Source: a virus
Strand: one strand, 5' to 3'
IMG/VR virus record: IMGVR_UViG_3300025137_000047
Span: 1 to 55,268 of that record
Length of the DNA stretch: 55,268 nt
In this document: in pieces, positions 1 to 55,268 of the stretch
Layout of the letters: each line of letters starts with the position of its first letter
How positions within the stretch are numbered: the stretch's first letter is position 1
Translations under genes and position numbers: made by a program
The notes under the pieces: generated by a model
What the model was told of the DNA's origin: nothing
Seen by the model: only the letters and a program-made list of their open reading frames with translations
Databases searched by the model: none

Positions 1-1
1 A

Positions 2-118
2 CCCAGTGGAGAGTCAACAACCTTTGTTGGTTGGAATCCTATGTGTATCCCCACGATGGATTACATAGTATGGAAACTAAAACGTCGTGAACAAATTGCA
101 AAAGGAGAAATTCATTAA
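2..118 (+). CDS. 3' end of an unidentified gene (partial)
   Basis: An open frame runs from the window edge to a TAA at 116-118 and gives 38 residues. The tail is rich in Lys and Arg and ends KGEIH. Its stop overlaps the purM start by one base (TAATG), the tight coupling seen through the rest of this block, so I read it as the end of a real upstream gene. The start lies outside the window and the fragment is too short to recognise. The purM Shine-Dalgarno (GGAG at 104-107) lies inside it. Confidence 0.6.
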   Translation, partial: PSGESTTFVGWNPMCIPTMDYIVWKLKRREQIAKGEIH

Positions 119-1047
119 TGGACTACAAAACTTCTGGAGTTGATATTATCAAAGGACGTTCCTTTGTAGAGTATCTAAAGGTATTAGCACCTAAGATTGG
201 TGGGTTCAATGGAATGATGGAGATCCCATCAGGATATGAGAAACCTGTATTAATATCTGGTGCTGATGGTGTTGGTACTAAAATGAATATCTGTAGAATT
301 GCTGATGATTACACCACTATTGGGCAAGATCTTGTTGCTATGTGCGTCAATGACGTTATATGTTCTGGCGCTAAACCATTATATTTTTTAGATTATATCT
401 CTACTAAATCACTTGATGCTAATGTCAGTGATATTGTGTATGGGATTAATGTTGGTTGTGTGGTGGCTGGTATGGAACTACTGGGTGGAGAAACCGCAGA
501 ACATTTCAGACAAAATGATTATGATCTTGCTGGGTTCTGTACTGGTATTGTAGAGAAGAATCAGATTGTAGATGGTAGTAACATCAGACCTGGTGATGTA
601 GTCATTGGTATTGAAAGCAGTGGACTTCATAGTAATGGATACACTCTTATTAATGATATGCTGTGGAGAAATTATATCTACTACAAGGAGATGCCAGAGC
701 TGTTGGTGCCAACCACCATCTATGCCCGTCTCATACAGCACCTGTTGGATGAGGTTCCTATTCTAGGCATGGCACACATTACAGGAGGAGGACTGACTGA
801 GAACCTTCCTAGGTGCCTTCCAGCAGGTCTTACAGTTGATGTTGATTGGTCTGCTTGGGAACGACCAGAACTCTTTAATAAGATTCAGAAGGCAGGAGAC
901 ATTGCTGAGGAAGAGATGAGAAATGTATTCAATTGTGGTATTGGATTCTGTTTAGTCGTACCGCAAGAGGTTGTAGATCATACTAAAACTTTGATTGCTG
1001 ACACTCCATTTGGTATGAGATCGTGGATTATTGGGGAAGTCGAATAA
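118..1047 (+). CDS. purM: Phosphoribosylformylglycinamidine cyclo-ligase (AIR synthetase), PurM
   Basis: PurM closes FGAM to AIR with ATP in de novo purine synthesis, in the cytoplasm. The 309-aa protein starts with the family pattern YKTSGVDI. It has the phosphate-loop-like DGVGTK at about residues 50-55, the core DLVAMCVNDV at 71-80, GGETAE at 123-128 followed by YDLAGF, and HITGGGL in the C-terminal half. It is somewhat shorter than the roughly 345-aa bacterial enzymes, and the usual MPG after GGETAE is replaced by a short HFRQND stretch. The ATG at 118 has GGAG ten bases upstream and overlaps the previous stop by one base. purM is a common metabolic gene in marine T4-like cyanophages and probably raises purine supply for phage DNA. 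Confidence 0.95.
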   Translation: MDYKTSGVDIIKGRSFVEYLKVLAPKIGGFNGMMEIPSGYEKPVLISGADGVGTKMNICRIADDYTTIGQDLVAMCVNDVICSGAKPLYFLDYISTKSLDANVSDIVYGINVGCVVAGMELLGGETAEHFRQNDYDLAGFCTGIVEKNQIVDGSNIRPGDVVIGIESSGLHSNGYTLINDMLWRNYIYYKEMPELLVPTTIYARLIQHLLDEVPILGMAHITGGGLTENLPRCLPAGLTVDVDWSAWERPELFNKIQKAGDIAEEEMRNVFNCGIGFCLVVPQEVVDHTKTLIADTPFGMRSWIIGEVE

Positions 1048-1048
1048 T

Positions 1049-1249
1049 ATGACTAGTATTATTAATTATACTACTGCTTTTTGGTCAGTGGTGGTTATGA
1101 ATTGTATTCAACCTGTGAATTGGGAAGCATGTATACCAGTACATGAATGGTTGCTACCAGAAGTCGTGATAGGAATTGAATACTTTCTTGACAAAGATAT
1201 GAAGTTTCTATATAATGACGAGAGAGAACTTTTAAACAGACTCAAATGA
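1049..1249 (+). CDS. Small conserved-type protein between purM and talC, function unknown
   Basis: This 66-aa ORF starts at an ATG one base after the purM stop. An in-frame TTG at 1031 would lie inside purM and is less likely. The first half is hydrophobic and aromatic (TTAFWSVVVMN) with two Cys. The second half is charged and ends NDERELLNRLK. Its stop overlaps the talC start as ATGA, so it is translationally coupled to talC and part of the same transcript. I do not recognise the family. The hydrophobic part is too short and too interrupted to call a membrane segment with certainty. Confidence 0.7.
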   Translation: MTSIINYTTAFWSVVVMNCIQPVNWEACIPVHEWLLPEVVIGIEYFLDKDMKFLYNDERELLNRLK

Positions 1250-1890
1250 AGATTTTTCTGGATACCGCAGACACAGAACTGATTCGTAAATATAATGATA
1301 CTGGTTTGATTGATGGCATCACCACCAACCCTACTCTAATTATGAAGAGTGGTCGTAAACCTGATGATGTTTATCAAGAGATCAAGGATATGGGTATCCG
1401 AGATATCAGCATGGAAGTGATGGGTAATGCTGATGAGATGATTGCAGAAGGTCGCCGTTTATTTGAAACATTTGGGTTTCCTTGCACTGTTAAGGTTCCT
1501 ATGACTCGTGAAGGTCTTAAAGCTTGTAGCGAGTTATCATACAATAACATCCGTGTTAACGTTACTCTTATCTTTTCTGCTGCTCAAGCAATCCTTGCAG
1601 CACGAGCAGGTGCATATTATGTGTCACCTTTTGTAGGACGATTGGATGACCAATCAGTAGCAGGTCTAGAAGTTGTACGTTCTATTTCTGAACTGTATCG
1701 TATCCAGGGTGCTCCTACTCAGGTACTTTCTGCATCTATTCGTAGTGTTCAACGTGCTGTCCGTTCATGGTATAATGGTGCTAGTGTAGTAACTATGCCA
1801 CCTTCTATATTTGAACAGATGCATGATCATATCCTTACCGATATGGGAATGGCAATCTTTGAAAATGATTGGAAGGGGGTACAACAATGA
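1246..1890 (+). CDS. talC: Transaldolase, TalC/fructose-6-phosphate-aldolase type
   Basis: Cyanophage TalC moves a three-carbon dihydroxyacetone unit between sugar phosphates in the pentose phosphate pathway. It is thought to push infected-cell carbon toward NADPH and ribose for nucleotides. The 214-aa protein has the short (about 215 aa) TalC architecture rather than the roughly 320-aa long TalB form. It has LDTAD at residues 5-9, ITTNPT at 25-30, the Schiff-base lysine K83 in TVKVP, NVTLIFS at about 104-110, and VSPFVGRLDD. The start overlaps the upstream stop (ATGA) and its own stop overlaps the glutaredoxin start (ATGA). In cyanophages talC is normally expressed with other carbon-diverting genes such as cp12; a CP12-like gene lies at 20140. 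Confidence 0.95.
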   Translation: MKIFLDTADTELIRKYNDTGLIDGITTNPTLIMKSGRKPDDVYQEIKDMGIRDISMEVMGNADEMIAEGRRLFETFGFPCTVKVPMTREGLKACSELSYNNIRVNVTLIFSAAQAILAARAGAYYVSPFVGRLDDQSVAGLEVVRSISELYRIQGAPTQVLSASIRSVQRAVRSWYNGASVVTMPPSIFEQMHDHILTDMGMAIFENDWKGVQQ

Positions 1891-2123
1891 ACTTTATTGT
1901 ATATTCAAAACCAGGATGCCCATATTGTGATAAGGTCGTTCAGGTACTCACACTAACTGAACAAAAGTTTGTAGAATATAAACTTGGAAGAGACTTCACC
2001 CCCGATGAATTCTTTAATGAATTCGGACATGGTACATCATTTCCCCAAATTCTAGCGGACCAAAAGAAAATTGGAGGATCTAGTGAAACAATCAAGTTCC
2101 TCAGGGAAGAAAAACTTCTCTGA
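1887..2123 (+). CDS. Glutaredoxin (NrdC-like thiol-disulfide oxidoreductase)
   Basis: This 78-aa single-domain glutaredoxin would reduce disulfides in the cytoplasm and is most likely an electron donor for ribonucleotide reductase. The dithiol active site CPYC is at residues 11-14. The cis-proline loop TSFPQI is at about 50-55 (P53), and the C-terminal GG pair is at 63-64 (KIGGSS). These are the three glutathione-binding landmarks of the family. I chose the ATG at 1887, which overlaps the talC stop as ATGA. The longer in-frame start at 1869 would add six residues inside talC without benefit. The fold and active site are clear; the partner enzyme is inferred because nrd genes are not in this window. 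Confidence 0.93.
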   Translation: MNFIVYSKPGCPYCDKVVQVLTLTEQKFVEYKLGRDFTPDEFFNEFGHGTSFPQILADQKKIGGSSETIKFLREEKLL

Positions 2124-2292
2124 CTTATCAATAAATAAAGGTGTAGAATTACTATTGGGGGATAGACCTAAACCTCAAAAAGGCAACTATATAAAGTTCG
2201 CCAAGATGGTCTCCCTCTTTGGAAGAGAGATTCATTTTAAGTTTGAGGTATCTTTACTTATTAGAAAAATATCTCTTGGAGAAAGTTTATGA
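2083..2292 (+). CDS. Small protein of unknown function
   Basis: The frame is open from a TTG at 2071, but the GTG at 2083 is the better start. It sits five bases after a perfect GGAGG (2073-2077) that lies inside the glutaredoxin gene. This gives a 69-aa basic protein with a Ser/Lys-rich start, a central KPQKGNYIKFAKMVSLFGREIHFKFE segment split by charged residues, and no recognisable domain. The stop TGA (2290-2292) overlaps the next ATG at 2289. A late-promoter-like AATAAATA falls inside the gene at about 2130. The function is unknown; it is probably co-translated with its neighbours. Confidence 0.7.
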   Translation: MKQSSSSGKKNFSDLSINKGVELLLGDRPKPQKGNYIKFAKMVSLFGREIHFKFEVSLLIRKISLGESL

Positions 2293-2516
2293 CTGCTGCA
2301 ACTATAACTCTGTTTTCCCTTGTCTCAGTTCAATTTCTGCTTATTGGTGGTTTGATTGGACTTATTGCAAGAGAATTATTCCAAAGGCAGGCACTCCCCT
2401 ACATTCATCCTGAAATGTTGGACGAATATGGTAATATATTACCAGATGAAATTTTAGCTGTAAGATTTGAAAATGACTACGAAACCCAAGACCACGACGA
2501 GGAAGACGACGATTAA
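2289..2516 (+). CDS. Small single-span membrane protein, function unknown
   Basis: This 75-aa protein has one clear hydrophobic segment at about residues 5-27 (TITLFSLVSVQFLLIGGLIGLIA). A charged patch follows (RELFQRQ), then an acidic C-terminal tail ending DHDEEDDD. The layout suggests a protein anchored in the host inner membrane by its N-terminus with the acidic tail in the cytoplasm. It overlaps the previous gene by four bases, and the next gene starts inside its 3' end at 2473. I do not recognise a named family. A role in altering the host envelope is only a guess. Confidence 0.75.
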   Translation: MTAATITLFSLVSVQFLLIGGLIGLIARELFQRQALPYIHPEMLDEYGNILPDEILAVRFENDYETQDHDEEDDD

Positions 2517-3093
2517 GAAAGCGTCTACTCCTATACGGAAGGCAGTTCCAGCAACACTGGAACTGCCACCTAATCCCTTTACCTTTGAAGTTTTTGCTCT
2601 GGTAAATAAGCAGAAGACAAAATCAAAGAGAATAGAAGTCCTTAGAAAGTATGAGCATGATTCTCTCAAGGCACTATTCATTTGGAACTTTGATGAGAGT
2701 GTGATTTCTCTTCTCCCTCCTGGTGAAGTTCCTTACTCTAGTATGAGAGATGAACAAATTACCACAGGAACTTTGAGTACCAAGATTTCTCAGGCAGTTG
2801 GTACTATGGAATACAATCAAGATGATTCTCTGGGACTTGGTGATATGAAGAAAGGTAGAACCACTATCCGAAAGGAATTTACCAGGTTCTATAATTTCTG
2901 TAAAGGTGGTAACGACCAACTTAAGGGTCTTCGCAGAGAGACTATGTTCATTCAGATGCTTGAAGGTCTGCATCCACTTGACGCAGAGATCTTGTGCCTT
3001 GTAAAGGATAAGAATCTAGAAGACAAGTATAAGATTACTAAAGAACTTGTTTCTGAAGCATATCCAGACATTACATGGGGAGGTCGCAGTTGA
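2473..3093 (+). CDS. Conserved T4-like cyanophage protein (DUF6433-like), function unknown
   Basis: This 206-aa cytoplasmic-looking protein starts with a very Thr/Lys-rich leader (residues 2-20). A compact region follows with RKYEHDSLKALFIWNFD, LLPPGEVPY, RKEFTRFYNFCKGGND, RETMFIQMLEGLHP and DAEILCLVKDK, ending YPDITWGGRS. From memory these motifs match a widespread family in T4-like phages, which I believe is DUF6433. I cannot check the assignment. I chose the ATG at 2473 over the in-frame TTG at 2467. It overlaps the end of the membrane-protein gene by 44 bases, in another frame. The function is not known. Confidence 0.8.
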   Translation: MTTKPKTTTRKTTIKKASTPIRKAVPATLELPPNPFTFEVFALVNKQKTKSKRIEVLRKYEHDSLKALFIWNFDESVISLLPPGEVPYSSMRDEQITTGTLSTKISQAVGTMEYNQDDSLGLGDMKKGRTTIRKEFTRFYNFCKGGNDQLKGLRRETMFIQMLEGLHPLDAEILCLVKDKNLEDKYKITKELVSEAYPDITWGGRS

Positions 3094-3353
3094 GTAAAAT
3101 AAGAATCCTACAAGAGGATTGTGATATTAAATTAGCAGATGACAAATCACTCCCTAATACTTGCTTTGTTGTAGAATACTATAAGGATGATGCTAAGAAG
3201 TATGATCTAGTAATATCTACTAAGAAGGTAGATATCTTTGATCATTATTGGGACAAGTATAAGACTGGTTTTATTACCATCTATCAGTCTGCCGGTACTG
3301 CTAATCCTAAACTGTGGAATGCTCCTGGCAGTGAACCCAAGAAAAAGAAATGA
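3090..3353 (+). CDS. Small protein of unknown function
   Basis: An ATG at 3075 would overlap the upstream gene by 19 bases. The TTG at 3090 overlaps only the stop codon of that gene and has a perfect GGAGG at 3079-3083 six bases upstream, so I favour TTG (87 aa). The protein starts SKIRILQEDCDIKL, has the core CFVVEYYKDDAKKYDLVI and TGFITIYQSAGTANPK, and ends in a very basic EPKKKK tail. The short beta-rich pattern with a lysine tail suggests a small globular, possibly nucleic-acid-associated protein, but no family is recognised. It overlaps the next ATG at 3350. Confidence 0.65.
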   Translation: MSKIRILQEDCDIKLADDKSLPNTCFVVEYYKDDAKKYDLVISTKKVDIFDHYWDKYKTGFITIYQSAGTANPKLWNAPGSEPKKKK

Positions 3354-3532
3354 ATGACAAGAGTCTAAATGTCGATATCAATTTTGATGGTATCGAACAA
3401 GTCAAAAAGAAGTACAAGAAAATTAAAAAGTACATGAAGTCTAACCTATATCAGATTAAGGTTATAGACGGTACGGAGAAAGTAGTCTCCAACCTGATAA
3501 AGGAAAACGATAATGCAGAACTACTTGACTAA
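3350..3532 (+). CDS. Small basic protein, function unknown
   Basis: This 60-aa protein is translationally coupled to the previous gene (ATGA). A central run of lysines (VKKKYKKIKKYMK, residues 18-30) looks like an amphipathic basic helix. It ends in the acidic DNAELLD. It is the last gene of the purM-talC block. The sigma70 -35 box of the next transcription unit (TTGACT, 3525-3530) overlaps its final codons. No family is recognised. Confidence 0.6.
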   Translation: MNDKSLNVDINFDGIEQVKKKYKKIKKYMKSNLYQIKVIDGTEKVVSNLIKENDNAELLD

Positions 3533-3553
3533 ATAATGTATGAGGTCTATAAT
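3525..3553 (+). promoter_or_regulatory. Sigma70-type promoter of the riboswitch mini-operon
   Basis: TTGACT (3525-3530) and TATAAT (3548-3553) are separated by exactly 17 bases, a near-perfect bacterial housekeeping promoter. Transcription would begin near 3560, just before the aptamer core that starts at 3562. A T4-late-like CTAAATAA (3529-3536) overlaps the -35 region, so a second, late start near 3542 is possible. Confidence 0.85.
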
Positions 3554-3561
3554 AGACCTGT

Positions 3562-3634
3562 CGTTCATCTCCTAATTTGGACTAAATTAGGACTCAATTA
3601 GGAGACGCAAGTAAGTCGCGGAACGGAGCCGTTC
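3562..3634 (+). ncRNA. Glutamine-II (downstream-peptide) riboswitch candidate
   Basis: The leader has the landmarks I know for the glnA/downstream-peptide aptamer class, which binds glutamine. They are CGTTCAT at 3562-3568, a 10-bp stem (3568-3577 with 3596-3605), the core ACGCAAGTAAG at 3605-3615, and GGAACGG at 3620-3626. GAACG (3621-3625) can pair with the 5' CGTTC (3562-3566) to form the pseudoknot. It can also pair with a second CGTTC at 3630-3634. The Shine-Dalgarno GGAG (3625-3628) of the 54-aa ORF touches this helix, which suggests ligand-dependent blocking of translation. The class is known from marine picocyanobacteria and cyanophage; the ligand here is inferred from the motif only. 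Confidence 0.8.
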
Positions 3635-3639
3635 ATCCT

Positions 3640-3804
3640 ATGCTAGAAATACTATTCTATTCATCACTCACCTGTCAACAAGCTGATACAATCATGCTTA
3701 AGATGAAAGCAAATGAGAATATCTCAAATGCTTTTAAGGTAGAGTTGATTGAGGTCATGAAGGAATCAACACCTGAATGCTATCCATGGGACGCAAACGA
3801 CTAA
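3640..3804 (+). CDS. 54-aa peptide controlled by the riboswitch leader
   Basis: This small ORF (MLEILFYSSLTCQQADTIML at the start, ECYPWDAND at the end) begins 11 bases after GGAG at 3625-3628, inside the predicted riboswitch expression platform. Short ORFs of this size are exactly what the downstream-peptide RNA class precedes. The N-terminal 20 residues are hydrophobic with one Cys; a helical KVELIEVMKE segment follows and a second Cys lies near the end. In cyanobacteria a related glutamine riboswitch controls a small inhibitor of glutamine synthetase. A similar role here is a hypothesis only, because I see no clear similarity to the basic GS-inactivating factors. Confidence 0.75.
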   Translation: MLEILFYSSLTCQQADTIMLKMKANENISNAFKVELIEVMKESTPECYPWDAND

Positions 3805-3845
3805 AGGAACGGACCTAAAAATCCAACTACTTTAGGAGTAACAAC

Positions 3846-4013
3846 ATGAACACCCTTCAAATGGTAAAGCAGCAGATCAACAAAGTATCTGCACTTCACA
3901 ACGCACAAATTCTTCACACCTCATATCGTGGTGTTGAGTATAATACACGTTGTGTAGAAAACAAAGAGTCGCACGGTACATTCTGCTATCGTGGTCGTAC
4001 TTATACTAAGTGA
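3846..4013 (+). CDS. Small protein with two YRG motifs (DUF4278-like)
   Basis: This 55-aa ORF has AGGAG (3834-3838) seven bases before its ATG. The C-terminal half contains SYRGVEYNT (about residues 27-35) and CYRGRTYTK (48-55), the paired Y-R-G motifs that resemble the cyanobacterial DUF4278 family. Two Cys (36 and 48) lie near them. It is the second gene of the riboswitch transcript and is followed by a strong terminator. A CTAAAG/CTTTAG stem (3801-3806 with 3830-3835) could partly cover its ribosome binding site. The function is unknown; host-like origin is plausible. Confidence 0.75.
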   Translation: MNTLQMVKQQINKVSALHNAQILHTSYRGVEYNTRCVENKESHGTFCYRGRTYTK

Positions 4014-4031
4014 TTCATTAACTTACATTGC

Positions 4032-4061
4032 AGAGAGGATTAACTATCCTCTCTTTTTTTG
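4032..4061 (+). terminator. Rho-independent terminator of the riboswitch mini-operon
   Basis: A perfect 9-bp stem (AGAGAGGAT 4032-4040, ATCCTCTCT 4046-4054) with a 5-base loop is followed by a T tract to 4060. Confidence 0.9.
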
Positions 4062-4191
4062 TCTTTAAGTAACGAATTAACAATTGTTAGTAAACTAACA
4101 CAAACTAACCTAAATAATACAGAATTAAAAAATTTCCTATGATCTGAAAACTTTTTCTATATTAATGATGTAAACTCTTAAGGATTAAATC
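4062..4191 (+). other. AT-rich intergenic region with a possible late promoter
   Basis: This 130-base AT-rich stretch carries no ORF with coding character. CTAAATAA at 4110-4117 resembles the T4-type late box and would give a leader of about 70 bases before the ATG at 4192. No sigma70 pair with acceptable spacing is visible. Confidence 0.35.
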
Positions 4192-4362
4192 ATGCATAAT
4201 GTTATGTCTAGTAACCAATTAGCTGAGTGGAGGAATATTGGCCACAATTTAAATCTATACAATGACGAAATAGATTTAACAAACGACTACTTTGATTGTT
4301 TAATAGAGTGCGATGATTCTCAGTCAATATGTAAACGAATATGTAGGAGACTATTAAGTTAA
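4192..4362 (+). CDS. Small Cys-containing acidic protein, function unknown
   Basis: This 56-aa ORF is preceded by AAGGA eight bases before the ATG and followed by its own terminator. The sequence contains EWRNIGHNLNLYNDEIDL, then NDYFDCLIECDD and SICKRICRRLLS. The four Cys (36, 40, 47 and 51) form two CxxxC pairs, which could bind a metal or form disulfides. I recall short proteins with the NDYF.C...C....C..IC pattern in marine cyanobacteria and their phages but cannot name a family. It forms a single-gene unit between two terminators. Confidence 0.65.
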   Translation: MHNVMSSNQLAEWRNIGHNLNLYNDEIDLTNDYFDCLIECDDSQSICKRICRRLLS

Positions 4363-4370
4363 TATGAGAA

Positions 4371-4397
4371 GCGTGTCTTGACAGACACGCTTTTTTT
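4371..4397 (+). terminator. Rho-independent terminator
   Basis: A GCGTGTCT/AGACACGC 8-bp stem (4371-4378 with 4383-4390) with loop TGAC is followed by seven T. It closes the 56-aa gene unit. Confidence 0.9.
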
Positions 4398-4408
4398 GTG
4401 TAGAATGT

Positions 4409-4597
4409 ATGGATACTGTAATTGAGTTTATGGACAAACAAAAACTAAAACTCATTGTACGTAATTTAAAATCTCTTGTCGATGCTTTGGAGTCTGAGGT
4501 TCACTCAGATGTACAAGCATATACATATGAAAGAAATACTACACTTGTAGGTGACTACGATGAGATTTTTGAAGACGATGATGGTTATCCCGACTAA
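4409..4597 (+). CDS. Small acidic protein upstream of thyX, function unknown
   Basis: This 62-aa protein has a predicted N-terminal helix (MDKQKLKLIVRNLKSLVDAL), then an acidic C-terminus ending YDEIFEDDDGYPD. It begins 11 bases after the preceding terminator T tract and ends three bases before thyX, so it is probably co-transcribed with thyX. No clear Shine-Dalgarno is visible in the short gap. Family unknown; the helix plus acidic tail could be a protein-interaction module. Confidence 0.65.
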   Translation: MDTVIEFMDKQKLKLIVRNLKSLVDALESEVHSDVQAYTYERNTTLVGDYDEIFEDDDGYPD

Positions 4598-4600
4598 ACT

Positions 4601-5236
4601 ATGAGAGTACAATTAGTAAGCGTTACTCCTGACGCAGAAAAAACTATGGCGTATATCGCTAGAGTATCCAACCCCAGTAATCAGGAGAATGATAAGTACG
4701 CTGGTCTTTTACGTTACTGTATCAAGCATAACCACTGGTCTGTGTTTGAGCAATCTACTATGACCTTGGAGATTGCGACTACCCGTGCTATTGCGGCTCA
4801 AATACTCCGCCATCGTAGTTTTACATATCAAGAGTTTTCGCAACGATATGCAGATTCATCTCTGCTTGGTAATAAGATTCCTCTACCTGAACTTCGCCGT
4901 CAGGATACAAAGAATCGTCAGAACTCAATTGATGATCTTGATCCTTTTATAACTCAGAATATGGAACTGCAAATGCAGACTCTGTTTGACTCTTCCATGG
5001 CACTGTATCAGCAAATGCTTGCATCTGGAGTTGCAAAGGAATGTGCAAGAAATGTGCTTCCACTCTGTACGCCTACTAGAATCTACATGACTGGTTCATG
5101 CCGCTCTTGGATCCACTATATTACTCTAAGGACTGCTAACGGCACCCAGAAGGAGCATATGCAAGTTGCAGAGGATGCGAAGAAAGTATTCATGGAACAG
5201 TTCCCTACTGTTTCCGAAGCCCTTGAGTGGGTATAA
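4601..5236 (+). CDS. thyX: FAD-dependent thymidylate synthase ThyX
   Basis: ThyX methylates dUMP to dTMP with methylene-tetrahydrofolate, using FAD and NADPH. The 211-aa length is typical for the family. The signature RHRX7S is present as RHRSFTYQEFS (residues 70-80), followed by QRYADSS. ARVSNPSNQ lies at 20-28 and the substrate-binding region near the end reads GSCRSWIHYITLR. The active-site serine region is intact, so an active enzyme is expected. It supplies thymidine for phage DNA and avoids dependence on host folate cycling. It is followed directly by a late-type promoter box (5235-5242) for the next gene. Confidence 0.96.
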   Translation: MRVQLVSVTPDAEKTMAYIARVSNPSNQENDKYAGLLRYCIKHNHWSVFEQSTMTLEIATTRAIAAQILRHRSFTYQEFSQRYADSSLLGNKIPLPELRRQDTKNRQNSIDDLDPFITQNMELQMQTLFDSSMALYQQMLASGVAKECARNVLPLCTPTRIYMTGSCRSWIHYITLRTANGTQKEHMQVAEDAKKVFMEQFPTVSEALEWV

Positions 5237-5242
5237 TAAATA
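5235..5242 (+). promoter_or_regulatory. T4-type late promoter box
   Basis: AATAAATA overlaps the thyX stop codon and lies 20 bases before the ATG of the next gene. It matches the late consensus TATAAATA except for one base. Confidence 0.65.
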
Positions 5243-5262
5243 ATTCATTGAGTTTTGTAATC

Positions 5263-5511
5263 ATGGCAACATATCCAGTAGTCCATAAAGAGACTGGTGA
5301 TCAAAAAGAAGTCGTAATGAGTATCACCGAATGGTCTCAGTGGTGTATAGACAATCCTGAATGGCATAGAGACTGGAGTGATCCATCTACCTGCCCTGCT
5401 TCAGGTGAAGTCGGTGAATGGAAGGATAAACTTCGTAAGAAGAATCCTGGATGGAACGAAGTTCTAGCCAAGGTCAAAACGGTCCCAGGTGCTAACATTA
5501 GTAAGATCTAA
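5263..5511 (+). CDS. Small late protein, FmdB/zinc-ribbon-relative-like, function unknown
   Basis: The frame extends upstream to a TTG, but the ATG at 5263 fits the late promoter at 5235-5242 and gives an 82-aa protein. The start MATYPVVHKETGDQKEVVMSI and the GEWKDKLRKKNPGWNEVLAKVK region resemble small T4-like phage proteins related to FmdB regulators. The Cys pairs of the zinc ribbon are mostly missing (only two Cys, at about residues 28 and 44). The relation is therefore tentative. A late promoter in front suggests a virion or assembly role. It ends two bases before phoH. Confidence 0.65.
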   Translation: MATYPVVHKETGDQKEVVMSITEWSQWCIDNPEWHRDWSDPSTCPASGEVGEWKDKLRKKNPGWNEVLAKVKTVPGANISKI

Positions 5512-5513
5512 GT

Positions 5514-6275
5514 ATGCCAGCTAAAAAAAGAAAAGGCGGTTCCAGCGTTGGAGTCGGCAGTATGAGTTCACGACAACTGAAGAGAAAGAAACCAATCAAT
5601 TCTGATTTAATGGTTGATATCAAACCATTAACTGATAACCAAGAAAAGTTCTTTGAGGCATATAATGCAGGCAAAAATATGTTTGCTTATGGTGCAGCAG
5701 GTACAGGTAAAACTTTTGTCGCACTATACCTTGCACTTAAAGACGTATTAGATCAATTTACACCTTATGAAAAGGTGTATGTGGTTCGTTCTCTTGTTTC
5801 TACTCGCGAGATTGGATTTCTCCCTGGAGACCATGATGATAAGGCAGCACTATACCAAATTCCATATAAGAATATGGTAAAGTATATGTTTGAGATGCAG
5901 GATGAGAATGAATTTGAGATGCTTTACGGAGCACTCAAAGCACAGGAGACTATTCGCTTCTGGTCTACATCATTCATTCGTGGAACCACCATGGATAACT
6001 GCATCATCATCGTTGACGAGATGCAGAACTTGAATTTTCATGAACTTGATAGTATAATAACAAGAGTTGGTGAAAACTGTAAGATTGTTTTCTGTGGAGA
6101 CGCAGCACAGTCTGACCTTGTGAAGACCAACGAGCGTAATGGAATCCTCGATTTCATGAAGATCATCCAAGCAATGACTGACGACTTTACTTGTGTAGAG
6201 TATGACGTTAATGATATTGTTAGATCTGGATTTGTTCGTAACTACATCATGACTAAAATTGCACTCGGTATTTAA
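5514..6275 (+). CDS. phoH: PhoH-like P-loop ATPase
   Basis: This 253-aa protein has the PhoH core: DNQEKFFEAY at 41-50, Walker A GAAGTGKT at 60-67, VRSLVSTREIGFLPGD at about 91-106, Walker B IIIVDEMQN at 164-172, and FCGDAAQSD. The first 30 residues are a basic Ser/Lys leader. PhoH homologues are very common in marine phages. They are ATPases linked to phosphate stress in bacteria, and the phage role is still unsettled (RNA metabolism has been proposed). The stop overlaps the next start by one base (TAATG). Confidence 0.95.
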   Translation: MPAKKRKGGSSVGVGSMSSRQLKRKKPINSDLMVDIKPLTDNQEKFFEAYNAGKNMFAYGAAGTGKTFVALYLALKDVLDQFTPYEKVYVVRSLVSTREIGFLPGDHDDKAALYQIPYKNMVKYMFEMQDENEFEMLYGALKAQETIRFWSTSFIRGTTMDNCIIIVDEMQNLNFHELDSIITRVGENCKIVFCGDAAQSDLVKTNERNGILDFMKIIQAMTDDFTCVEYDVNDIVRSGFVRNYIMTKIALGI

Positions 6276-6961
6276 TGTTTGTCCATTTAGATAATTTGAA
6301 AGGTGAGACTGATTTAACAGCAACCATGATTGATGGGACTCGTTTTTACGAAGTTCCATCAGGAAAGATGTATCCATCCATCACCTCAGTCACGAGTTTC
6401 TATAACCGTGAAGTCTTTGTTAAATGGCGAAAGCGAGTCGGTAACGACGAAGCAAATAAAATTCTTAGAGAGTCTACATTTCGTGGGACTAAGTTCCATG
6501 ATGCAGTGGAACAATATATTAAAAATGTTCCTATCAAGGACATTGATATGCTTCCCTCTACAAAGTTCCTTCTACTCTCAGCGAAGGAGAATTTGGACCG
6601 TATAAATAACATACATGTTATAGAACAGTCACTGTATAGTGACTATCTTGGTCTTGCGGGGAGAGTAGACTGCATAGCAGAGTACGACGGAGAACTAGCA
6701 GTCATCGACTTTAAGACCTCAGCCAAGATTAAACCCGAGAAATGGATTGAAAATTATTTCGTGCAAGAGACTGCCTATGCTTGCATGTATTTTGAAATGA
6801 CTGGTATCCCAGTCAAAAAACTTATTACTATTATGGTTGCAGAAAATGGAGAAAGCTTTGTCTACGAAAAAACAAACAAGGGTCACTATATTAAACTTCT
6901 CACAGAGTACATCAAAAAGTTCGTCGAATTCAAAACAGGAGAATATGGAGAATCAAGTTGA
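6275..6961 (+). CDS. PD-(D/E)XK exonuclease (genome maintenance exonuclease 1-like)
   Basis: This 228-aa protein has the RecB/MGME1-type nuclease motifs in order: GTKFH at 71-75, a VD pair at 131-132, VIDFKTS at 143-149 with D145 and K147 as the metal and catalytic residues, and QETAY at 164-168. The spacing between GRVD and DFKTS is typical of the PD-(D/E)XK fold, so nuclease activity is likely. Homologues sit beside gp33/gp59/gp32 in marine T4-like phages and may trim single-stranded DNA ends during replication or recombination. It overlaps phoH by one base, and the gp33 gene starts inside its 3' end. Confidence 0.88.
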   Translation: MFVHLDNLKGETDLTATMIDGTRFYEVPSGKMYPSITSVTSFYNREVFVKWRKRVGNDEANKILRESTFRGTKFHDAVEQYIKNVPIKDIDMLPSTKFLLLSAKENLDRINNIHVIEQSLYSDYLGLAGRVDCIAEYDGELAVIDFKTSAKIKPEKWIENYFVQETAYACMYFEMTGIPVKKLITIMVAENGESFVYEKTNKGHYIKLLTEYIKKFVEFKTGEYGESS

Positions 6962-7199
6962 TGATCTGATCAAAGAGAAGTTTATATGTCCAGCAAAATT
7001 TGCACAAGAAGTCGAGAATCTAGTCAAAACTTACAAGTTTAATTACATTGATGCTATTATTACTTTCTGTGAAGAGAACAAGATCGAGATGGAATCTGTC
7101 GGTAAACTGATTTCAAAACCACTGAAGGAAAAACTTAAGTATGACGCTACTCAACTTAACTTCCTGAAAAAGACTACGAGAGCAAAACTTCCATTATGA
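6945..7199 (+). CDS. 33: gp33-like late-transcription co-activator
   Basis: In T4, gp33 bridges RNA polymerase and the sliding clamp and works with the sigma-like gp55 to start late transcription. This 84-aa protein fits the short cyanophage form: a central NYIDAIITFCEENKIEMESVGKLI split by short loops, then PLKEKLKYDATQLNFLKKTTRAKLPL. The assignment rests on recall of cyanophage gp33 proteins and on position just before gp59 and gp32. The ATG at 6945 has AGGAG closely upstream and overlaps the exonuclease gene by 17 bases. The many TAAATA boxes in the window fit its role. Confidence 0.75.
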   Translation: MENQVDDLIKEKFICPAKFAQEVENLVKTYKFNYIDAIITFCEENKIEMESVGKLISKPLKEKLKYDATQLNFLKKTTRAKLPL

Positions 7200-7384
7200 T
7201 TTCCCGTGATGATCTAATTCATTTGAAAATTCAAGCAGCAATGCGAGAACACAACATTCCTGAATCTGATTTAAAATATATTGGAGAAGGCGAAGGAACA
7301 CACTGGTATAGAGTCAATGGTAAACATTCTGTACCGGTTTATATGATTGAAGAATTTGAGCAAGTTAATGATGACACCGATTGA
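7196..7384 (+). CDS. Small protein between gp33 and gp59, function unknown
   Basis: This 62-aa protein is coupled to gp33 by an ATGA overlap. It begins MISRDDLIHLKIQAAMREHNI and has GEGEGTHWYRVNGKHSVPVYM, a short beta-hairpin-like segment, then an acidic tail EQVNDDTD. No family is recognised. Its 3' end overlaps the gp59 start by about 17 bases in a different frame. Co-transcription with gp33 and gp59 suggests a small replication or transcription accessory role, but that is only context. Confidence 0.65.
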   Translation: MISRDDLIHLKIQAAMREHNIPESDLKYIGEGEGTHWYRVNGKHSVPVYMIEEFEQVNDDTD

Positions 7385-7961
7385 TGTATACAAAACATAT
7401 CTAGCATTCAAGAATCATTTTACAAAACAGAGTTATAGTTACTTTAAGTACTCTGGTAAATCTAGAACATCTGTTCAAGCATATAATAATCGTAAAGACC
7501 GTTACTTCTTTGAACGGATGTCTCGTAAGAAGACAGATGATGAAATTAAACAATATTTCCTAGCAAACTTTGTTGAATGTGATGATCCTGACCGACTGTG
7601 GATTGGTGAAATTATATCTGCTGGCGAAGATAACTTGAAGTCTTGGATGAAACGATCTCAGACTATGGGTTATATGTTCAAAACTGAAGTAGAAGTCTTT
7701 GTAAGCAAAGAAAACTTTCAACAATTGTTCTCTATCAAGGGACAGTCACACCCTGAAGTATTGAAGAAATATCTACAGGGTGCTTTGTCTATTGAGACTA
7801 TGGTAATATTAGATATTATCCTAGACTACGTGAAGAACTTCGACAAAAAACTTGATGATCCAGTGTGGACAACCGTAAGTCTTAAGATAAAGAAATATAA
7901 ACCTTTCCTAAATATTGATGTTGAAAGGTATAAATCCATTCTTAAAGAGCAGGTAGTATGA
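7368..7961 (+). CDS. 59: gp59 helicase-loading protein
   Basis: In T4, gp59 loads the gp41 helicase onto gp32-coated DNA at forks and recombination intermediates. This protein (197 aa from the ATG at 7368, 196 aa from the ATG at 7371) matches T4 gp59 in length and key segments. NNRKDRYFFERMSRK (T4 has RRDKYFFQKLSEK) falls in the N-terminal domain, WIGEI follows, LSIETMVILDIIL is central, and DPVWTTVSLKIKKYKPFLNI lies near the end. The neighbours agree: gp33 upstream and gp32 downstream. GAG at 7358-7360 favours the first ATG slightly. The stop overlaps the next ATG (ATGA). Confidence 0.9.
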   Translation: MMTPIDVYKTYLAFKNHFTKQSYSYFKYSGKSRTSVQAYNNRKDRYFFERMSRKKTDDEIKQYFLANFVECDDPDRLWIGEIISAGEDNLKSWMKRSQTMGYMFKTEVEVFVSKENFQQLFSIKGQSHPEVLKKYLQGALSIETMVILDIILDYVKNFDKKLDDPVWTTVSLKIKKYKPFLNIDVERYKSILKEQVV

Positions 7962-8287
7962 GATTTTTTGACTCAGATCAAGTCCGTGGTACAGTCATGG
8001 AACTTGAGCAACTACAGCAAGAACTCACTGTTGATCTGATGCATCTCGCAGAGTATAATGTCGAAGAAAGAAGAGAACACTTGGGGCGACTTAAGACATT
8101 TCTTGAGAAACAAAAACTGTTCTTCTTTCGTGTCTCGCTGTCTGATGATCCTGATGCCTTATTAATTAAGGAGAAGGTGGTCGAAGCAGCAAAGATGTTC
8201 GGTTACTCTGATGCAGACGGCATGGATAAGTTCTTTGAGCAACTTGATAATACAATCAAAAACCTAGAAAACACACTTGACAAGTAG
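7958..8287 (+). CDS. DUF1825-like protein (cyanobacterial family)
   Basis: This 109-aa protein begins MRFFDSDQVRGTVMELEQLQ, close to the MRFFDS start of DUF1825, a family known mainly from cyanobacteria. The rest is alpha-helical with EERREHLGRLKTFLEKQKLFFFRVSLSDD and a C-terminal FFEQLDNTIKNLE coiled-coil-like stretch. Its place between gp59 and gp32 is conserved in marine cyanophages as I recall. It is probably a host-derived gene kept in the replication cluster, with unknown function. The gp32 promoter -35 box (TTGACA, 8277-8282) lies in its last codons. Confidence 0.82.
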   Translation: MRFFDSDQVRGTVMELEQLQQELTVDLMHLAEYNVEERREHLGRLKTFLEKQKLFFFRVSLSDDPDALLIKEKVVEAAKMFGYSDADGMDKFFEQLDNTIKNLENTLDK

Positions 8288-8305
8288 GGACTTATGTCCT
8301 ATAAT
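8277..8305 (+). promoter_or_regulatory. Sigma70-type promoter of gp32
   Basis: TTGACA (8277-8282) and TATAAT (8300-8305) are both perfect consensus and are spaced by exactly 17 bases. The transcript would start near 8312 and have a leader of about 50 bases rich in repeated CCTAAT/ATCC motifs before the ATG at 8361. The bases from the -10 box onward (TATAATAGAC.TGTCGTT) are nearly the same as at the riboswitch promoter (3548). Confidence 0.92.
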
Positions 8306-8360
8306 AGACTTGTCGTTATCCCACGAATCCTAATTCATCCTAATCTATCCAATTAATCCT

Positions 8361-9320
8361 ATGTCTTTCGCAAATCTTAAAAAGCAATCACGCACTGGTT
8401 CCCTTACCGACAAACTGATTAAGTCTGTCGAGAAACTCAACGAAAAAGGTAACGGTGCAGACGAACGTATCTGGAAACCATCAGTTGATAAGACTGGTAA
8501 TGGTTACGCTGTCATTCGTTTCCTTCCTGAAGCAGAAGGTAATGAACTACCTTGGGCACGAGTCTACACTCACGCATTCCAAGGTCCAGGTGGATGGTTT
8601 ATCGAGAATTCTCTAACTACTTTGGGACAGAAGTGCCCCATCTCTGAGTACAACTCTACTCTTTGGAACAACGGCACTGACTCTGGTAAGGAGCAAGCAC
8701 GTAAGCAGAAGCGTAAATTGTCATATTACAGCAACATCTTTGTAGTTAATGATCCTGCTAACCCCGATAACGAAGGTAAAGTCTTCCTCTACAAGTATGG
8801 TAAGAAGATCCATGATAAGATCATGGAAGCAATGAAGCCTGAGTTTGATGACGAAGAACCTATCAATCCTTTCGACTTCTGGACTGGTGCTAACTTCAAA
8901 CTGAAGATCCGTAAGGTCGAAGGTTATCAGAACTATGATAAGTCTGAGTTTGACAAGACTAGTCCACTATTCGATGATGATGACCGTCTGGAGAAGATCT
9001 ACAATAGTCTCCATGATTTGAATGAGTTCATTGATCCTAAGAACTTCAAGGACTACGCTGCACTTGAGAAGCGTCTGCAGTATGCTCTTGGACTCAAGGG
9101 TACTCCTAAGATGCAAGATCAAGAGACTCAAGAGCAAGAAGCACAGTGGGAACGTGAGCGTCGTGGCGATTACTCTGAACCCAGTGCTGCTGGTTCTTCC
9201 TATGAAGACATGAGTGAGGGTCGCAGCAAGTCATTTAATGATCCTGATATTACACCTAGTAGCAACACAGAAGAGGAAGATGACTCCCTCAACTACTTTG
9301 CTAAACTGGTCAACTCCTGA
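8361..9320 (+). CDS. 32: gp32 single-stranded DNA-binding protein
   Basis: gp32 coats single-stranded DNA in replication, recombination and repair and recruits gp59. The 319-aa protein aligns with T4 gp32 along its core: DKTGNGYAVIRFLP (about 43-56), WARVYTHAF (65-73), CPISEYN (92-98), KLSYYSNIFVVNDPANPDNEGKVF split over 118-141, and GANFKLKIRKVEGYQNYD. A Gln/Glu-rich linker and an acidic C-terminal tail (EEEDDSLNYFAKLV) follow, as in T4, where the tail binds partner proteins. The T4 zinc ligands are only partly kept: H71 and C92 align, but the other two Cys are S84 and S95, so zinc binding is doubtful. Confidence 0.95.
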   Translation: MSFANLKKQSRTGSLTDKLIKSVEKLNEKGNGADERIWKPSVDKTGNGYAVIRFLPEAEGNELPWARVYTHAFQGPGGWFIENSLTTLGQKCPISEYNSTLWNNGTDSGKEQARKQKRKLSYYSNIFVVNDPANPDNEGKVFLYKYGKKIHDKIMEAMKPEFDDEEPINPFDFWTGANFKLKIRKVEGYQNYDKSEFDKTSPLFDDDDRLEKIYNSLHDLNEFIDPKNFKDYAALEKRLQYALGLKGTPKMQDQETQEQEAQWERERRGDYSEPSAAGSSYEDMSEGRSKSFNDPDITPSSNTEEEDDSLNYFAKLVNS

Positions 9321-9328
9321 TCTTTACG

Positions 9329-9351
9329 CCCTCCGAAAGGAGGGTTTTTTT
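9329..9351 (+). terminator. Rho-independent terminator after gp32
   Basis: CCCTCC-GAAA-GGAGGG (9329-9344) with a GNRA tetraloop is followed by seven T. It meets the 3' end of the opposing gp53 gene, whose stop codon uses the same T tract. On the minus strand no T run follows, so it acts in one direction only. Confidence 0.92.
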
Positions 9352-10108
9352 ATACCCCAGATTCTCTTGGGTTGTATGCTGCTTTGGTTGTTCTATTGAT
9401 ATACTGAGAAGAAGTTTCATACTTCATAATGTTTCTCATATCTGAAACGAAACCACTAACAAATTCTGGTTTTAAAATACGAATGAATCTCTTACCATCA
9501 TTTATTTTTGTTTCATGTTTGTAGTTACTGACTGGACCTGCTGCCTTAACTTTTAGCAAGACCCAACTATTTCTGTATGCTTCATCATAAACGAAGTTAC
9601 CATCCTCATCTTTCTCTGTTCGTATGGCATCGTAAGTAGATTTATCTGTGGTTATAGTTTTATTGTTCAATCCTACGTATGTAAATGTAAAATCTGAATC
9701 AACTTCGATTCCTTTTTTCAGAACTGTCCTGTTAAATTGATCTCTAATTTCTGGCGTCTCATAGTGATGGGGTTCTATAAGTGCTGCTTCAGAACCATAC
9801 TTGTCCAACATATATCCATGAAGATCATTGTTACTCAATGGCCATTGATTTCTTATATTAGTAATGTTATTAGTGATTAAAATTACCCAGTCTAATTCTG
9901 GATCATCATATATTGAAGCAGCAATGGTATCGGGTCTGTCTCCTTCTTTGACCATTTTTATATCAAATGCAGTAATCGCATAATCAATATCAGTTCTAAG
10001 TTTTGCTCTCTTGAAAAAGTTCTTAACTAGAACTCTTTCATCACTTCTCTTTCTCCCTGGTAATAAGGAGACAGCAGATATATCTGGTAATTCTCTGAAA
10101 TAAGACAT
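9350..10108 (-). CDS. 53: gp53 baseplate wedge protein
   Basis: In T4, gp53 joins neighbouring baseplate wedges around the hub. This 252-aa protein has the conserved gp53 centre: DIDYAITAFDIKMVKEGDRP followed by DTIAASIYDDPELDWVILITNNI, in which the T4 counterpart reads PEELANAIYGNPQLYWVLLM. WPLSNNDLHGYMLDKYG comes next, and the C-terminal half ends with FVSDMRNIMKYE. It is longer than T4 gp53 (196 aa) through an insert in the second half. It is the last gene of a four-gene minus-strand operon with gp48, an unknown protein and gp4. Its ATG overlaps the gp48 stop by one base. Confidence 0.85.
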   Translation of the reverse strand: MSYFRELPDISAVSLLPGRKRSDERVLVKNFFKRAKLRTDIDYAITAFDIKMVKEGDRPDTIAASIYDDPELDWVILITNNITNIRNQWPLSNNDLHGYMLDKYGSEAALIEPHHYETPEIRDQFNRTVLKKGIEVDSDFTFTYVGLNNKTITTDKSTYDAIRTEKDEDGNFVYDEAYRNSWVLLKVKAAGPVSNYKHETKINDGKRFIRILKPEFVSGFVSDMRNIMKYETSSQYINRTTKAAYNPRESGV

Positions 10109-12012
10109 TAGTAACCTACCTCCGATGGTCTAATTGAATAAAGATCACCATCGGATTGTCCAAAATCATCTACATCTTTGGATAGTCTATCAGCACGTAT
10201 ATCATTTTCACTATAATCAGATGCATATACTGGTTCTAGTTCACTCATATTGACTGATAGTGTACAACTTACTGGTTGACCTTCATCATATGCTGACCAT
10301 TGACCATCTGGCGTGTAGTTGACTGATGTACCAACAACAGCAACAGGTTTAATTCTATTTACACCTTCTATAATCTGTCCCCCAGCAGTGCGATATTGAA
10401 GTCTGAATACATTTGGTGATCCTAAGTATAGACTTCTTTCGCCTGCTTTGCTTGTTATCGTCTTTGCTGCCATTCCTTGTTTGAAGAAACGAATAATTTT
10501 CTTCACTTCCCGTGCTTCGTTTTTATCTCTTGGACTCATTCTCCAATTGAATTCAAAAGTTCTCAGTGATACATTATTGAATAGTAATTCTGTATTACTA
10601 TTTGGAATAACACCGAAACCTCTAGCAAGAAGTGACTCTGGTGAAACATTGACACCCATAGCACCCAGGATCATAGAACCTATATTTGATTTCATAAGTG
10701 TAGCACCACCCGGAGTAGACGATAGTTGCTTTGCAGCTGCTATTGCTTTATTCTTGGCGTCAGTAGCACCATCGACACCCCCAGATTGTGCCATCCCAGC
10801 TGCAAGCAGAGCACCCATCTGTCCTACACCTGGATTGATCATACTACCAAGTAATCCAACACCTCCAACCAATGCTGGATTTTGCATAACACCAGAAGTG
10901 ATTGCTGCAGAAAGATTATTCATCGCATCTTTACCCCAAGAAATTTGATTGGAGTCTTGGATATCATTTGGCATAGGTAATTTAACTTGCGCCAAGAAGT
11001 GTTTCAATGGTGTTAGTCTTTGATTACCTTGAGTGAAATTTCCTATTGTACTGCCAAATATTTGATCCCTTCTTGGTGGTTGATATACGAACTGGTCAAT
11101 GGTAACGTAATCCTGTCCGCGAATATTTCCGTAATTTGCATCAAATGGATACTTAGCACTTTGAATTATATCTCCACCACCACCCTCAAACATTTGATCA
11201 AACTGTGCAATCTGCTCGGAGGTTATTGCTAAATCACCAAAGAACTCACCAATGCTTGCCAAGAAACCTTGGGCTCTATCACCAATTTCTGTAGCAAATT
11301 CTTGAACAGTATCAGTTGCTTCAGGTTCTGATGCATTTGGGTCATTATTACCTGGTTGCACTACAGTTTCGTCAACTACTGCATCCTCCTCTGCATTATG
11401 TGGTATAACTTCTATTGATTCTATAGATGAGACCGATTGTGCAGGTATAAATGCATCTATAATACCACTTTCAAAAGACTGCCTACTTAAGTATGGATCT
11501 TCTGCTGATTTGGATAATACTTTTGCTTTTACGAATGCTAGATCTTGAAATTGATTTAGTGTAACTATTTCACCATTTACAGTTGCTGTACCGATTTGCG
11601 CTAATGCTTGTGCTTCTGTAGTTGTTTCCAGTTTCCCTTGATTTGGAAGAAGATCTCCTGCCAGATTACCAAGTTGTCCCTCTCCCGTAACAGTATATGA
11701 TCTACCTTTTCCACCATATTCTCTTTCTCCATCAGCATTCACAGTAAATAATACCCAAGGACGATCAACCTTTGATTTTGATACGCCTGAAGGATTGGTT
11801 CGTGTGGGAGAACCCTGTGTCTCGATCACATTTCTTTGAACTGCAACAGCAGCATACCCACCATCTTTATTCAAACGGATTTGAACAAAATGAGACTTAC
11901 CATTAACCTTTACTCTCATTACCTGATTGTTACTACTTGAACCACCGGTATTGATTAGATTAGTTCCTCTGAGAAGAGTAGGTACTTTTGCATCTGTGTT
12001 AACTGCTGGCAT
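10108..12012 (-). CDS. 48: gp48 baseplate tail-tube cap protein
   Basis: In T4, gp48 sits on the hub and starts the tail tube. This 634-aa protein is much longer than T4 gp48 (364 aa) because of an N-terminal extension with virion-type beta regions. The C-terminal part carries the diagnostic pattern NSNTELLFNNVSLRTFEFNW, then RMSPRDKNEAREVKKIIRFFK and SVNYTPDGQWSAYDEGQPVS, which fits the tube-like fold shared by gp48, gp54 and gp19. A Gly/Ala-rich hydrophobic stretch (NPALVGGVGLLGSMINPGVG) precedes it. The start codon directly follows the stop of the upstream gene. The assignment is supported by gp53 and gp4 in the same operon. Confidence 0.82.
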   Translation of the reverse strand: MPAVNTDAKVPTLLRGTNLINTGGSSSNNQVMRVKVNGKSHFVQIRLNKDGGYAAVAVQRNVIETQGSPTRTNPSGVSKSKVDRPWVLFTVNADGEREYGGKGRSYTVTGEGQLGNLAGDLLPNQGKLETTTEAQALAQIGTATVNGEIVTLNQFQDLAFVKAKVLSKSAEDPYLSRQSFESGIIDAFIPAQSVSSIESIEVIPHNAEEDAVVDETVVQPGNNDPNASEPEATDTVQEFATEIGDRAQGFLASIGEFFGDLAITSEQIAQFDQMFEGGGGDIIQSAKYPFDANYGNIRGQDYVTIDQFVYQPPRRDQIFGSTIGNFTQGNQRLTPLKHFLAQVKLPMPNDIQDSNQISWGKDAMNNLSAAITSGVMQNPALVGGVGLLGSMINPGVGQMGALLAAGMAQSGGVDGATDAKNKAIAAAKQLSSTPGGATLMKSNIGSMILGAMGVNVSPESLLARGFGVIPNSNTELLFNNVSLRTFEFNWRMSPRDKNEAREVKKIIRFFKQGMAAKTITSKAGERSLYLGSPNVFRLQYRTAGGQIIEGVNRIKPVAVVGTSVNYTPDGQWSAYDEGQPVSCTLSVNMSELEPVYASDYSENDIRADRLSKDVDDFGQSDGDLYSIRPSEVGY

Positions 12013-12576
12013 TTAAATACTGTCCCACGCTGTTTCTGGACTCACAAATATTCCTGTTTTATCTACAAAATTTTCAGTCACTAATTTTGCGACATCATTA
12101 TATTCATTTCCATCAACTGGAATTGCATACATATCGCCCATGTTACCAGGAATGTAACTGTGTATAAGTTTGGAGTAACCTACTGAAAAGTCCACTTGTT
12201 TCTTATTTATCAAGGAAGCAGCAAGTTGTCCTCGGAGTGTAGGATTTAAGTAATGTAAATTGGCACCAAGGACTCTAGTGCCGGTGATTTCAATGATGTA
12301 AGCAAGGGGTCTTCTATCATAGAAAGGGTATCTATCAGGACTTTTTGCATTGTAACTAAAGAAACAGAGAGAACCTGGTCCTGTGTCACCACTATACCGT
12401 TGGAGTTCAGTGAACAGTTCATTTGCATACCAGTTGGGGTCTTTACCAGAACCTACCCGGTCCATAATTCTCCTACCAATAGTTTTAGATGCTTCTTCTT
12501 TTGCATTTATTTGTGCTTTAACTTCCTCATATGAAGGTCCACCTGCCCGTCTTCGTTTAGCACGTCTTCTTACCAT
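12013..12576 (-). CDS. Conserved T4-like phage protein in the gp4-gp48 cluster, role unassigned
   Basis: This 187-aa protein starts with a strongly basic MVRRRAKRRRAGG leader. A recognisable phage motif set follows: GSLCFFSYNAKSPDRYPFYDRRPL (split around residues 69-92), YIIEITGTRVLGANLHYLNPTLR, and a C-terminal half without clear motifs. I recall proteins with the Y.F.Y..K....P.YD..PL...G.NLHYL pattern near head-completion and tail genes of large myoviruses but cannot name the gene number. The basic N-terminus suggests DNA contact, for example at the packaged genome end. It overlaps gp4 by one base. Confidence 0.75.
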   Translation of the reverse strand: MVRRRAKRRRAGGPSYEEVKAQINAKEEASKTIGRRIMDRVGSGKDPNWYANELFTELQRYSGDTGPGSLCFFSYNAKSPDRYPFYDRRPLAYIIEITGTRVLGANLHYLNPTLRGQLAASLINKKQVDFSVGYSKLIHSYIPGNMGDMYAIPVDGNEYNDVAKLVTENFVDKTGIFVSPETAWDSI

Positions 12577-13016
12577 TACTTGATTCCCAGATCGTCTTCA
12601 GTCATAATTTTAAATTCAAACTTACGGTCAGCACAGAACTCTCGTGCTGCTTTCCATTTTGCTTGATTGACTGCCCAAGTTACTATGGAGTTCTGCCATG
12701 CTTTAGTCTTCCTTTTTGGATTCATATTTGGTTGTGCTACTTGCTTTTTGGGTTTGATTTCAACAACCATTGTTCTTAATTTGCCTGTCTTATCTGTATA
12801 CTTAATAAAGAAGTCAGGGAAATATCTATGAACTCTTTTATCTACAGGTGAGACATATGGTATCCAAAACTCTTCCGATTGCCATTCTTTCACTGACTCA
12901 TTTAAGTCACAGTAGTTCATAAATTTCCTCTCCCATAAGGAGCGGTAGATTATATTCTTAGTATTTCCATCATACTTCTTTGGATTTGATGGAAGATACC
13001 TTCCACTATACGGCAT
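12576..13016 (-). CDS. 4: gp4-like head completion nuclease
   Basis: T4 gp4 (also called gp50) completes DNA-filled heads before tail joining and has a nuclease-like fold. This 146-aa protein matches the N-terminal pattern YSGRYLPSNPKKYDGNTKNI, then IYRSLWERKFMNYCD, WQSEEFWIPYVSPVD, HRYFPDFFIKY and VEIKPKKQ; the T4 protein has closely similar segments. The RYFPDF...VEIKPKKQ pair is a PD-(D/E)XK-type active-site arrangement (D and E-x-K). It is the first gene of the minus-strand operon, and a late-type box lies just upstream (13047-13040, minus). Confidence 0.88.
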   Translation of the reverse strand: MPYSGRYLPSNPKKYDGNTKNIIYRSLWERKFMNYCDLNESVKEWQSEEFWIPYVSPVDKRVHRYFPDFFIKYTDKTGKLRTMVVEIKPKKQVAQPNMNPKRKTKAWQNSIVTWAVNQAKWKAAREFCADRKFEFKIMTEDDLGIK

Positions 13017-13024
13017 ATATAGTA

Positions 13025-13032
13025 TATAAGTA
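13025..13032 (+). promoter_or_regulatory. Probable late promoter box for the gp54-like gene
   Basis: TATAAGTA differs from TATAAATA by one base and lies 15 bases before the ATG at 13048, in the 31-base divergent gap. Confidence 0.45.
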
Positions 13033-13039
13033 GTTCAAA

Positions 13040-13047
13040 GTATTTAG
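13040..13047 (-). promoter_or_regulatory. Probable late promoter box for the gp4-gp48-gp53 operon
   Basis: On the minus strand the sequence reads CTAAATAC, 23 bases before the gp4 ATG. The same CTAAATA box precedes the other minus-strand gene (49571-49565). The two divergent late boxes share a 31-base gap. Confidence 0.5.
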
Positions 13048-13791
13048 ATGGCAACATATTCGCCTGAGATTCTATACAAGAAGATAAATGATGTCCAAGA
13101 AACCTTTGGTGGTTTGTCTCAAACGTCTCAATTTATGGTGTCATTGAATCTTGGACGTTCTACTATTCGGCAGAGTGGTGTTGCTCCTTTAAATAGATAT
13201 CTCACTAGATGTGGATTGTTTAGGCAATCTAAATCTACAGAAGAGACATATGACTTCCTATGTTCTGATGCATCCTTACCAGGATCATCTTTTGATATGG
13301 CAGAGGAATCTGGTAGTCGTCAGGGAGTTCTTGAAAGGTTCCCAATGCGTAGAATCTATGCTGACTTCGATTTGACTTTTTATGTTGATAAGGAATATAA
13401 CACTATTCGTATCTTTGAAGAATGGTTGAACTGGATTGATCCACTCAGCAGAGGTAGCACAACATATGATGGTGATGAAGAAGGGCAAGCAGGATTCGAT
13501 GAGAGTAGTAGTTTCTTTAGGATGAGATACCCTAATGAGTATAAGACCAAAGTTTCTATCGTCAAATTTGAAAGAGGATTCTGGAGGAATCCAAATGAGG
13601 TAATCGAACCAGACCAACTCGAAAAGAAACTTCAAGAACAACCCATCTTAGTATACGATTTTATTGATTGTTTCCCGATGAATATTGCTGCTATTCCATT
13701 CTCATATGATGGAAGTTCAATAACACAGGTCACGGTAAACTTCAACTATGCTAGGTACACTGTTTCAAAACAGATCCCTAGAAACGATTGA
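13048..13791 (+). CDS. 54: gp54-like baseplate tail-tube initiator
   Basis: In T4, gp54 caps the hub together with gp48 and starts tube assembly. This 247-aa protein has a tube-protein pattern: FMVSLNLGRSTIRQSG near the N-terminus, CSDASLPGSSFDMAEESGSR at about residues 71-90, RIYADFDLTFYVDKEYNTIR, then IFEEWLNWIDP. Near the end comes YDFIDCFPMNIAAIPFSYD followed by a VTVNFNYARY beta strand. These fit the gp19/gp54 tube superfamily. The baseplate position opposite gp4/gp48 and ahead of gp26 favours gp54 over the main tube protein gp19. It is shorter than T4 gp54 (320 aa). Confidence 0.68.
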   Translation: MATYSPEILYKKINDVQETFGGLSQTSQFMVSLNLGRSTIRQSGVAPLNRYLTRCGLFRQSKSTEETYDFLCSDASLPGSSFDMAEESGSRQGVLERFPMRRIYADFDLTFYVDKEYNTIRIFEEWLNWIDPLSRGSTTYDGDEEGQAGFDESSSFFRMRYPNEYKTKVSIVKFERGFWRNPNEVIEPDQLEKKLQEQPILVYDFIDCFPMNIAAIPFSYDGSSITQVTVNFNYARYTVSKQIPRND

Positions 13792-13801
13792 ACTACCCCC
13801 A

Positions 13802-13809
13802 CTAAATAA
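13802..13809 (+). promoter_or_regulatory. T4-type late promoter box for gp26
   Basis: CTAAATAA lies 20 bases before the gp26 ATG at 13830 in an otherwise non-coding 38-base gap. Confidence 0.6.
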
Positions 13810-13829
13810 TTTTATCGTAATATAACATT

Positions 13830-14552
13830 ATGCCTTTACCAAAGATTTCTACCCCGACTTATGAGTTGGAATTACCGTCAACAGGAAAGAAGATTAAGTA
13901 TCGTCCATTCCTAGTTAGAGAAGAAAAGATTCTCATTCTTGCTTTAGAAAGCGAAGATGAAAAGCAGATTGCAACTGCAGTTAAAAATACATTAAAGGAT
14001 TGTATTCAGACCAGAGGTGTCAAGGTCGAGAATCTTCCCACCTTCGATATCGAATATCTGTTCTTGAATATCCGAGGTAAGTCTGTAGGTGAAGCAGTTG
14101 ATTTGATTGTCACCTGCCCTGATGATGGCGAGACAACAGTTCCTATCAAAGTTTATATTGATGAGATTGAAGTTGTCAAAGATAAGGATCATACACCAGA
14201 TATTGACTTGGATGGTAGTCTGACGCTCCGTATGAAGTATCCATCACTAGAACAGTTTGTTTCTAGTAACTTTAGTTTTGATGAAAATGATGAAGACTTA
14301 GATAAATCATTTGAAATTATTGGTTCATGTATTGATGTGATCTTCAATGCAGATGACGCATGGTCTACCTCTGATGTTACAAAGAAAGAATTAATGACAT
14401 GGATGGATGGTTTGAACTCTTCTCAATTCAAAGAAATTGAAAAGTTCTTTACTACTATGCCAAAACTTTCACATACTATTAAGGTTACTAACCCAAAAAC
14501 AAAGGTCGAAAGTGAAATCGTATTAGAAGGGTTACAAAGTTTTTTCGGTTAA
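13830..14552 (+). CDS. 26: gp26 baseplate hub assembly protein
   Basis: This 240-aa protein matches the T4 gp26 family. The N-terminus has PTYELELPSTGKKIKYRPFL and VREEKILILALESED, the middle has FDIEYLFLNIRGKSVGEAVD and CPDDGETTVPIKVYIDEIEV, and the C-terminal half has LRMKYPSLEQF and KELMTWMDGL. gp26 is needed for central hub assembly and probably acts as a chaperone comparable to lambda gpG. The gene ends in a T TTT TTC slip site (14540-14546) six bases before... the stop region, and the -1 frame leads without a stop into the next ORF. A longer gp26 fusion of 300 aa is therefore possible. A late box precedes the gene. Confidence 0.85.
   Translation: MPLPKISTPTYELELPSTGKKIKYRPFLVREEKILILALESEDEKQIATAVKNTLKDCIQTRGVKVENLPTFDIEYLFLNIRGKSVGEAVDLIVTCPDDGETTVPIKVYIDEIEVVKDKDHTPDIDLDGSLTLRMKYPSLEQFVSSNFSFDENDEDLDKSFEIIGSCIDVIFNADDAWSTSDVTKKELMTWMDGLNSSQFKEIEKFFTTMPKLSHTIKVTNPKTKVESEIVLEGLQSFFG
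14540..14546 (+). promoter_or_regulatory. Candidate -1 ribosomal frameshift site (T TTT TTC)
   Basis: The heptamer is in the correct phase with gp26 codons AGT-TTT-TTC (14538-14546), just before the gp26 stop at 14550-14552. A -1 slip continues as CGG TTA ATT ATG, directly in frame with the 58-aa ORF. A Shine-Dalgarno-like GAAGGG (14526-14531) lies eight bases upstream, a position known to stimulate slipping in other genes. No strong downstream hairpin is visible. Confidence 0.65.
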
Positions 14553-14554
14553 TT

Positions 14555-14731
14555 ATGGCACATATTGATCTTGAATCATATTACAAGGTCAATTTTTCTC
14601 TCATGCAGCATCATAAATATAGTTTAACAGAGATTGAAAATATGATGCCATGGGAGAGAGATATATATCTTGCGATGTTAAATCAATATGTTGAAGAAGA
14701 GAATTCAAGAATTCAACAACAAGGAATGTAA
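14555..14731 (+). CDS. 58-aa hub/tail assembly protein, separate or as C-terminal part of a gp26 fusion
   Basis: This ORF reads MAHIDLESYYKVNFSLMQHH, then YSLTEIENMMPWERDIYLAM, and ends NSRIQQQGM. The MPWERD.YL pattern is like the small T-domain that follows gpG-type tail assembly chaperones and is often expressed only by frameshift. The gap from the gp26 stop to the ATG is two bases and no good Shine-Dalgarno for independent initiation is seen, though GAAGGG lies 23 bases upstream. Its stop is immediately followed by the next ATG. An alternative reading is a normally initiated small chaperone comparable to T4 gp51 in role, not in length. Confidence 0.72.
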   Translation: MAHIDLESYYKVNFSLMQHHKYSLTEIENMMPWERDIYLAMLNQYVEEENSRIQQQGM

Positions 14732-16492
14732 ATGTTAAGTTCTGGAGCAAAAGCAAGAAGATTCCTCCGACCTGGAAACGCTGATGCAGTTTTTGCACGT
14801 AAGCGAGGAATGATTGCGCCTTCTCCTCTGAAAGAAAGTAAAGTTGAACCTGATAAAAAGACGAAGAGTCGTTTTGGTAAAGCAACTAGTGCTGACTTCA
14901 CAAACTTCTTTGGTAATAAAAGAACTGTAAAGGCAGTGCGTGGTGCAGTTAATGCACTTAAAGAAATTTTAGTAGAAACATTTATTGCTGCAAAAAGTTT
15001 AGGTGCAACAGTTAGAAATATTGTAAAACAATTAGGAGGACTTAATGCATCTGGTGGTGCGGGTGGTCTCCTTGGAAAACTAGGTATGGTTGGACTGGTT
15101 GCAGCAGTTGTAGCCGGTGTTGCAGCAATATTTGGTCCCAAGATAAAAGAAGTATTTGAGAGTTTTAAGAAAGGGGCAGATGCTATATTTGAAAACATCA
15201 AAGGTTTTCTAGATGGAATAGAGCAGAAGATTAAATCCATCTATAACTTTGTTGCAGACATGTATAATAATAAGTTCAAGGGTCTTCTCAGAACTTATAA
15301 TGATGCAGTCCAAGCAATTGCAGATAAAACTGGAATACCACTTCCCAAAATAAACATGGGAATGTTCAAAGATGTACCTGCATATACGGAACAATTTCCC
15401 GAAGGTCTCAATCCCTTAGCAGGTAAAACCCTGGACTCTGTGATGGGTGACGTGGGTAATATGCTCAAAGGTGGATTGGAGAATACTACAGGTGTTATGG
15501 GTGATCTATTTAATAATCTACTTGACGGTCTTGGTCTTACAGACACGGCAAATGCAATAACTGATACCCTAGGAATGGGATCACTCTTTGGAAAGAGTAG
15601 AGAATTAGGATCTGGCGGAGGTCTTAGCACTTTCTTCCCAGGAATGAAACCAAGTAGCAGTAGTTCTACTGGTGGTGGTGTGACTGACCCAACTATTTCT
15701 GGTGATGAAGAAGAATACTTAATGCGTTTAATGAATGCTGAAGCAGGCGGTGAGGGTGAACTTGGAATGGCAGCAGTTGGAAGGTCTGTTCTTAATAGAG
15801 CAGCTCTTATTCAAAGTGGGGAAGTTGGTGCTGGTCAATTCATGGCAGAGAGTGGTAGTATTAAAGATGTTATTGAAGGAACTAATCAGTATCAACCGTT
15901 TAGAGAAGGAAAACTTAAGAAAGAACTAACAGAAGAAGAAAGAGTAAGAGCAAAGAAATCTCTAGAGATAGCACGCAATCAGGCATCATTACGTGGCAAT
16001 CTAGAAGCATCTGGAATGTCTGCTGATCAGATCAATAATATTATGGCATCTACTGGATTTAGAACTCATTCTGCAAAGTATGATGGATCTCAAGATGTTA
16101 ATCCTACTAGATTAGGCGGACATCAATTTAACACTGCTGGTAATGCTAACATGCTAACACCAACAGCAAAATTCAAAGAACCATCTACTACACAACAACA
16201 GCAATATACTATTCCTACGAATGAAATTCCAAAAGAGGGAGCACCACAAGCAGAATGGGATGCATACTTTAAAAAAGTAGATAAATTAAAACCTCCTAAA
16301 AAAGGACCGAATGTATCCTTCATTTCTGTTCCAGGAGCACAACAGATCGCACAAGCACCACCACGTAGACCACAACCTCTGATGACAGGAAATGGTCCAG
16401 GAACCGAAGGTTCTGATTATAGTTTCTTCCCATCTGGAAATCCTGATCAATATGATATCTTTGGGGCACAACTTGGAGCTCAAGTCGGATAA
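14732..16492 (+). CDS. Tail/hub protein with SleB-like cell-wall hydrolase domain (possible tape measure)
   Basis: This 586-aa protein starts basic. It has helical segments and a strongly hydrophobic Gly/Ala stretch at about residues 110-135 (LGKLGMVGLVAAVVAGVAAI). From about residue 327 it has a SleB/hydrolase-2-like domain: EEYLMRLMNAEAGGEGELGM with probable catalytic E337, then AAVGRSVLNRA and QYQPF. The last 100 residues are Pro/Gln-rich. The length is close to T4 gp29 (590 aa), the tape measure, and its place directly after the gp26/58-aa pair is where tape measures normally lie. The combination suggests a tape-measure protein that also cuts peptidoglycan at injection. The stop overlaps the next ATG (TAATG). 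Confidence 0.7.
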   Translation: MLSSGAKARRFLRPGNADAVFARKRGMIAPSPLKESKVEPDKKTKSRFGKATSADFTNFFGNKRTVKAVRGAVNALKEILVETFIAAKSLGATVRNIVKQLGGLNASGGAGGLLGKLGMVGLVAAVVAGVAAIFGPKIKEVFESFKKGADAIFENIKGFLDGIEQKIKSIYNFVADMYNNKFKGLLRTYNDAVQAIADKTGIPLPKINMGMFKDVPAYTEQFPEGLNPLAGKTLDSVMGDVGNMLKGGLENTTGVMGDLFNNLLDGLGLTDTANAITDTLGMGSLFGKSRELGSGGGLSTFFPGMKPSSSSSTGGGVTDPTISGDEEEYLMRLMNAEAGGEGELGMAAVGRSVLNRAALIQSGEVGAGQFMAESGSIKDVIEGTNQYQPFREGKLKKELTEEERVRAKKSLEIARNQASLRGNLEASGMSADQINNIMASTGFRTHSAKYDGSQDVNPTRLGGHQFNTAGNANMLTPTAKFKEPSTTQQQQYTIPTNEIPKEGAPQAEWDAYFKKVDKLKPPKKGPNVSFISVPGAQQIAQAPPRRPQPLMTGNGPGTEGSDYSFFPSGNPDQYDIFGAQLGAQVG

Positions 16493-18825
16493 TGACTAAA
16501 GTAAAACTTTTTCAACAGAAACCGAAAATAGAAAAATTTAAACCTAGTCCAAGACTTAGGGCAGTAGATAACACTGATCTGGATCGTAAGGGGGAGCTTG
16601 AAAAGTTTAGAAGATGGTTAGAAGGTACTGCTAAACAGAAATCTGGTCTTCCCAAAAAGAAAGAACTTGATAAATTAAATAACGAGGTATCAAAGGGAAG
16701 AGTTAATAAGTTTGGATTGCTTGGTATACTAGGCGCACTTCCTCTTGTTGGTCCTCTTCTAGGTATTGGCGGTGGTGCTCTCGCTAGTGTTGCTACCGGC
16801 GCTATTGCTGCCATCAGTGGTGGTCTTGTAACTGCTGGTGGTCTTGCTGTTGGTGGTGGTCTTAAATTATTTGGTCTTGGTGCGGTTGCTGCTGGCGGTG
16901 GTGCAAAACTATTTGGTAAAAAAATATTTGGTGGAGGTGCAAAACCTGGAGTAACACCCCAGACACCGAAAGTATCACCAAGACCAGCATCATCACCTCC
17001 CAGGTCAAACGCAGCAGGTAATCAAGTATCCCCTGGACAAACTGCTAGAACCAATAGTAATAGGGCAACTAAACCAGGGCAGACACCTAAGGGTGTTACA
17101 CAACCCAAGAGACCTAGTGCCCGTGCAAGACTCGGATCACAGATGGAGACGGGAACTGCATTTGGTGGGAAGGGAAGTCAAGCGCAGAAGAAACTCTTCA
17201 AACTTCAGAGTAAACTCAAGAAGATGTTCTCTGGTAAGAACCCAATGCAAGGGTTTCTGTCAAAAATATTTGGAACCAAGGCAGGTCGTAAAGGAATAGG
17301 AATGTTCCTCAAGAAATTTGTCTTAAGGATTCCATTCATTGGTGCTCTGATTGATTTTGCTCTGAACGTTTTTGTATTCAAAGAAAACCCAAAGAGAGCA
17401 TTATTCAAAGCAATCGGTGCTGGTCTCGGAGCGTGGATAGGTGGTGGTGTTGGTGCTTTCTTGGGTGGTGGATTTGCAAGTTGGATAACTGCTCCAATTG
17501 GTGCGTTCCTTGGGGGAGCAGGTGGTGATGCATTTGGTTCTTGGGTGTATGATTCAATCTTTGGTAATCCTAGCGCCTCAGCATCTGCTCCCGATCCAAA
17601 AGGTGAAGGAAATATTCTGGATGAATTACTTGGTGGGGATGCAGCAGCAGGTGAACTACCTGCACCCGGTGAACCTCCCGCTCAACCATTAAGTGGTCGA
17701 GTTTCTACGACTGGTTCTGGAAATGGTCCACTCGTAGATGTGATATCCCAGAAAGCAATGACAGAGACTTATGGTGTTCCTACTGGTCCAGTTAGAACCA
17801 GAGGTAGGAGTGGTGGTCATGGCGGTGTAGACATAGGCACTGGTAGTCAAACTGGATATTATGTTGCATACAGAAGAAGTGGAACGGTCAGTCTAGTGCG
17901 GTCTCTTTCTGGGTATGGTAATACCGTTATTATTAAAATTGGTAATCTAGATTTCCTCTTTGCCCATCTAGCAAGAAAATCAGATTTGAAACCAGGACAA
18001 CCATATAATGGAGAGATTATTGGTGAGATTGGAAACACTGGTAGAACTTTTGGTGGCGGCGGTCAACACTTACACTTTGAGGTGAGACCTGCTGGAGGTG
18101 GAGGTGGGTCTGATATTAATCCAGAACCATATGTTTCTTCTCTGGTTATAGGTAGACTCGATCCAAATTCAGAACAATCTCGTGTTGGTGGAGTGGAATC
18201 GGGTGCAGAAAAACTAAATGCTGCTGGCCAGATTGAAGAAGAGAAACCCAAGTCTTTTATTGAGAAACTGACTGACATGCTACCAGAATCTGCAAAGTCG
18301 GCAATGAGTGGTGTGATTGAGTCATTTAAAATCTTTGGATATATGGCAGACAAAGAACTGATGGATAGTTTAGTTGTTAATCCAGATGGAAGTGTGAGCA
18401 AGGTATCACCTGAAGAGCAGAAGGCACGTCATGAGAAGACTCTTGAGGAATCTTTACGGGGATTCCGGGGAATCGAAATGGAAAACAGTGAGGATAGTTT
18501 AGTTGTTAATGAAGACAATACTGTGAGTAGAAATAAACCTGCTGGCGGTCTTGATACCTTTACACAAGGTATCTCCATGGACAGTATAGTTTTTCCTAAG
18601 AAAGATTTCACAGTTGAAATGCTTTCACCGGAGGCAGAGGCACTACTAAATAATTCAATTATTATGATGCAGGGGCAACCTTCTATCCAGATGATGAGCG
18701 GTGGTGGAGGAACTGATCCGATAGCAATTGCTCCAATGCCACCACAACAACCGGTTATAGTTCTTGGTGGTCATCAAGATACCTTGGCTGCAGTTAAACT
18801 GCTACAAGCACACGCATTATCATAA
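16492..18825 (+). CDS. Tail/hub protein with M23 peptidase domain
   Basis: This 777-aa protein has two Gly/Ala-rich hydrophobic regions (about residues 75-145 and 280-350), a Pro/Ser/Thr-rich linker at about 155-205, and an M23 metallopeptidase domain at about 425-550. The zinc and active-site residues are visible: GGHGGVD (H443, D447), FAH (H492) and HLHFEV (H526, H528). M23 enzymes cut peptide cross-links in peptidoglycan. A C-terminal region has two DSLVVN repeats and a Met/Gly-rich tail. The hydrophobic parts could insert in the host membrane during DNA entry, as proposed for tape-measure proteins. It may replace the lysozyme domain missing from the gp5-like protein at 20367. Confidence 0.78.
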   Translation: MTKVKLFQQKPKIEKFKPSPRLRAVDNTDLDRKGELEKFRRWLEGTAKQKSGLPKKKELDKLNNEVSKGRVNKFGLLGILGALPLVGPLLGIGGGALASVATGAIAAISGGLVTAGGLAVGGGLKLFGLGAVAAGGGAKLFGKKIFGGGAKPGVTPQTPKVSPRPASSPPRSNAAGNQVSPGQTARTNSNRATKPGQTPKGVTQPKRPSARARLGSQMETGTAFGGKGSQAQKKLFKLQSKLKKMFSGKNPMQGFLSKIFGTKAGRKGIGMFLKKFVLRIPFIGALIDFALNVFVFKENPKRALFKAIGAGLGAWIGGGVGAFLGGGFASWITAPIGAFLGGAGGDAFGSWVYDSIFGNPSASASAPDPKGEGNILDELLGGDAAAGELPAPGEPPAQPLSGRVSTTGSGNGPLVDVISQKAMTETYGVPTGPVRTRGRSGGHGGVDIGTGSQTGYYVAYRRSGTVSLVRSLSGYGNTVIIKIGNLDFLFAHLARKSDLKPGQPYNGEIIGEIGNTGRTFGGGGQHLHFEVRPAGGGGGSDINPEPYVSSLVIGRLDPNSEQSRVGGVESGAEKLNAAGQIEEEKPKSFIEKLTDMLPESAKSAMSGVIESFKIFGYMADKELMDSLVVNPDGSVSKVSPEEQKARHEKTLEESLRGFRGIEMENSEDSLVVNEDNTVSRNKPAGGLDTFTQGISMDSIVFPKKDFTVEMLSPEAEALLNNSIIMMQGQPSIQMMSGGGGTDPIAIAPMPPQQPVIVLGGHQDTLAAVKLLQAHALS

Positions 18826-18829
18826 TTAA

Positions 18830-20125
18830 ATGTCAGAATTAATACAAACATATAGACCTAGGCAATTTACCATTGAATCTTTGGAAGGTAAAAAAATTGA
18901 TATTACAAATTCAATTCTATCGATAGATTACTTTGAGGATTTGTTAAGTCCAGCAATTCACATGAGTGTTTATTGTATTAACAAGTATAGTATTGTGAGT
19001 GGTCTCCCTATACGTGGTGGAGAAAAAGTAGAAGTATCTATTGAAACTGGGTCTGGCGACTTTGAATTCCTTGGTGAACAGGATTCTCTTCGTATCTATA
19101 AGGTCTCTGGACAAGAGGGAACCAAGATGGCAGAGCGATTTACTCTGCATATCACGACACAAGAGTATCTGAATAATGAAATCAGCAGATGTTTTAGAAA
19201 ATATACTGGAAAGATAAGCGAATCTGTAAAAGATGTTCTTAGAAACGACTTAAATACTACAAAATTTTTAGATGATAACATAGAAGAATCTGCAAATGCT
19301 TATAAATGGATAGGTTCTATGAGGAAACCATTTAAAGTGTTAGAATGGTTGTGCCCAAAATCATTATCAACTAGAGGAGGAGAATCGGACCCAGATCCTA
19401 ATGCATCTAAGGAAGAAAAGGCACGAGGGACAATGGGATTCTTTTTCTATGAGAATAAAGATGGATTTAATTTTAAGAGTATGGATAAATTGACTGAACT
19501 GATTGGGAGTGCAACGGAAGAGAATATATTCAAGTATAACTACACAGGTAAGGTCATTAAATCTGCTCAACTGAATAATAGAACAAAGATTATAGACTAT
19601 GCGTTTGATAGGAACATTGATCTAAGATCATCATTAAGATTTGGAATGTTTAAGAATTTTACTTTTCTGGTCAATACTGGTGATAACCAAATCACGGTTT
19701 ATAATTATGATATTAAAGAGGAGATTGGAACCAAGAAATTAGGTAAGCAGGATGGATTGCCAATTCCCCCTGACCTATCAGAGTATCCTAGCAGAATCAT
19801 TGTCAGAGCAACAGATAATGGTATAATGTCTAATGGAGGAGGAAATGAAAATTCTGGAAGAATACCAGCAGACAGGGCAAAGTCTGCTGCCAGGTATAAT
19901 TTACTGTTCACACAGTCACTAAATATTCTTATACCATGTAATGTGAACTTGAAAGTCGGGGATATTATACATTGTGAATTCTCAGAAATGGATTCTGGTA
20001 GATCTAAAGAACCAGACAAAGAAATCAGTGGACGTTATCTAATCAAAGAATTGAGGCAGCACTTCTCTTCAAGTCAAAACACAACAAGTCTCAAATTGAT
20101 AAGAGATTCATACGGACTAAACTAA
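18830..20125 (+). CDS. 27: gp27-like baseplate hub protein
   Basis: T4 gp27 forms the trimeric torus that holds the gp5 spike. This 431-aa protein begins PRQFTIESLEGKKIDITNSI followed by LSIDYFEDLLSPAIHMSVYC, typical of hub proteins with a gpD/VgrG-like first domain. It continues with RIYKVSGQ, FTLHITTQEYLNNEISR, FKVLEWLCPKS and GFFFYENKDGFNFKS, and ends with ISGRYLIKELRQHFSSSQN, a hub motif. It is somewhat longer than T4 gp27 (391 aa). The gp5-like gene follows after the small CP12-like gene. The assignment rests on pattern and on this neighbourhood. Confidence 0.78.
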   Translation: MSELIQTYRPRQFTIESLEGKKIDITNSILSIDYFEDLLSPAIHMSVYCINKYSIVSGLPIRGGEKVEVSIETGSGDFEFLGEQDSLRIYKVSGQEGTKMAERFTLHITTQEYLNNEISRCFRKYTGKISESVKDVLRNDLNTTKFLDDNIEESANAYKWIGSMRKPFKVLEWLCPKSLSTRGGESDPDPNASKEEKARGTMGFFFYENKDGFNFKSMDKLTELIGSATEENIFKYNYTGKVIKSAQLNNRTKIIDYAFDRNIDLRSSLRFGMFKNFTFLVNTGDNQITVYNYDIKEEIGTKKLGKQDGLPIPPDLSEYPSRIIVRATDNGIMSNGGGNENSGRIPADRAKSAARYNLLFTQSLNILIPCNVNLKVGDIIHCEFSEMDSGRSKEPDKEISGRYLIKELRQHFSSSQNTTSLKLIRDSYGLN

Positions 20126-20139
20126 ACGGAGTAAATTAA

Positions 20140-20367
20140 ATGGAAAGCATCGAAAAACATATTAAAGTTGATAAATCAATTTTAGATAACTCAACTATAT
20201 CACCACAACAACGTCGTCACATTGAGGGTGAGTTGCATGAATTGGAAGAGTATGTAGAACATCATAAGTCAGAGATTGAAGCAGGTGATCATCACGATCC
20301 TACGCCGCTGGAATTGTATTGTGATGCTAACCCATCAGAACCAGAATGTTTGGTATATGAAGACTAA
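20140..20367 (+). CDS. CP12-like protein (Calvin cycle inhibitor type C-terminus)
   Basis: CP12 links GAPDH and phosphoribulokinase and shuts down the Calvin cycle; cyanophage CP12 is thought to act with TalC to shift carbon to the pentose phosphate pathway. This 75-aa protein ends LELYCDANPSEPECLVYED, with C61 and C70 separated by eight residues and a terminal YED, which is the GAPDH-binding CP12 tail. The N-terminal half is helical (HIEGELHELEEYVEHHKSE) with a weak version of the core AWD.VEEL motif and lacks the first Cys pair. A CGGAG precedes the ATG. Odd point: it lies between hub genes gp27 and gp5, so a structural use of the domain is also possible. Confidence 0.75.
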   Translation: MESIEKHIKVDKSILDNSTISPQQRRHIEGELHELEEYVEHHKSEIEAGDHHDPTPLELYCDANPSEPECLVYED

Positions 20368-22862
20368 TGTTTGATCAGACCCTAATAAAAACTGACTTTG
20401 TTGGTAAAGATGGTTTCATCTGGTGGTTCGGTAGGATTGCTAATAAAGAGGTGTGGAAAGAAGACAATCTTGTAATGGCTGCATCTGGTAATTTTGCAAA
20501 CAGATGTAAGGTTAGAATCGTTGGATATCATCCATTTAATAATTCATTACCAGAAGAAGATTTGCCTTGGGCAACGGTGATGATGGATCCCATGACCGGT
20601 GACGGTCAAGGTGGTATGGGAGATACCATTGCTTTGGTTGGTGGTGAAACCTGTATTGGATTTTTTCTTGACGGAGAAGAGGCACAGCAACCAGTCATTA
20701 TGGGTCTCATTGGTAGACAGGGAAACACTGTTAACAGTATTAGTGAACCAGAGATAGCAAGAAATAAAAGTAATGAATTTAGGAATAGTACTGGGTATAA
20801 CGAAGATAAATCTACAAAGAAATTAAAATTAAAAACAAACAAAGTAGGAACCCAAAATTCTCCCGAAGTACAGAAAGGTTTAGTATTTGATCCAAATTCC
20901 CCTAGTTTTACACGTAACAATGCAGCAGAATTTACTACTTCTTCTGGTGATCCTGGTGTAGGGAAAATGGAGGGTGTCGTCTTTGGACGTGGCACGCGAG
21001 GTAGTGCATCTGCTGATCAACTTGAAAAGAATGCAACTCCTGTTCGGGTGAATCCAAGTAACTGTAAGAATGATGCGATAGGACAGATCACTCAAGTACT
21101 TACAGACTTCATCACACTTACAAATAGTTTAGAAAGTGCAATGGGTAAGTTCGTTGATCCTATTGCTAATAAGATCATCGATATGGATGCTGAACTCAGA
21201 AGAATTGTGAGGCAGGTTAAGGGACTTATTAAAGGTGTAATTAATAATATTAGAGATGGAATTATTGGAAAGTTAAATTTTATCTTCTCAAAATTCTTAG
21301 GTATTTTGAATATTGTGAATCCACTTGAGTTTCTTTCAGACGAGGCAGCTAGATTAGCATACCAAAAGATTCTTGATACTATTTTCTGCATCTTTGAAAA
21401 ACTTCTTGGTGACTTGGGTGACTTCTTAAAAAATATGTTCTCCCAGTTGATTGAGAATGTAGTCAATGGACCAGTTTGTGCTGCCGAGCAATTTGTTTCT
21501 GGTATGTTTGCCAAGGTATTTGAACAACTTGAAAATTTTATGGAACCAATCTTATCAGGACTCGATTGGTTGGTTGGTGGTATTGGAACAGTTTCAGAAT
21601 TCCTTGGAAAGGCATCCAACCTTGCGTCTCAAATCCTGAGTTTCATTGGTTGTGATGGTAGAAAGTGTACTACTCCATCCAAGTGGGCGTCAACATTGAG
21701 TGGTTCTATTGAAGCATCAGCAGATAATTGGGATAGACAAGTTAATAATATCAATATACTTAAGGGTGTGTCATCCGACCTCACGAGAATATCAGATGAA
21801 GCAGAAACTGATATTGGTAACTTTTTTGGATCTGATCAATTTGAAGAAACGGATTATAATGGAATGTCAATTGGATCTGTATTGAGTGCAACTGATAAAT
21901 TGACTGGGGGGAATTCAGCAGGAGCACTCAACAAAGGACTAGGTTCAATTGAAAGTGCAATCTCTACCATATCATTGTTTGGGGACAGTAGTATCTTTAA
22001 TTCTTGTACTGAAACGGTTAATAATCCAACAAAACAAAGAGATCTTATCGGTATGCCACTTGGATTTGTATTTGATAAGTGTATCACACCAGAGATTGAG
22101 ATAACTGGTGCAGGTAGTGGTGCGAGTGCAACGCCTATTGTTAATGAGTTTGGAAGAATCATTGCTACAGAGATTAAAAGTAGAGGATCTGGATACAATT
22201 CAAATACCTCGGCATCTATAATTGATAACACTAACAATGGACACAATGCAGAACTCAAGGTTCTGGTCAAGGGTGGAAGGATTAGTCAGATTGTAGTTAT
22301 AAAATCTGGTTTTGGATACTGTTCCAACGTATTACCAATCGTACCCAACCCTGTTGGAATTATTACTGCAATCTATGTTGATAAACCAGGTATTGGATAC
22401 ACGATAGGTGATAGTATAATAATTCCACTGCCAAGAGTTATAGATGACCCTCTTATTCCAGGTGTTCCTGATTCACCACTGATACCTCTACCCACAGTAA
22501 CACTTGATCCTACAGGTCCCGGAACACCCGGAACACCCGGAACTCCTACAGGTCCCGGAACACCTGGAACTCCTACAGGTCCCGGAACACCTGGAACACC
22601 TGGTGTAATACCTGATGGTCCAAATCCAGGATATGTTATTGTACCTGTACCTACACCCGGAAATGGTTCTATCGTTGATGTTAAAATACCAGTTAATATG
22701 GATGCAGAATATAATTTCATTCCAAAAATTGTAATAAATAGTAGAAATGGAGTAGGGGCAAATCTAATTCCAATTTTAACTTATAAGCAGTTGGATAATT
22801 TAGATACAACTTCTAATAGATCCGGTCTTGTAGGAATCACTAGTGTTATTGATTGTATATGA
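20367..22862 (+). CDS. 5: gp5-like baseplate hub/spike protein without lysozyme domain
   Basis: This 831-aa protein begins with the gp5 OB-fold: FIWWFGRIANKE at 17-28, RCKVRIVGYHPFN at about 46-58, LPWATVMMDPMTG, IALVGGETCIGFFLDGEEAQ and VIMGLIGRQGN. T4 gp5 has equivalent WWFG, VVGLHP, LPW and GHFLD segments. The T4 lysozyme domain is absent. Instead there is a long helical middle (about 230-430), beta-rich parts (GAGSGASATPIVNEFGRIIA), and a Gly-Thr-Pro collagen-like stretch at about 715-746. The C-terminal beta-helix seems to be encoded separately by the next gene, coupled by ATGA. Start overlaps the CP12-like stop by one base. Confidence 0.8.
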   Translation: MFDQTLIKTDFVGKDGFIWWFGRIANKEVWKEDNLVMAASGNFANRCKVRIVGYHPFNNSLPEEDLPWATVMMDPMTGDGQGGMGDTIALVGGETCIGFFLDGEEAQQPVIMGLIGRQGNTVNSISEPEIARNKSNEFRNSTGYNEDKSTKKLKLKTNKVGTQNSPEVQKGLVFDPNSPSFTRNNAAEFTTSSGDPGVGKMEGVVFGRGTRGSASADQLEKNATPVRVNPSNCKNDAIGQITQVLTDFITLTNSLESAMGKFVDPIANKIIDMDAELRRIVRQVKGLIKGVINNIRDGIIGKLNFIFSKFLGILNIVNPLEFLSDEAARLAYQKILDTIFCIFEKLLGDLGDFLKNMFSQLIENVVNGPVCAAEQFVSGMFAKVFEQLENFMEPILSGLDWLVGGIGTVSEFLGKASNLASQILSFIGCDGRKCTTPSKWASTLSGSIEASADNWDRQVNNINILKGVSSDLTRISDEAETDIGNFFGSDQFEETDYNGMSIGSVLSATDKLTGGNSAGALNKGLGSIESAISTISLFGDSSIFNSCTETVNNPTKQRDLIGMPLGFVFDKCITPEIEITGAGSGASATPIVNEFGRIIATEIKSRGSGYNSNTSASIIDNTNNGHNAELKVLVKGGRISQIVVIKSGFGYCSNVLPIVPNPVGIITAIYVDKPGIGYTIGDSIIIPLPRVIDDPLIPGVPDSPLIPLPTVTLDPTGPGTPGTPGTPTGPGTPGTPTGPGTPGTPGVIPDGPNPGYVIVPVPTPGNGSIVDVKIPVNMDAEYNFIPKIVINSRNGVGANLIPILTYKQLDNLDTTSNRSGLVGITSVIDCI
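22509..22603 (+). repeat. Tandem GPGTPGTP-coding repeat
   Basis: Three imperfect copies of a unit beginning CCTACAGGTCCCGGAACACC start at 22509, 22545 and 22572. The internal GGAACACCxGGA is repeated too. They encode a collagen-like Gly-Thr-Pro stretch in the gp5-like protein. Copy number is likely to vary between strains. Confidence 0.85.
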
Positions 22863-23476
22863 ACTTAACAGAAGAAGAGTTTAAAAAATTAAAGAAAGAA
22901 ATAATAGATGATCTTGAGGAGGATTACTTTGTGATGCGCCGCCCTGGATTTAACATTGAATCAAATTATGTTACTCAAGCACATGGAGTTGCTGAGTTGA
23001 GTATTACTACTGATGAGAATCAAGGTGTTCAGTTTTATAAGAAAGGAAACGCCAAGATATTAGCAAATAAATCTATTGAGATGGTTGCCGGGAAGGATCA
23101 AGAATCCGAGAAGTCATTTACAATTGTCCTTGACGCAAAGACTGGAAACATACTCCTCTCAGCAAAGGATGGTGATCTCATTTTAGAAGGTGGTAATGTA
23201 AAAATCATAGCAACAGATGAAGATGGTGATGTCTATATTAATTCTCAAAAGACTTTGACTATGAATGCCCCAGAGATTAATGCTAAAGGAACTAAAGTTT
23301 CTATGACTGCCACATCAGATATGCACGTCGATGGTGGGACAGTTGAACTCTATTCCCAGACGGGTTCTACTATGTTCTCTAGTGGTCAAGATGAGTTCCA
23401 GACTCCAACTAGTATTGGAACTCTTATTAATTTCGTTGCTAATGCTAAAAAACGTCTCGGGTCTATTATTACATAA
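22859..23476 (+). CDS. Baseplate spike beta-helix protein (gp5 C-terminal-like)
   Basis: The ATG at 22859 overlaps the gp5-like stop (ATGA); the in-frame TTG at 22853 is less likely. The 205-aa protein starts with a charged helix (LTEEEFKKLKKEIIDDLEED). It then shows repeating short beta segments such as AKILANKSIEMVAGKD, GNILLSAKDGDLILEGGNVK, TLTMNAPEINAKGTKVSM and DMHVDGGTVELYSQTGS. Regular alternation of V/I with G and D is the hallmark of the triple-stranded beta-helix that forms the membrane-piercing needle in gp5/VgrG proteins. It therefore probably completes the split gp5 spike. Confidence 0.75.
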   Translation: MNLTEEEFKKLKKEIIDDLEEDYFVMRRPGFNIESNYVTQAHGVAELSITTDENQGVQFYKKGNAKILANKSIEMVAGKDQESEKSFTIVLDAKTGNILLSAKDGDLILEGGNVKIIATDEDGDVYINSQKTLTMNAPEINAKGTKVSMTATSDMHVDGGTVELYSQTGSTMFSSGQDEFQTPTSIGTLINFVANAKKRLGSIIT

Positions 23477-23482
23477 TCTATC

Positions 23483-24436
23483 ATGTTGAAAGCTCCCAAG
23501 GTTGCGGCCGCAAAAGTTCAGATTGGTGCTTTTGATGCATCCAAACTCACAATATCACAGTTCGCTGCTAATGGTGTCCTCACTAATCCAGGTATTAGTA
23601 TTTTTGGAGAGTCACTACAGTTCGGTGTGGTGAGGGCAGGTGTAACTATTGGAATACCTCAAGCAATACCCGGAGTGACCTTACCATTCTCTTTAGAAGT
23701 CAGTGGTATTGCTCAATACTTTGGTGTTCTAAATATTTTTGGCGTCGTCAATCAGTTTGGATTGAAGACGGCGTTTGGTGGTAACATAAAGAATGGATTC
23801 TCTTTTAAAAATTCTGTTGACGCAAAGAATGCTATCAACATTGGTAATGGACCTATTATTTTTAATGGATTATTATCCGCAAATGGTGGAATCAAAACCC
23901 CTATAATTATTGCAGAAATTGTAAAGGGAACTGTATCAGTCAGCGCGCCGATTGGTAATTTTCCAATCATGAATGGTATAGCATCCGGTAATAAAGTTCT
24001 ACCATTTGATATTCCCCACTGGAAACAGAAAGGAAAAAGAATCAGACATATATGTGTAGAAGGTCCCGAAGCAGGAATTTATATCAGAGGTAGACTTAAG
24101 GATAGTAATGTGATTCAATTACCTGAATACTGGGATGGTCTGGTTGACTACGATAGTATCACTGTTCAACTACAACCTATCGGTGAAAGACATTACCATC
24201 TAAATGTAATGGAAATCGATAATGAAAAGATAGTTGTAAAGGAAGCAGACGATAAACCATTTGAATGCTTCTACCACATATGGGTAGCACGATGGATTGA
24301 TCCTAGAAACCATGATGAAAAACTTCATATTGTTTATGATGGAGAAAGTCCTGCTGAGTATCCAGGTAAATCAGAAAACTTCTTAGTTGGTGGATGGGAT
24401 TATGATCGTAGAGACACGCAATGGAGTAACGAATAA
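23483..24436 (+). CDS. Virion protein with conserved fibre-type C-terminal domain
   Basis: The N-terminal 150 residues of this 317-aa protein are low-complexity beta-type (FGVLNIFGVVNQFGLK, FNGLLSANGGIKTP). The C-terminal half contains PHWKQKGKRIRHICVEGPEA, then GIYIRGRLKDSNVIQLPEYW and DGLVDYDSITVQLQPIG. This IPH....KR.RH.C.EGPE...Y.RG block is common at the ends of marine phage structural and fibre proteins as I recall; its biochemical role is unknown. The position after the spike and before another virion gene fits a baseplate or short-fibre part. Its stop overlaps the next ATG by one base. Confidence 0.75.
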   Translation: MLKAPKVAAAKVQIGAFDASKLTISQFAANGVLTNPGISIFGESLQFGVVRAGVTIGIPQAIPGVTLPFSLEVSGIAQYFGVLNIFGVVNQFGLKTAFGGNIKNGFSFKNSVDAKNAINIGNGPIIFNGLLSANGGIKTPIIIAEIVKGTVSVSAPIGNFPIMNGIASGNKVLPFDIPHWKQKGKRIRHICVEGPEAGIYIRGRLKDSNVIQLPEYWDGLVDYDSITVQLQPIGERHYHLNVMEIDNEKIVVKEADDKPFECFYHIWVARWIDPRNHDEKLHIVYDGESPAEYPGKSENFLVGGWDYDRRDTQWSNE

Positions 24437-25992
24437 TGGCTAACAGAAAAGCAGATATAATTAGAGATTTAGCAAGTCAACTTAAGCAGAGTGAGGATAC
24501 CAGAGAAGGTATTTTGAGAATGCTTGCATTGAAGGACGCTAAGATTGATCAAATTGATGAATTGATTGTCAATATTGATAAGAAGGTTCCAGATCTTATT
24601 GCTAATATTAATGCTAACGTTACTCCAATTCAGACAGCATATGATTCAAGGATTAGTAGTGGATGTAAGAGTGATTTGACCTGGGAAATCACTGAATCTG
24701 GAACTGATTTTGATGATGATGACTACACAGTATACACTGTAGTAAAAAATAACACGAGGCAGCAAACAAATTTCTATGGTCAGAAGTATTATAGAAAACC
24801 ATTGAACAGAGACTTTGGTGCAAATGTAATCACTGAAGTGAAAGGTAATGTAGATATTGGTACTGGAACTGGTATATCTACAATTGCTGTGACTAGTGCT
24901 AATGGAATTACAGGTATTGAAGTAGGAGATATTGTTACTGATAATCTAGATAGTCCAACGATTTTTAGTGTGGGTAGTCTACCGAGAATAACTGGTTTTG
25001 GAACTACATCTGTTCTTGGTATCACCACAACAGTCCAAGGCAATATTGGTGTTGGTTCAGATTTCTTTGTTGCTGTCGGTGCTGGATCAACACTTTCTGT
25101 TACAGTAGGTTCTGCAGTTTCAATGTTTAATGTCCTTCCTGAGGGTACGAGTGTGATTGCAATAGGAACAGCAATTGCTACTCTTCCATTCTATGATGAT
25201 ACTTTAGGAACTTACACAAATGCAGAGATCACCCGACCAGCATTTCAATTAAGTAACACTGCAACAACTTCTGCTACTCTTAGTATTATTCATGTTGGGG
25301 CAAACACCAATAAACCAACATTGATACTGGATAGACAAGCACAGAAAGAACTTGATGACCAATCATTCGTAATCATCAGAGATACAAAAGATATTGATAG
25401 TGATTTTGATTTTGCTAAGAGTCCCATTGACCCTGTTACGATTGGAATCGTAGGAAATCAGTTAGGAATAGGACATATATCAGAGATTGTTAATAATGGT
25501 GCTCCTCCTGGTCCTGAACAGTGGAGAGAAGTATTAGAGGAGGACGAACCTGCTATTGGTGCTGGACATGTTTTTTATTATACAGGCAATACTATTTGGC
25601 CCACTATTACTGATGATCAAGGTACAGCAACCTATGCTACATTGGGAACAACTCTAGTCTCTACTAGTAGTACTCTTACTGGTTCTGACTCAACATCTAC
25701 AGTTACTTCTATTTCACCAACAGGATTAGTCGATGGTGTTGGTGCATGTAATACTTTAGATCAGAATATTACTAACTCTGAAGCAGCACTTGTATCAGCA
25801 GTTAATGCTAACCTTGCAGAAGTCAATCGTCTTAATGATCTTTCTCAAGCACTTAGATTGTATAGAGATGAGGAAGAACTGCAAGCATATGGTATGTTGC
25901 AGGGTGCAGCGTATGAAAGAAGCAGAGAAAACAAATCAAAATCTAGATCTGGAACCTTTGACGGTCAAGACCTTACTGCTTTTGATACATAG
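24436..25992 (+). CDS. Virion structural protein, function unknown
   Basis: This 518-aa protein begins with a helical coiled-coil-like region of about 75 residues (DIIRDLASQLKQSEDTREG, ALKDAKIDQIDELIVNIDKK). A long Gly/Thr/Ser/Val-rich beta region of the cyanophage fibre type follows (GTGISTIAVTSANGITGI), then a helical C-terminus with LRLYRDEEELQAYGMLQGA. The helix-beta-helix plan suggests an elongated trimeric component of the baseplate or fibre. It is the last gene of the tail-core run that starts at 13830. I recognise no named family. Confidence 0.75.
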   Translation: MANRKADIIRDLASQLKQSEDTREGILRMLALKDAKIDQIDELIVNIDKKVPDLIANINANVTPIQTAYDSRISSGCKSDLTWEITESGTDFDDDDYTVYTVVKNNTRQQTNFYGQKYYRKPLNRDFGANVITEVKGNVDIGTGTGISTIAVTSANGITGIEVGDIVTDNLDSPTIFSVGSLPRITGFGTTSVLGITTTVQGNIGVGSDFFVAVGAGSTLSVTVGSAVSMFNVLPEGTSVIAIGTAIATLPFYDDTLGTYTNAEITRPAFQLSNTATTSATLSIIHVGANTNKPTLILDRQAQKELDDQSFVIIRDTKDIDSDFDFAKSPIDPVTIGIVGNQLGIGHISEIVNNGAPPGPEQWREVLEEDEPAIGAGHVFYYTGNTIWPTITDDQGTATYATLGTTLVSTSSTLTGSDSTSTVTSISPTGLVDGVGACNTLDQNITNSEAALVSAVNANLAEVNRLNDLSQALRLYRDEEELQAYGMLQGAAYERSRENKSKSRSGTFDGQDLTAFDT

Positions 25993-25994
25993 GG

Positions 25995-26023
25995 TTGACG
26001 ACCTACCCCAAATCTGCTATAAT
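25995..26023 (+). promoter_or_regulatory. Sigma70-type promoter of the tRNA island
   Basis: TTGACG (25995-26000) and TATAAT (26018-26023) are spaced by 17 bases. It lies immediately after a late structural gene and would drive the small ORFs and tRNA that follow, up to the terminator at 26645-26675. Confidence 0.85.
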
Positions 26024-26046
26024 ATACAGGTAACCAACAAGGGATC

Positions 26047-26217
26047 ATGGAAATCCAAAGAGAAGACCTCCTCTCACTCCGCCACCTTCAGGAAGACATT
26101 GCAGAACACTACTGTGATGATACTCGTGTTAGTGGAGAACTTTATTGGGAATGCGTCGAGACTCTTGCAACCATCAAACTTATGGAGTTGCGTGGGGAAG
26201 TAGTTTTTACCGACTAA
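26047..26217 (+). CDS. Small protein in the tRNA island, function unknown
   Basis: This 56-aa ORF begins 24 bases after the sigma70 -10 box with AAGGGA closely upstream of its ATG. The sequence (EDLLSLRHLQEDIAEHYCDD, then LYWECVETLATIKLMELRGE) reads as two amphipathic helices with two Cys. No family is recognised. Its stop overlaps a possible ATG at 26217 that would start a 54-aa ORF. That ORF mostly overlaps the better candidate at 26266 and is not called. Confidence 0.65.
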   Translation: MEIQREDLLSLRHLQEDIAEHYCDDTRVSGELYWECVETLATIKLMELRGEVVFTD

Positions 26218-26265
26218 TGAAAGACTATACCTCTTTGTATTCAGAAATTCTAAAGTGCTACGACT

Positions 26266-26442
26266 ATGAGACCAGAAACCCGTCAATCTATGGAAATGTT
26301 GTTCGCGGCGAAATGGAACTTACCCAAGGCAGCAAAGAATTGCAACCTAACAGAAAAGGAAATGAAGATTACATTCAATGAGTATTGTGTTTTTCATCCT
26401 CCCACTCACGATGTGTATGGTCAATTGAAAAGTGATCTTTGA
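26266..26442 (+). CDS. Small protein with possible helix-turn-helix, function unknown
   Basis: This 58-aa ORF reads MRPETRQSMEMLFAAKWNLP, continues KAAKNCNLTEKEMKITFNEY, and ends DVYGQLKSDL. The segment AAKNCNLTEKEMKITF resembles a short helix-turn-helix. The frame overlaps a different 54-aa ORF (26217-26381); I prefer this one because of its charged helical pattern and its close approach to the hairpin element at 26448. I recall similar short proteins in marine cyanophages but cannot name a family. It is the last protein gene before the tRNA. Confidence 0.6.
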   Translation: MRPETRQSMEMLFAAKWNLPKAAKNCNLTEKEMKITFNEYCVFHPPTHDVYGQLKSDL

Positions 26443-26447
26443 ATCAT

Positions 26448-26496
26448 AAAAAGGTCCAAAAAAAATTCTGGTAAAAAATTCATCCCAGACCTTTTT
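26448..26496 (+). ncRNA. Hairpin element abutting the tRNA (copy 1 of 2)
   Basis: AAAAAGGTC (26448-26456) pairs perfectly with GACCTTTTT (26488-26496), and CTGG/CCAG (26468-26471 with 26485-26488) can form an inner stem. The last T is directly followed by the first base of tRNA-Leu. A very similar element with the same order of blocks lies at 46821-46883. It could be a terminator that is partly read through, or a processing signal for the tRNA 5' end. Confidence 0.65.
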
Positions 26497-26581
26497 GTGA
26501 GTGTGGCGGAATTGGTAGACGCACCAGACTTAAAATCTGTTGAGCATTATGCTCGTGGGGGTTCAAGTCCCCCCACTCGCA
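26497..26581 (+). tRNA. tRNA-Leu(UAA)
   Basis: This is a full type II tRNA of 85 bases. The acceptor GTGAGTG (26497-26503) pairs with CACTCGC (26574-26580) with one U-G wobble, and the discriminator is A26581. The D-arm contains GGCGGAATTGGTAGACGC. The anticodon loop CTTAAAA has UAA at 26531-26533, followed by a long variable arm (TGAGCATTATGCTCG) and a T-arm with GGTTCAAGTCC. CCA is not encoded. It reads UUA (and UUG), codons frequent in this AT-rich phage but rarer in GC-richer hosts, so it probably helps late protein synthesis. Confidence 0.96.
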
Positions 26582-26583
26582 TC

Positions 26584-26624
26584 GGGGGAGTACAAAAGAT
26601 CTGCAAGTAGAAGCAGCGCCCCCC
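26584..26624 (+). other. Possible stem-loop in tRNA 3' trailer
   Basis: GGGGG (26584-26588) can pair with CCCCC (26620-26624), with an inner CTGC/GCAG stem (26601-26604 with 26613-26616). It lies between the tRNA and the terminator and may affect 3' processing. Confidence 0.35.
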
Positions 26625-26644
26625 TTCAATAAAGTGAAATTTCT

Positions 26645-26675
26645 ATTGGAGGATTGATTACCCTCCAATTTTTTT
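26645..26675 (+). terminator. Rho-independent terminator of the tRNA island
   Basis: ATTGGAGG (26645-26652) pairs with CCTCCAAT (26662-26669), followed by a run of T to 26675. Confidence 0.9.
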
Positions 26676-26678
26676 GTC

Positions 26679-26686
26679 AATAAATA
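26679..26686 (+). promoter_or_regulatory. T4-type late promoter box
   Basis: AATAAATA lies right after the terminator T tract and 21 bases before the ATG at 26708. Confidence 0.6.
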
Positions 26687-26707
26687 TTCCCAGAATAGGA
26701 TACACAA

Positions 26708-26974
26708 ATGAGGTATCATCTAGATATCAAGTATTGCTGGTTTACGAAAAAACAATTAGTATTGATGTATTTTATAAATGGTATCCCATATACATTTGAT
26801 GATGTAGACGACAGTTTTTATTTGGACCCAGAGATTGTAGAATGGGCAAATGAAAATACACAGTATGATATAGATGATCTATATAAATGGTCAAACTACT
26901 TGGTAATGGAAGAATGTCACCCACTTATTTTTGATCTGGAACTTGATAATCCAGAATTGCTACCGGTAGATTAG
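26708..26974 (+). CDS. Small acidic protein, function unknown
   Basis: This 88-aa protein contains FTKKQLVLMYFINGIPYTFD, DSFYLDPEIVEWANENTQYD and WSNYLVMEECHPLIFDLELD. It is rich in Asp/Glu and aromatic residues, has a predicted mixed fold, and no membrane span. A late box in front and another behind it (26991) suggest late expression with the virion genes, although its small size suggests an assembly factor rather than a shell protein. I recognise no family. A short AGACAG/CTGTCT inverted repeat follows the stop without a T tract. Confidence 0.65.
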   Translation: MRYHLDIKYCWFTKKQLVLMYFINGIPYTFDDVDDSFYLDPEIVEWANENTQYDIDDLYKWSNYLVMEECHPLIFDLELDNPELLPVD

Positions 26975-26990
26975 AGACAGTTCTGTCTGT

Positions 26991-26998
26991 GATAAATA
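26991..26998 (+). promoter_or_regulatory. T4-type late promoter box
   Basis: GATAAATA lies 30 bases before the ATG of the 2371-aa gene at 27029 and differs from TATAAATA by one base. Confidence 0.65.
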
Positions 26999-27028
26999 AA
27001 GCAGAAGAAAAATTAGTGCGCTGATAAA

Positions 27029-30000
27029 ATGCCTCTTTCAAGATTAGAAAATTTTCTGATTAATACCGATGGTAATATTCTTTATGTAAACCCATCAGAT
27101 CTGGACGCTACGGATAGTTTTGATAATAAAGGTAACTCTTTAACTAGACCGTTTAAGACTCTACAAAGGGCACTGATTGAAGCGGCAAGATTTTCATATC
27201 AAGTTGGTCAGGATAACGACCGATTTGATAGAACTACTATTTTATTATATCCCGGCACTCACTTAGTTGATAATAGACGAGGACTACAAGTAGGTCTGAC
27301 TGGTGGTGTTGCAAAATATCGGAATCAAAATGATGTTGATGTAACTGCTAGCACTGATCTTACTCTGAATAGTGGAACAGTCTTTGATATAGAAAATGCT
27401 GGAAATGTTCTCCACAAATTAAACTCTGTTGATGGTGGTATTATTGTACCTAAGGGTACATCTATCGTTGGTCTTGACTTAAGAAAGACTAAGATCAAAC
27501 CATTGTATGTTCCTGATCCAGAAGATGTAACTATTGATAGATCTGCAATCTTCCGTATCACTGGTGGTTGTTATTTCTGGCAGTTTAGTCTTTTTGATGG
27601 TGATCGTGAAGTTTTCTTCAACAATGACTATGGTACAAAGAGAAATCCTTCGTATTCTCACCACAAACTGACCTGCTTTGAATATGCAGATGGTGTTAAT
27701 AAGAAAACTGTTACTGATTCAGAAAGAGAATACACTGACCTTCAGATGTATTACTTGAAGTTGATGAACGCATATGGTGCGAATACTGGAAACAGAAATA
27801 TCATTGACTTCCCAGCTGCTGATGACTTCCAACCCAACAGTCCAGAATTTAAAATTGTTGGTGACCTGACCGCAAATGACTTTAGTATTGTTGAACTGAG
27901 AGCAGACACATCTGGTTCACCAAAAGAAGCAACAGTTACAACTGATGTTGATCACAACCTGAGCACAGACGATGCATTCCGTATCACTGGTGTTGGTGGA
28001 TCTGCACTCTACGAAGGAAGTTATAAGGTTGCTGGTATCAACAGCACGCGCCAGTTTACGTATACTTTACCTGCTGATCCTAACCAGGATAACATTACAA
28101 TTCAAAACACTGAGAAGGTTGTTATTGAAGCAGACAATGTAACAGGTGCTTCACCGTACATATTTAATATCTCTTTGAGATCTTCCTTCGGTATGTGTGG
28201 TATGCATGCTGATGGCAGCAAGGCAACCGGATTCAAGTCAATGGTTGTAGCTCAGTTTACTGGAATCGGCCTTCAGAAAGACCCCAATGCATTCCTGATT
28301 TATGATAAGGCTAGTGGAGAGTATAAGAATAACGCTACAGCACCTGCGAGTGAAACTAGACCACTCTACATTAACCAAAACGCAGTTTATTCTCCTGCTT
28401 ATGAGAGTTTCCACGTAAAAGCATCTAATGACTCTGTGATTCAGGCAGTGTCTGTGTTTGCTATTGGTTTCGCAAACCACTTCCTTGCAGAGGATGGTGC
28501 TGACCAATCAATCACTAACTCCAACTCTAACTTTGGTGCAAAATCTCTGATCGCAAAAGGATTTAGAAAGCAATCCTTCAACAGAGATGATACTGGATAT
28601 ATCACTCACATTGTTCCACCAAAAGATCTCCAAGAACCTACAACCAATGTCAACTGGAGAGTATTAGATCCAACCAAGACTGATTCTGTTGGTATTACAT
28701 CTCATCTTTATCTTCTTGGCGAAGATGATATGCTTAACCCACCATCTAATGTTACAGATGGTTATAAAGTAGGTTGCAATTTCAACGAACTTCTGTATTT
28801 GGATGTAGTTACCGATACAACTGCTGGTATCACCTCAACATACTCTGCACCAATCCTGATGGAAGTTCCAGCAGGGACAATTGATGGACCACAAGGAAAG
28901 AAAGTATTCAATGTAAGTAGAACTGCTGGCACAAATGATATAAACACAACTGATTTTATAATTACACTCACTGCTGATCATAATTTATCAGATGGTGAGA
29001 GCATCCGTATATTCAGTGATAATGGTAGACTTCCTGATGGTATTGAACCAGAAGGAAAGTATTTTGCAATCACTATCTCAGGTTCTGGAAATGAAAGTAA
29101 GATCAAAATTGCAAGCACATTCAATAATGCTCTCAATAATGTCCCTGTAAATATTAAAAATAACAAGGGTGGATTACTCAGAATTGAGAGTAGAGTAACT
29201 GATAAGATTCCCGGAGATGCTGGACATCCTATTCAATATGATACTACTAACAATCAGTGGTTCATTACCTCTTCAAGTATAACTACAACGAATAAGATTT
29301 TTGAAGCACTTGATGATTTCACGACTGTAATTGCTGCAAATAACGCAACAACTTATGTTCAGAGAATTCCAGAGAATCGTGATCTGGTTGATAGAATCTA
29401 CAAGTTACGTTACGTAGTTCCTAGAGAATTTAAAAATGCAAAGGCACCTACGAAGAACTTTATTCTTCAAGAATCAAAAACAGTTAATGAAGATTCTACA
29501 ATCAATACTATAAAATCAAATCGTAATCCTCGTGTTATTGCAAATGTAACCAGAGCTGGTGCTACTATAACTATCACTTCACAGCAAGAGCATAACATCA
29601 ATATTGGTGATAGAGTTAATCTTAAAAATATTGTAAGTATAGGAAACACCTTAGGTAAGAATGATATATCATATAATGGTTACTTCAAAGTAGATAGTGT
29701 TCCTAGCACAATAACATTTAGAGTTTCAAATGCTCTAGTAGGTGCAGGTGATACTTACACCGATCAGATTGATGCTATCCGTACAGGTGGAGATCTTTCA
29801 AAACTTCCTGTATTTGAAAGGAATGAGTATAAGACCACGTATATTATTCAAGATGTAGAAACCATTCAAAAATACGATGATAGTATTCAAGATGGTATCT
29901 ACTATCTCACTGTATTGAGATCAGATATCTCACCAGTACAAGATGATGGTTCTACTAATCCATTCTCAGGTAGGGAATATAAGCAGGATTTCCAATCTCT

Positions 30001-33000
30001 CTATCCAGTTGTTGATAGGGACAATAACGTAGTTGATCCATCGCAATCAATTTCTGCAGCATCTAATAGTTTATTAGGTAAAGTTTCTGCTGATAATAAC
30101 CAGAATAGTATCACCAAAGAAGCTGCAATTGAATATATAAAAGATACTGGAGTTGGTATAGCAGTTACTGGAGCACTTAAGGTTTCTGGTGGTGCAAATG
30201 ACGAGATTGATTATTTCTTTGAAAGAAATCACGGTCTGTTTAGTTTGACTTCAGTCGCACAGGTGAATGCTGGTGCTGGATATGGATCTAATGGAGATAA
30301 ACTTTATAACGTAGCACTGAACCCTGGAAAGAATACTGTGTATGGTGCTGATGCAACAGCAGATGTTGTAGTTGGTGCTGGTGGATCTATCACATCACTT
30401 ACTATTGTTAATGGTGGTAGCAATTATAAGGTTGGATCTGGACTTACAGTCACTGTTGCAGGTGGTACTGCTACTAATCTTGCTGCTTACACGATCGATA
30501 GTGTTACTCAAGAGCAAGATAGTGTTATTCAATTTATTGGTATTGGAACCATAAATGATAGAAAGACAAGTGGATTTAATGGTGTATATCGTTTTAGTAA
30601 TGATTCAACTTCTCCAAATGTAATCAGAATACTAAATGGTAATCCATCTCCAGGTGTTCATACTACATCTAATGGTATCGCAGTTCTGGGTAGTAAGATG
30701 CTTAGTGCTGATACCATCGTTGGAACTGCAGCGACCACTCTAGTAGGAATTGTTACGGTAACAACTACAGCACCGTATCATGGATTAGCAGTTGGTAACA
30801 AAATTAGGATCGAACTTGAGAATTCTGATGCTGCATCAGAGACTGCTTTCAATAAAGATTTTATTGTTCAAGGAGTTACTGCTGATAATAAGTTTACAAT
30901 TAGAGTGAATCCTGGTATTAGTGCTGCTCCTGGACTGCGGGAGTCTATATTCAAGTATGCTATTGGAGCACAAGGTCAAGATACTTCACTGCAAACTGAA
31001 AAAGTTGCTGGAAGTTTACTTAACTTCCAAGACAGATATCTTTCAACTCTTAGTAATAATATTACTAACATAACAAATACTGTGTTAGTTGATGACGATG
31101 ATCCGAAGTCAATTTCCACAGGTGATTTTATTCAAATCAATGATGAAATTATGAGGGTCACTGCTGTCGCTGCACCTTCTGGTGGTAGTGTTGCTTTGAC
31201 TGTTATCAGAGGTGTGATGGGTACAACATCTACAGCACAAAGTTTGGGTTCTGTTGTCCAACAAATCAAGATCATCCCTTCTGAGGTTCGTAGATTCTCT
31301 AGCATCCGTGCTTCTGGTCACACCTTTGAGTATATTGGTTATGGTCCTGGTAACTATTCAACTGCACTTCCACAGAGAATTCAAAGAACTCTTACGAGAG
31401 AAGAAGAACTGTTATCTGTTTATTGTGAGAAGAAAGGTGGAGTCACATTCTTCTCTGGTATGAACGACCGTGGTGAGTTCTTCACATGGGATGGAAGAAT
31501 CAAACCACTTGAGAGATACATCAGTGAGGTTGGTAATGACTTCACCGGTATCTTTGATGACCTGTATGTAAGAAACACTCTGCGTGTTGGCGGTGGTCCT
31601 AACAGAAACCTGCCTTCCGAGTTTAGAGGACCAGTTAACTTTACCAATAAGATCACTAACACTGATACAGTTGATGGTATTACTGCGGTTAAACTGCAGT
31701 TACAGGGTAACGCTCAATCAAATCCATCCTTCCAGGTTGGTTCTGATGCAAATCCATCTCTGATTGTTAAGAAGTCTACTCAAAATGTTGGTATCAAGAC
31801 TGCTAATCCACAATTTGAACTGGATGTTAATGGAACAATTCGTGCTAACGTCTACGAGAACTTCAAGTTAAGTGATCTTCCTAATACCAAAACTGAGGAA
31901 ACAACCTTCGAGAGAAACCGTATCCTGAAAGTTAACAATGCAGGAACGGGTTATGATTTAGTTGATATTAATGTTCTTCCACTCTACAGACTTTCCAGTT
32001 ATGGAGTCAGTAATGATGGACTAGTCCACACTGGAATTGGTGCTACTGTAGGTGGCAAACTGCAAATTACTGGAGTCAGTACTTCTACATTCTCAACTGG
32101 ACAGAAAGTTAAGTTGTTCGGTGTCGGACTTTCTACTTCTCCCGTGACGGTTGGACCTTACACAACTATTCCAGGATTCACCAAGATTGGATCAAGTGCT
32201 ACTAATAGAAGGTATCGTTACTGGTCTGCTCAGTTCAATCTGAGAACTGGTGATGTTGGTATTGGTACGCAACTCAGTCCAAAGGCAGGTGTCGGTCATA
32301 CTAGTATTGATAACTTCAATGATCTGGAACATATTACACTCACACTGAATAGAACTAATGGAATTTCTAATGGTATCCTGATCTACCGTCAAGAATCTGC
32401 TGATGGTGATGCTGCTGATATCAATGACGCAAAGTTAGTTGCTATTCTTGGACCTAAAGAACTTGGATCTAATACAAGCGGCATTAATTATAAGGACTTC
32501 GGTGTTTATGATCAGACTGCCTGGAGTCAGAACACTGTTAAGAACGAGTATGATGAAGATCAAATTCACTTCCCTGCCATCGGAACAGAAGGTAAGAGAA
32601 GGGGATGGTCAATAGACGAGATTGTATCCATTGGTAATAGTAGCATCACAGTCAACAGAGCATATGATTTCAATAATGCTGTTGGATTTGGAACTACCAC
32701 CTCTCTGAAAGTCGTTCACGAGAATACTTATGCACTTACTCAAGCAATGGATGATATTGTCGCAAGAGGTGGTAGTTACCTTGAACTTCCAAGCGGAACA
32801 TTCCTTGCAGAGAAACTTATCGTTCCATCCAATTTCACTATTACTGGTGTAGGAAAGAATTCAGTTCTGAAACAACAGTACTTTGCGAATGATGAAACTG
32901 ATGGAGCAGGAAATGCTCTTCAAAATGATAATATATTCATCGGTATTACTGCGGGCATCTCTAAAGATATTACATTTAGTGATTTTACAATTGATGGTAA

Positions 33001-34144
33001 CAATACTAATCAGTATAGATTCCCTGATACAGCAAACGATGATTCTTATATGGTATATCTGAAAGGATTAATATCTGGACTCATAAGGGGCATTGAACTT
33101 CGTAATAGTTCAATGCATGGTATGACTATTAAGGATAGCACCAGAGTATCCATTGAAAACTCAACATTCGTTGATGGTTCAATGACTGATAGATATCCAT
33201 ACGAACCACTTAATGCATCAGAGACTACAAGTCTTAGAATCAATGACTGTCTCTTTGAGAACTATCCTGGTGCTGTTGATGTATCTGCTTCTTCTGTAGT
33301 TGTTGTTGGTGGTAATATCATTCGCAACTGTGGTCGCGGACTCAAGACATTCGCAACTGGTAAGATCACAACCACTGATAATATTATACTCGGACCTGCT
33401 GATGAGTTCATTCCATCACCAGATATCTTTGATAGTGACTTCAACGGTATCAATGTTACAGTTGATACATCTTCAGACTTCTTTGGTCCTGTGCTTCAGT
33501 ATATTGAAGATGGAGAACCCAAGGACATTAGTTCCAGTAAGGTCACCATCACTGCTGGTATCGGAACTATGATCGGTACAGGTTCTACCCTAACAGGTGA
33601 ATCACTCGGAACGAAGTTCCTTGACTTTGAAATTCATACAGATGATCAAGAACCTGGTCTTCAAGGTAGAGAGCAAGGTTATATCCAAACCAAGTTGGTT
33701 CAGTCTCAAGCCGCAACACTTGCTAATGTCTCAAATAAACAGCTTGGATATAGTATTGTTGGTGTTGAATTCCAAGACATACCAGTTGGTATGAGTACTA
33801 ATATTGGTATTCAAACAGGTGCTTGGTATAAGAGTGGTATCAGTACTGTTGGAGCTGGTACAACTGAGTACAGAGTTACACTTTCTGATGCAGATCACTT
33901 TGCTAAAATTGCTGTTGGAGACATTGTTAAACTAGTGAGTCACCAGGTATCACCAAGTCTTTCCTCTAAGACTCTTACCGTTCAACAGAAGCAAAGTATC
34001 AGTGCTGATGAAAAACAACTTAGATTAGTTGGATTTACAACCACCTCAGTAACTAATGGTGGAGAAATACCAGGTACGGTGAATGGATATATAAGTATAA
34101 GGAAGCAATTCGTAATCGCCAAAGGAAGAGTCGGAGTAATCTAA
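27029..34144 (+). CDS. Giant virion protein (2371 aa) with pectate-lyase-like beta-helix
   Basis: The N-terminus has SDLDATDSFDNKGNSLTRPF and KTLQRALIEAARFSYQVGQ, an opening seen in pectate-lyase-like virion proteins. The middle has beta-sandwich repeats (YGSNGDKLYNVALNPGKN, SGLTVTVAGGTATNLAAYTI) and a fibre-like joint (LRVGGGPNRNLPSEFRGPVN). Residues about 1900-2135 form a second right-handed beta-helix: QAMDDIVARGGSYLELPSGT, NFTITGVGKNSVLKQQ, SMHGMTIKDSTRVSIENSTF and VVVVGGNIIRNCGRGLKTF. Such domains bind or cut polysaccharide in phage fibres. It is probably a long tail fibre or baseplate-attached adhesin. I cannot tell whether it is enzymatic. Confidence 0.8.
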   Translation: MPLSRLENFLINTDGNILYVNPSDLDATDSFDNKGNSLTRPFKTLQRALIEAARFSYQVGQDNDRFDRTTILLYPGTHLVDNRRGLQVGLTGGVAKYRNQNDVDVTASTDLTLNSGTVFDIENAGNVLHKLNSVDGGIIVPKGTSIVGLDLRKTKIKPLYVPDPEDVTIDRSAIFRITGGCYFWQFSLFDGDREVFFNNDYGTKRNPSYSHHKLTCFEYADGVNKKTVTDSEREYTDLQMYYLKLMNAYGANTGNRNIIDFPAADDFQPNSPEFKIVGDLTANDFSIVELRADTSGSPKEATVTTDVDHNLSTDDAFRITGVGGSALYEGSYKVAGINSTRQFTYTLPADPNQDNITIQNTEKVVIEADNVTGASPYIFNISLRSSFGMCGMHADGSKATGFKSMVVAQFTGIGLQKDPNAFLIYDKASGEYKNNATAPASETRPLYINQNAVYSPAYESFHVKASNDSVIQAVSVFAIGFANHFLAEDGADQSITNSNSNFGAKSLIAKGFRKQSFNRDDTGYITHIVPPKDLQEPTTNVNWRVLDPTKTDSVGITSHLYLLGEDDMLNPPSNVTDGYKVGCNFNELLYLDVVTDTTAGITSTYSAPILMEVPAGTIDGPQGKKVFNVSRTAGTNDINTTDFIITLTADHNLSDGESIRIFSDNGRLPDGIEPEGKYFAITISGSGNESKIKIASTFNNALNNVPVNIKNNKGGLLRIESRVTDKIPGDAGHPIQYDTTNNQWFITSSSITTTNKIFEALDDFTTVIAANNATTYVQRIPENRDLVDRIYKLRYVVPREFKNAKAPTKNFILQESKTVNEDSTINTIKSNRNPRVIANVTRAGATITITSQQEHNINIGDRVNLKNIVSIGNTLGKNDISYNGYFKVDSVPSTITFRVSNALVGAGDTYTDQIDAIRTGGDLSKLPVFERNEYKTTYIIQDVETIQKYDDSIQDGIYYLTVLRSDISPVQDDGSTNPFSGREYKQDFQSLYPVVDRDNNVVDPSQSISAASNSLLGKVSADNNQNSITKEAAIEYIKDTGVGIAVTGALKVSGGANDEIDYFFERNHGLFSLTSVAQVNAGAGYGSNGDKLYNVALNPGKNTVYGADATADVVVGAGGSITSLTIVNGGSNYKVGSGLTVTVAGGTATNLAAYTIDSVTQEQDSVIQFIGIGTINDRKTSGFNGVYRFSNDSTSPNVIRILNGNPSPGVHTTSNGIAVLGSKMLSADTIVGTAATTLVGIVTVTTTAPYHGLAVGNKIRIELENSDAASETAFNKDFIVQGVTADNKFTIRVNPGISAAPGLRESIFKYAIGAQGQDTSLQTEKVAGSLLNFQDRYLSTLSNNITNITNTVLVDDDDPKSISTGDFIQINDEIMRVTAVAAPSGGSVALTVIRGVMGTTSTAQSLGSVVQQIKIIPSEVRRFSSIRASGHTFEYIGYGPGNYSTALPQRIQRTLTREEELLSVYCEKKGGVTFFSGMNDRGEFFTWDGRIKPLERYISEVGNDFTGIFDDLYVRNTLRVGGGPNRNLPSEFRGPVNFTNKITNTDTVDGITAVKLQLQGNAQSNPSFQVGSDANPSLIVKKSTQNVGIKTANPQFELDVNGTIRANVYENFKLSDLPNTKTEETTFERNRILKVNNAGTGYDLVDINVLPLYRLSSYGVSNDGLVHTGIGATVGGKLQITGVSTSTFSTGQKVKLFGVGLSTSPVTVGPYTTIPGFTKIGSSATNRRYRYWSAQFNLRTGDVGIGTQLSPKAGVGHTSIDNFNDLEHITLTLNRTNGISNGILIYRQESADGDAADINDAKLVAILGPKELGSNTSGINYKDFGVYDQTAWSQNTVKNEYDEDQIHFPAIGTEGKRRGWSIDEIVSIGNSSITVNRAYDFNNAVGFGTTTSLKVVHENTYALTQAMDDIVARGGSYLELPSGTFLAEKLIVPSNFTITGVGKNSVLKQQYFANDETDGAGNALQNDNIFIGITAGISKDITFSDFTIDGNNTNQYRFPDTANDDSYMVYLKGLISGLIRGIELRNSSMHGMTIKDSTRVSIENSTFVDGSMTDRYPYEPLNASETTSLRINDCLFENYPGAVDVSASSVVVVGGNIIRNCGRGLKTFATGKITTTDNIILGPADEFIPSPDIFDSDFNGINVTVDTSSDFFGPVLQYIEDGEPKDISSSKVTITAGIGTMIGTGSTLTGESLGTKFLDFEIHTDDQEPGLQGREQGYIQTKLVQSQAATLANVSNKQLGYSIVGVEFQDIPVGMSTNIGIQTGAWYKSGISTVGAGTTEYRVTLSDADHFAKIAVGDIVKLVSHQVSPSLSSKTLTVQQKQSISADEKQLRLVGFTTTSVTNGGEIPGTVNGYISIRKQFVIAKGRVGVI

Positions 34145-34147
34145 TCC

Positions 34148-37100
34148 ATGCCAGACAATACAAACGTAAATGCTAATTCAGCGGTAACCGTTGTAGGTAG
34201 AACCGCTCCGGTCCCTCCTGGTCAACAAAAATCAGATAAATCTATCCCTGTTGTTATAGCAAGTGACCAGTCAACTATTCCTGTTGCTGAACAAAATAAG
34301 ATTCAGTCGGAAGTTGCACTATCACTTCTGGGTATTCCTAGATCTGAGGTTGCTCTTGGTATCTTTGCTGATGTTAACACCTATGATGTCAACCCTACGG
34401 AATGGACAGCAACACCAGAACAGTTTGCTACTGTAGGTTCAACAGGATACACTGGGATTGGAACATTTGGTTGGGGTTTAACTCATGTTCCTGAGGAATC
34501 TGGAGCATTGGTTGAGGCACCACCTAATAAGTCTGCTATTTTAACATCCAAGAGATTCTTTAGATATCAACCTGGTCGTGTATCTTCTGCTACGTTTGGT
34601 GTTAAGACCACACTTCTGGATACTAATGGTATTGATGTCTTTAACCCGGCAGTTCGTAAGTATGGTATCTTTGATAATTACGATGGATACTATTGGGAGA
34701 CGAGAAATAATGGAACCGGAGATAACTTCAGTGTCGTAAGAAGATCACAAGCAAATACTTTTGTTAATCCTGTTACATTTGGTAGTGCATCAGGTGAACA
34801 AACACAGGATTATGGTGTAACAAATCCATACGATCCTCTGGAAGCAAGAGCATCTGAATCTGTTGGTGCTGGTGCTACTTCTGTACCTACCGGATATACT
34901 AACCGTAAATTGGGTGATCTGGTTATCCTTCGTGATAACTTGATAATGACACACGCTGGTGTCTATGATGAGTCATTATTACAACCAAAGCATGAAGTAG
35001 GAATTTCATCAGTATATGATGCTAATGTAATTAGCATGGTTGGTCTTGCCAACTCAATTACAAACGCAGTATATAATATCGGGACCGGTTTGATGACAAT
35101 CACAACCGGGAATGAGCACGGATATAAGAATGGTAAGTTCATTACCTTGACTGGTATCGCAATGACCTGTCAGTATAGTGCATCACCAAAGTATTATCCA
35201 CAAAGAACAACTGGATATAATGTTGTAAGAGTTGATGGAGCAAATCAATTCACAGTTAATGTTGGTGTCTCAACCGTTCAGACATTCTATGCACCTAGTA
35301 GTGGTGCATATGTTGTTGGTCTTTCAACTGGTCAGTATGTTTCTTATGATAAAGGTTCCAATGGATCTGCAATTGCTGGACTGACTGATGAGAAGATTTA
35401 CAAAATTGGTGCAGTTGGTGTTAACACTATCACCGGTATCAGTACTGCTTCACTTATAGACTTAAACGGCAATGCTGTATCCGGACTGACTAATGGTACA
35501 GGTCTTACATCACATAAGATTTGTACTCCAGTTCCATTTGTCCAACCAATTGCTAATAATTTAGTTAGCGGAAAGAATAAGTATAGTACTGTAGAAGCAA
35601 CTGGTATGTTCCCATATCAGTATACTAATGCTGATAGTACTAATGAGGGATATATTAAGACTGATCGTCCAGTAGGAGAGTCATCAACTCTCAAACAGGA
35701 GATTGATAATGTTAACGATTACTACAATAAGTGGGTTAACCAGAACGTTGATATCCAATATTGGGGTGTCTATGAATATCGTGTCCCTAGAACTAGATTT
35801 AGTGGTGACCGATTAGATAACGAAACAAAGAATTTAATTTTCAGTGATAGTGTTGCATCTAATAGACCTGGTGATCCTGTCCTAGATGCAAATACTGGAG
35901 AAATACTAACTGATATTAGTATCTGGGACCTTGAATTCGACAAGGTTACCATGTACAAGGTTGAGTTCTCATGGTATGGTGCTGTTGGTGCTCTGTTCCT
36001 CGCGTATGTGCCTGTAAGCAATGGAGAAGCACGTTGGGTTAGAGTTCATCATCTCCGGGCATCAAACCAGTTGAAGGTCTCCTCACTGGGCAATGCGACC
36101 CTTCCCATTACGTATATGGTTTATGGTGGAGGTAACGAAAATAGATATGGTTATACTAATACTCTAAGAAAAAACTCAGCGTTTGGATATGGATCTGCAT
36201 CAGAACATATTGTTAAGTATGGTGCCTCATACTACATTGATGGTGGTGATCGTGGAACCGTCAAACTATTCAGTCACGGAACCCCACAAGAAGAAGAAGT
36301 ATATGGATTGAAGAGAAAGTTCACAGTTGGAAGTGGAACCACACAAGCAAATGTTTCTCAAGCAACTGTTGTTGCAGATCCATATATCGGTGCTGGTTCC
36401 ACATCAGGTTTATCTACTGCTTATTACATTGGCGCTAAGATTATTACATCTGATCCACTGGACCAGAATATTGAAATCACGTATGTAAATACCACCAACA
36501 GTAGGTTGCATCTCAACTCTCCTTTGAATTCTACTAGTCATCCAAATGGTATTACTATTATTCCTAACCGTGTAACACCACTGGTTGGTATCAAGTGTAG
36601 AGACTTTATCCAAAGCAGCACAGGTAGAAATGTAAGAAATAGAACTCAGGTATATCCTACTAGACTTTCTACTGGTTCTGATGCTGTTATTAAGGTTGAT
36701 CTTCTGAAGACACCAATCTTCCAGACAAACTCTGTAATAGTAAAACCATCTTTATCACTTCCAATATTAAGTTCTGAGATTAACATTGGTAAGAGAGGTA
36801 AACCAACTCCTGTTGCAGTTCCCCTCAACACATATACTGGAGCACATACATTTGTTCCTAGTAGCAGCGACCTTGCAAACGCAATTGCCTCGTTGAATAC
36901 TAGCACTAAGTATGCAATCACAGCAGTCGCATATAATTCAGCAACTGGTACTATCACTGCAACTACAGGTTCTGCTCACGGATTAAGTGCTGGAACTGAA
37001 ATCAGAATCAGGAAAGAATCATTAGCATTCACTTGTTCCCTGGACAACAACACTGCTGTTAAGGTGTATCCTCGCACCACTGACCCAATCTTTGATGGTA

Positions 37101-37810
37101 ATGCACCTGGAGGAACACCTTTTGGCGGAGCAATCTCTGGTGATTACAGCAGACCAGTCACACTTCGCAGTGGAACAAGTGGAAGTACATTAGTATTCAG
37201 TGTTACTACTGATGCAAGTTCAGGATCTGTTCCTTCTTCTGCTGAATACATCAGAGACATTGGTGGTGGTGCTTATGGATACTTCAGAGGACGTTTTGAA
37301 ACTGATGCTACCGGTAAACCAATCTCGGTTCTTGGTTATCTAGAGAACAGAGGAAAGGATAGAACCAAGAATATTGATACTGATGACTACTACTTCTATG
37401 CACTGAATGCAAATTCTGATTCTATTGTTCTGAACGCTACAGAACCATTCATCAGAGAAGAAGATGCAGACCCAGAAGGAAATGCAACTGCTACTGAACC
37501 TGCATCATTTACACTTGCTCAACTGTCTTCCATTAAGGTTGCTCCGCAACTTAGGTCACCGATACCGAAAACTGGAACGATTGTAGCGAGTCTATACATT
37601 CCTGCATCGGGTGAGAACTATGATCTATCACCATACTTTGACTACAATAAAGAGTATCTTTCATTCCCCCTAACTAATGTTGTAGACAGTCTGTATCTGT
37701 GTGGTTCTACTCAGAAGAATTATTTGGCGGACAATGTATTCTCTCCATCAGCAACTACACCTACGGCAAGAGCAAATGTATCAGCAAGTCTTACTTGGGA
37801 GGAGCAGTGA
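34148..37810 (+). CDS. Large virion protein, tandem paralogue A
   Basis: This 1220-aa protein has an N-terminal IPVVIASDQSTIPVAEQNKI segment, LLGIPRSEVALGIFADVNTY, and RFFRYQPGRVSSATFGVKTT at about 137-156. Its central domain has YKVEFSWYGAVGALFLAYVP, ARWVRVHHLRASNQLKVSSL, and KYGASYYIDGGDRGTVKLFS. The next gene has all these blocks in the same order, so the two are tandem duplicates. The C-terminus ends ASLTWEEQ. It is probably a baseplate or fibre component; the family is seen in marine myoviruses but its function is not known to me. It begins three bases after the giant gene. Confidence 0.78.
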   Translation: MPDNTNVNANSAVTVVGRTAPVPPGQQKSDKSIPVVIASDQSTIPVAEQNKIQSEVALSLLGIPRSEVALGIFADVNTYDVNPTEWTATPEQFATVGSTGYTGIGTFGWGLTHVPEESGALVEAPPNKSAILTSKRFFRYQPGRVSSATFGVKTTLLDTNGIDVFNPAVRKYGIFDNYDGYYWETRNNGTGDNFSVVRRSQANTFVNPVTFGSASGEQTQDYGVTNPYDPLEARASESVGAGATSVPTGYTNRKLGDLVILRDNLIMTHAGVYDESLLQPKHEVGISSVYDANVISMVGLANSITNAVYNIGTGLMTITTGNEHGYKNGKFITLTGIAMTCQYSASPKYYPQRTTGYNVVRVDGANQFTVNVGVSTVQTFYAPSSGAYVVGLSTGQYVSYDKGSNGSAIAGLTDEKIYKIGAVGVNTITGISTASLIDLNGNAVSGLTNGTGLTSHKICTPVPFVQPIANNLVSGKNKYSTVEATGMFPYQYTNADSTNEGYIKTDRPVGESSTLKQEIDNVNDYYNKWVNQNVDIQYWGVYEYRVPRTRFSGDRLDNETKNLIFSDSVASNRPGDPVLDANTGEILTDISIWDLEFDKVTMYKVEFSWYGAVGALFLAYVPVSNGEARWVRVHHLRASNQLKVSSLGNATLPITYMVYGGGNENRYGYTNTLRKNSAFGYGSASEHIVKYGASYYIDGGDRGTVKLFSHGTPQEEEVYGLKRKFTVGSGTTQANVSQATVVADPYIGAGSTSGLSTAYYIGAKIITSDPLDQNIEITYVNTTNSRLHLNSPLNSTSHPNGITIIPNRVTPLVGIKCRDFIQSSTGRNVRNRTQVYPTRLSTGSDAVIKVDLLKTPIFQTNSVIVKPSLSLPILSSEINIGKRGKPTPVAVPLNTYTGAHTFVPSSSDLANAIASLNTSTKYAITAVAYNSATGTITATTGSAHGLSAGTEIRIRKESLAFTCSLDNNTAVKVYPRTTDPIFDGNAPGGTPFGGAISGDYSRPVTLRSGTSGSTLVFSVTTDASSGSVPSSAEYIRDIGGGAYGYFRGRFETDATGKPISVLGYLENRGKDRTKNIDTDDYYFYALNANSDSIVLNATEPFIREEDADPEGNATATEPASFTLAQLSSIKVAPQLRSPIPKTGTIVASLYIPASGENYDLSPYFDYNKEYLSFPLTNVVDSLYLCGSTQKNYLADNVFSPSATTPTARANVSASLTWEEQ

Positions 37811-37813
37811 TCG

Positions 37814-40800
37814 ATGGCAAATGGGGGAAAGGATATAAGACTGGGCGATGACAAACGTCCAGTCAGCGTTATACCTAATAACGAAGATTTTCTATACAAT
37901 ATAGCAAACGGAGAAATATTAAAAGACGAGTTTGGAAACCCTCTGGTTACAGAGGCTGATCAGTTTTTTGCTTTAGATACTACGGCAGAAAGATCTACAT
38001 CTATTGTATTTCCAAAAGAAACAGCAAGTGCATTTGGTAGATTAATTTTTAATTCTGTTGGAACATTTTCAACAGTTACATATAATACGAACTTTGATGT
38101 TCGTATCAATGCTGCAAGTGTATTACAGCATGGTGGATCTGCTGTTGGTTTTGGAACAACTGTTGCTCTCGCCACTGGTAGTTCTCTTAATGGTAATTTT
38201 GTAGATGTTGGTCTGGGTGTATCTGATATACAGTTTACACAATTTCCTTTCCTTGATGTTAAGACAAAGACCGATCAGGGTTCAGACGAAAGAAATAAAT
38301 TATATTTTCTTGATGATATTCTCAACAATAAAGTTGCAGTCAATGATAAAGTAGAGGGTGTTGGTATTCCAGATGGAACTTTTGTATCAAAAGTTTTTCC
38401 ATCTTATATGCAGTTGTCAAACAATGTTGACGCTAGTATTTTGTCTGGTATTACAACCAATACGATAGGGATTAGGAAAGCAACTCTTCAACTTCAAAAA
38501 TCAGATAATGTTTTTAGGATTGAGGAGCAATTCCAAGAAACTAGTGAAGTAAGTTCATCTCTGCTTGGTATTCCCCGTGCAGAAACTCAATTAAGTTTAT
38601 TCTCTAATGTATCATCATATGGTTTGAACAATGATGAGTTTGAATTCTTTACTTTCAATAGTGGAAATAGTTTTGCGAGTTGGGATACAAGATCAAATGC
38701 AATTTATGGTAACAGATATAATGCTAGCAGAAGTGAAGAAGTACAAGAATCTGCAATTAAATTAGAAGCATTTCCAGTACCATACTCATATCCATTCAAT
38801 GCTTCATTTGATGATATTGGATTTTATAATCCGACTTTATTTGGATTTTATTTGAAGTTTATTCAATTGGGAAACAGACTATACAATTACTATAATACTG
38901 GATCGGGAGCATCTCAAGGTTATCCTAGTGATTGGAAGAACAAATTTCTTGATCCAGCAAAAGTATATGTTTCAAATAGTGATGTTATATATGCAATAGG
39001 TATTAGTGATTCATTTGCAGCAATTGACACCTGGACTGATACTTGGAGAGATATCTCTGCCGGTGTTCTTGTAGATGCAGTAAGCCCAAGTGTTACATTT
39101 AACTTTGGTAAAATTAATGCATTGGGTCTAATAGGAGCACCATATACTTCTACTACTACTCGTCCTGGATACAGTGGTGGATCTAAAAAATATTCCTATC
39201 TCCAATCAAGAAGAGTATTCAGATATCAACCTGGTCGTATCAGTGGATTTACTTTTGGTTTAAGAGCGTCTGTCGAACCACAACCAGGTGCTGTGATGGA
39301 GTGGGGTATCAAGAACCCAACAGACCAATACATATTTAAAATTAACACAGGCAATCTTTCTATTATTCGTAGAAGCACGATACCTCTTCCTGAATCTGCA
39401 TTAAAAAGAAGTGGATTGACTAACTTAGATCAAAAATTTGAACCTACTGGTGATCCATATAATGGTAAGTCATATCACACTATTGAAGTTCCTTCTGATA
39501 AATTTAATCACGATCAATTGAATGGTAACGGACCATCAGGATATAATATTCAACCTGAACGTGTTACTATGTACAAGATTGAGTTCGGTTGGTATGGTGC
39601 TATTGGTGCTAGATTCTACGCTTATATTCCTGCTGGTGTTGGTGAAGCACGATGGGTAAAGATTCATACATTTGTGATTGAAAACTCAGTTGGTTCTCCT
39701 TGTTTAGAAGACTCATTCTTCAGATTAACTTATTCAATAGACATAACCAATACAGAACTTCTTAAAGAACCGGTATTCCTTTATAAGTATGGTGCTTCGT
39801 ACTATATTGATGGTGGTGATGAAGGAACTACTCGGATATTCTCTGCCAGTTCCAAAATAAAAGCAATTAATAGTATTTCATCCAGATCTTTACTTGGAAT
39901 CACACCAAAAAACTTCATACTGAATAGTGTTGGAATAGAAATTAAAAACAAAAAATTAATCATTCCAACCACTCTGAATATCACCAGTGATTCTTTAGCA
40001 AAAGTTGAGGTTGCAAAGTGTAGAGCATGTCCTGGATTTGCACATGTATATACTCCTGGTATCGCTGCAACTACTACTGGTCCAGAGGTTCAAGTTAGAT
40101 TGACAGGTCAAAATACTCTTACAGCAGTTAATGATACTTACTTCCAATCATCTGATCTAAATTCAAAGATTATTACTCCAAGTATTTGGAATGCATACAT
40201 TACTGAACTTGAAGATGATACTCCTGTGGGAAGTGGAAAATCATTTACAACTGCAACCATCAAAGGTTATTCAGGTTCCGATGGGTATCCAACGTTATCA
40301 ACTTTGAATTATGATGTTCTTGTGAAGGATAATGTTTTAGGAATTACAACTACTTTAGCATCTGGTCCTACAGTTCCAAACTATCCACATCCAGTTCGTT
40401 TGAGCAGTCAGGATAATCATTATGTTGCTAGTAATTTTAAGTTTACTGGAAATAAGATTGAATTTCAATACTTAAATCCCGATACTAAAGATTTATATTC
40501 ACATTATGCAGACTTTACACTTGGTATAACGAATTATGAACCCGTAATAAATGGCAATGAATTATCGGGATTCAATAAACCCGGAGTAGGAACAACAACT
40601 ATTCTAAAAACAAAGGGTGTAAATCCAGAAGTTGTCTTTATGGAGCACACTCACTCTCGGGTTTCTAGAGATGAAATTGGTGTTAGACAAGGTGAAGTCT
40701 TTGACGGTGGAATCTTTAGACCAATTAGAGGTGGTATTGATTCAAGAATTCCTAGACCATCGGGTAATGATAGTGGAACATGTTCTAGGGTAGTTGTTGA

Positions 40801-41590
40801 AGTTCTTGATTCAACTCCGATCAGTGCTTTGAATGAAGTTAACTTTTTACCACCAAATGGAACCAATCCTGATCCTCTAGGGAGAATTTACTTATTAAAA
40901 CCAGGATTATTCCCCACAGGTATTAATTTTGATGGTGGTCAAGTTAAGTTATCAGACTCTGCATCAGCATCATCAGCAAAATATATTGGAGAGGTTCAAT
41001 CATATAGTGATGCTGATGGAAGTATATTCAGTTTCGTTCAGATTAGTGAGACTCTCTCCAATCCATCCTCCGATTTCTCTGTTGAAATTAGGCCAATTAA
41101 AATTACAGCAACTGGTAATCCAATCAGACAGAAACTGTTTAACTTTGATCCATTCCCATTATATTTCTTTGCTAAATTGGGCGATAATGCTACAGTTAAT
41201 AACATTTCAATCAAAGAAACATCAGGTGGATTTCATAGAACAATCTCGCCTAAGTTCTTTGCATTCGGTGAAAACACTGCGATCACTAATGCTGGTGGAC
41301 AAGCAGACGTAACTGGAGCACCACCAACCAACTTTACTGAGGTCACTAGATTATCATCTGCTCTAATTGATGTTCAAAATGAGCAGAACTTGAGACCAAC
41401 TACAATTATAGATACATTATTCATTGGTGAAGATCAGACTCTTGAAGTTGATATGTCTAAAATCTTTGGACAAGATCGTAATGTAATTACACCAGACAAT
41501 AATAACATCGAATCAACATTTTTGGTTGCTAAGAAAATTTCTGCTGGTAGTGGAGAGATTGAAGCAACATTGAACTACAAAGAACAATAA
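37814..41590 (+). CDS. Large virion protein, tandem paralogue B
   Basis: This 1258-aa protein is a paralogue of the previous gene. Shared blocks include SSLLGIPRAETQLSLFSNVS, RVFRYQPGRISGFTFGLRAS, YKIEFGWYGAIGARFYAYIP, ARWVKIHTFVIENSVG and KYGASYYIDGGDEGTTRIFS. They sit in the same order with different spacers, and an extra stretch follows (EHTHSRVSRDEIGVRQGEVF). The C-terminus ends ATLNYKEQ, comparable to ASLTWEEQ in paralogue A. The ATG lies three bases after the paralogue A stop. The two proteins may form a mixed ring or fibre, or bind different host surfaces. Confidence 0.78.
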   Translation: MANGGKDIRLGDDKRPVSVIPNNEDFLYNIANGEILKDEFGNPLVTEADQFFALDTTAERSTSIVFPKETASAFGRLIFNSVGTFSTVTYNTNFDVRINAASVLQHGGSAVGFGTTVALATGSSLNGNFVDVGLGVSDIQFTQFPFLDVKTKTDQGSDERNKLYFLDDILNNKVAVNDKVEGVGIPDGTFVSKVFPSYMQLSNNVDASILSGITTNTIGIRKATLQLQKSDNVFRIEEQFQETSEVSSSLLGIPRAETQLSLFSNVSSYGLNNDEFEFFTFNSGNSFASWDTRSNAIYGNRYNASRSEEVQESAIKLEAFPVPYSYPFNASFDDIGFYNPTLFGFYLKFIQLGNRLYNYYNTGSGASQGYPSDWKNKFLDPAKVYVSNSDVIYAIGISDSFAAIDTWTDTWRDISAGVLVDAVSPSVTFNFGKINALGLIGAPYTSTTTRPGYSGGSKKYSYLQSRRVFRYQPGRISGFTFGLRASVEPQPGAVMEWGIKNPTDQYIFKINTGNLSIIRRSTIPLPESALKRSGLTNLDQKFEPTGDPYNGKSYHTIEVPSDKFNHDQLNGNGPSGYNIQPERVTMYKIEFGWYGAIGARFYAYIPAGVGEARWVKIHTFVIENSVGSPCLEDSFFRLTYSIDITNTELLKEPVFLYKYGASYYIDGGDEGTTRIFSASSKIKAINSISSRSLLGITPKNFILNSVGIEIKNKKLIIPTTLNITSDSLAKVEVAKCRACPGFAHVYTPGIAATTTGPEVQVRLTGQNTLTAVNDTYFQSSDLNSKIITPSIWNAYITELEDDTPVGSGKSFTTATIKGYSGSDGYPTLSTLNYDVLVKDNVLGITTTLASGPTVPNYPHPVRLSSQDNHYVASNFKFTGNKIEFQYLNPDTKDLYSHYADFTLGITNYEPVINGNELSGFNKPGVGTTTILKTKGVNPEVVFMEHTHSRVSRDEIGVRQGEVFDGGIFRPIRGGIDSRIPRPSGNDSGTCSRVVVEVLDSTPISALNEVNFLPPNGTNPDPLGRIYLLKPGLFPTGINFDGGQVKLSDSASASSAKYIGEVQSYSDADGSIFSFVQISETLSNPSSDFSVEIRPIKITATGNPIRQKLFNFDPFPLYFFAKLGDNATVNNISIKETSGGFHRTISPKFFAFGENTAITNAGGQADVTGAPPTNFTEVTRLSSALIDVQNEQNLRPTTIIDTLFIGEDQTLEVDMSKIFGQDRNVITPDNNNIESTFLVAKKISAGSGEIEATLNYKEQ

Positions 41591-41596
41591 TAAATA
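41589..41596 (+). promoter_or_regulatory. T4-type late promoter box
   Basis: AATAAATA overlaps the paralogue B stop codon and lies 19 bases before the next ATG at 41616. Confidence 0.65.
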
Positions 41597-41615
41597 AAAG
41601 AAAACTTAGGTTATA

Positions 41616-42119
41616 ATGGCAGACCGTAGACCCCTCATAATTAATGCTAGTGCAAATCAGATTCAGGAGTTCACTGACTCTGACAGTTTGGTGCTGTCTG
41701 GTCAATCATTGAAGTTTCTTTCGCCACTGATTGAAAGAGTAAAAATTTTACCTGATGTATTAAGTGCTTCCATATACACACATAATCTCATCACTGATGG
41801 AAATTTGCTTATGGTGACTGGAGCACCAAGTGCTCCTTTTGCAATCAATCTAACTGGTTCTACAGGCGTTGATATCGATGATGTAATGGATGTTGGAAAC
41901 TCACTAGCATTTTCAATGTTCATTAATGCAGGGGTACATTTCCTGTATACTTTTACAATTGATGGGAGTGCAAATTTATTGAACAATATATACTGGCAGG
42001 GTGGTGCGGATCCTCAAACCAGAGCAGGTACTGGATATGATAATTATTCTTTTACACTTATAAAGACTGGAACAAATGCATTTCAAATATTCGGTGCTCT
42101 AGCTAATCATGCTCAGTAA
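41616..42119 (+). CDS. Small virion protein, function unknown
   Basis: This 167-aa protein begins RRPLIINASANQIQEFTDSD and has SLVLSGQSLKFLSPLIERVK, a common N-terminal pattern of marine phage fibre proteins that joins them to a base. The rest is beta-type with TGSTGVDIDDVMDVGNSLAF and LLNNIYWQGGADPQTRAGTG. It ends QIFGALANHAQ and overlaps the next ORF by 11 bases in another frame. The short length and overlap suggest that the pair could be one fibre gene split in two. Confidence 0.72.
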   Translation: MADRRPLIINASANQIQEFTDSDSLVLSGQSLKFLSPLIERVKILPDVLSASIYTHNLITDGNLLMVTGAPSAPFAINLTGSTGVDIDDVMDVGNSLAFSMFINAGVHFLYTFTIDGSANLLNNIYWQGGADPQTRAGTGYDNYSFTLIKTGTNAFQIFGALANHAQ

Positions 42120-43017
42120 TTTTCACGTAAAGCAACAACCCACTGCGGGTTCTACTGGTCTTGGCGGTGGAGTTTCTTCACTTTCAAGTGGAACTATATG
42201 GCAACCTCGTGCAGATTCTAATGCTCAGTATTTGAAAGTTGCATACAGTGGTTTATCAGAGCACGGTTATAGAAATGTTGCATCTCTCATCAACAAAACT
42301 GGTACTTCAAGTCCAGTATTCATCCCCCGAGGAGCAAATAAACCAATTTTCAATCACACAGTCAAAAAGTGGTCACACTATGATAGTTCATTAGAGTTGG
42401 GTGTTAGAACTGGTGGTAACTCTGGTTGGTTTGCTTCTGAAGACCCAACTTCAGCATCAGTAAGAGACGTTCAAGCATTTGGAAGTGCTAACTATACACT
42501 TGAGACTTGGGTGTATATTCCAACGTTTGCAACATCTGTAAACCCAAGTTCTGATGACCCAACACTTGCTTTATTTTTCCATACCGATGATGTTGATAAA
42601 GGTTTTAAAGTACTAATCACTGGTACTAATTTTTCTAATAGTCCAGATTATGGACTTTACTTCACTGCACCCCCAGCAGGAACTTGCACTGCTCATACTT
42701 CATCAAATGTTTTTTCTGTAAATACCTGGCATCATATAGCTGTGGTCAGAAATGGGAATGGAGATAGTAATCTTAAATTATACATTGATGGAGTCAATAG
42801 GACTGCAGTTTATGCTGGAACACCGGGTGTGAATCAAACTTGGGATTATACTGGACCACTTTTCTGTACTGCACCACAAGATGCCAATTCAGGTATTGGA
42901 AATCTAAATGCATGGAATACAACAAAATTCCAAGACTATAGAATCTATCAAGGTGTTGCAAAATATACATCTAATTTTAGTAGCAGTCTGCCCGACTCAA
43001 TGTTTGTTAAGAACTAA
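42109..43017 (+). CDS. LamG/concanavalin-like domain virion protein
   Basis: This 302-aa protein has a laminin-G-like (LamG-3) domain at about residues 122-290. Key motifs are YTLETWVYIPTF, NTWHHIAVVRNGNGDSNLKL, YIDGVNRT and a C-terminal FQDYRIYQGVAKY. This jelly-roll fold commonly binds carbohydrate, so the protein is a likely host-surface adhesin. The start overlaps the previous gene by 11 bases and no good Shine-Dalgarno is seen, so its N-terminus is uncertain. A late box (43014-43020) overlaps its stop. Confidence 0.8.
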   Translation: MLSNFHVKQQPTAGSTGLGGGVSSLSSGTIWQPRADSNAQYLKVAYSGLSEHGYRNVASLINKTGTSSPVFIPRGANKPIFNHTVKKWSHYDSSLELGVRTGGNSGWFASEDPTSASVRDVQAFGSANYTLETWVYIPTFATSVNPSSDDPTLALFFHTDDVDKGFKVLITGTNFSNSPDYGLYFTAPPAGTCTAHTSSNVFSVNTWHHIAVVRNGNGDSNLKLYIDGVNRTAVYAGTPGVNQTWDYTGPLFCTAPQDANSGIGNLNAWNTTKFQDYRIYQGVAKYTSNFSSSLPDSMFVKN

Positions 43018-43020
43018 ATA
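43014..43020 (+). promoter_or_regulatory. Possible late promoter box
   Basis: CTAAATA overlaps the stop of the LamG gene and lies 18 bases before the ATG at 43039; AAGGA for that gene follows at 43028-43032. Confidence 0.45.
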
Positions 43021-43038
43021 GCACTATAAGGATTAGAT

Positions 43039-45555
43039 ATGGCACTTAAGAATCCAAAATTATTTGGTCTCGATGTTAATAGGGTATTTGCTGACGTTAG
43101 AGATAAATTTATAGCTCTAAACAACATCAATTTACCTCCAAATGATCTTGAAATTATTTTTGGATCAGCAGCTGCTGGTGCTCAACTATCAGACTGGCGT
43201 AGTTTTTCAAGATTAACTGAACCTTTACATGAAACTTTAGATAGATTCAGTAGAGATAGTTCAGTTTTTAGTTCATTAGTATCAGCTAGAGCAGGAACAG
43301 AGAGTTCATTATTTGGTAATTTAAAGATTAATGGTGCTCTAAGTGGAAGTGCAATACGATATCGTTACATGGATGGAATCGGTAGCGGAGCATCAGTTAA
43401 GTTTGCAGATATATCAACGTCAAGAATTAGTGCTTGGAGTTCTTCTGATCCCAGAGCAACCAACCCAGACCCTATTATTCAGGGGAGGGCAAAGATTTCT
43501 TATGGTGCAAGAATTAAAATTGTAAGTGGTGGAGAATTAGAATTTGGAACACAAGAAACTGCATCACCTGCAGTAACTGGTCCAAGATTACAGACATCTA
43601 TTGTCCCACAAATAAAAGAGTTTGAATCAGAGTTTCCTACACATGAAATTCAGGCAACTCTTAATAATACCACCATCAATTTCTATGCTATGAAGGGTAT
43701 CCCTGTTGTATTCAAGGGATTCTTTAGAAGTTTAGATGCAACTATTGAATTGACGCAGTTGATTAATAACACCGCTGCAAGTTGGAAGATTGTCGAGACA
43801 GGAAATGTAAATGCATATTCAAATTATGCAAATATAGGTGCTATTTCATCATCAATATCTTATAGATCTTCTGTCTCTAGAGAAAGATTTATACAATTCT
43901 ATTATAACCCAGACAATATTAAGAAAATAATATTATCTTCAGCAAACATCAGTGAGTTACCATCAGTCAAGTTTGCTAATGCGGATTACATAGATTTCTC
44001 CTATAATAATTTAAGAAATTTTCCAGACTTAAATTTTGTTGCACCAAATGTTTCAACATTACTATTGAGAAGAAACCCATTCTATTTGAGCGAGACTGAA
44101 AGTGAAAGAAGGTTACAGAACACTTCCTATAATGGGACTAGTCAGACAACTGGAACTGTTTTAGATAAAATTCCAACTACACTTACTCAGATTTACCTTG
44201 AGGGAACATTCAGTGGTTCAATCACACAAAATATATTTGCGAATAGATTCCCACAGTTAATTGTATTTGATATTGGTAGAGGTGGTGGAGTGGCGTTCCA
44301 TCCTGACTCTGTAGGCAGTAGTGTACTTCCTAATGTCCCTAACAGCGTTGAGTCTTATAATACTCAATCAAATGATTTTAGATCAATTGATACATCTGCA
44401 TCAGGAACTGGTAATACATTTAACGTCACTCAATTAACAAATCTAACCACTCTCAATCTTAGTGGTAACTATTACTTATCTGGTGCTTTTGCTATTGCAA
44501 TAAACAATGTTGTAATTAAGTCAATTAATATAAGTGGTACGGGACTGTCATTCCCAACTGGAGTTCAAGGAAAATCTTCACTAGAAACATTCAATGGATC
44601 ATATGGTAGAGGTCTTGGACCACTGGTTGACTTGCCGAACAATAAAACTTATGTGTTTGATAATTGTGTTAATCTGACAACCTTAAATCTGTATGCTGCT
44701 AGTGGTATAGTTGGAAGTAGATTTCCAGTATTCACAAACCCTAGTCTAACTTCTCTAGATCTGAGATACACTAACATCAAAGGTGGAGCACCAAATGGTG
44801 ATGAAACTTATGTAATTCCAAGAAATACTTTCCAGTATGCAACCAAACTGAGTACTCTTTCTATCGATTCCGGCAGTCTATTAACTGCTCCTATTGATTT
44901 CAATGCTCTCTCAGATTTAGTAAATCTTTCTTCTTTCTGGTATCGTTCTTATGGTAGAACTACTGGTGGTATTCCAAATTTCCAAAGTAACCCAAACTTA
45001 ACAAGCATTTATATACCAAATAATGCATTTGAAGGATCACCACCAAATCTAACTGCTAGTCCAAAAATTAGTTCTGCAAATTTTAGTAACAATAATCTTA
45101 ATGGTATAATACCAACTTATCAAAATTTACCAAGTCTAACACAGTTGCAGTTTCAAAGTAATCAATTAATAGATATTGGAGAATTTAATAATCTGCCGCA
45201 ATTAACTGATCTTTATATACAAGACAATTTAATCGGTCAAATAGGAAATGCAAAAATACCAGACTTATCTGATTGTCCAAAGTTACGATATTTTACAGCA
45301 TACAATAACCAATTTAAATACTATACACTCGGATCATTTACAAATTTATATTTAATCAGAGTTATTGATTTGTCTGATAATCCTCTGACTGAACAGTCAA
45401 TGGAGCAAATATTTGAAGATCTATATACAAATTGGCAGTCTGTAAACCGTGGAGGTGTTACCATCAATCTCCGTGGTTGTGGACCCCAAAGTGAACTTGC
45501 TTTAGAATTTGTTGTTATTTTAAGATCCAAAGGTTGGTCAATTAGCATAGATTAA
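43039..45555 (+). CDS. Leucine-rich-repeat virion protein
   Basis: The first 270 residues of this 838-aa protein are a virion-type domain (NPKLFGLDVNRVFADVRDKF). From about residue 290 a leucine-rich-repeat solenoid runs to the end. Examples are SNANISELPSVKFANADYIDFSYNNL in short pieces, LTTLNLSGNYYLSG, LTSLDLRYTNIKG, LTSIYIPNNAFEG, LTQLQFQSNQLIDI and LTDLYIQDNLIGQ. The C-terminal cap INLRGCGPQSELALEFVVIL ends in SKGWSISID, typical of LRR/BspA-type surface proteins. LRRs are protein- or sugar-binding scaffolds; here a receptor-binding role is likely. A sigma-late box and AAGGA precede the ATG. Confidence 0.82.
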   Translation: MALKNPKLFGLDVNRVFADVRDKFIALNNINLPPNDLEIIFGSAAAGAQLSDWRSFSRLTEPLHETLDRFSRDSSVFSSLVSARAGTESSLFGNLKINGALSGSAIRYRYMDGIGSGASVKFADISTSRISAWSSSDPRATNPDPIIQGRAKISYGARIKIVSGGELEFGTQETASPAVTGPRLQTSIVPQIKEFESEFPTHEIQATLNNTTINFYAMKGIPVVFKGFFRSLDATIELTQLINNTAASWKIVETGNVNAYSNYANIGAISSSISYRSSVSRERFIQFYYNPDNIKKIILSSANISELPSVKFANADYIDFSYNNLRNFPDLNFVAPNVSTLLLRRNPFYLSETESERRLQNTSYNGTSQTTGTVLDKIPTTLTQIYLEGTFSGSITQNIFANRFPQLIVFDIGRGGGVAFHPDSVGSSVLPNVPNSVESYNTQSNDFRSIDTSASGTGNTFNVTQLTNLTTLNLSGNYYLSGAFAIAINNVVIKSINISGTGLSFPTGVQGKSSLETFNGSYGRGLGPLVDLPNNKTYVFDNCVNLTTLNLYAASGIVGSRFPVFTNPSLTSLDLRYTNIKGGAPNGDETYVIPRNTFQYATKLSTLSIDSGSLLTAPIDFNALSDLVNLSSFWYRSYGRTTGGIPNFQSNPNLTSIYIPNNAFEGSPPNLTASPKISSANFSNNNLNGIIPTYQNLPSLTQLQFQSNQLIDIGEFNNLPQLTDLYIQDNLIGQIGNAKIPDLSDCPKLRYFTAYNNQFKYYTLGSFTNLYLIRVIDLSDNPLTEQSMEQIFEDLYTNWQSVNRGGVTINLRGCGPQSELALEFVVILRSKGWSISID

Positions 45556-45561
45556 AGTACA

Positions 45562-46809
45562 ATGGCAATAGCAAATCAAGGTTATAGACAAGATCTAAAT
45601 TTTTTAGAACATGCAAATGATACACTTGCTCTGAGTAATTTGGGTGGAGTTGGACTTGCCCAAGACTTAAGAATTATTCAGAATAATCTGAGGAATACTT
45701 CTCGTCTTCCATTTAATTCTTTCAATAAAACTACAGACGAGTTTATTTTTACCACTGATAAGGTTATTGGTGTATCTGCGATCAGTTCTATACCCGATAC
45801 TGGTTTATCAAATACCAGTTTAATTACAGTAGAACTAACAACTCCATATCATACTTACCCTGGAGGATTAGTCACAGTTGCTGGCGTTACTGGAACAGGT
45901 TCAACAATTTTCAATGGTAGTTATCCTTCTATTTTGATAGGGGCAGGGGGCACCAATGTTTCATATAGAAAACCCAACTGTGTATACACTGGTTCTGGAG
46001 ACAATGTTTCAAGTTCTACGGTAACATATGCATCAAATACAGACAATGTATACACAAATGATGATGTTGTTACTGTAAGTCAATCTGTAGATGTAGGTTC
46101 AACAACATTAACTGTTGGAACTAAGTACTTTGTTTGTGATTCTGATGGTTTGAGTAAATTTAAATTATCTTCTACTCCTAGTGTTAGTGGTATAAGTACA
46201 GTTAATATTGATGTTGATCCTATTGAGTCTCTTGATCTTGCATCAAGTCATTTTAACTTCATCAAAGATGAACCAGTAACGAGACTAAATTTAGAGAACT
46301 TTATAAGACCAGAGATCCAAGATAAATCCACTTTTGGTTCATATTTAAATACTTCAATCAATGGTGTATTTGATTCCACACAAACCAAAATAGAAAATTC
46401 AAATTATTTTATCACTAAGAAGTACAAGGGAGCAAATAGCACAACTGTAGATACAGAAATCAAGTTTGAAGGGACCGTAAATTTATTTGACCCTGGTAAT
46501 TTTAACAGTAATAATAATAATGTTAATTCTACGACTGCGATTTCTCCAGGTATTTTCATCGGTGGAACTCGTGCATTCTCTGCTGATAATAATCCTTGGA
46601 CTGTTGCTGGAGATTTCCTTGAAACCAATGCTGATGAAGTTACAATAGGAGAACTTTTATTCGGTGATGAAATTAAGATTGATGGAATAACTGTTAATGC
46701 AACATCATTTAGTGATATAGATAATGATGTTACGGCAGAAACATTTACCCATAAGGTTCCAATCGTAGTCAATGGCGAGACATACTATTTGTTAATGACT
46801 CCAAACTAA
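45562..46809 (+). CDS. Virion/fibre protein, function unknown
   Basis: This 415-aa protein begins GYRQDLNFLEHANDTLALSN followed by LGGVGLAQDL, a fibre-joint pattern. It has beta-rich repeats (TTLTVGTKYFVCDSDGLSKF), then an Asn-rich NFNSNNNNVNSTT linker and a C-terminal globular part ending GETYYLLMTPN. It starts six bases after the LRR gene and ends at the bidirectional terminator at 46821-46883. Its job may be to attach the LRR and LamG proteins, but no family is recognised. Confidence 0.72.
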   Translation: MAIANQGYRQDLNFLEHANDTLALSNLGGVGLAQDLRIIQNNLRNTSRLPFNSFNKTTDEFIFTTDKVIGVSAISSIPDTGLSNTSLITVELTTPYHTYPGGLVTVAGVTGTGSTIFNGSYPSILIGAGGTNVSYRKPNCVYTGSGDNVSSSTVTYASNTDNVYTNDDVVTVSQSVDVGSTTLTVGTKYFVCDSDGLSKFKLSSTPSVSGISTVNIDVDPIESLDLASSHFNFIKDEPVTRLNLENFIRPEIQDKSTFGSYLNTSINGVFDSTQTKIENSNYFITKKYKGANSTTVDTEIKFEGTVNLFDPGNFNSNNNNVNSTTAISPGIFIGGTRAFSADNNPWTVAGDFLETNADEVTIGELLFGDEIKIDGITVNATSFSDIDNDVTAETFTHKVPIVVNGETYYLLMTPN

Positions 46810-46820
46810 AATCAACTTTT

Positions 46821-46883
46821 AATTCCAAAAAAGGTCGGAAAAAATCTCTGGGTAAAAATCAACTCAGAACCTTTTTTGGAATT
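46821..46883. terminator. Bidirectional hairpin terminator (copy 2 of the hairpin element)
   Basis: AATTCCAAAAAAGGT (46821-46835) pairs over 15 bases with ACCTTTTTTGGAATT (46869-46883). A TCTG/CAGA inner stem can form. A-rich and T-rich flanks work on both strands, and the element lies between two converging genes. The block order is nearly the same as at 26448-26496. Confidence 0.85.
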
Positions 46884-49548
46884 ATCGACATAATACATCA
46901 TATACAACTCCATCACCACATTTTAACTGAATATTTGTAGATGAAGTATTAGTTGATCCTGGTGTAAGTGCGGTAATATTACTTGTATTGACTGTTGCCG
47001 TAAGATTATCAAATATAAGATTTCCACCCTTAATCCTTAAACTGTCTGCACCACCGGAAATGGTCTCTAATCCCTCTTCTGTTGGATTGAATGGTGGTGA
47101 AGTATCTGTTGGGGGGCAGCAGAGTGATTTGTCTTCAGTAGAACTAGTAGCAGTGAAATTGGAACCAGCAACAATATTTTTTTGTGCTACTGAGGAGAGT
47201 GTAATTGTATTTCCAGAAACTGATGTAATTGTGGTATTATCAGCAAATGGGAATCCTTGAATTGTTGTATTTGTTAAGTTATTGGTATCAGAAACTGTAA
47301 GTACATTAGAACCTGCAACTGCTGCTTCCGTAACAAGCACACATCTAGTTTCATTTGCTGGACAGAATGCAGCCAGTGCTGTATCAATCAGACCTCTAGA
47401 TTCGTAAAAATAAACCCTTCTAGTAGAAAAACTATTTACACTATTATTTCGTGTAAGTCTCCAAGCTATACCTGCAGGATTCTGATTCCAATTATCGAAT
47501 CCCGGCAACGATGTATTACTAATACTAGCAACTATTGTATGAGTTCCGGCAGTAACATTTGATATAGTAGTTGTTTGACTTGTTTGATATGGTCTATAAC
47601 TTGGTGTTGCTTGTGGTATTGTGGCAACAGTAGTACCATCAAAAGTTATAGTTCCAACATCGTCTCCAGAATGTTCTAAAGTGTAATCACCAGGAGATTT
47701 AATATTCAATGTATATGTTGTTGAATATGTTTGTCCTGTTGTTTCGACATTTCCTGGTTCATACCATACACCATAAGTTCTCAAAAATGTTCCCCATTCA
47801 GTTCCCTGTGTTGCATTAGAAAATACTGAATCTGAAAGAGTGAAATTATTACTATTGGGTCCTCTTGAATCAAATGTTTCGGCAGGAGTAATAAGTACTT
47901 GACTGGATGAACCAGTAGTAGTAATTCCGGTATATGCTTCAGAATTATTCCAAATTGCAATTTGCTTACTCTTTAATCCAACAGTATTTCCAGAAGTAAT
48001 GGTCATAGTTCCACTACTACTACTTGCTGTGACTCTTTTCACAAAACCACGATGATCTACAAATCTAAGTCTAACACCAGAACCAGAACCTGTTGTTACG
48101 GTATCAATTACGATGAATGAATTGGTAATAATCTGAACAACACGAACTGGTGTGTTTGCGTTACCTGTTAATCCAGTCGTTGCAGCAAATACATAGTTAC
48201 CAACTTCAACGTTTGTTGTATCACCTATTGATAAAATTTTAGTGCCTGCACTCCAAGATACACTTTCCACTGTTTTTCTTTCAATTTGAGATAATGATTC
48301 TTTAGGTATATACTTAATATCAACTTTTTTGTTTGTTAATACTTTTACATAGTCTGTTGAAGTCAATCCACCGATTCTTTCCCCACCATCTTCTTTATTA
48401 CCACCAAGCAGTATAGATTCCTCTAAAAACTTATTAATATTACCTTTTACTACTTCACTAAAATCATAATCTAAAGAATAAAGATTATTATAGCGTAGGG
48501 GTATTCCGTTTGATCCCGGTTGGGTGAATCCGAAATTAATTGATCTAAGAACTCCTCTAAGACTTGTTGTATCAGGAGGCGCAAAAACTCTAAATCTGAC
48601 TCTATATTTTCTAGACCTTTCCAGTATATACGTTGAATAACTTATAGTTGAACCTTCTCCTAGAGTTCTTCCAAATGATACATTAGTAGTCCCTGATGTA
48701 TTAATAGAATTACCATCTGCATTTTCAAGTGTAATCGCACCTGTAGATCTACTAACATCAGTTACCTTGGATCCTAATACGATTCTATTATTTGATGATG
48801 CAGTCACTGTCATGCCAGTTCCAACATTAACTACGTTTGCAACTGGAATTGTAACTGTATTACTTCCTGAAGTAGTACTGCCAGAAATTGTTGTGGTTAA
48901 ACCAATTCTAGCATATTCAGTGTATGTGCCGACACCAGAAGTATATCCTTCTGTTTCAAAATCAATAGTGAATGCTAAAGTGCTGCTTACATTAAAACTA
49001 TATACACCGGTTCGTGTTGGAACGAAGAAACCTTCCCATTGCACTCCACCAGCAGCACTTACTGATTGTGGGTGAATTTTTCCAGTATAATCAAACTGTC
49101 CCGATTCCCAGAATGTATCACTTGGTATTGCTCCACCATTTGCAGTTGTAATTCCAGTAAAAACGTCATCTGTATCTTCAACTTCGTCTTGGTTAAAATA
49201 TTTTGCAGTAAGACCATTACCACCATTTAATCTTGGTTCTCCAGAAGTAACCCTAAAGGTATCTAAACGGTTCTGATATGTAATTGCAGGAGTAATAGCA
49301 TTAATACTACCATCGGGACTAGTTTGTTTTACCGAACTTCCAATGAAACTTTGATATTCACCAGCAGTTAATCCAGTCGTAAAGATGGTGCGGAGTGGTT
49401 CTATGTCTTCTGATATGAAAGTACCATCAGTAGTATCTACAAGGGTATCTAAAAGATTATTCAACGCTTGCTTACTATCTGAAAGATCTCCGAAGTTCTT
49501 ATCTCTCCTCAGACCAGTTCTCTTATAGATTTTTCTTGAAGATGCCAT
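46882..49548 (-). CDS. PA14-domain virion protein on the minus strand
   Basis: This 888-aa protein has an N-terminal SRKIYKRTGLRRDKNFGDLS anchor-like part. A PA14-like domain follows at about 108-200: GLTAKYFNQDE, GKIHPQSVSAAGGVQWEGFF and TRTGVYSFNVSSTLAFTIDF. A second sugar-binding-like beta domain near 600-690 has YTLEHSGDDVGTITFDGTTV and AGIAWRLTRNN. A Cys-containing C-terminal region (AFCPANETRCVLV, SLCCPPTD, CGDGVVYDVLCR) could be disulfide-linked. PA14 domains bind carbohydrate, which fits an adhesin. Its inverted orientation among plus-strand fibre genes and its own late box suggest insertion as a unit. Confidence 0.8.
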   Translation of the reverse strand: MASSRKIYKRTGLRRDKNFGDLSDSKQALNNLLDTLVDTTDGTFISEDIEPLRTIFTTGLTAGEYQSFIGSSVKQTSPDGSINAITPAITYQNRLDTFRVTSGEPRLNGGNGLTAKYFNQDEVEDTDDVFTGITTANGGAIPSDTFWESGQFDYTGKIHPQSVSAAGGVQWEGFFVPTRTGVYSFNVSSTLAFTIDFETEGYTSGVGTYTEYARIGLTTTISGSTTSGSNTVTIPVANVVNVGTGMTVTASSNNRIVLGSKVTDVSRSTGAITLENADGNSINTSGTTNVSFGRTLGEGSTISYSTYILERSRKYRVRFRVFAPPDTTSLRGVLRSINFGFTQPGSNGIPLRYNNLYSLDYDFSEVVKGNINKFLEESILLGGNKEDGGERIGGLTSTDYVKVLTNKKVDIKYIPKESLSQIERKTVESVSWSAGTKILSIGDTTNVEVGNYVFAATTGLTGNANTPVRVVQIITNSFIVIDTVTTGSGSGVRLRFVDHRGFVKRVTASSSSGTMTITSGNTVGLKSKQIAIWNNSEAYTGITTTGSSSQVLITPAETFDSRGPNSNNFTLSDSVFSNATQGTEWGTFLRTYGVWYEPGNVETTGQTYSTTYTLNIKSPGDYTLEHSGDDVGTITFDGTTVATIPQATPSYRPYQTSQTTTISNVTAGTHTIVASISNTSLPGFDNWNQNPAGIAWRLTRNNSVNSFSTRRVYFYESRGLIDTALAAFCPANETRCVLVTEAAVAGSNVLTVSDTNNLTNTTIQGFPFADNTTITSVSGNTITLSSVAQKNIVAGSNFTATSSTEDKSLCCPPTDTSPPFNPTEEGLETISGGADSLRIKGGNLIFDNLTATVNTSNITALTPGSTNTSSTNIQLKCGDGVVYDVLCR

Positions 49549-49564
49549 CTTTGACTTTTTCTAG

Positions 49565-49571
49565 TATTTAG
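49565..49571 (-). promoter_or_regulatory. Probable late promoter box for the PA14 gene
   Basis: The minus strand reads CTAAATA (followed by CT), 16 bases before the ATG at 49548. The same box precedes gp4 on the minus strand. Confidence 0.5.
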
Positions 49572-49576
49572 TGTAA

Positions 49577-49584
49577 AATAAATA
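49577..49584 (+). promoter_or_regulatory. T4-type late promoter box
   Basis: AATAAATA lies 24 bases before the ATG at 49609, in the 60-base divergent gap. Confidence 0.65.
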
Positions 49585-49608
49585 AGTCACCTACACTATT
49601 TAAGATTT

Positions 49609-49779
49609 ATGGACCCAGATAAGATGCTCGAAGAACTACAAACAAAAGAAACAGAGATCAGAGCAGAATTAATTGACCTAGAAAAACAGTTCAATGTAAA
49701 GAAAGAACAATACCTCAAAATCCAAGGTGCATTAGAAGCATTATCACTGGTTGGAGATAACAACCAAGAAGAAGGATAA
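49609..49779 (+). CDS. Small coiled-coil protein, function unknown
   Basis: This 56-aa ORF is almost entirely a charged helix: LEELQTKETEIRAELIDLEK, then QFNVKKEQYLKIQGALEALS, with hydrophobic residues in heptad positions. It suggests a small dimeric or trimeric coiled coil, possibly a fibre-assembly chaperone. It has its own late box and is followed by a terminator hairpin that starts right at its stop. Its stop codon is part of the next late box. No family is recognised. Confidence 0.7.
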   Translation: MDPDKMLEELQTKETEIRAELIDLEKQFNVKKEQYLKIQGALEALSLVGDNNQEEG

Positions 49780-49782
49780 ATA
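49775..49782 (+). promoter_or_regulatory. Late promoter box overlapping stop codon and terminator
   Basis: GATAAATA overlaps the 56-aa ORF stop. By T4 spacing the start would be near 49788, inside the 5' arm of the terminator stem, so the new transcript would not form the full hairpin. Confidence 0.55.
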
Positions 49783-49811
49783 AAAGGAGACTTATATAAG
49801 TCTCCTTTTTT
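49782..49811 (+). terminator. Rho-independent terminator with long palindromic stem
   Basis: AAAAGGAGACTT (49782-49793) pairs with AAGTCTCCTTTT (49798-49809) around an ATAT loop, followed by further T. It is nearly symmetric. Confidence 0.85.
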
Positions 49812-49832
49812 GGTATATACCGAGACGAATAA

Positions 49833-51707
49833 ATGGCAACACCTTTTAGGTTAAAGAGGTCTTCTGTAACTGGGAAACGTCCCGAAGTTTTACAGAAAGG
49901 CGAATTAGCAATCAATTTTTTTGATGGTCACCTGTTTGCAGAAAGAGATACAGGTGGAGTTGGAATTGGAACCACCATCACGCTTTTAACTCCTTGGAAG
50001 GAGTCATTTGGTGGGGGAGCAATACAATATGTGGGAGTTGTAACAGCAACTAATTTTCATGGAGAAGGTGGTAATTTAACTCTCGGTACTCCAACGTCTG
50101 GTAGTTTTAGAGGAGGAGCATATACACCAGCAGCAAGTCATAAAATTGATGACTCGGTAGACGAACTTAACTATATTTTAGGAAAACTTGTTCCAGCACA
50201 ACCAGATAATATTGGTGGTGTTTCATTATCTTTGACTGGAACAGCAGGAAACGGCAGACTTTGTGCTGGATTCACACCAACTAATAATAGTGGTGCTTCT
50301 GCTCCAGTAGCAGGAACTCAATATACGAGAAATACTGATAGCACGATTACAACTAATTACATCACTCAATACGGTCCTGGTGACTCTGGAACAGTTACCG
50401 GTTTCGTTAATGCAGTTGGAGTCGGAACAACAACACTCAATATCTCATTCGGACTTTATGCAGTCAAGTCTGATAATGGAACATACGATGCATTGCAAAT
50501 TGCAAATGATAAGGATGCAGCAGATTCTTCAAGAAATGTTGGAATTTCTTCACTATTCTATGAAGTCTATGATGCAAGACTCATTAATGCTGCATCACCT
50601 GATGGATATAATAAAGCACATATTAATCAAGGGTCGAACAATACAGCAAATGTCTTCTGGTATGAAGATCCAAGCACGGTTGCAGCACCAGTAATTTCAT
50701 TCAGTGGAGTCACTGCACCTAGTAGTCCAACTCTTAGTTATTCATCTGGTGTCGCACATTACACACAAGCAGCAGCAAATAACTTTACCTATACAATGAC
50801 GGTCACCAATGCGACTGGTGATATGTATAGTGATCATACTTTTGTAACATCAGACGGTCAAACATCTGGTTTTGCAAATCCTGGAAACAAGACATACACC
50901 AACTTCGGTGGAGCAAACCCACCAGTCAGAAACTTTGGTGTTGGAAGTGGTGTTGACTGTGTAATCACAAATACAGTTAGAGATTTACACCTCACACTCA
51001 CATCTGATCACTTCTCAAGATACGATTCCTCTACTCCTTATGGTTCACATAACAACCAAAGAATAAGTTATAGCACAAATCTCAATATCATGGGCACCAC
51101 TGCCCGAACCGATAAGATTGATGAAGATAATATTTTAATTACTTCACTCGGTACTGGGTCTGGTAATGCCGATAGGGTCAATGCAGGAGCGACTGGAGAC
51201 AACCCAACTGCAATCTACACTGCCTGGAACGCAAACTCTGCTGTTGCCGCATATGAAGCGGTTGTGAGAGGAGCAGTGTTAAGACATGATCAAACCAATT
51301 ATTCAACTGGTTATCTTCCTGCTGGTCCTAATTATTCCTCTGGTAGAAGTGGAGCACAATATTTTCAGATGGAACTGATTCGTTCTAATGTTTCTGAGTT
51401 TAATATTGCAGTGACTGGTTCTTATGGCGGATGTTGGATCTGCTTACCTGATAATTCAGCATGGACTTCATCATTATCAGGTACAAATGGTTGGGCGAGT
51501 ATGTTCGCAGCATATCGTGGGTCTGGTGTTCCAACATCAGCAGAACCTGGATGTGCCTCTGGTGGAAATATGAGTGGTTCTAGCGGAACATTTACTTCTG
51601 TATTCGGAACTGAATCATCGTCAAACGATAGCAACAATAGAATTCTAATCAGATGGCGATTAGACAATGGTGATTCTATCACCGCTATGTCATTCTCCGC
51701 AACTTAA
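49833..51707 (+). CDS. Tail fibre protein with conserved fibre N-terminus
   Basis: This 624-aa protein begins RLKRSSVTGKRPEVLQKGEL and AINFFDGHLFAERD, a widespread phage fibre attachment motif. The shaft is Thr/Gly/Asn-rich beta. The C-terminal part has GAQYFQMELIRSNVSEFNIA, GGCWICLPDNSAW, a Gly/Ser loop, and RILIRWRLDNGDSITAMSFS, which looks like a globular receptor-binding tip. No upstream Shine-Dalgarno is obvious. The ATG lies 22 bases after the terminator and the late transcript from 49775 would begin just upstream. Host range is likely to depend on the tip. Confidence 0.8.
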   Translation: MATPFRLKRSSVTGKRPEVLQKGELAINFFDGHLFAERDTGGVGIGTTITLLTPWKESFGGGAIQYVGVVTATNFHGEGGNLTLGTPTSGSFRGGAYTPAASHKIDDSVDELNYILGKLVPAQPDNIGGVSLSLTGTAGNGRLCAGFTPTNNSGASAPVAGTQYTRNTDSTITTNYITQYGPGDSGTVTGFVNAVGVGTTTLNISFGLYAVKSDNGTYDALQIANDKDAADSSRNVGISSLFYEVYDARLINAASPDGYNKAHINQGSNNTANVFWYEDPSTVAAPVISFSGVTAPSSPTLSYSSGVAHYTQAAANNFTYTMTVTNATGDMYSDHTFVTSDGQTSGFANPGNKTYTNFGGANPPVRNFGVGSGVDCVITNTVRDLHLTLTSDHFSRYDSSTPYGSHNNQRISYSTNLNIMGTTARTDKIDEDNILITSLGTGSGNADRVNAGATGDNPTAIYTAWNANSAVAAYEAVVRGAVLRHDQTNYSTGYLPAGPNYSSGRSGAQYFQMELIRSNVSEFNIAVTGSYGGCWICLPDNSAWTSSLSGTNGWASMFAAYRGSGVPTSAEPGCASGGNMSGSSGTFTSVFGTESSSNDSNNRILIRWRLDNGDSITAMSFSAT

Positions 51708-51724
51708 TAAGAGAGGTATAAACA

Positions 51725-54424
51725 GTGGCAGCATCACAAGAACAAAAGGTAGACTTTCTCTTAAAGAAAATTGGATACGTAGCATCCAAGACTGGTATTG
51801 CGGAAGATGAAAGTAGTCTCACAGGCACCAAAAAGGCACCATTCGGTGAAGCAATTCCTTCACCATTGGTTGTTCCCGCAACGAACATATGGTCAGATAG
51901 TTCTCTGATTCCAGCAACACCACCTGGTTCAACAGGTGCTACTGTTCAGGTATATCTGGCAGGAACTTCTGGTCATAGAATGACTGCTGATAGTACGATT
52001 TCTGGTAACAGAACGTTCATAGCATATTCAACGTATAACAATACATCAACTGCAATCCTTGGAAATTGGATTGACACATCCTTCGGTGCAGATTATATTG
52101 TCAAAGTATATAAAGGAGATCCAAATTCTGGTGGTGTTCAATTATCTGCTGCTGGTTCTGGTTCCAATGATACTTGGTTCTTTGATTATTCTTCTGGTGT
52201 TCTGAACTTTAATGGAACTTCTGTTCCTTCTGGTGTTACTTCAAGCAATATCTACATTGTTGGATACAGATATGTTGGCGGAACTGGTGTTTCTCCGGTT
52301 GCTGGTTTTGGAACATTCTCCTCATTGAATGTATCTGGTATTTCCACATTTGCTGGTCTTTTAGATGCTAATGGTGGTGTTACTGCTAATACTTTAATCG
52401 TAGAAGATCTCACCAATAACCGTGTTGTTATTGCCGGTGCTGGTGGAGAACTTGAAGACAGTGCAAATCTTACCTTTGATGGTACTACATTAACAGTTGT
52501 TGGAGTAGCGACTGTAGGTAATGTAAAAATCGATGCTAATGAGGTCCATACAACTTCAGGTAACCTAACACTTGATTCTGCTGGTGGTACTGTTACTATT
52601 GATGATGATTTAAGGGTTGTTGGTCTTCTGACTGCGGCAAATGCATATATTGTTGGAAACCTTACAGTTGAAGGGACGACCACAACCTTAAATACTAATC
52701 TGACTGAGGTTGATAAACTAGAAGTAGGTGCGAATAATACAACTGTTGGTGTTGCTATCACACAGAGTGGTACAGGAGATATTCTGAACCTGTATGATGG
52801 TTCTACTGAGGTATTCAGTGTACAAGATGGCGGAAGAATTGTTGCGACAGCAACTAATAATGTAATCCCCTTCCTTTATGCTAATTACTCCAATCTTCCA
52901 TCGGCATCAACCTATCATGGTGCATTTGCTCATGTTCATTCAACTGGGTCTGCATACTATGCTCACGCTGGTGCCTGGTATGAATTAATAAGAAGAGAAT
53001 CTACCGGAGTTGTAGGAACAGGAACTGAAAGATATAATATTGGTTTCATTGATTCAACTAACCTAGATATCTCTGGTGTATCTACATTTGCGGGTCTTAC
53101 TGATTTCAATGGAAACATCGATGTTGATGGTTATACCGAACTTGATGATTTAAATGTTGCTGGTGTTTCTACCTTCGCAGGTCTTGCTGATTTCAATGGG
53201 AATATTGATGTAAATGGTTACACTGAACTTGATGACTTAAATGTCACAGGAGTCTCTACCTTTGCTGGACTGGTTGATATCAATGCTGGTGGTCAAGCAA
53301 ACACATTCAAGGTTGAGGATTTAACTTCTGGACGTGTTGTTCTTGCTGGAACTGGTGGTGAATTAGAAGATAGTGGAAATCTATTATTTGATGGGACTAC
53401 TCTCACTGTAAGTGGAGTTACTATTAGTGCCGGTGGAACAGCTACATCAATGGGCGCAGACATTGTAACTCGTCATTTTAAAGCAACTGGTATTTCTACA
53501 TTTGTAGGTAATATTGATGCTAATGGTAACTTAGATGTAGATGGTCAAACAGATCTTGATGTTTTAAACGTAGCAGAATTAGCAACTTTCTCTGGTAATA
53601 TTGATGCTAATGGTAACTTAGATGTAGATGGTCAAACAGATCTTGACGTTCTTAATGTTGCTGAAGCTGCTACGTTTAGTAACACCGTATATCTTAATGG
53701 AACTGTAAGTGCTGCAAGTTCTACTGGTGCTGCTGGTCAGGTTCTACAATCAACCGGTATTGGTGTTACTTGGGTATCTACTCCAGCAACTAGAACAAGT
53801 CAAATATTCACTGCGGCAGAAGATCAAACTACGTTTAGTTTCAATTATACTGTTGGTCTCCTTGACGTATTCTATAATGGTGTTAAACTTGCATCTACTG
53901 AATTCACAGCAAGTAATGGAACAAGTATAGTTCTTGCCGATGTTACATACGCAGGAGACCTTGTTGAATTCATAAGTTATAATAGTATTACTGCTGGTAG
54001 CGGTGGTGGTGGTGGTGGTGGAGCATCATCACTCAATGATCTTTCAAATGTAACTATCACAGGTACTCCTGCTCTTGGAGAAATCCTACAGCATAATGGA
54101 ACAAAATTTGTTAATGACTTTACTACATCACAGACGACTACTGCAACAACGCAGTTTGCTCTGTTGAGTCTTGACCTTTCAGTATATCGTTCTGTTGAGT
54201 ATCAGATTCAGGTTACAGAGGGTTCCAAGTATCATACGACAAAGATTCTTGCAATTCATAATGGAACTGCTGCGGTTTCTAATGAGTATGGTACATTAAA
54301 TATCGGTGCATCAACTGCAACATTTGATGTAGATATTAATGGTAGTAACCTAAGATTGTTAGCAACACCAGCAAGTTCTAACTCCACAGTATTCAAAGTT
54401 AAGTTTACAGGCATCAAGGTCTGA
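51725..54424 (+). CDS. Repetitive tail fibre protein
   Basis: The GTG start at 51725 has GAGAGG (51711-51716) upstream. The 899-aa protein has an N-terminal SQEQKVDFLLKKIGYVASKT that probably docks to another virion part. A jelly-roll-like segment follows, then a long shaft of repeats of the type VSGISTFAGLLDANG and NIDVDGYTELDDLNV, of which several are near identical. A Gly-rich hinge (AGSGGGGGGGASSLNDLSNV) leads to a globular C-terminus ending VFKVKFTGIKV. It is a typical trimeric fibre with a repetitive shaft. Two 53-bp exact DNA repeats lie in the shaft (53507-53646). Confidence 0.82.
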   Translation: MAASQEQKVDFLLKKIGYVASKTGIAEDESSLTGTKKAPFGEAIPSPLVVPATNIWSDSSLIPATPPGSTGATVQVYLAGTSGHRMTADSTISGNRTFIAYSTYNNTSTAILGNWIDTSFGADYIVKVYKGDPNSGGVQLSAAGSGSNDTWFFDYSSGVLNFNGTSVPSGVTSSNIYIVGYRYVGGTGVSPVAGFGTFSSLNVSGISTFAGLLDANGGVTANTLIVEDLTNNRVVIAGAGGELEDSANLTFDGTTLTVVGVATVGNVKIDANEVHTTSGNLTLDSAGGTVTIDDDLRVVGLLTAANAYIVGNLTVEGTTTTLNTNLTEVDKLEVGANNTTVGVAITQSGTGDILNLYDGSTEVFSVQDGGRIVATATNNVIPFLYANYSNLPSASTYHGAFAHVHSTGSAYYAHAGAWYELIRRESTGVVGTGTERYNIGFIDSTNLDISGVSTFAGLTDFNGNIDVDGYTELDDLNVAGVSTFAGLADFNGNIDVNGYTELDDLNVTGVSTFAGLVDINAGGQANTFKVEDLTSGRVVLAGTGGELEDSGNLLFDGTTLTVSGVTISAGGTATSMGADIVTRHFKATGISTFVGNIDANGNLDVDGQTDLDVLNVAELATFSGNIDANGNLDVDGQTDLDVLNVAEAATFSNTVYLNGTVSAASSTGAAGQVLQSTGIGVTWVSTPATRTSQIFTAAEDQTTFSFNYTVGLLDVFYNGVKLASTEFTASNGTSIVLADVTYAGDLVEFISYNSITAGSGGGGGGGASSLNDLSNVTITGTPALGEILQHNGTKFVNDFTTSQTTTATTQFALLSLDLSVYRSVEYQIQVTEGSKYHTTKILAIHNGTAAVSNEYGTLNIGASTATFDVDINGSNLRLLATPASSNSTVFKVKFTGIKV
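53507..53646 (+). repeat. Pair of exact 53-bp direct repeats in the fibre shaft
   Basis: Positions 53507-53559 and 53594-53646 are identical and encode GNIDANGNLDVDGQTDL twice. The offset is 87 bases, exactly 29 codons, so gain or loss of a unit keeps the frame. Confidence 0.9.
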
Positions 54425-54430
54425 TAAATA
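54423..54430 (+). promoter_or_regulatory. T4-type late promoter box
   Basis: GATAAATA overlaps the stop of the fibre gene and lies 27 bases before the GTG at 54458. Confidence 0.6.
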
Positions 54431-54457
54431 CCTAAAACCCTAGGGGATAGTGAACCT

Positions 54458-55268
54458 GTGGCAAATCAGAATTTTAAGGTCAAAAAGGGTCTTGAGGTAG
54501 GAACTGGCGTAACTATTTCAGACGGTAATATTAATATTAGTGGAATTATTACTGCTCAATTTAAAGGTGATGGTTCAGCATTAACTGGTGTTACTGCTGC
54601 GGGTTCCGGTGTTGTTGTTCAAGAAGAAGGAAGTAATATTGGAACAGCATCAACCATCAACTTTATTGGTTCTAATGTAACTGCTGCTTTGAGTGGTGGT
54701 ATTGCAAATGTTACTGTTAGTGGTGGATCTGATGGTCTTTCTAATGTTGTAGAAGACACCACACCACAACTTGGTGGTAATTTAGATCTTAATAGTAAAG
54801 ATATTACGGGGGCGGGAAATATTTCAATCACTGGTGGATTCAACGCCACAGGTGTATCTACATTTCAAGAAAATGTTGTATTCCAAACTTCTGCTTCTTT
54901 TGGTGATAATGATAAGATTAATGTAGGTACTGGTAATGACTTACAAATCTTCCACGATGGAACAAGTAATATAATTAGTGATGCTGTAGGTGTTGGTATT
55001 AGTCTTGTTGGTAACACTAAAGTAGTTGGAGTTCTTACTGCTACTGGTGTAAGCATCACTGATAATCTGAATGTTGCTGGTGTCTCTACATTCCAGAATA
55101 ACGTTCATCTTTTAGATGATGATGAACTACGTCTTGGTAATGGTAATGATTTAAGAATATATCACGCTGGTTTTAATAGAATTATAAGTACGGGGGTATT
55201 AACTATTGATTCAGATGATGATATTAACTTAGACATTGGCACAGACGTTGGCGATACTGTAAACATTA
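54458..55268 (+). CDS. Tail fibre protein (partial, cut by the window end)
   Basis: The frame is open from a GTG at 54458 to the end of the window, 270 codons. It starts ANQNFKVKKGLEVGTGVTIS. The shaft has DTTPQLGGNLDLNSKDITGA and repeats of the form NVGTGNDLQIFHDGTSNIIS and RLGNGNDLRIYHAGFNRIIS, a common repeat in marine phage fibres. It also shares the GVSTFQENV/NV repeat with the previous gene. GGGGATAG upstream may serve as the ribosome site. The C-terminal tip is missing, so the receptor end cannot be judged. Confidence 0.8.
   Translation, partial: MANQNFKVKKGLEVGTGVTISDGNINISGIITAQFKGDGSALTGVTAAGSGVVVQEEGSNIGTASTINFIGSNVTAALSGGIANVTVSGGSDGLSNVVEDTTPQLGGNLDLNSKDITGAGNISITGGFNATGVSTFQENVVFQTSASFGDNDKINVGTGNDLQIFHDGTSNIISDAVGVGISLVGNTKVVGVLTATGVSITDNLNVAGVSTFQNNVHLLDDDELRLGNGNDLRIYHAGFNRIISTGVLTIDSDDDINLDIGTDVGDTVNI

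Follow-up and report, generated by a model that had tools for sequence, protein, structure and literature searches.

A putative doubled, interlocked glutamine-I-type riboswitch enclosing a small gene in a T4-like cyanophage

Glutamine riboswitches have already been described in cyanophages (PMC9964418, PMC9602691), and examples from other marine phages have been published. In the cyanobacterial hosts these RNAs mainly precede genes for DUF4278 proteins and activate on glutamine (PMC6316151). DUF4278 is an IF17-type domain whose cyanobacterial genes carry glutamine riboswitches, and IF17 does not need its DUF4278 part in order to inhibit (PMC6316151). In the literature compared, which did not extend to the primary papers of Ames and Breaker (2011) and Klahn (2018), neither cores that interlock nor aptamer loops that hold ORFs were found to be described.

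The window analysed here is the whole of a 55,268 nt stretch of viral DNA (IMGVR_UViG_3300025137_000047) from a T4-like cyanophage, the relatives of which are Kyanoviridae. The locus of interest, an RNA element with two ORFs, lies at 3525-4061 on the + strand, as do all of its parts described below. An initial annotation of this region had listed a promoter, core motifs, a 54-residue ORF, a 55-residue ORF with a YRG motif and a terminator. Every one of these was found where it had been placed, including all three core motifs, CGTTCAT at 3562, ACGCAAGTAAG at 3605 and GGAACGG at 3620. What that reading had missed is a second core, made up of 3630-3642 together with 3785-3811. A motif scan of viral contigs showed that most cores are followed by a second copy of CGUUCAUCC directly after GGAACG; in the window this copy occupies 3630-3638, immediately 5' of the start codon of the 54-residue ORF, and the other half of the second core, GGGACGCAAACGACUAAAGGAACG, falls at the 3' end of that ORF (3788-3811). 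The second glutamine-type core, CGUUCAUCC...GGGACGCAAACGACU-AAAGGAACG, therefore surrounds the 54-residue ORF, which had been placed downstream of the riboswitch and in fact sits inside the second core, filling its P2b loop.

The complete double element spans 3562-3811. In the proposed structure an outer, canonical aptamer is built from P1 (CGUUC/GAACG), P2a, ACGCAAGUA, P3 and AAAGGAACG, and its P3 loop houses a second, permuted core composed of GGAACG-loop-CGUUC, P2b and ACGCAAA. The outer P1 5' strand, CGUUC (3562-3566), would pair with 3807-3811, as it does in RF01739 alignments of relatives. It is followed by the P2a hairpin (3568-3605), which has a 10 bp stem in the predicted fold, and by ACGCAAGUA (3605-3613), the conserved glutamine-I core and 5' strand of loop E. 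The P3 5' strand AGUCG (3614-3618) is matched by covariation to its 3' strand CGACU (3798-3802). Between them lie the inner P1' hairpin GGAACG-GAGC-CGUUC (3620-3634), identified in the minimum-energy fold, and P2b, whose 5' arm UCCUAUG (3636-3642) includes the ORF start codon and pairs with the 3' arm CAUGGGA (3785-3791), as judged from covariation and folding. The 3' half of the second core, ACGCAAA-CGACU-AAAGGAACG (3791-3811), also codes for the WDAND end of the ORF and its stop codon.

The RNA had initially been assigned to the glutamine-II class. Covariance-model searches with both families gave marginal results for the window alone, with both scores under the curated cut-offs: RF01739 (glutamine-I, the glnA motif) matched 3560-3629 at 21.9 bits against a cut-off of 35, and RF01704 (glutamine-II, Downstream-peptide) reached 16.4 bits against a cut-off of 33. 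The RF01739 match has an E-value of 6.9e-4 for the 55-kb record alone and ranked second among the 4227 families scanned locally against the window, which together indicate that the core is more than a chance resemblance. Glutamine-II was rejected as the main class because it scores below glutamine-I in the window and, moreover, because relatives that have no ORF pass RF01739 across the whole element. Eight such relatives exceed the RF01739 cut-off (35.1-43.6 bits) and are aligned as a single whole-element aptamer that opens at the first CGUUC and closes at the last GGAACG, the P3 insert being 38-52 nt in the alignments shown. As the model spans the entire ORF-less element, P3 must be formed by one strand from each core. 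Since the ORF-less relatives exceed the cut-off, the low score of the window is likely due to the ORF splitting the aptamer; a covariance model of the whole element built here (R1) likewise matched only the first half in the window, the intervening 155 nt not being bridged. Matches of the window to SIB, L20-leader, RAGATH-7 and snoZ39 were far under their cut-offs and were discarded.

The outer aptamer has the glutamine-I consensus of P1, P2, ACGNAAGUA, P3 and [G/A]AAGGAACG, and the P1/P2/P3 three-way junction with ACGNAAGUA and GAAGGAACG is complete at 3562-3811, with covariation in P2 and P3. Two departures are seen, in that the loop-E GAA reads AAA in the window and the inner core is without the GUA of the loop-E motif. 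The latter, together with scores under both Rfam cut-offs, would fit a host riboswitch that has degenerated into a relic, or an element that binds another ligand. Either is improbable, as the core is conserved with compensatory changes in hundreds of phages (a match to the element region is present in no fewer than 441 deposited phage records), and the element shares the DUF4278 context of host glutamine riboswitches (PMC6316151). Glutamine is likely to be the ligand, judged on motif and genomic context. Canonical single glutamine-I aptamers were also present in related viral contigs, where they scored 39-52 bits. Single canonical aptamers in L014, L015, L031, L038, L063 and L076 precede YRG-type genes, and several of them are positioned directly 3' of TATAAATA; the four of these that were scanned (L014, L015, L063 and L076) scored 39-49 bits.

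The wider analysis drew on a census of 209 distinct complete viral elements, in which ORFs were called by loop length with the P2a and P2b frames checked; the sample is partly biased toward ORF-containing elements, some loci having been fetched via the nested protein. In all 209 elements two cores stand before one gene. The P3 strands that join these cores are paired at a frequency of 0.862 in 131 elements, compared with 0.754 (s.d. 0.017) after shuffling, and at 0.801 compared with 0.715 in the 209 elements, where slid registers gave 0.09-0.36; these and the other shuffle tests ignore the relatedness of the elements. The P3 variants comprise AGUCG/CGACU, AGUCA/UGACU, AAUCG/CGAUU, GGACGG/CCGCCC (with one mismatch) and longer forms. 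For the 23 ORF-less elements, 95.6% of cells in the whole structure are paired, and the covariation score of 0.283 compares with 0.101 for shuffled controls (0 of 500 shuffles reaching it) and with 0.07 or less for slid controls. The two P2b arms covary even when an ORF holds them ∼ 150 nt apart (0.896 versus 0.759, s.d. 0.0135), and in 79 of 91 distinct cases one or more bases of the start codon fall within P2b. The window itself folds with a z-score of -4.2, and P2a, the inner hairpin, P2b and the anti-Shine-Dalgarno (anti-SD) helix described below are all formed in its minimum-energy structure. Together, these sequence comparisons argue with high confidence for an architecture in which two glutamine cores are interlocked through a covarying P3 helix.

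How the P1 strands are partnered within this architecture is a separate matter. GGAACG and CGUUC of 3620-3634 could alternatively be the P1 strands of two tandem aptamers, in which CGUUC-A would pair with GGAACG-A and CGUUC-B with GGAACG-B, each aptamer having its own P1, with P3 acting as a kissing helix in a cooperative rather than a nested arrangement. The P1 strands are identical and so allow both pairings. Moreover, P1 and the inner hairpin show no variation in the 23 ORF-less elements (the inner GGAACG/CGUUC being invariant in 23 of 23), which means that covariation gives no means of separating the nested pairing from the tandem one. Tandem glutamine riboswitches are documented, with 157 doublets published (PMC9481103), and in two ORF-less elements, L045 and L098, RF01704 was passed over one half of each (35.7 and 33.2 bits). 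The nested pairing, however, requires no pseudoknot, places the loop-E AAGUA and GAA beside the P1 that RF01739 expects, is the one in which RF01739 itself aligns eight relatives, and includes an inner hairpin found in the minimum-energy fold. On this balance the tandem arrangement is considered unlikely, and the nested arrangement is used in what follows.

Two side observations concern the hairpins and core number. In many phages the P2 hairpin of one or other core is a palindrome around TTCGCTATTCGCAAATAGCGAA that is closely similar from phage to phage (P2b in L009, L013, L034, L099 and others; P2a in L005 and L082), and this palindrome may be a mobile repeat. In L068, around 6500-7000, an extra complete first core precedes the double element to give a triple arrangement.

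The 54-residue ORF (3640-3804) belongs to phrog_504. Its start codon pairs within the P2b stem, and its last codons and stop (WDAND-stop) are the 3' half of the core, so that the C-terminal residues W-D-A-N-D and the stop evidently do no more than translate the RNA core. Of 106 such ORFs, 103 have their stop at the same point of the core. Synonymous diversity (pS) falls to ∼ 0.1 in the last five codons from 0.5-0.6 in the interior, which points to RNA constraint at that end. On a rival reading, the ORF would be a frame that arose by chance over a structured RNA and yields no functional protein, its last five codons being dictated by the RNA. The interior of the ORF, by contrast, bears the mark of in-frame purifying selection, with pN/pS of 0.44-0.49 in frame compared with 0.94-1.75 in the other frames. 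Two cysteines are invariant in the nested-ORF proteins. A ribosome-binding site is tied to the presence of the ORF: GGAG (3625-3628), the candidate Shine-Dalgarno sequence in the loop of the inner hairpin, has its counterpart (GGAG or GAG) in the linker of 88 of 89 short-P3 elements with an ORF and in 0 of 15 without one. Most long-P3 elements with an ORF are without GGAG. Alternative ORFs also occur in the same slot. A chance frame is thus very improbable, and these sequence signatures identify the nested ORF as a real gene. An AlphaFold model of its product is a two-helix hairpin of moderate confidence (pLDDT 77.7).

Within the census, an ORF is found in P2b only in 146 of the 209 elements, in P2a only in 10, in both loops in 21 (including phage Syn19) and in neither in 32; the P2a loop thus holds a further ORF in 31 elements. 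In the ORF-less versions, for example those of L008, L039 and Bellamy, the second core is a plain hairpin. The P2a ORFs (carried by L202, L216, L231, L288, L294, Syn19 (L297) and others) are ∼ 60-75 residues long with a signal-peptide-like start, and often end in IIGRK-stop, the GRK-stop of which is the core GGACGCAAGUAA. Cultured phages that carry the element include S-ShM2, Syn19, Syn33, S-RIM2, S-SSM4 and Bellamy. In the ten matching phage records that were opened, the annotation of both ORFs reads hypothetical protein, and the annotated start of Syn33_196 lies 5' of the second core. When 84,980 bacterial and archaeal species genomes were searched for the element signature, seven matches were returned; six hold the phage element, mostly on MAG or single-cell contigs, and the seventh (L290) is a chance match. 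The architecture therefore looks phage-specific within the strict signature searched. PhotoRC-II RNAs (RF01717) were seen in several of the same viral contigs (L013, L055, L072 and L008).

The gene that follows the element encodes the 55-residue YRG protein (3846-4013; phrog_545). This protein does have relatives, and it matches DUF4278 (PF14105), the family associated with IF17 and with the glutamine riboswitches of hosts, at 22.9 against a Pfam cut-off of 25.3 (E 1.2e-4), which is just below the cut-off. DUF4278 was matched by 12 of 13 related YRG proteins, with E-values of up to 0.01 and a best value of 1.8e-13, and a YRG gene follows every one of the 196 elements that have sufficient 3' flank. 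DUF4278 was the sole match within the 55-residue protein, in which the IF7-like C-terminal inhibitory region was not found, and to call it a glutamine synthetase inhibitor would therefore exceed the evidence. A PDB sequence search with the YRG protein gave no match.

A further helix could connect the element to expression of this gene. The anti-SD strand CUAAAG (3801-3806), which overlaps the nested stop codon, pairs with 3830-3835 in CUUUAGGAG (3830-3838), a segment that combines the anti-SD partner with the Shine-Dalgarno sequence of the YRG gene and is supported by covariation and folding. An A at the variable position of the stop codon is never opposite C (covariation P = 1.4e-6), and all six CURAAG/CUUYAG pairs are kept in 90 of 110 elements. 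CURAAG also holds the loop-E GAA and the greater part of the nested stop codon. At minimum energy the window folds with the CURAAG/CUUYAG helix formed, and forcing the aptamer state costs only 2.3 kcal/mol more, an amount that a ligand could repay on this calculation. At low glutamine, the CURAAG at the 3' end of that core would pair with CUUYAGGAG and hide the YRG ribosome site (OFF); with glutamine present, the same bases would join P3 and the loop-E motif, freeing the site (ON), such that the YRG/DUF4278 gene would be expressed with glutamine, as reported for the host riboswitches. The covariation, the fold and the small energy gap together support this scheme, and glutamine-dependent activation of the YRG gene is considered fairly likely. 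It is a weakness of the scheme that, when the window is forced into the aptamer state, its YRG ribosome site stays masked by a local hairpin, CCUAAA/UUUAGG (3814-3819/3831-3836).

The position of the nested stop, overlapping the anti-SD strand 41 nt 5' of the YRG start, would also suit a translation-driven leader, in which ribosomes on the nested ORF open the anti-SD helix by coupling or attenuation and ligand binding has been lost or is minor. The protein-level selection on the nested ORF fits such a scheme. Against this, the core residues are invariant in both halves, and elements with no ORF retain every one of them although they would be needless for translation, making a purely translational leader rather improbable.

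Control of the nested gene itself is less clearly indicated. Closure of P2b and the inner hairpin would hide its start codon and ribosome site. The 3' arm of P2b is made ∼ 150 nt later, so ribosomes could load on the nested gene first, and those crossing the ORF would break the sensor; the nested protein would then probably be made before the RNA closes, or at low glutamine. P2b is closed in both computed states of the window, however, so thermodynamics alone gives no reciprocal control, and whether the nested gene is reciprocally OFF with glutamine is somewhat doubtful. Rather more tentative is the suggestion that the P2 loops are exchangeable gene slots in which sensing and translation are mutually exclusive, with low glutamine giving the small two-cysteine nested proteins and high glutamine DUF4278. 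The initial proposal that a glutamine-type element controls small phage proteins is well supported by these comparisons, but the joint setting of both ORFs is not, since the 54-residue ORF is inside the second core and the two ORFs need not go up or down together.

At the 5' end, the sigma70-type promoter TTGACT-17-TATAAT (3525-3553) matches the consensus hexamers at 11 of 12 bases; it is a consensus match only, and promoter-like matches in that stretch number 6 where 6.6 are expected by chance. A start from this promoter, as initially proposed, may be only part of the story, as a T4-late-like -10 motif, TAAATA (3530-3535), overlaps the sigma70 spacer and is followed by a covarying hairpin. 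This motif is assigned from its sequence and from its position before the inverted repeat AGGTCTATAATAGACCT (3543-3559), which lies over the -10 box and adjoins the 5' side of the aptamer. Across related loci, TA[ATC]ATA occurs 2-9 nt 5' of the repeat in 79% of 154 compared with 3.6% in shuffles. The repeat has a stem of typically 6-7 in about 150 related loci, among which there are 53 distinct sequences, whereas promoter-like sites elsewhere in the same contigs are without the repeat and have a typical stem of 2. A DNA operator over the -10 box was considered for this repeat and set aside, as the arms vary yet stay complementary; moreover, in isolates including S-ShM2, Syn33 and Syn30 the repeat comes after TATAAATA and contains no TATAAT. 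Both features make an RNA hairpin likelier than an operator, and the repeat is probably the 5' RNA hairpin of a late-promoter transcript. In the window, where the late-like TAAATA and the sigma70-type hexamers overlap, both starts are possible.

At the 3' end, the sequence at 4032-4054 has the stem and following U run (a T run in the DNA) of an intrinsic terminator. Beyond it the window holds a 56-residue ORF of phrog_665 (4192-4362) and, at 4372-4406, a T-run hairpin overlapping a promoter-like TTGACA-17-TAGAAT, which precedes the next small ORF and thyX.

Overall, the locus is best explained, on sequence evidence, as a doubled, interlocked glutamine-I-type riboswitch in a T4-like cyanophage, and this is probably correct as a whole. 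Such an element would tie the phage directly to the host glutamine signal and to the DUF4278 genes under host glutamine riboswitches, the function of which in marine picocyanobacteria is described as unclear, and one RNA could switch production between two phage proteins in line with the nitrogen state of the cell. The WDAND residues, which exist because the RNA needs them, are an unusually clear case of dual coding. If the loops are gene slots, the one RNA would be a two-output nitrogen toggle during infection, with a nested gene that has its start in a helix and its stop in the ligand-binding core, and the translation of which destroys the sensor. The presence of the element in many cultured phages makes these proposals testable at once.

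Group I introns (PMC3984707) carry ORFs in their peripheral loops, usually for a homing endonuclease, the intron RNA itself being a ribozyme. The phage element resembles them in having a protein gene in the hairpin loop of a structured RNA, and differs in that its RNA is a putative metabolite sensor rather than a ribozyme. With glutamine-I riboswitches it shares P1, P2, ACG[GC]AAGUA, P3 and [G/A]AAGGAACG, as well as a downstream DUF4278 gene and a probable ON-type anti-SD logic. It departs from them in that the P3 loop holds a second, permuted core, the P2 loops hold protein genes, and the core includes a stop codon. Like the pseudoknotted glutamine-II class, it places the first-half GGAACG within the P3 loop and is associated with short ORFs. 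The class II ORF, however, comes after the aptamer, the motif lying in the 5' UTR (PMC2864571), whereas the phage ORF is enclosed and the phage element has the loop-E AAGUA. Tandem glutamine riboswitches (PMC9481103; PMC2864571) also place two close cores before one gene, but those of the phage are joined by a covarying P3 helix and have ORFs inside them. Finally, the gifB/IF17 riboswitch of Synechocystis and those of picocyanobacterial DUF4278 genes (PMC6316151) likewise precede a DUF4278 protein; in contrast, the arrangement described here is phage-borne, has nested ORFs, and precedes the gene of a protein of only ∼ 35-62 residues that is without the IF7-like inhibitory part.

Follow-up and report, generated by a model that had tools for sequence, protein, structure and literature searches.

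The gp26 gene of a T4-like cyanophage probably encodes both a short and a long tail assembly chaperone by means of a programmed -1 frameshift, a reading to which we give a probability of about 0.88. The window, that is, the whole 55,268-base fragment of this virus that was analysed, carries the slippery heptamer T_TTT_TTC at the 3′ end of gp26, directly ahead of the region annotated in related phages as gp51. From the conservation of this site, the coding properties of the -1 frame, selection on the flanking signals, the predicted fold of the gp26 N-domain and the paralogous genes 26 and 51 of T4, we infer a frameshift of the lambda G/GT type and, with it, production of the fusion, its rate and its binding partners. 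The sequence-only reading of the window had likewise proposed that a programmed -1 frameshift joins gp26 to a 58-aa ORF, as in lambda G/GT, and this stands as the best explanation of the sequence data.

In the proposed mechanism, most ribosomes would terminate at the gp26 stop and release the 240-aa short form. A fraction would slip back by one base at T_TTT_TTC, both Phe-tRNAs re-pairing on UUU, and would then read through the gp51 frame to give a long form of 300 aa that has gp26 residues 1-239 in common with the short one. Ribosomes are probably slowed, and shifting made more frequent, by an element ∼8 nt upstream that could pair with the anti-Shine-Dalgarno (anti-SD) sequence and by a folded RNA immediately downstream. 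Both products are probably chaperones, short and long, equivalent to lambda gpG and gpGT, which would coat the tape measure and bring in components of the tail tube or hub.

Organization of the gp26 locus

The features of the locus are the following.

13830..14552, + strand: gp26, 240 aa, predicted short form with a tail assembly chaperone N-domain (TAC-N)
14526..14531, + strand: SD-like GAAGGG, 8 nt upstream of the heptamer, by direct reading
14540..14546, + strand: slippery heptamer T_TTT_TTC in X_XXY_YYZ phase, putative site of the -1 shift
14546..14731, + strand: -1-frame extension CGG TTA ATT ATG...stop, predicted to supply the gp51 domain of a 300-aa long form (TAC-NC)
14550..14552, + strand: gp26 0-frame stop TAA, three bases past the heptamer, by direct reading
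14552..14605, + strand: predicted downstream RNA structure, possible frameshift stimulator, from synonymous-shuffle energy tests
14555..14731, + strand: 58-aa ORF (gp51) beginning with an ATG, which may give a third product by separate initiation
14732..16492, + strand: next gene, 586 aa, candidate tape measure or tail protein with a hydrolase-like part

Direct reading of the 3′ end of gp26 gave the codons AGT TTT TTC GGT TAA (14538-14552), and the -1 frame reads TTT TTT CGG TTA ATT ATG GCA and stays open until a stop at 14729-14731. The predicted fusion amounts to 239 + 3 + 58 = 300 aa, with SFFRLIMAH at the junction. These readings agree with what had been described from the letters alone: a heptamer in gp26 phase, GAAGGG eight bases ahead of it, passage through CGG TTA ATT ATG into the 58-aa ORF without a stop, and a 300-aa fusion with that junction peptide. 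The heptamer had also been placed 'six bases... just ahead of' the stop; it does lie just ahead, but the actual spacing is three bases.

Window gp26 matched PF12322 (T4_baseplate, 1.5e-73) and phrog_150 ('baseplate hub', 8.8e-80, profile columns 5-232 of 282). The 58-aa ORF matched phrog_634 ('baseplate hub assembly catalyst', gp51; 3.6e-28) and, in addition, the C-terminal columns 241-278 of phrog_150 (1.6e-06), indicating that the profile of the gp26 family itself runs on into the gp51 domain. An NCBIfam scan returned no match above cut-offs for either window gp26 or the 58-aa ORF.

The pair had been said to lie directly before a likely tape-measure gene. The next ORF does adjoin it, but its best tape-measure match was weak (phrog_1272, 7.3e-08) and matches to hydrolase-type or unknown families were stronger (phrog_34252 'endolysin', 8.8e-56; phrog_2588, 4.9e-49); against PF07486 it scored 0.0019, under the family cut-off. 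In this ORF and the following large one (16492-18825), either of which could be the tape measure, weak matches to tape-measure families occur together with parts resembling cell-wall hydrolases (Peptidase_M23, 1.5e-12, and a SleB-like Hydrolase_2 scoring under its cut-off).

Conservation of the slippery heptamer

Relatives were collected from IMG/VR as the best 80 of 599 loci for window gp26 and the best 80 of 594 for gp26 of S-RSM4, together with 11 loci obtained with ME01 gp26 and 3 with two more distant queries. Including the window, this gave 175 sequences. Removal of one locus cut before the gp26 stop (L032) left 174 usable sequences, 173 from IMG/VR plus the window, which fall into 35 clusters at 75% nucleotide identity. 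Exclusion of four loci cut within the extension (L152, L027, L060 and L075) left 170 uncut extensions. The gp26 of L001 is identical to that of the window, and the two may represent the same virus.

Alignment of the slip site across relatives had been set beforehand as a test of the proposal. An in-phase TTTTTTY was found in 174/174 usable sequences, as TTTTTTC in 173 and TTTTTTT in one, and in all 35/35 clusters. Its distance to the gp26 stop is 7, 10 or 13 nt, and the identity of that stop is variable (TAG in 104, TAA in 43 and TGA in 27 of 174). Within the first set of 80 sequences, which includes the window, the heptamer codons were TTT in 80/80 and TTC in 79/80, against a background across gp26 of 66% TTT and 34% TTC among Phe codons. 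The codon ahead of TTT TTC was AGT, TCT, GCT, AAT or GAT, specifying Ser, Ala, Asn or Asp, and ended in T in 80/80. We estimate from background codon use that this pattern would arise in one lineage with a chance of roughly 0.15; its fixation across 35 clusters is therefore not due to chance. Assembly error or a pseudogene was also considered and rejected, since the same site recurs in 174/174 sequences, including contigs from many samples.

Slippage of RNA polymerase on the T6 run would lead to the same frame, because one added U followed by standard translation of the edited mRNA would yield the fusion, and the run is indeed kept in 174/174 sequences. The run stays at six, however, reaching seven in 1/174 only, and the slippage described for bacteria in a review (PMC5009743) occurs on runs of nine A or T. 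Polymerase slippage would also leave unexplained the codon phase of the heptamer and the selection, presented below, for pairing with the anti-SD sequence and for folding of the RNA downstream. We regard it as extremely unlikely and retain ribosomal frameshifting as the explanation of the conserved heptamer.

Coding beyond the gp26 stop

A stop in the -1 frame between gp26 and the gp51 domain had been named as a finding that would refute the fusion. None was present: the -1 frame was open in 174/174 usable sequences, and in 170/170 uncut ones the extension ended 56-68 codons beyond the gp26 stop. The +1 frame closes soon in most sequences.

Such an arrangement could alternatively reflect an ordinary, separate gp51 gene, translated by termination-reinitiation from the ATG at 14555, two bases past the gp26 stop, with no fusion being made. 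An ATG is kept at extension codon 1-8 in 104/174 sequences, so that gp51 could also start separately; database records often annotate gp51 alone, and three Vibrio relatives have overlapping or adjacent starts and no heptamer (see below). Because an ordinary gp51 gene would need a start codon, the other 70/174 sequences, in which the first ATG appears only at extension codon 16-19, inside the conserved domain, provide a test of this alternative. The start codon of the 58-aa ORF is in fact not conserved across the family. ATG is kept in the window's own clade, which at the aligned position has M (FFRLIMAHIDLESYY) where the other clade has L (FFRIALFHNTLEGYY). When GTG and TTG were also allowed as starts in the 70 late-ATG sequences, the first start was a TTG at codon 8 in 41 and a TTG at codon 18 in 27; the codon-8 TTG would still leave the codons ahead of it unexplained.

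Those early codons appear to be translated. In the 70 late-ATG sequences, substitutions over extension codons 2-16 were distributed as 659/291/5644 among -1-frame positions 1/2/3 (1180 non-independent pairs). Judged from sequence, this bias towards position 3 is the signature expected of -1-frame translation directly past the gp26 stop without an ATG, and the extension is under purifying selection in the -1 frame. Three further points speak against a separate gene: synonymous sites within the heptamer are fixed, T4 gp51 carries this domain as an in-frame fusion, and the SD-like element lies 23 nt before the ATG at 14555, too far to serve it. We therefore consider a separate gp51 gene very unlikely, and programmed frameshifting the better account of the extension.

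Frameshifting could nevertheless be accompanied, in the window's lineage, by free gp51 started from the retained ATG, giving three products and adding to the preferred explanation rather than replacing it. Universal presence of the heptamer together with retention of the ATG in the window's own clade would fit this possibility. In the sister clade, however, full-length free gp51 cannot be made from an ATG, which argues that free gp51 is not generally needed, and T4 shows no free gp51-domain gene. We view a third product as a rather doubtful addition to the frameshift.

Annotators shortened or missed gp51 where an early ATG is absent or late. Public annotation lacks or shortens gp51 in S-RSM4, P-RSM1 and BUCT-ZZ01, the extensions of which have no ATG near their start; the loci concerned are L092 (3214-3400), L093 (3211-3390) and L082 (3211-3381).

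Signals flanking the heptamer

Selection on the upstream element was assessed against synonymous shuffles in 89 representatives. Anti-SD pairing in a 15-nt stretch that stops 2 nt short of the heptamer was stronger than in the shuffles (mean z -1.55), compared with z values of -0.28 to +0.29 at 7 other offsets. An SD-like 4-5-mer was absent in 26/89 representatives.

Downstream of the heptamer, the 70 nt immediately following it gave a mean energy z of -2.41 against dinucleotide shuffles (35 representatives). At 10 other offsets, the overlapping +10 window gave z -1.31 and the other nine ranged from -0.79 to +0.06. With synonymous-codon shuffles, the first 50 nt past the heptamer gave a mean z of -3.27, 86/88 representatives lying below their shuffle mean, and a control stretch of the same extension gave +0.15 (87 representatives). 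In one example, the predicted stem begins 7 nt past the heptamer (L056: GTATGGCTCA ... TGAGTCATAC).

The window's own fold (14547-14616; -11.1 kcal/mol) was unremarkable against dinucleotide shuffles (z -1.39), 17/200 of which folded as well. L001, identical to the window over the 50 nt from the heptamer, gave a synonymous-shuffle z of -3.04, and, of the eleven stem pairs on which a covariation test was run, the window keeps eight by our reading of its aligned row. From the 90 sequences whose fourth extension codon is ATG, that test used 69, all from the window's clade, with the ME01-type loci (L193-L203) and identical rows omitted. Covariation was weak, with 12 cells showing double changes versus 38 for the helix slid by +2, and is unconvincing because stems shift register between clades; the case for downstream structure consequently rests on the energy tests. 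As judged by these shuffles, the SD-like element upstream and the predicted RNA structure downstream are both under synonymous-site selection.

Predicted fold of gp26

An AlphaFold2 model of window gp26 (39-sequence alignment) reached a pLDDT of 85.7. When 567 chains were realigned to it with VIA-align, the top three were 3fgx (Z 7.9), 2ob9 (Z 7.8) and 3klu (Z 7.0), followed by 5ir0 (Z 5.2) and by other chains from 4.1 down. The matches of the top three span gp26 residues 1-95 over 84-86 residues, with Z values that are middling. 2ob9 is the HK97 tail assembly chaperone, and all three are named as phage tail assembly chaperones in a published study (PMC9603447). Foldseek with the gp26 model found no PDB match below 0.001, the chaperones scoring E above 1; a fold search with a model of the T4-type gp51 long form found no chaperone match (best Z 3.6), and a search of solved structures by sequence gave nothing meaningful. 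The predicted gp26 N-domain, as modelled, thus resembles solved tail assembly chaperones.

T4 and other named phages

T4 holds the short and long forms as two genes. T4 gp26 (208 aa) covers phrog_150 columns 14-235, and T4 gp51 (249 aa) covers columns 13-280 in one frame; both match PF12322, and gp51 also matches phrog_634. T4 gp26 matches the gene 51 region of a relative (L100) directly (5.65e-07). In tblastn, the match of the predicted fusion to coliphage gene 51 spans the junction (residues 76-286), at weak E-values near 0.1-1. Two N-domain genes occur in T4 alone among the 13 complete records, each of the other 12 having one; the window has a single N-domain gene in a 55-kb record that may be a fragment. 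Both genes were found, on opposite strands, in 10/10 T4-type IMG/VR loci; gene 26 of one locus is truncated where its contig ends. In an unrooted tree of 38 N-domains, with gp51 rows trimmed to 205 residues and L095, L096, L097 and L102 left out, the frameshift-type, 26 and 51 rows formed three separate clades.

Twelve further named phages were read one by one, and 10 of them carry the heptamer: BUCT-ZZ01, ME01, Vibrio R10Z (Schizotequatrovirus), Agrobacterium OLIVR6, Stenotrophomonas Moby, Aeromonas G2, Rhizobium RL2RES (as TTTTTTG), P-SSM2, S-RSM4 and P-RSM1. A later check added Ceceduovirus Asswx_1. Vibrio phages 207E48.1 and K369, the remaining two of the twelve, and SD25, read in the later check, contain no X_XXY_YYZ heptamer, although the gp51 frame is present. 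The expectation that relatives share the heptamer thus held throughout the family searched and failed in these three more distant phages, which have in common a shorter run just before the stop (GTTTTT, CTTTTT or CTTTTC). Two of the non-heptamer Vibrio rows group with the frameshift-type clade in the unrooted N-domain tree. The Vibrio loci without the heptamer (L088, 3190-3402; L089, 3130-3360; L112, 2980-3195), two of which are recorded as Ackermannviridae, have a start codon at the gp26 stop; for these phages, slippage of a single tRNA like that proposed in phage Adele and coupled reinitiation are the alternatives.

Relation to known systems

The sequence-only reading knew of no clear description of such a system for T4-like gp26. 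On novelty this needs correction: Vladimirov, Gautam and Davidson reportedly established in 2022 which proteins serve T4-like phages as tail assembly chaperones. Two papers that cite their work bear on the present case. PRFect (2024) attributes to it that some T4-like phages have one short and one long gene without frameshifting (PMC10885494), and the 2025 Adele paper refers to it on the subject of polyT slippery sites in the chaperone genes of T4-like phages (PMC12846349). Our literature search, outside of which the 2022 study itself fell, found no description of this slippery site in cyanophage gp26. The T4-like chaperone concept is already known, and T4-like chaperones as two genes are already in print. 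With the proviso that the 2022 study is known to us through the papers citing it, what is added here is the site in the window virus and a quantitative case composed of the start-codon test and the selection on SD pairing and RNA structure.

Like lambda G/GT and P2 E/E′, the window gene has an N-domain with a predicted fold similar to that of solved tail assembly chaperones and lies in a tail/baseplate gene block. Unlike those systems, its heptamer is T_TTT_TTC, flanked by an SD-like element and predicted downstream RNA structure, and its family, located upstream of a candidate tape measure gene, is annotated as T4 'baseplate hub' genes.

The dnaX frameshift cassette comprises an SD-like element about 10 nt upstream, a homopolymer-type heptamer and a downstream stem. 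Details of this cassette are partly supported by a review (PMC5009743). The window has the same three elements, with SD-like element and stem apparently under selection; it differs from dnaX in that frameshifting would lengthen the product and that the SD-like motif is missing in 26/89 representatives. In phage Adele and in Vandenendeviridae/Andersonviridae, a conserved -1 shift at a polyT motif joins short and long chaperones, according to the Adele paper (PMC12846349). The motif there is GTTTTT, as against TTTTTTC in the window family, and the phage families are different.

Lambda G-T frameshifting is described as widely conserved in long-tailed phages 'except T4' in the Atkins 2016 review (PMC5009743), and T4 gp26 and gp51 are listed as hub assembly chaperones in another source (PMC3004832). 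The window shares PF12322, phrog_150 and phrog_634 with T4 genes 26 and 51, and T4 gp51 spans the C-terminal extension as well. The window has one gene with a -1 extension; T4, by contrast, has its short and long forms as two divergent paralogous genes and no frameshift. We see roughly even odds that the status of T4 as an exception to G/GT frameshifting is only apparent. T4-related chaperone genes, in cyanophages, Schizotequatrovirus, Ceceduovirus, Menderavirus and rhizobial phages, would then carry the frameshift site, accompanied in cyanophages by an SD-like element and selected downstream RNA structure, and the T4 branch would hold paralogues 26 and 51 instead. Exchange between frameshifting and gene duplication would thereby become a testable evolutionary step.

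If programmed frameshifting is correct, gp26 and gp51 are mis-annotated in hundreds of sequenced cyanophages. gp51 would be the tail of a frameshifted chaperone and not a separate 'catalyst', and several records miss or truncate it.

Two minor observations concern T4-type sequences. T4 gp26 (L081:3803-4429) weakly matches phrog_1140 (0.00094), the family of gp28, a hint that the T4 hub assembly proteins are distantly related to one another. In the T4-type contig L102, gene 51 (3001-3746) is split between two overlapping matches, suggesting that its frame is disrupted or that the sequence contains an error.
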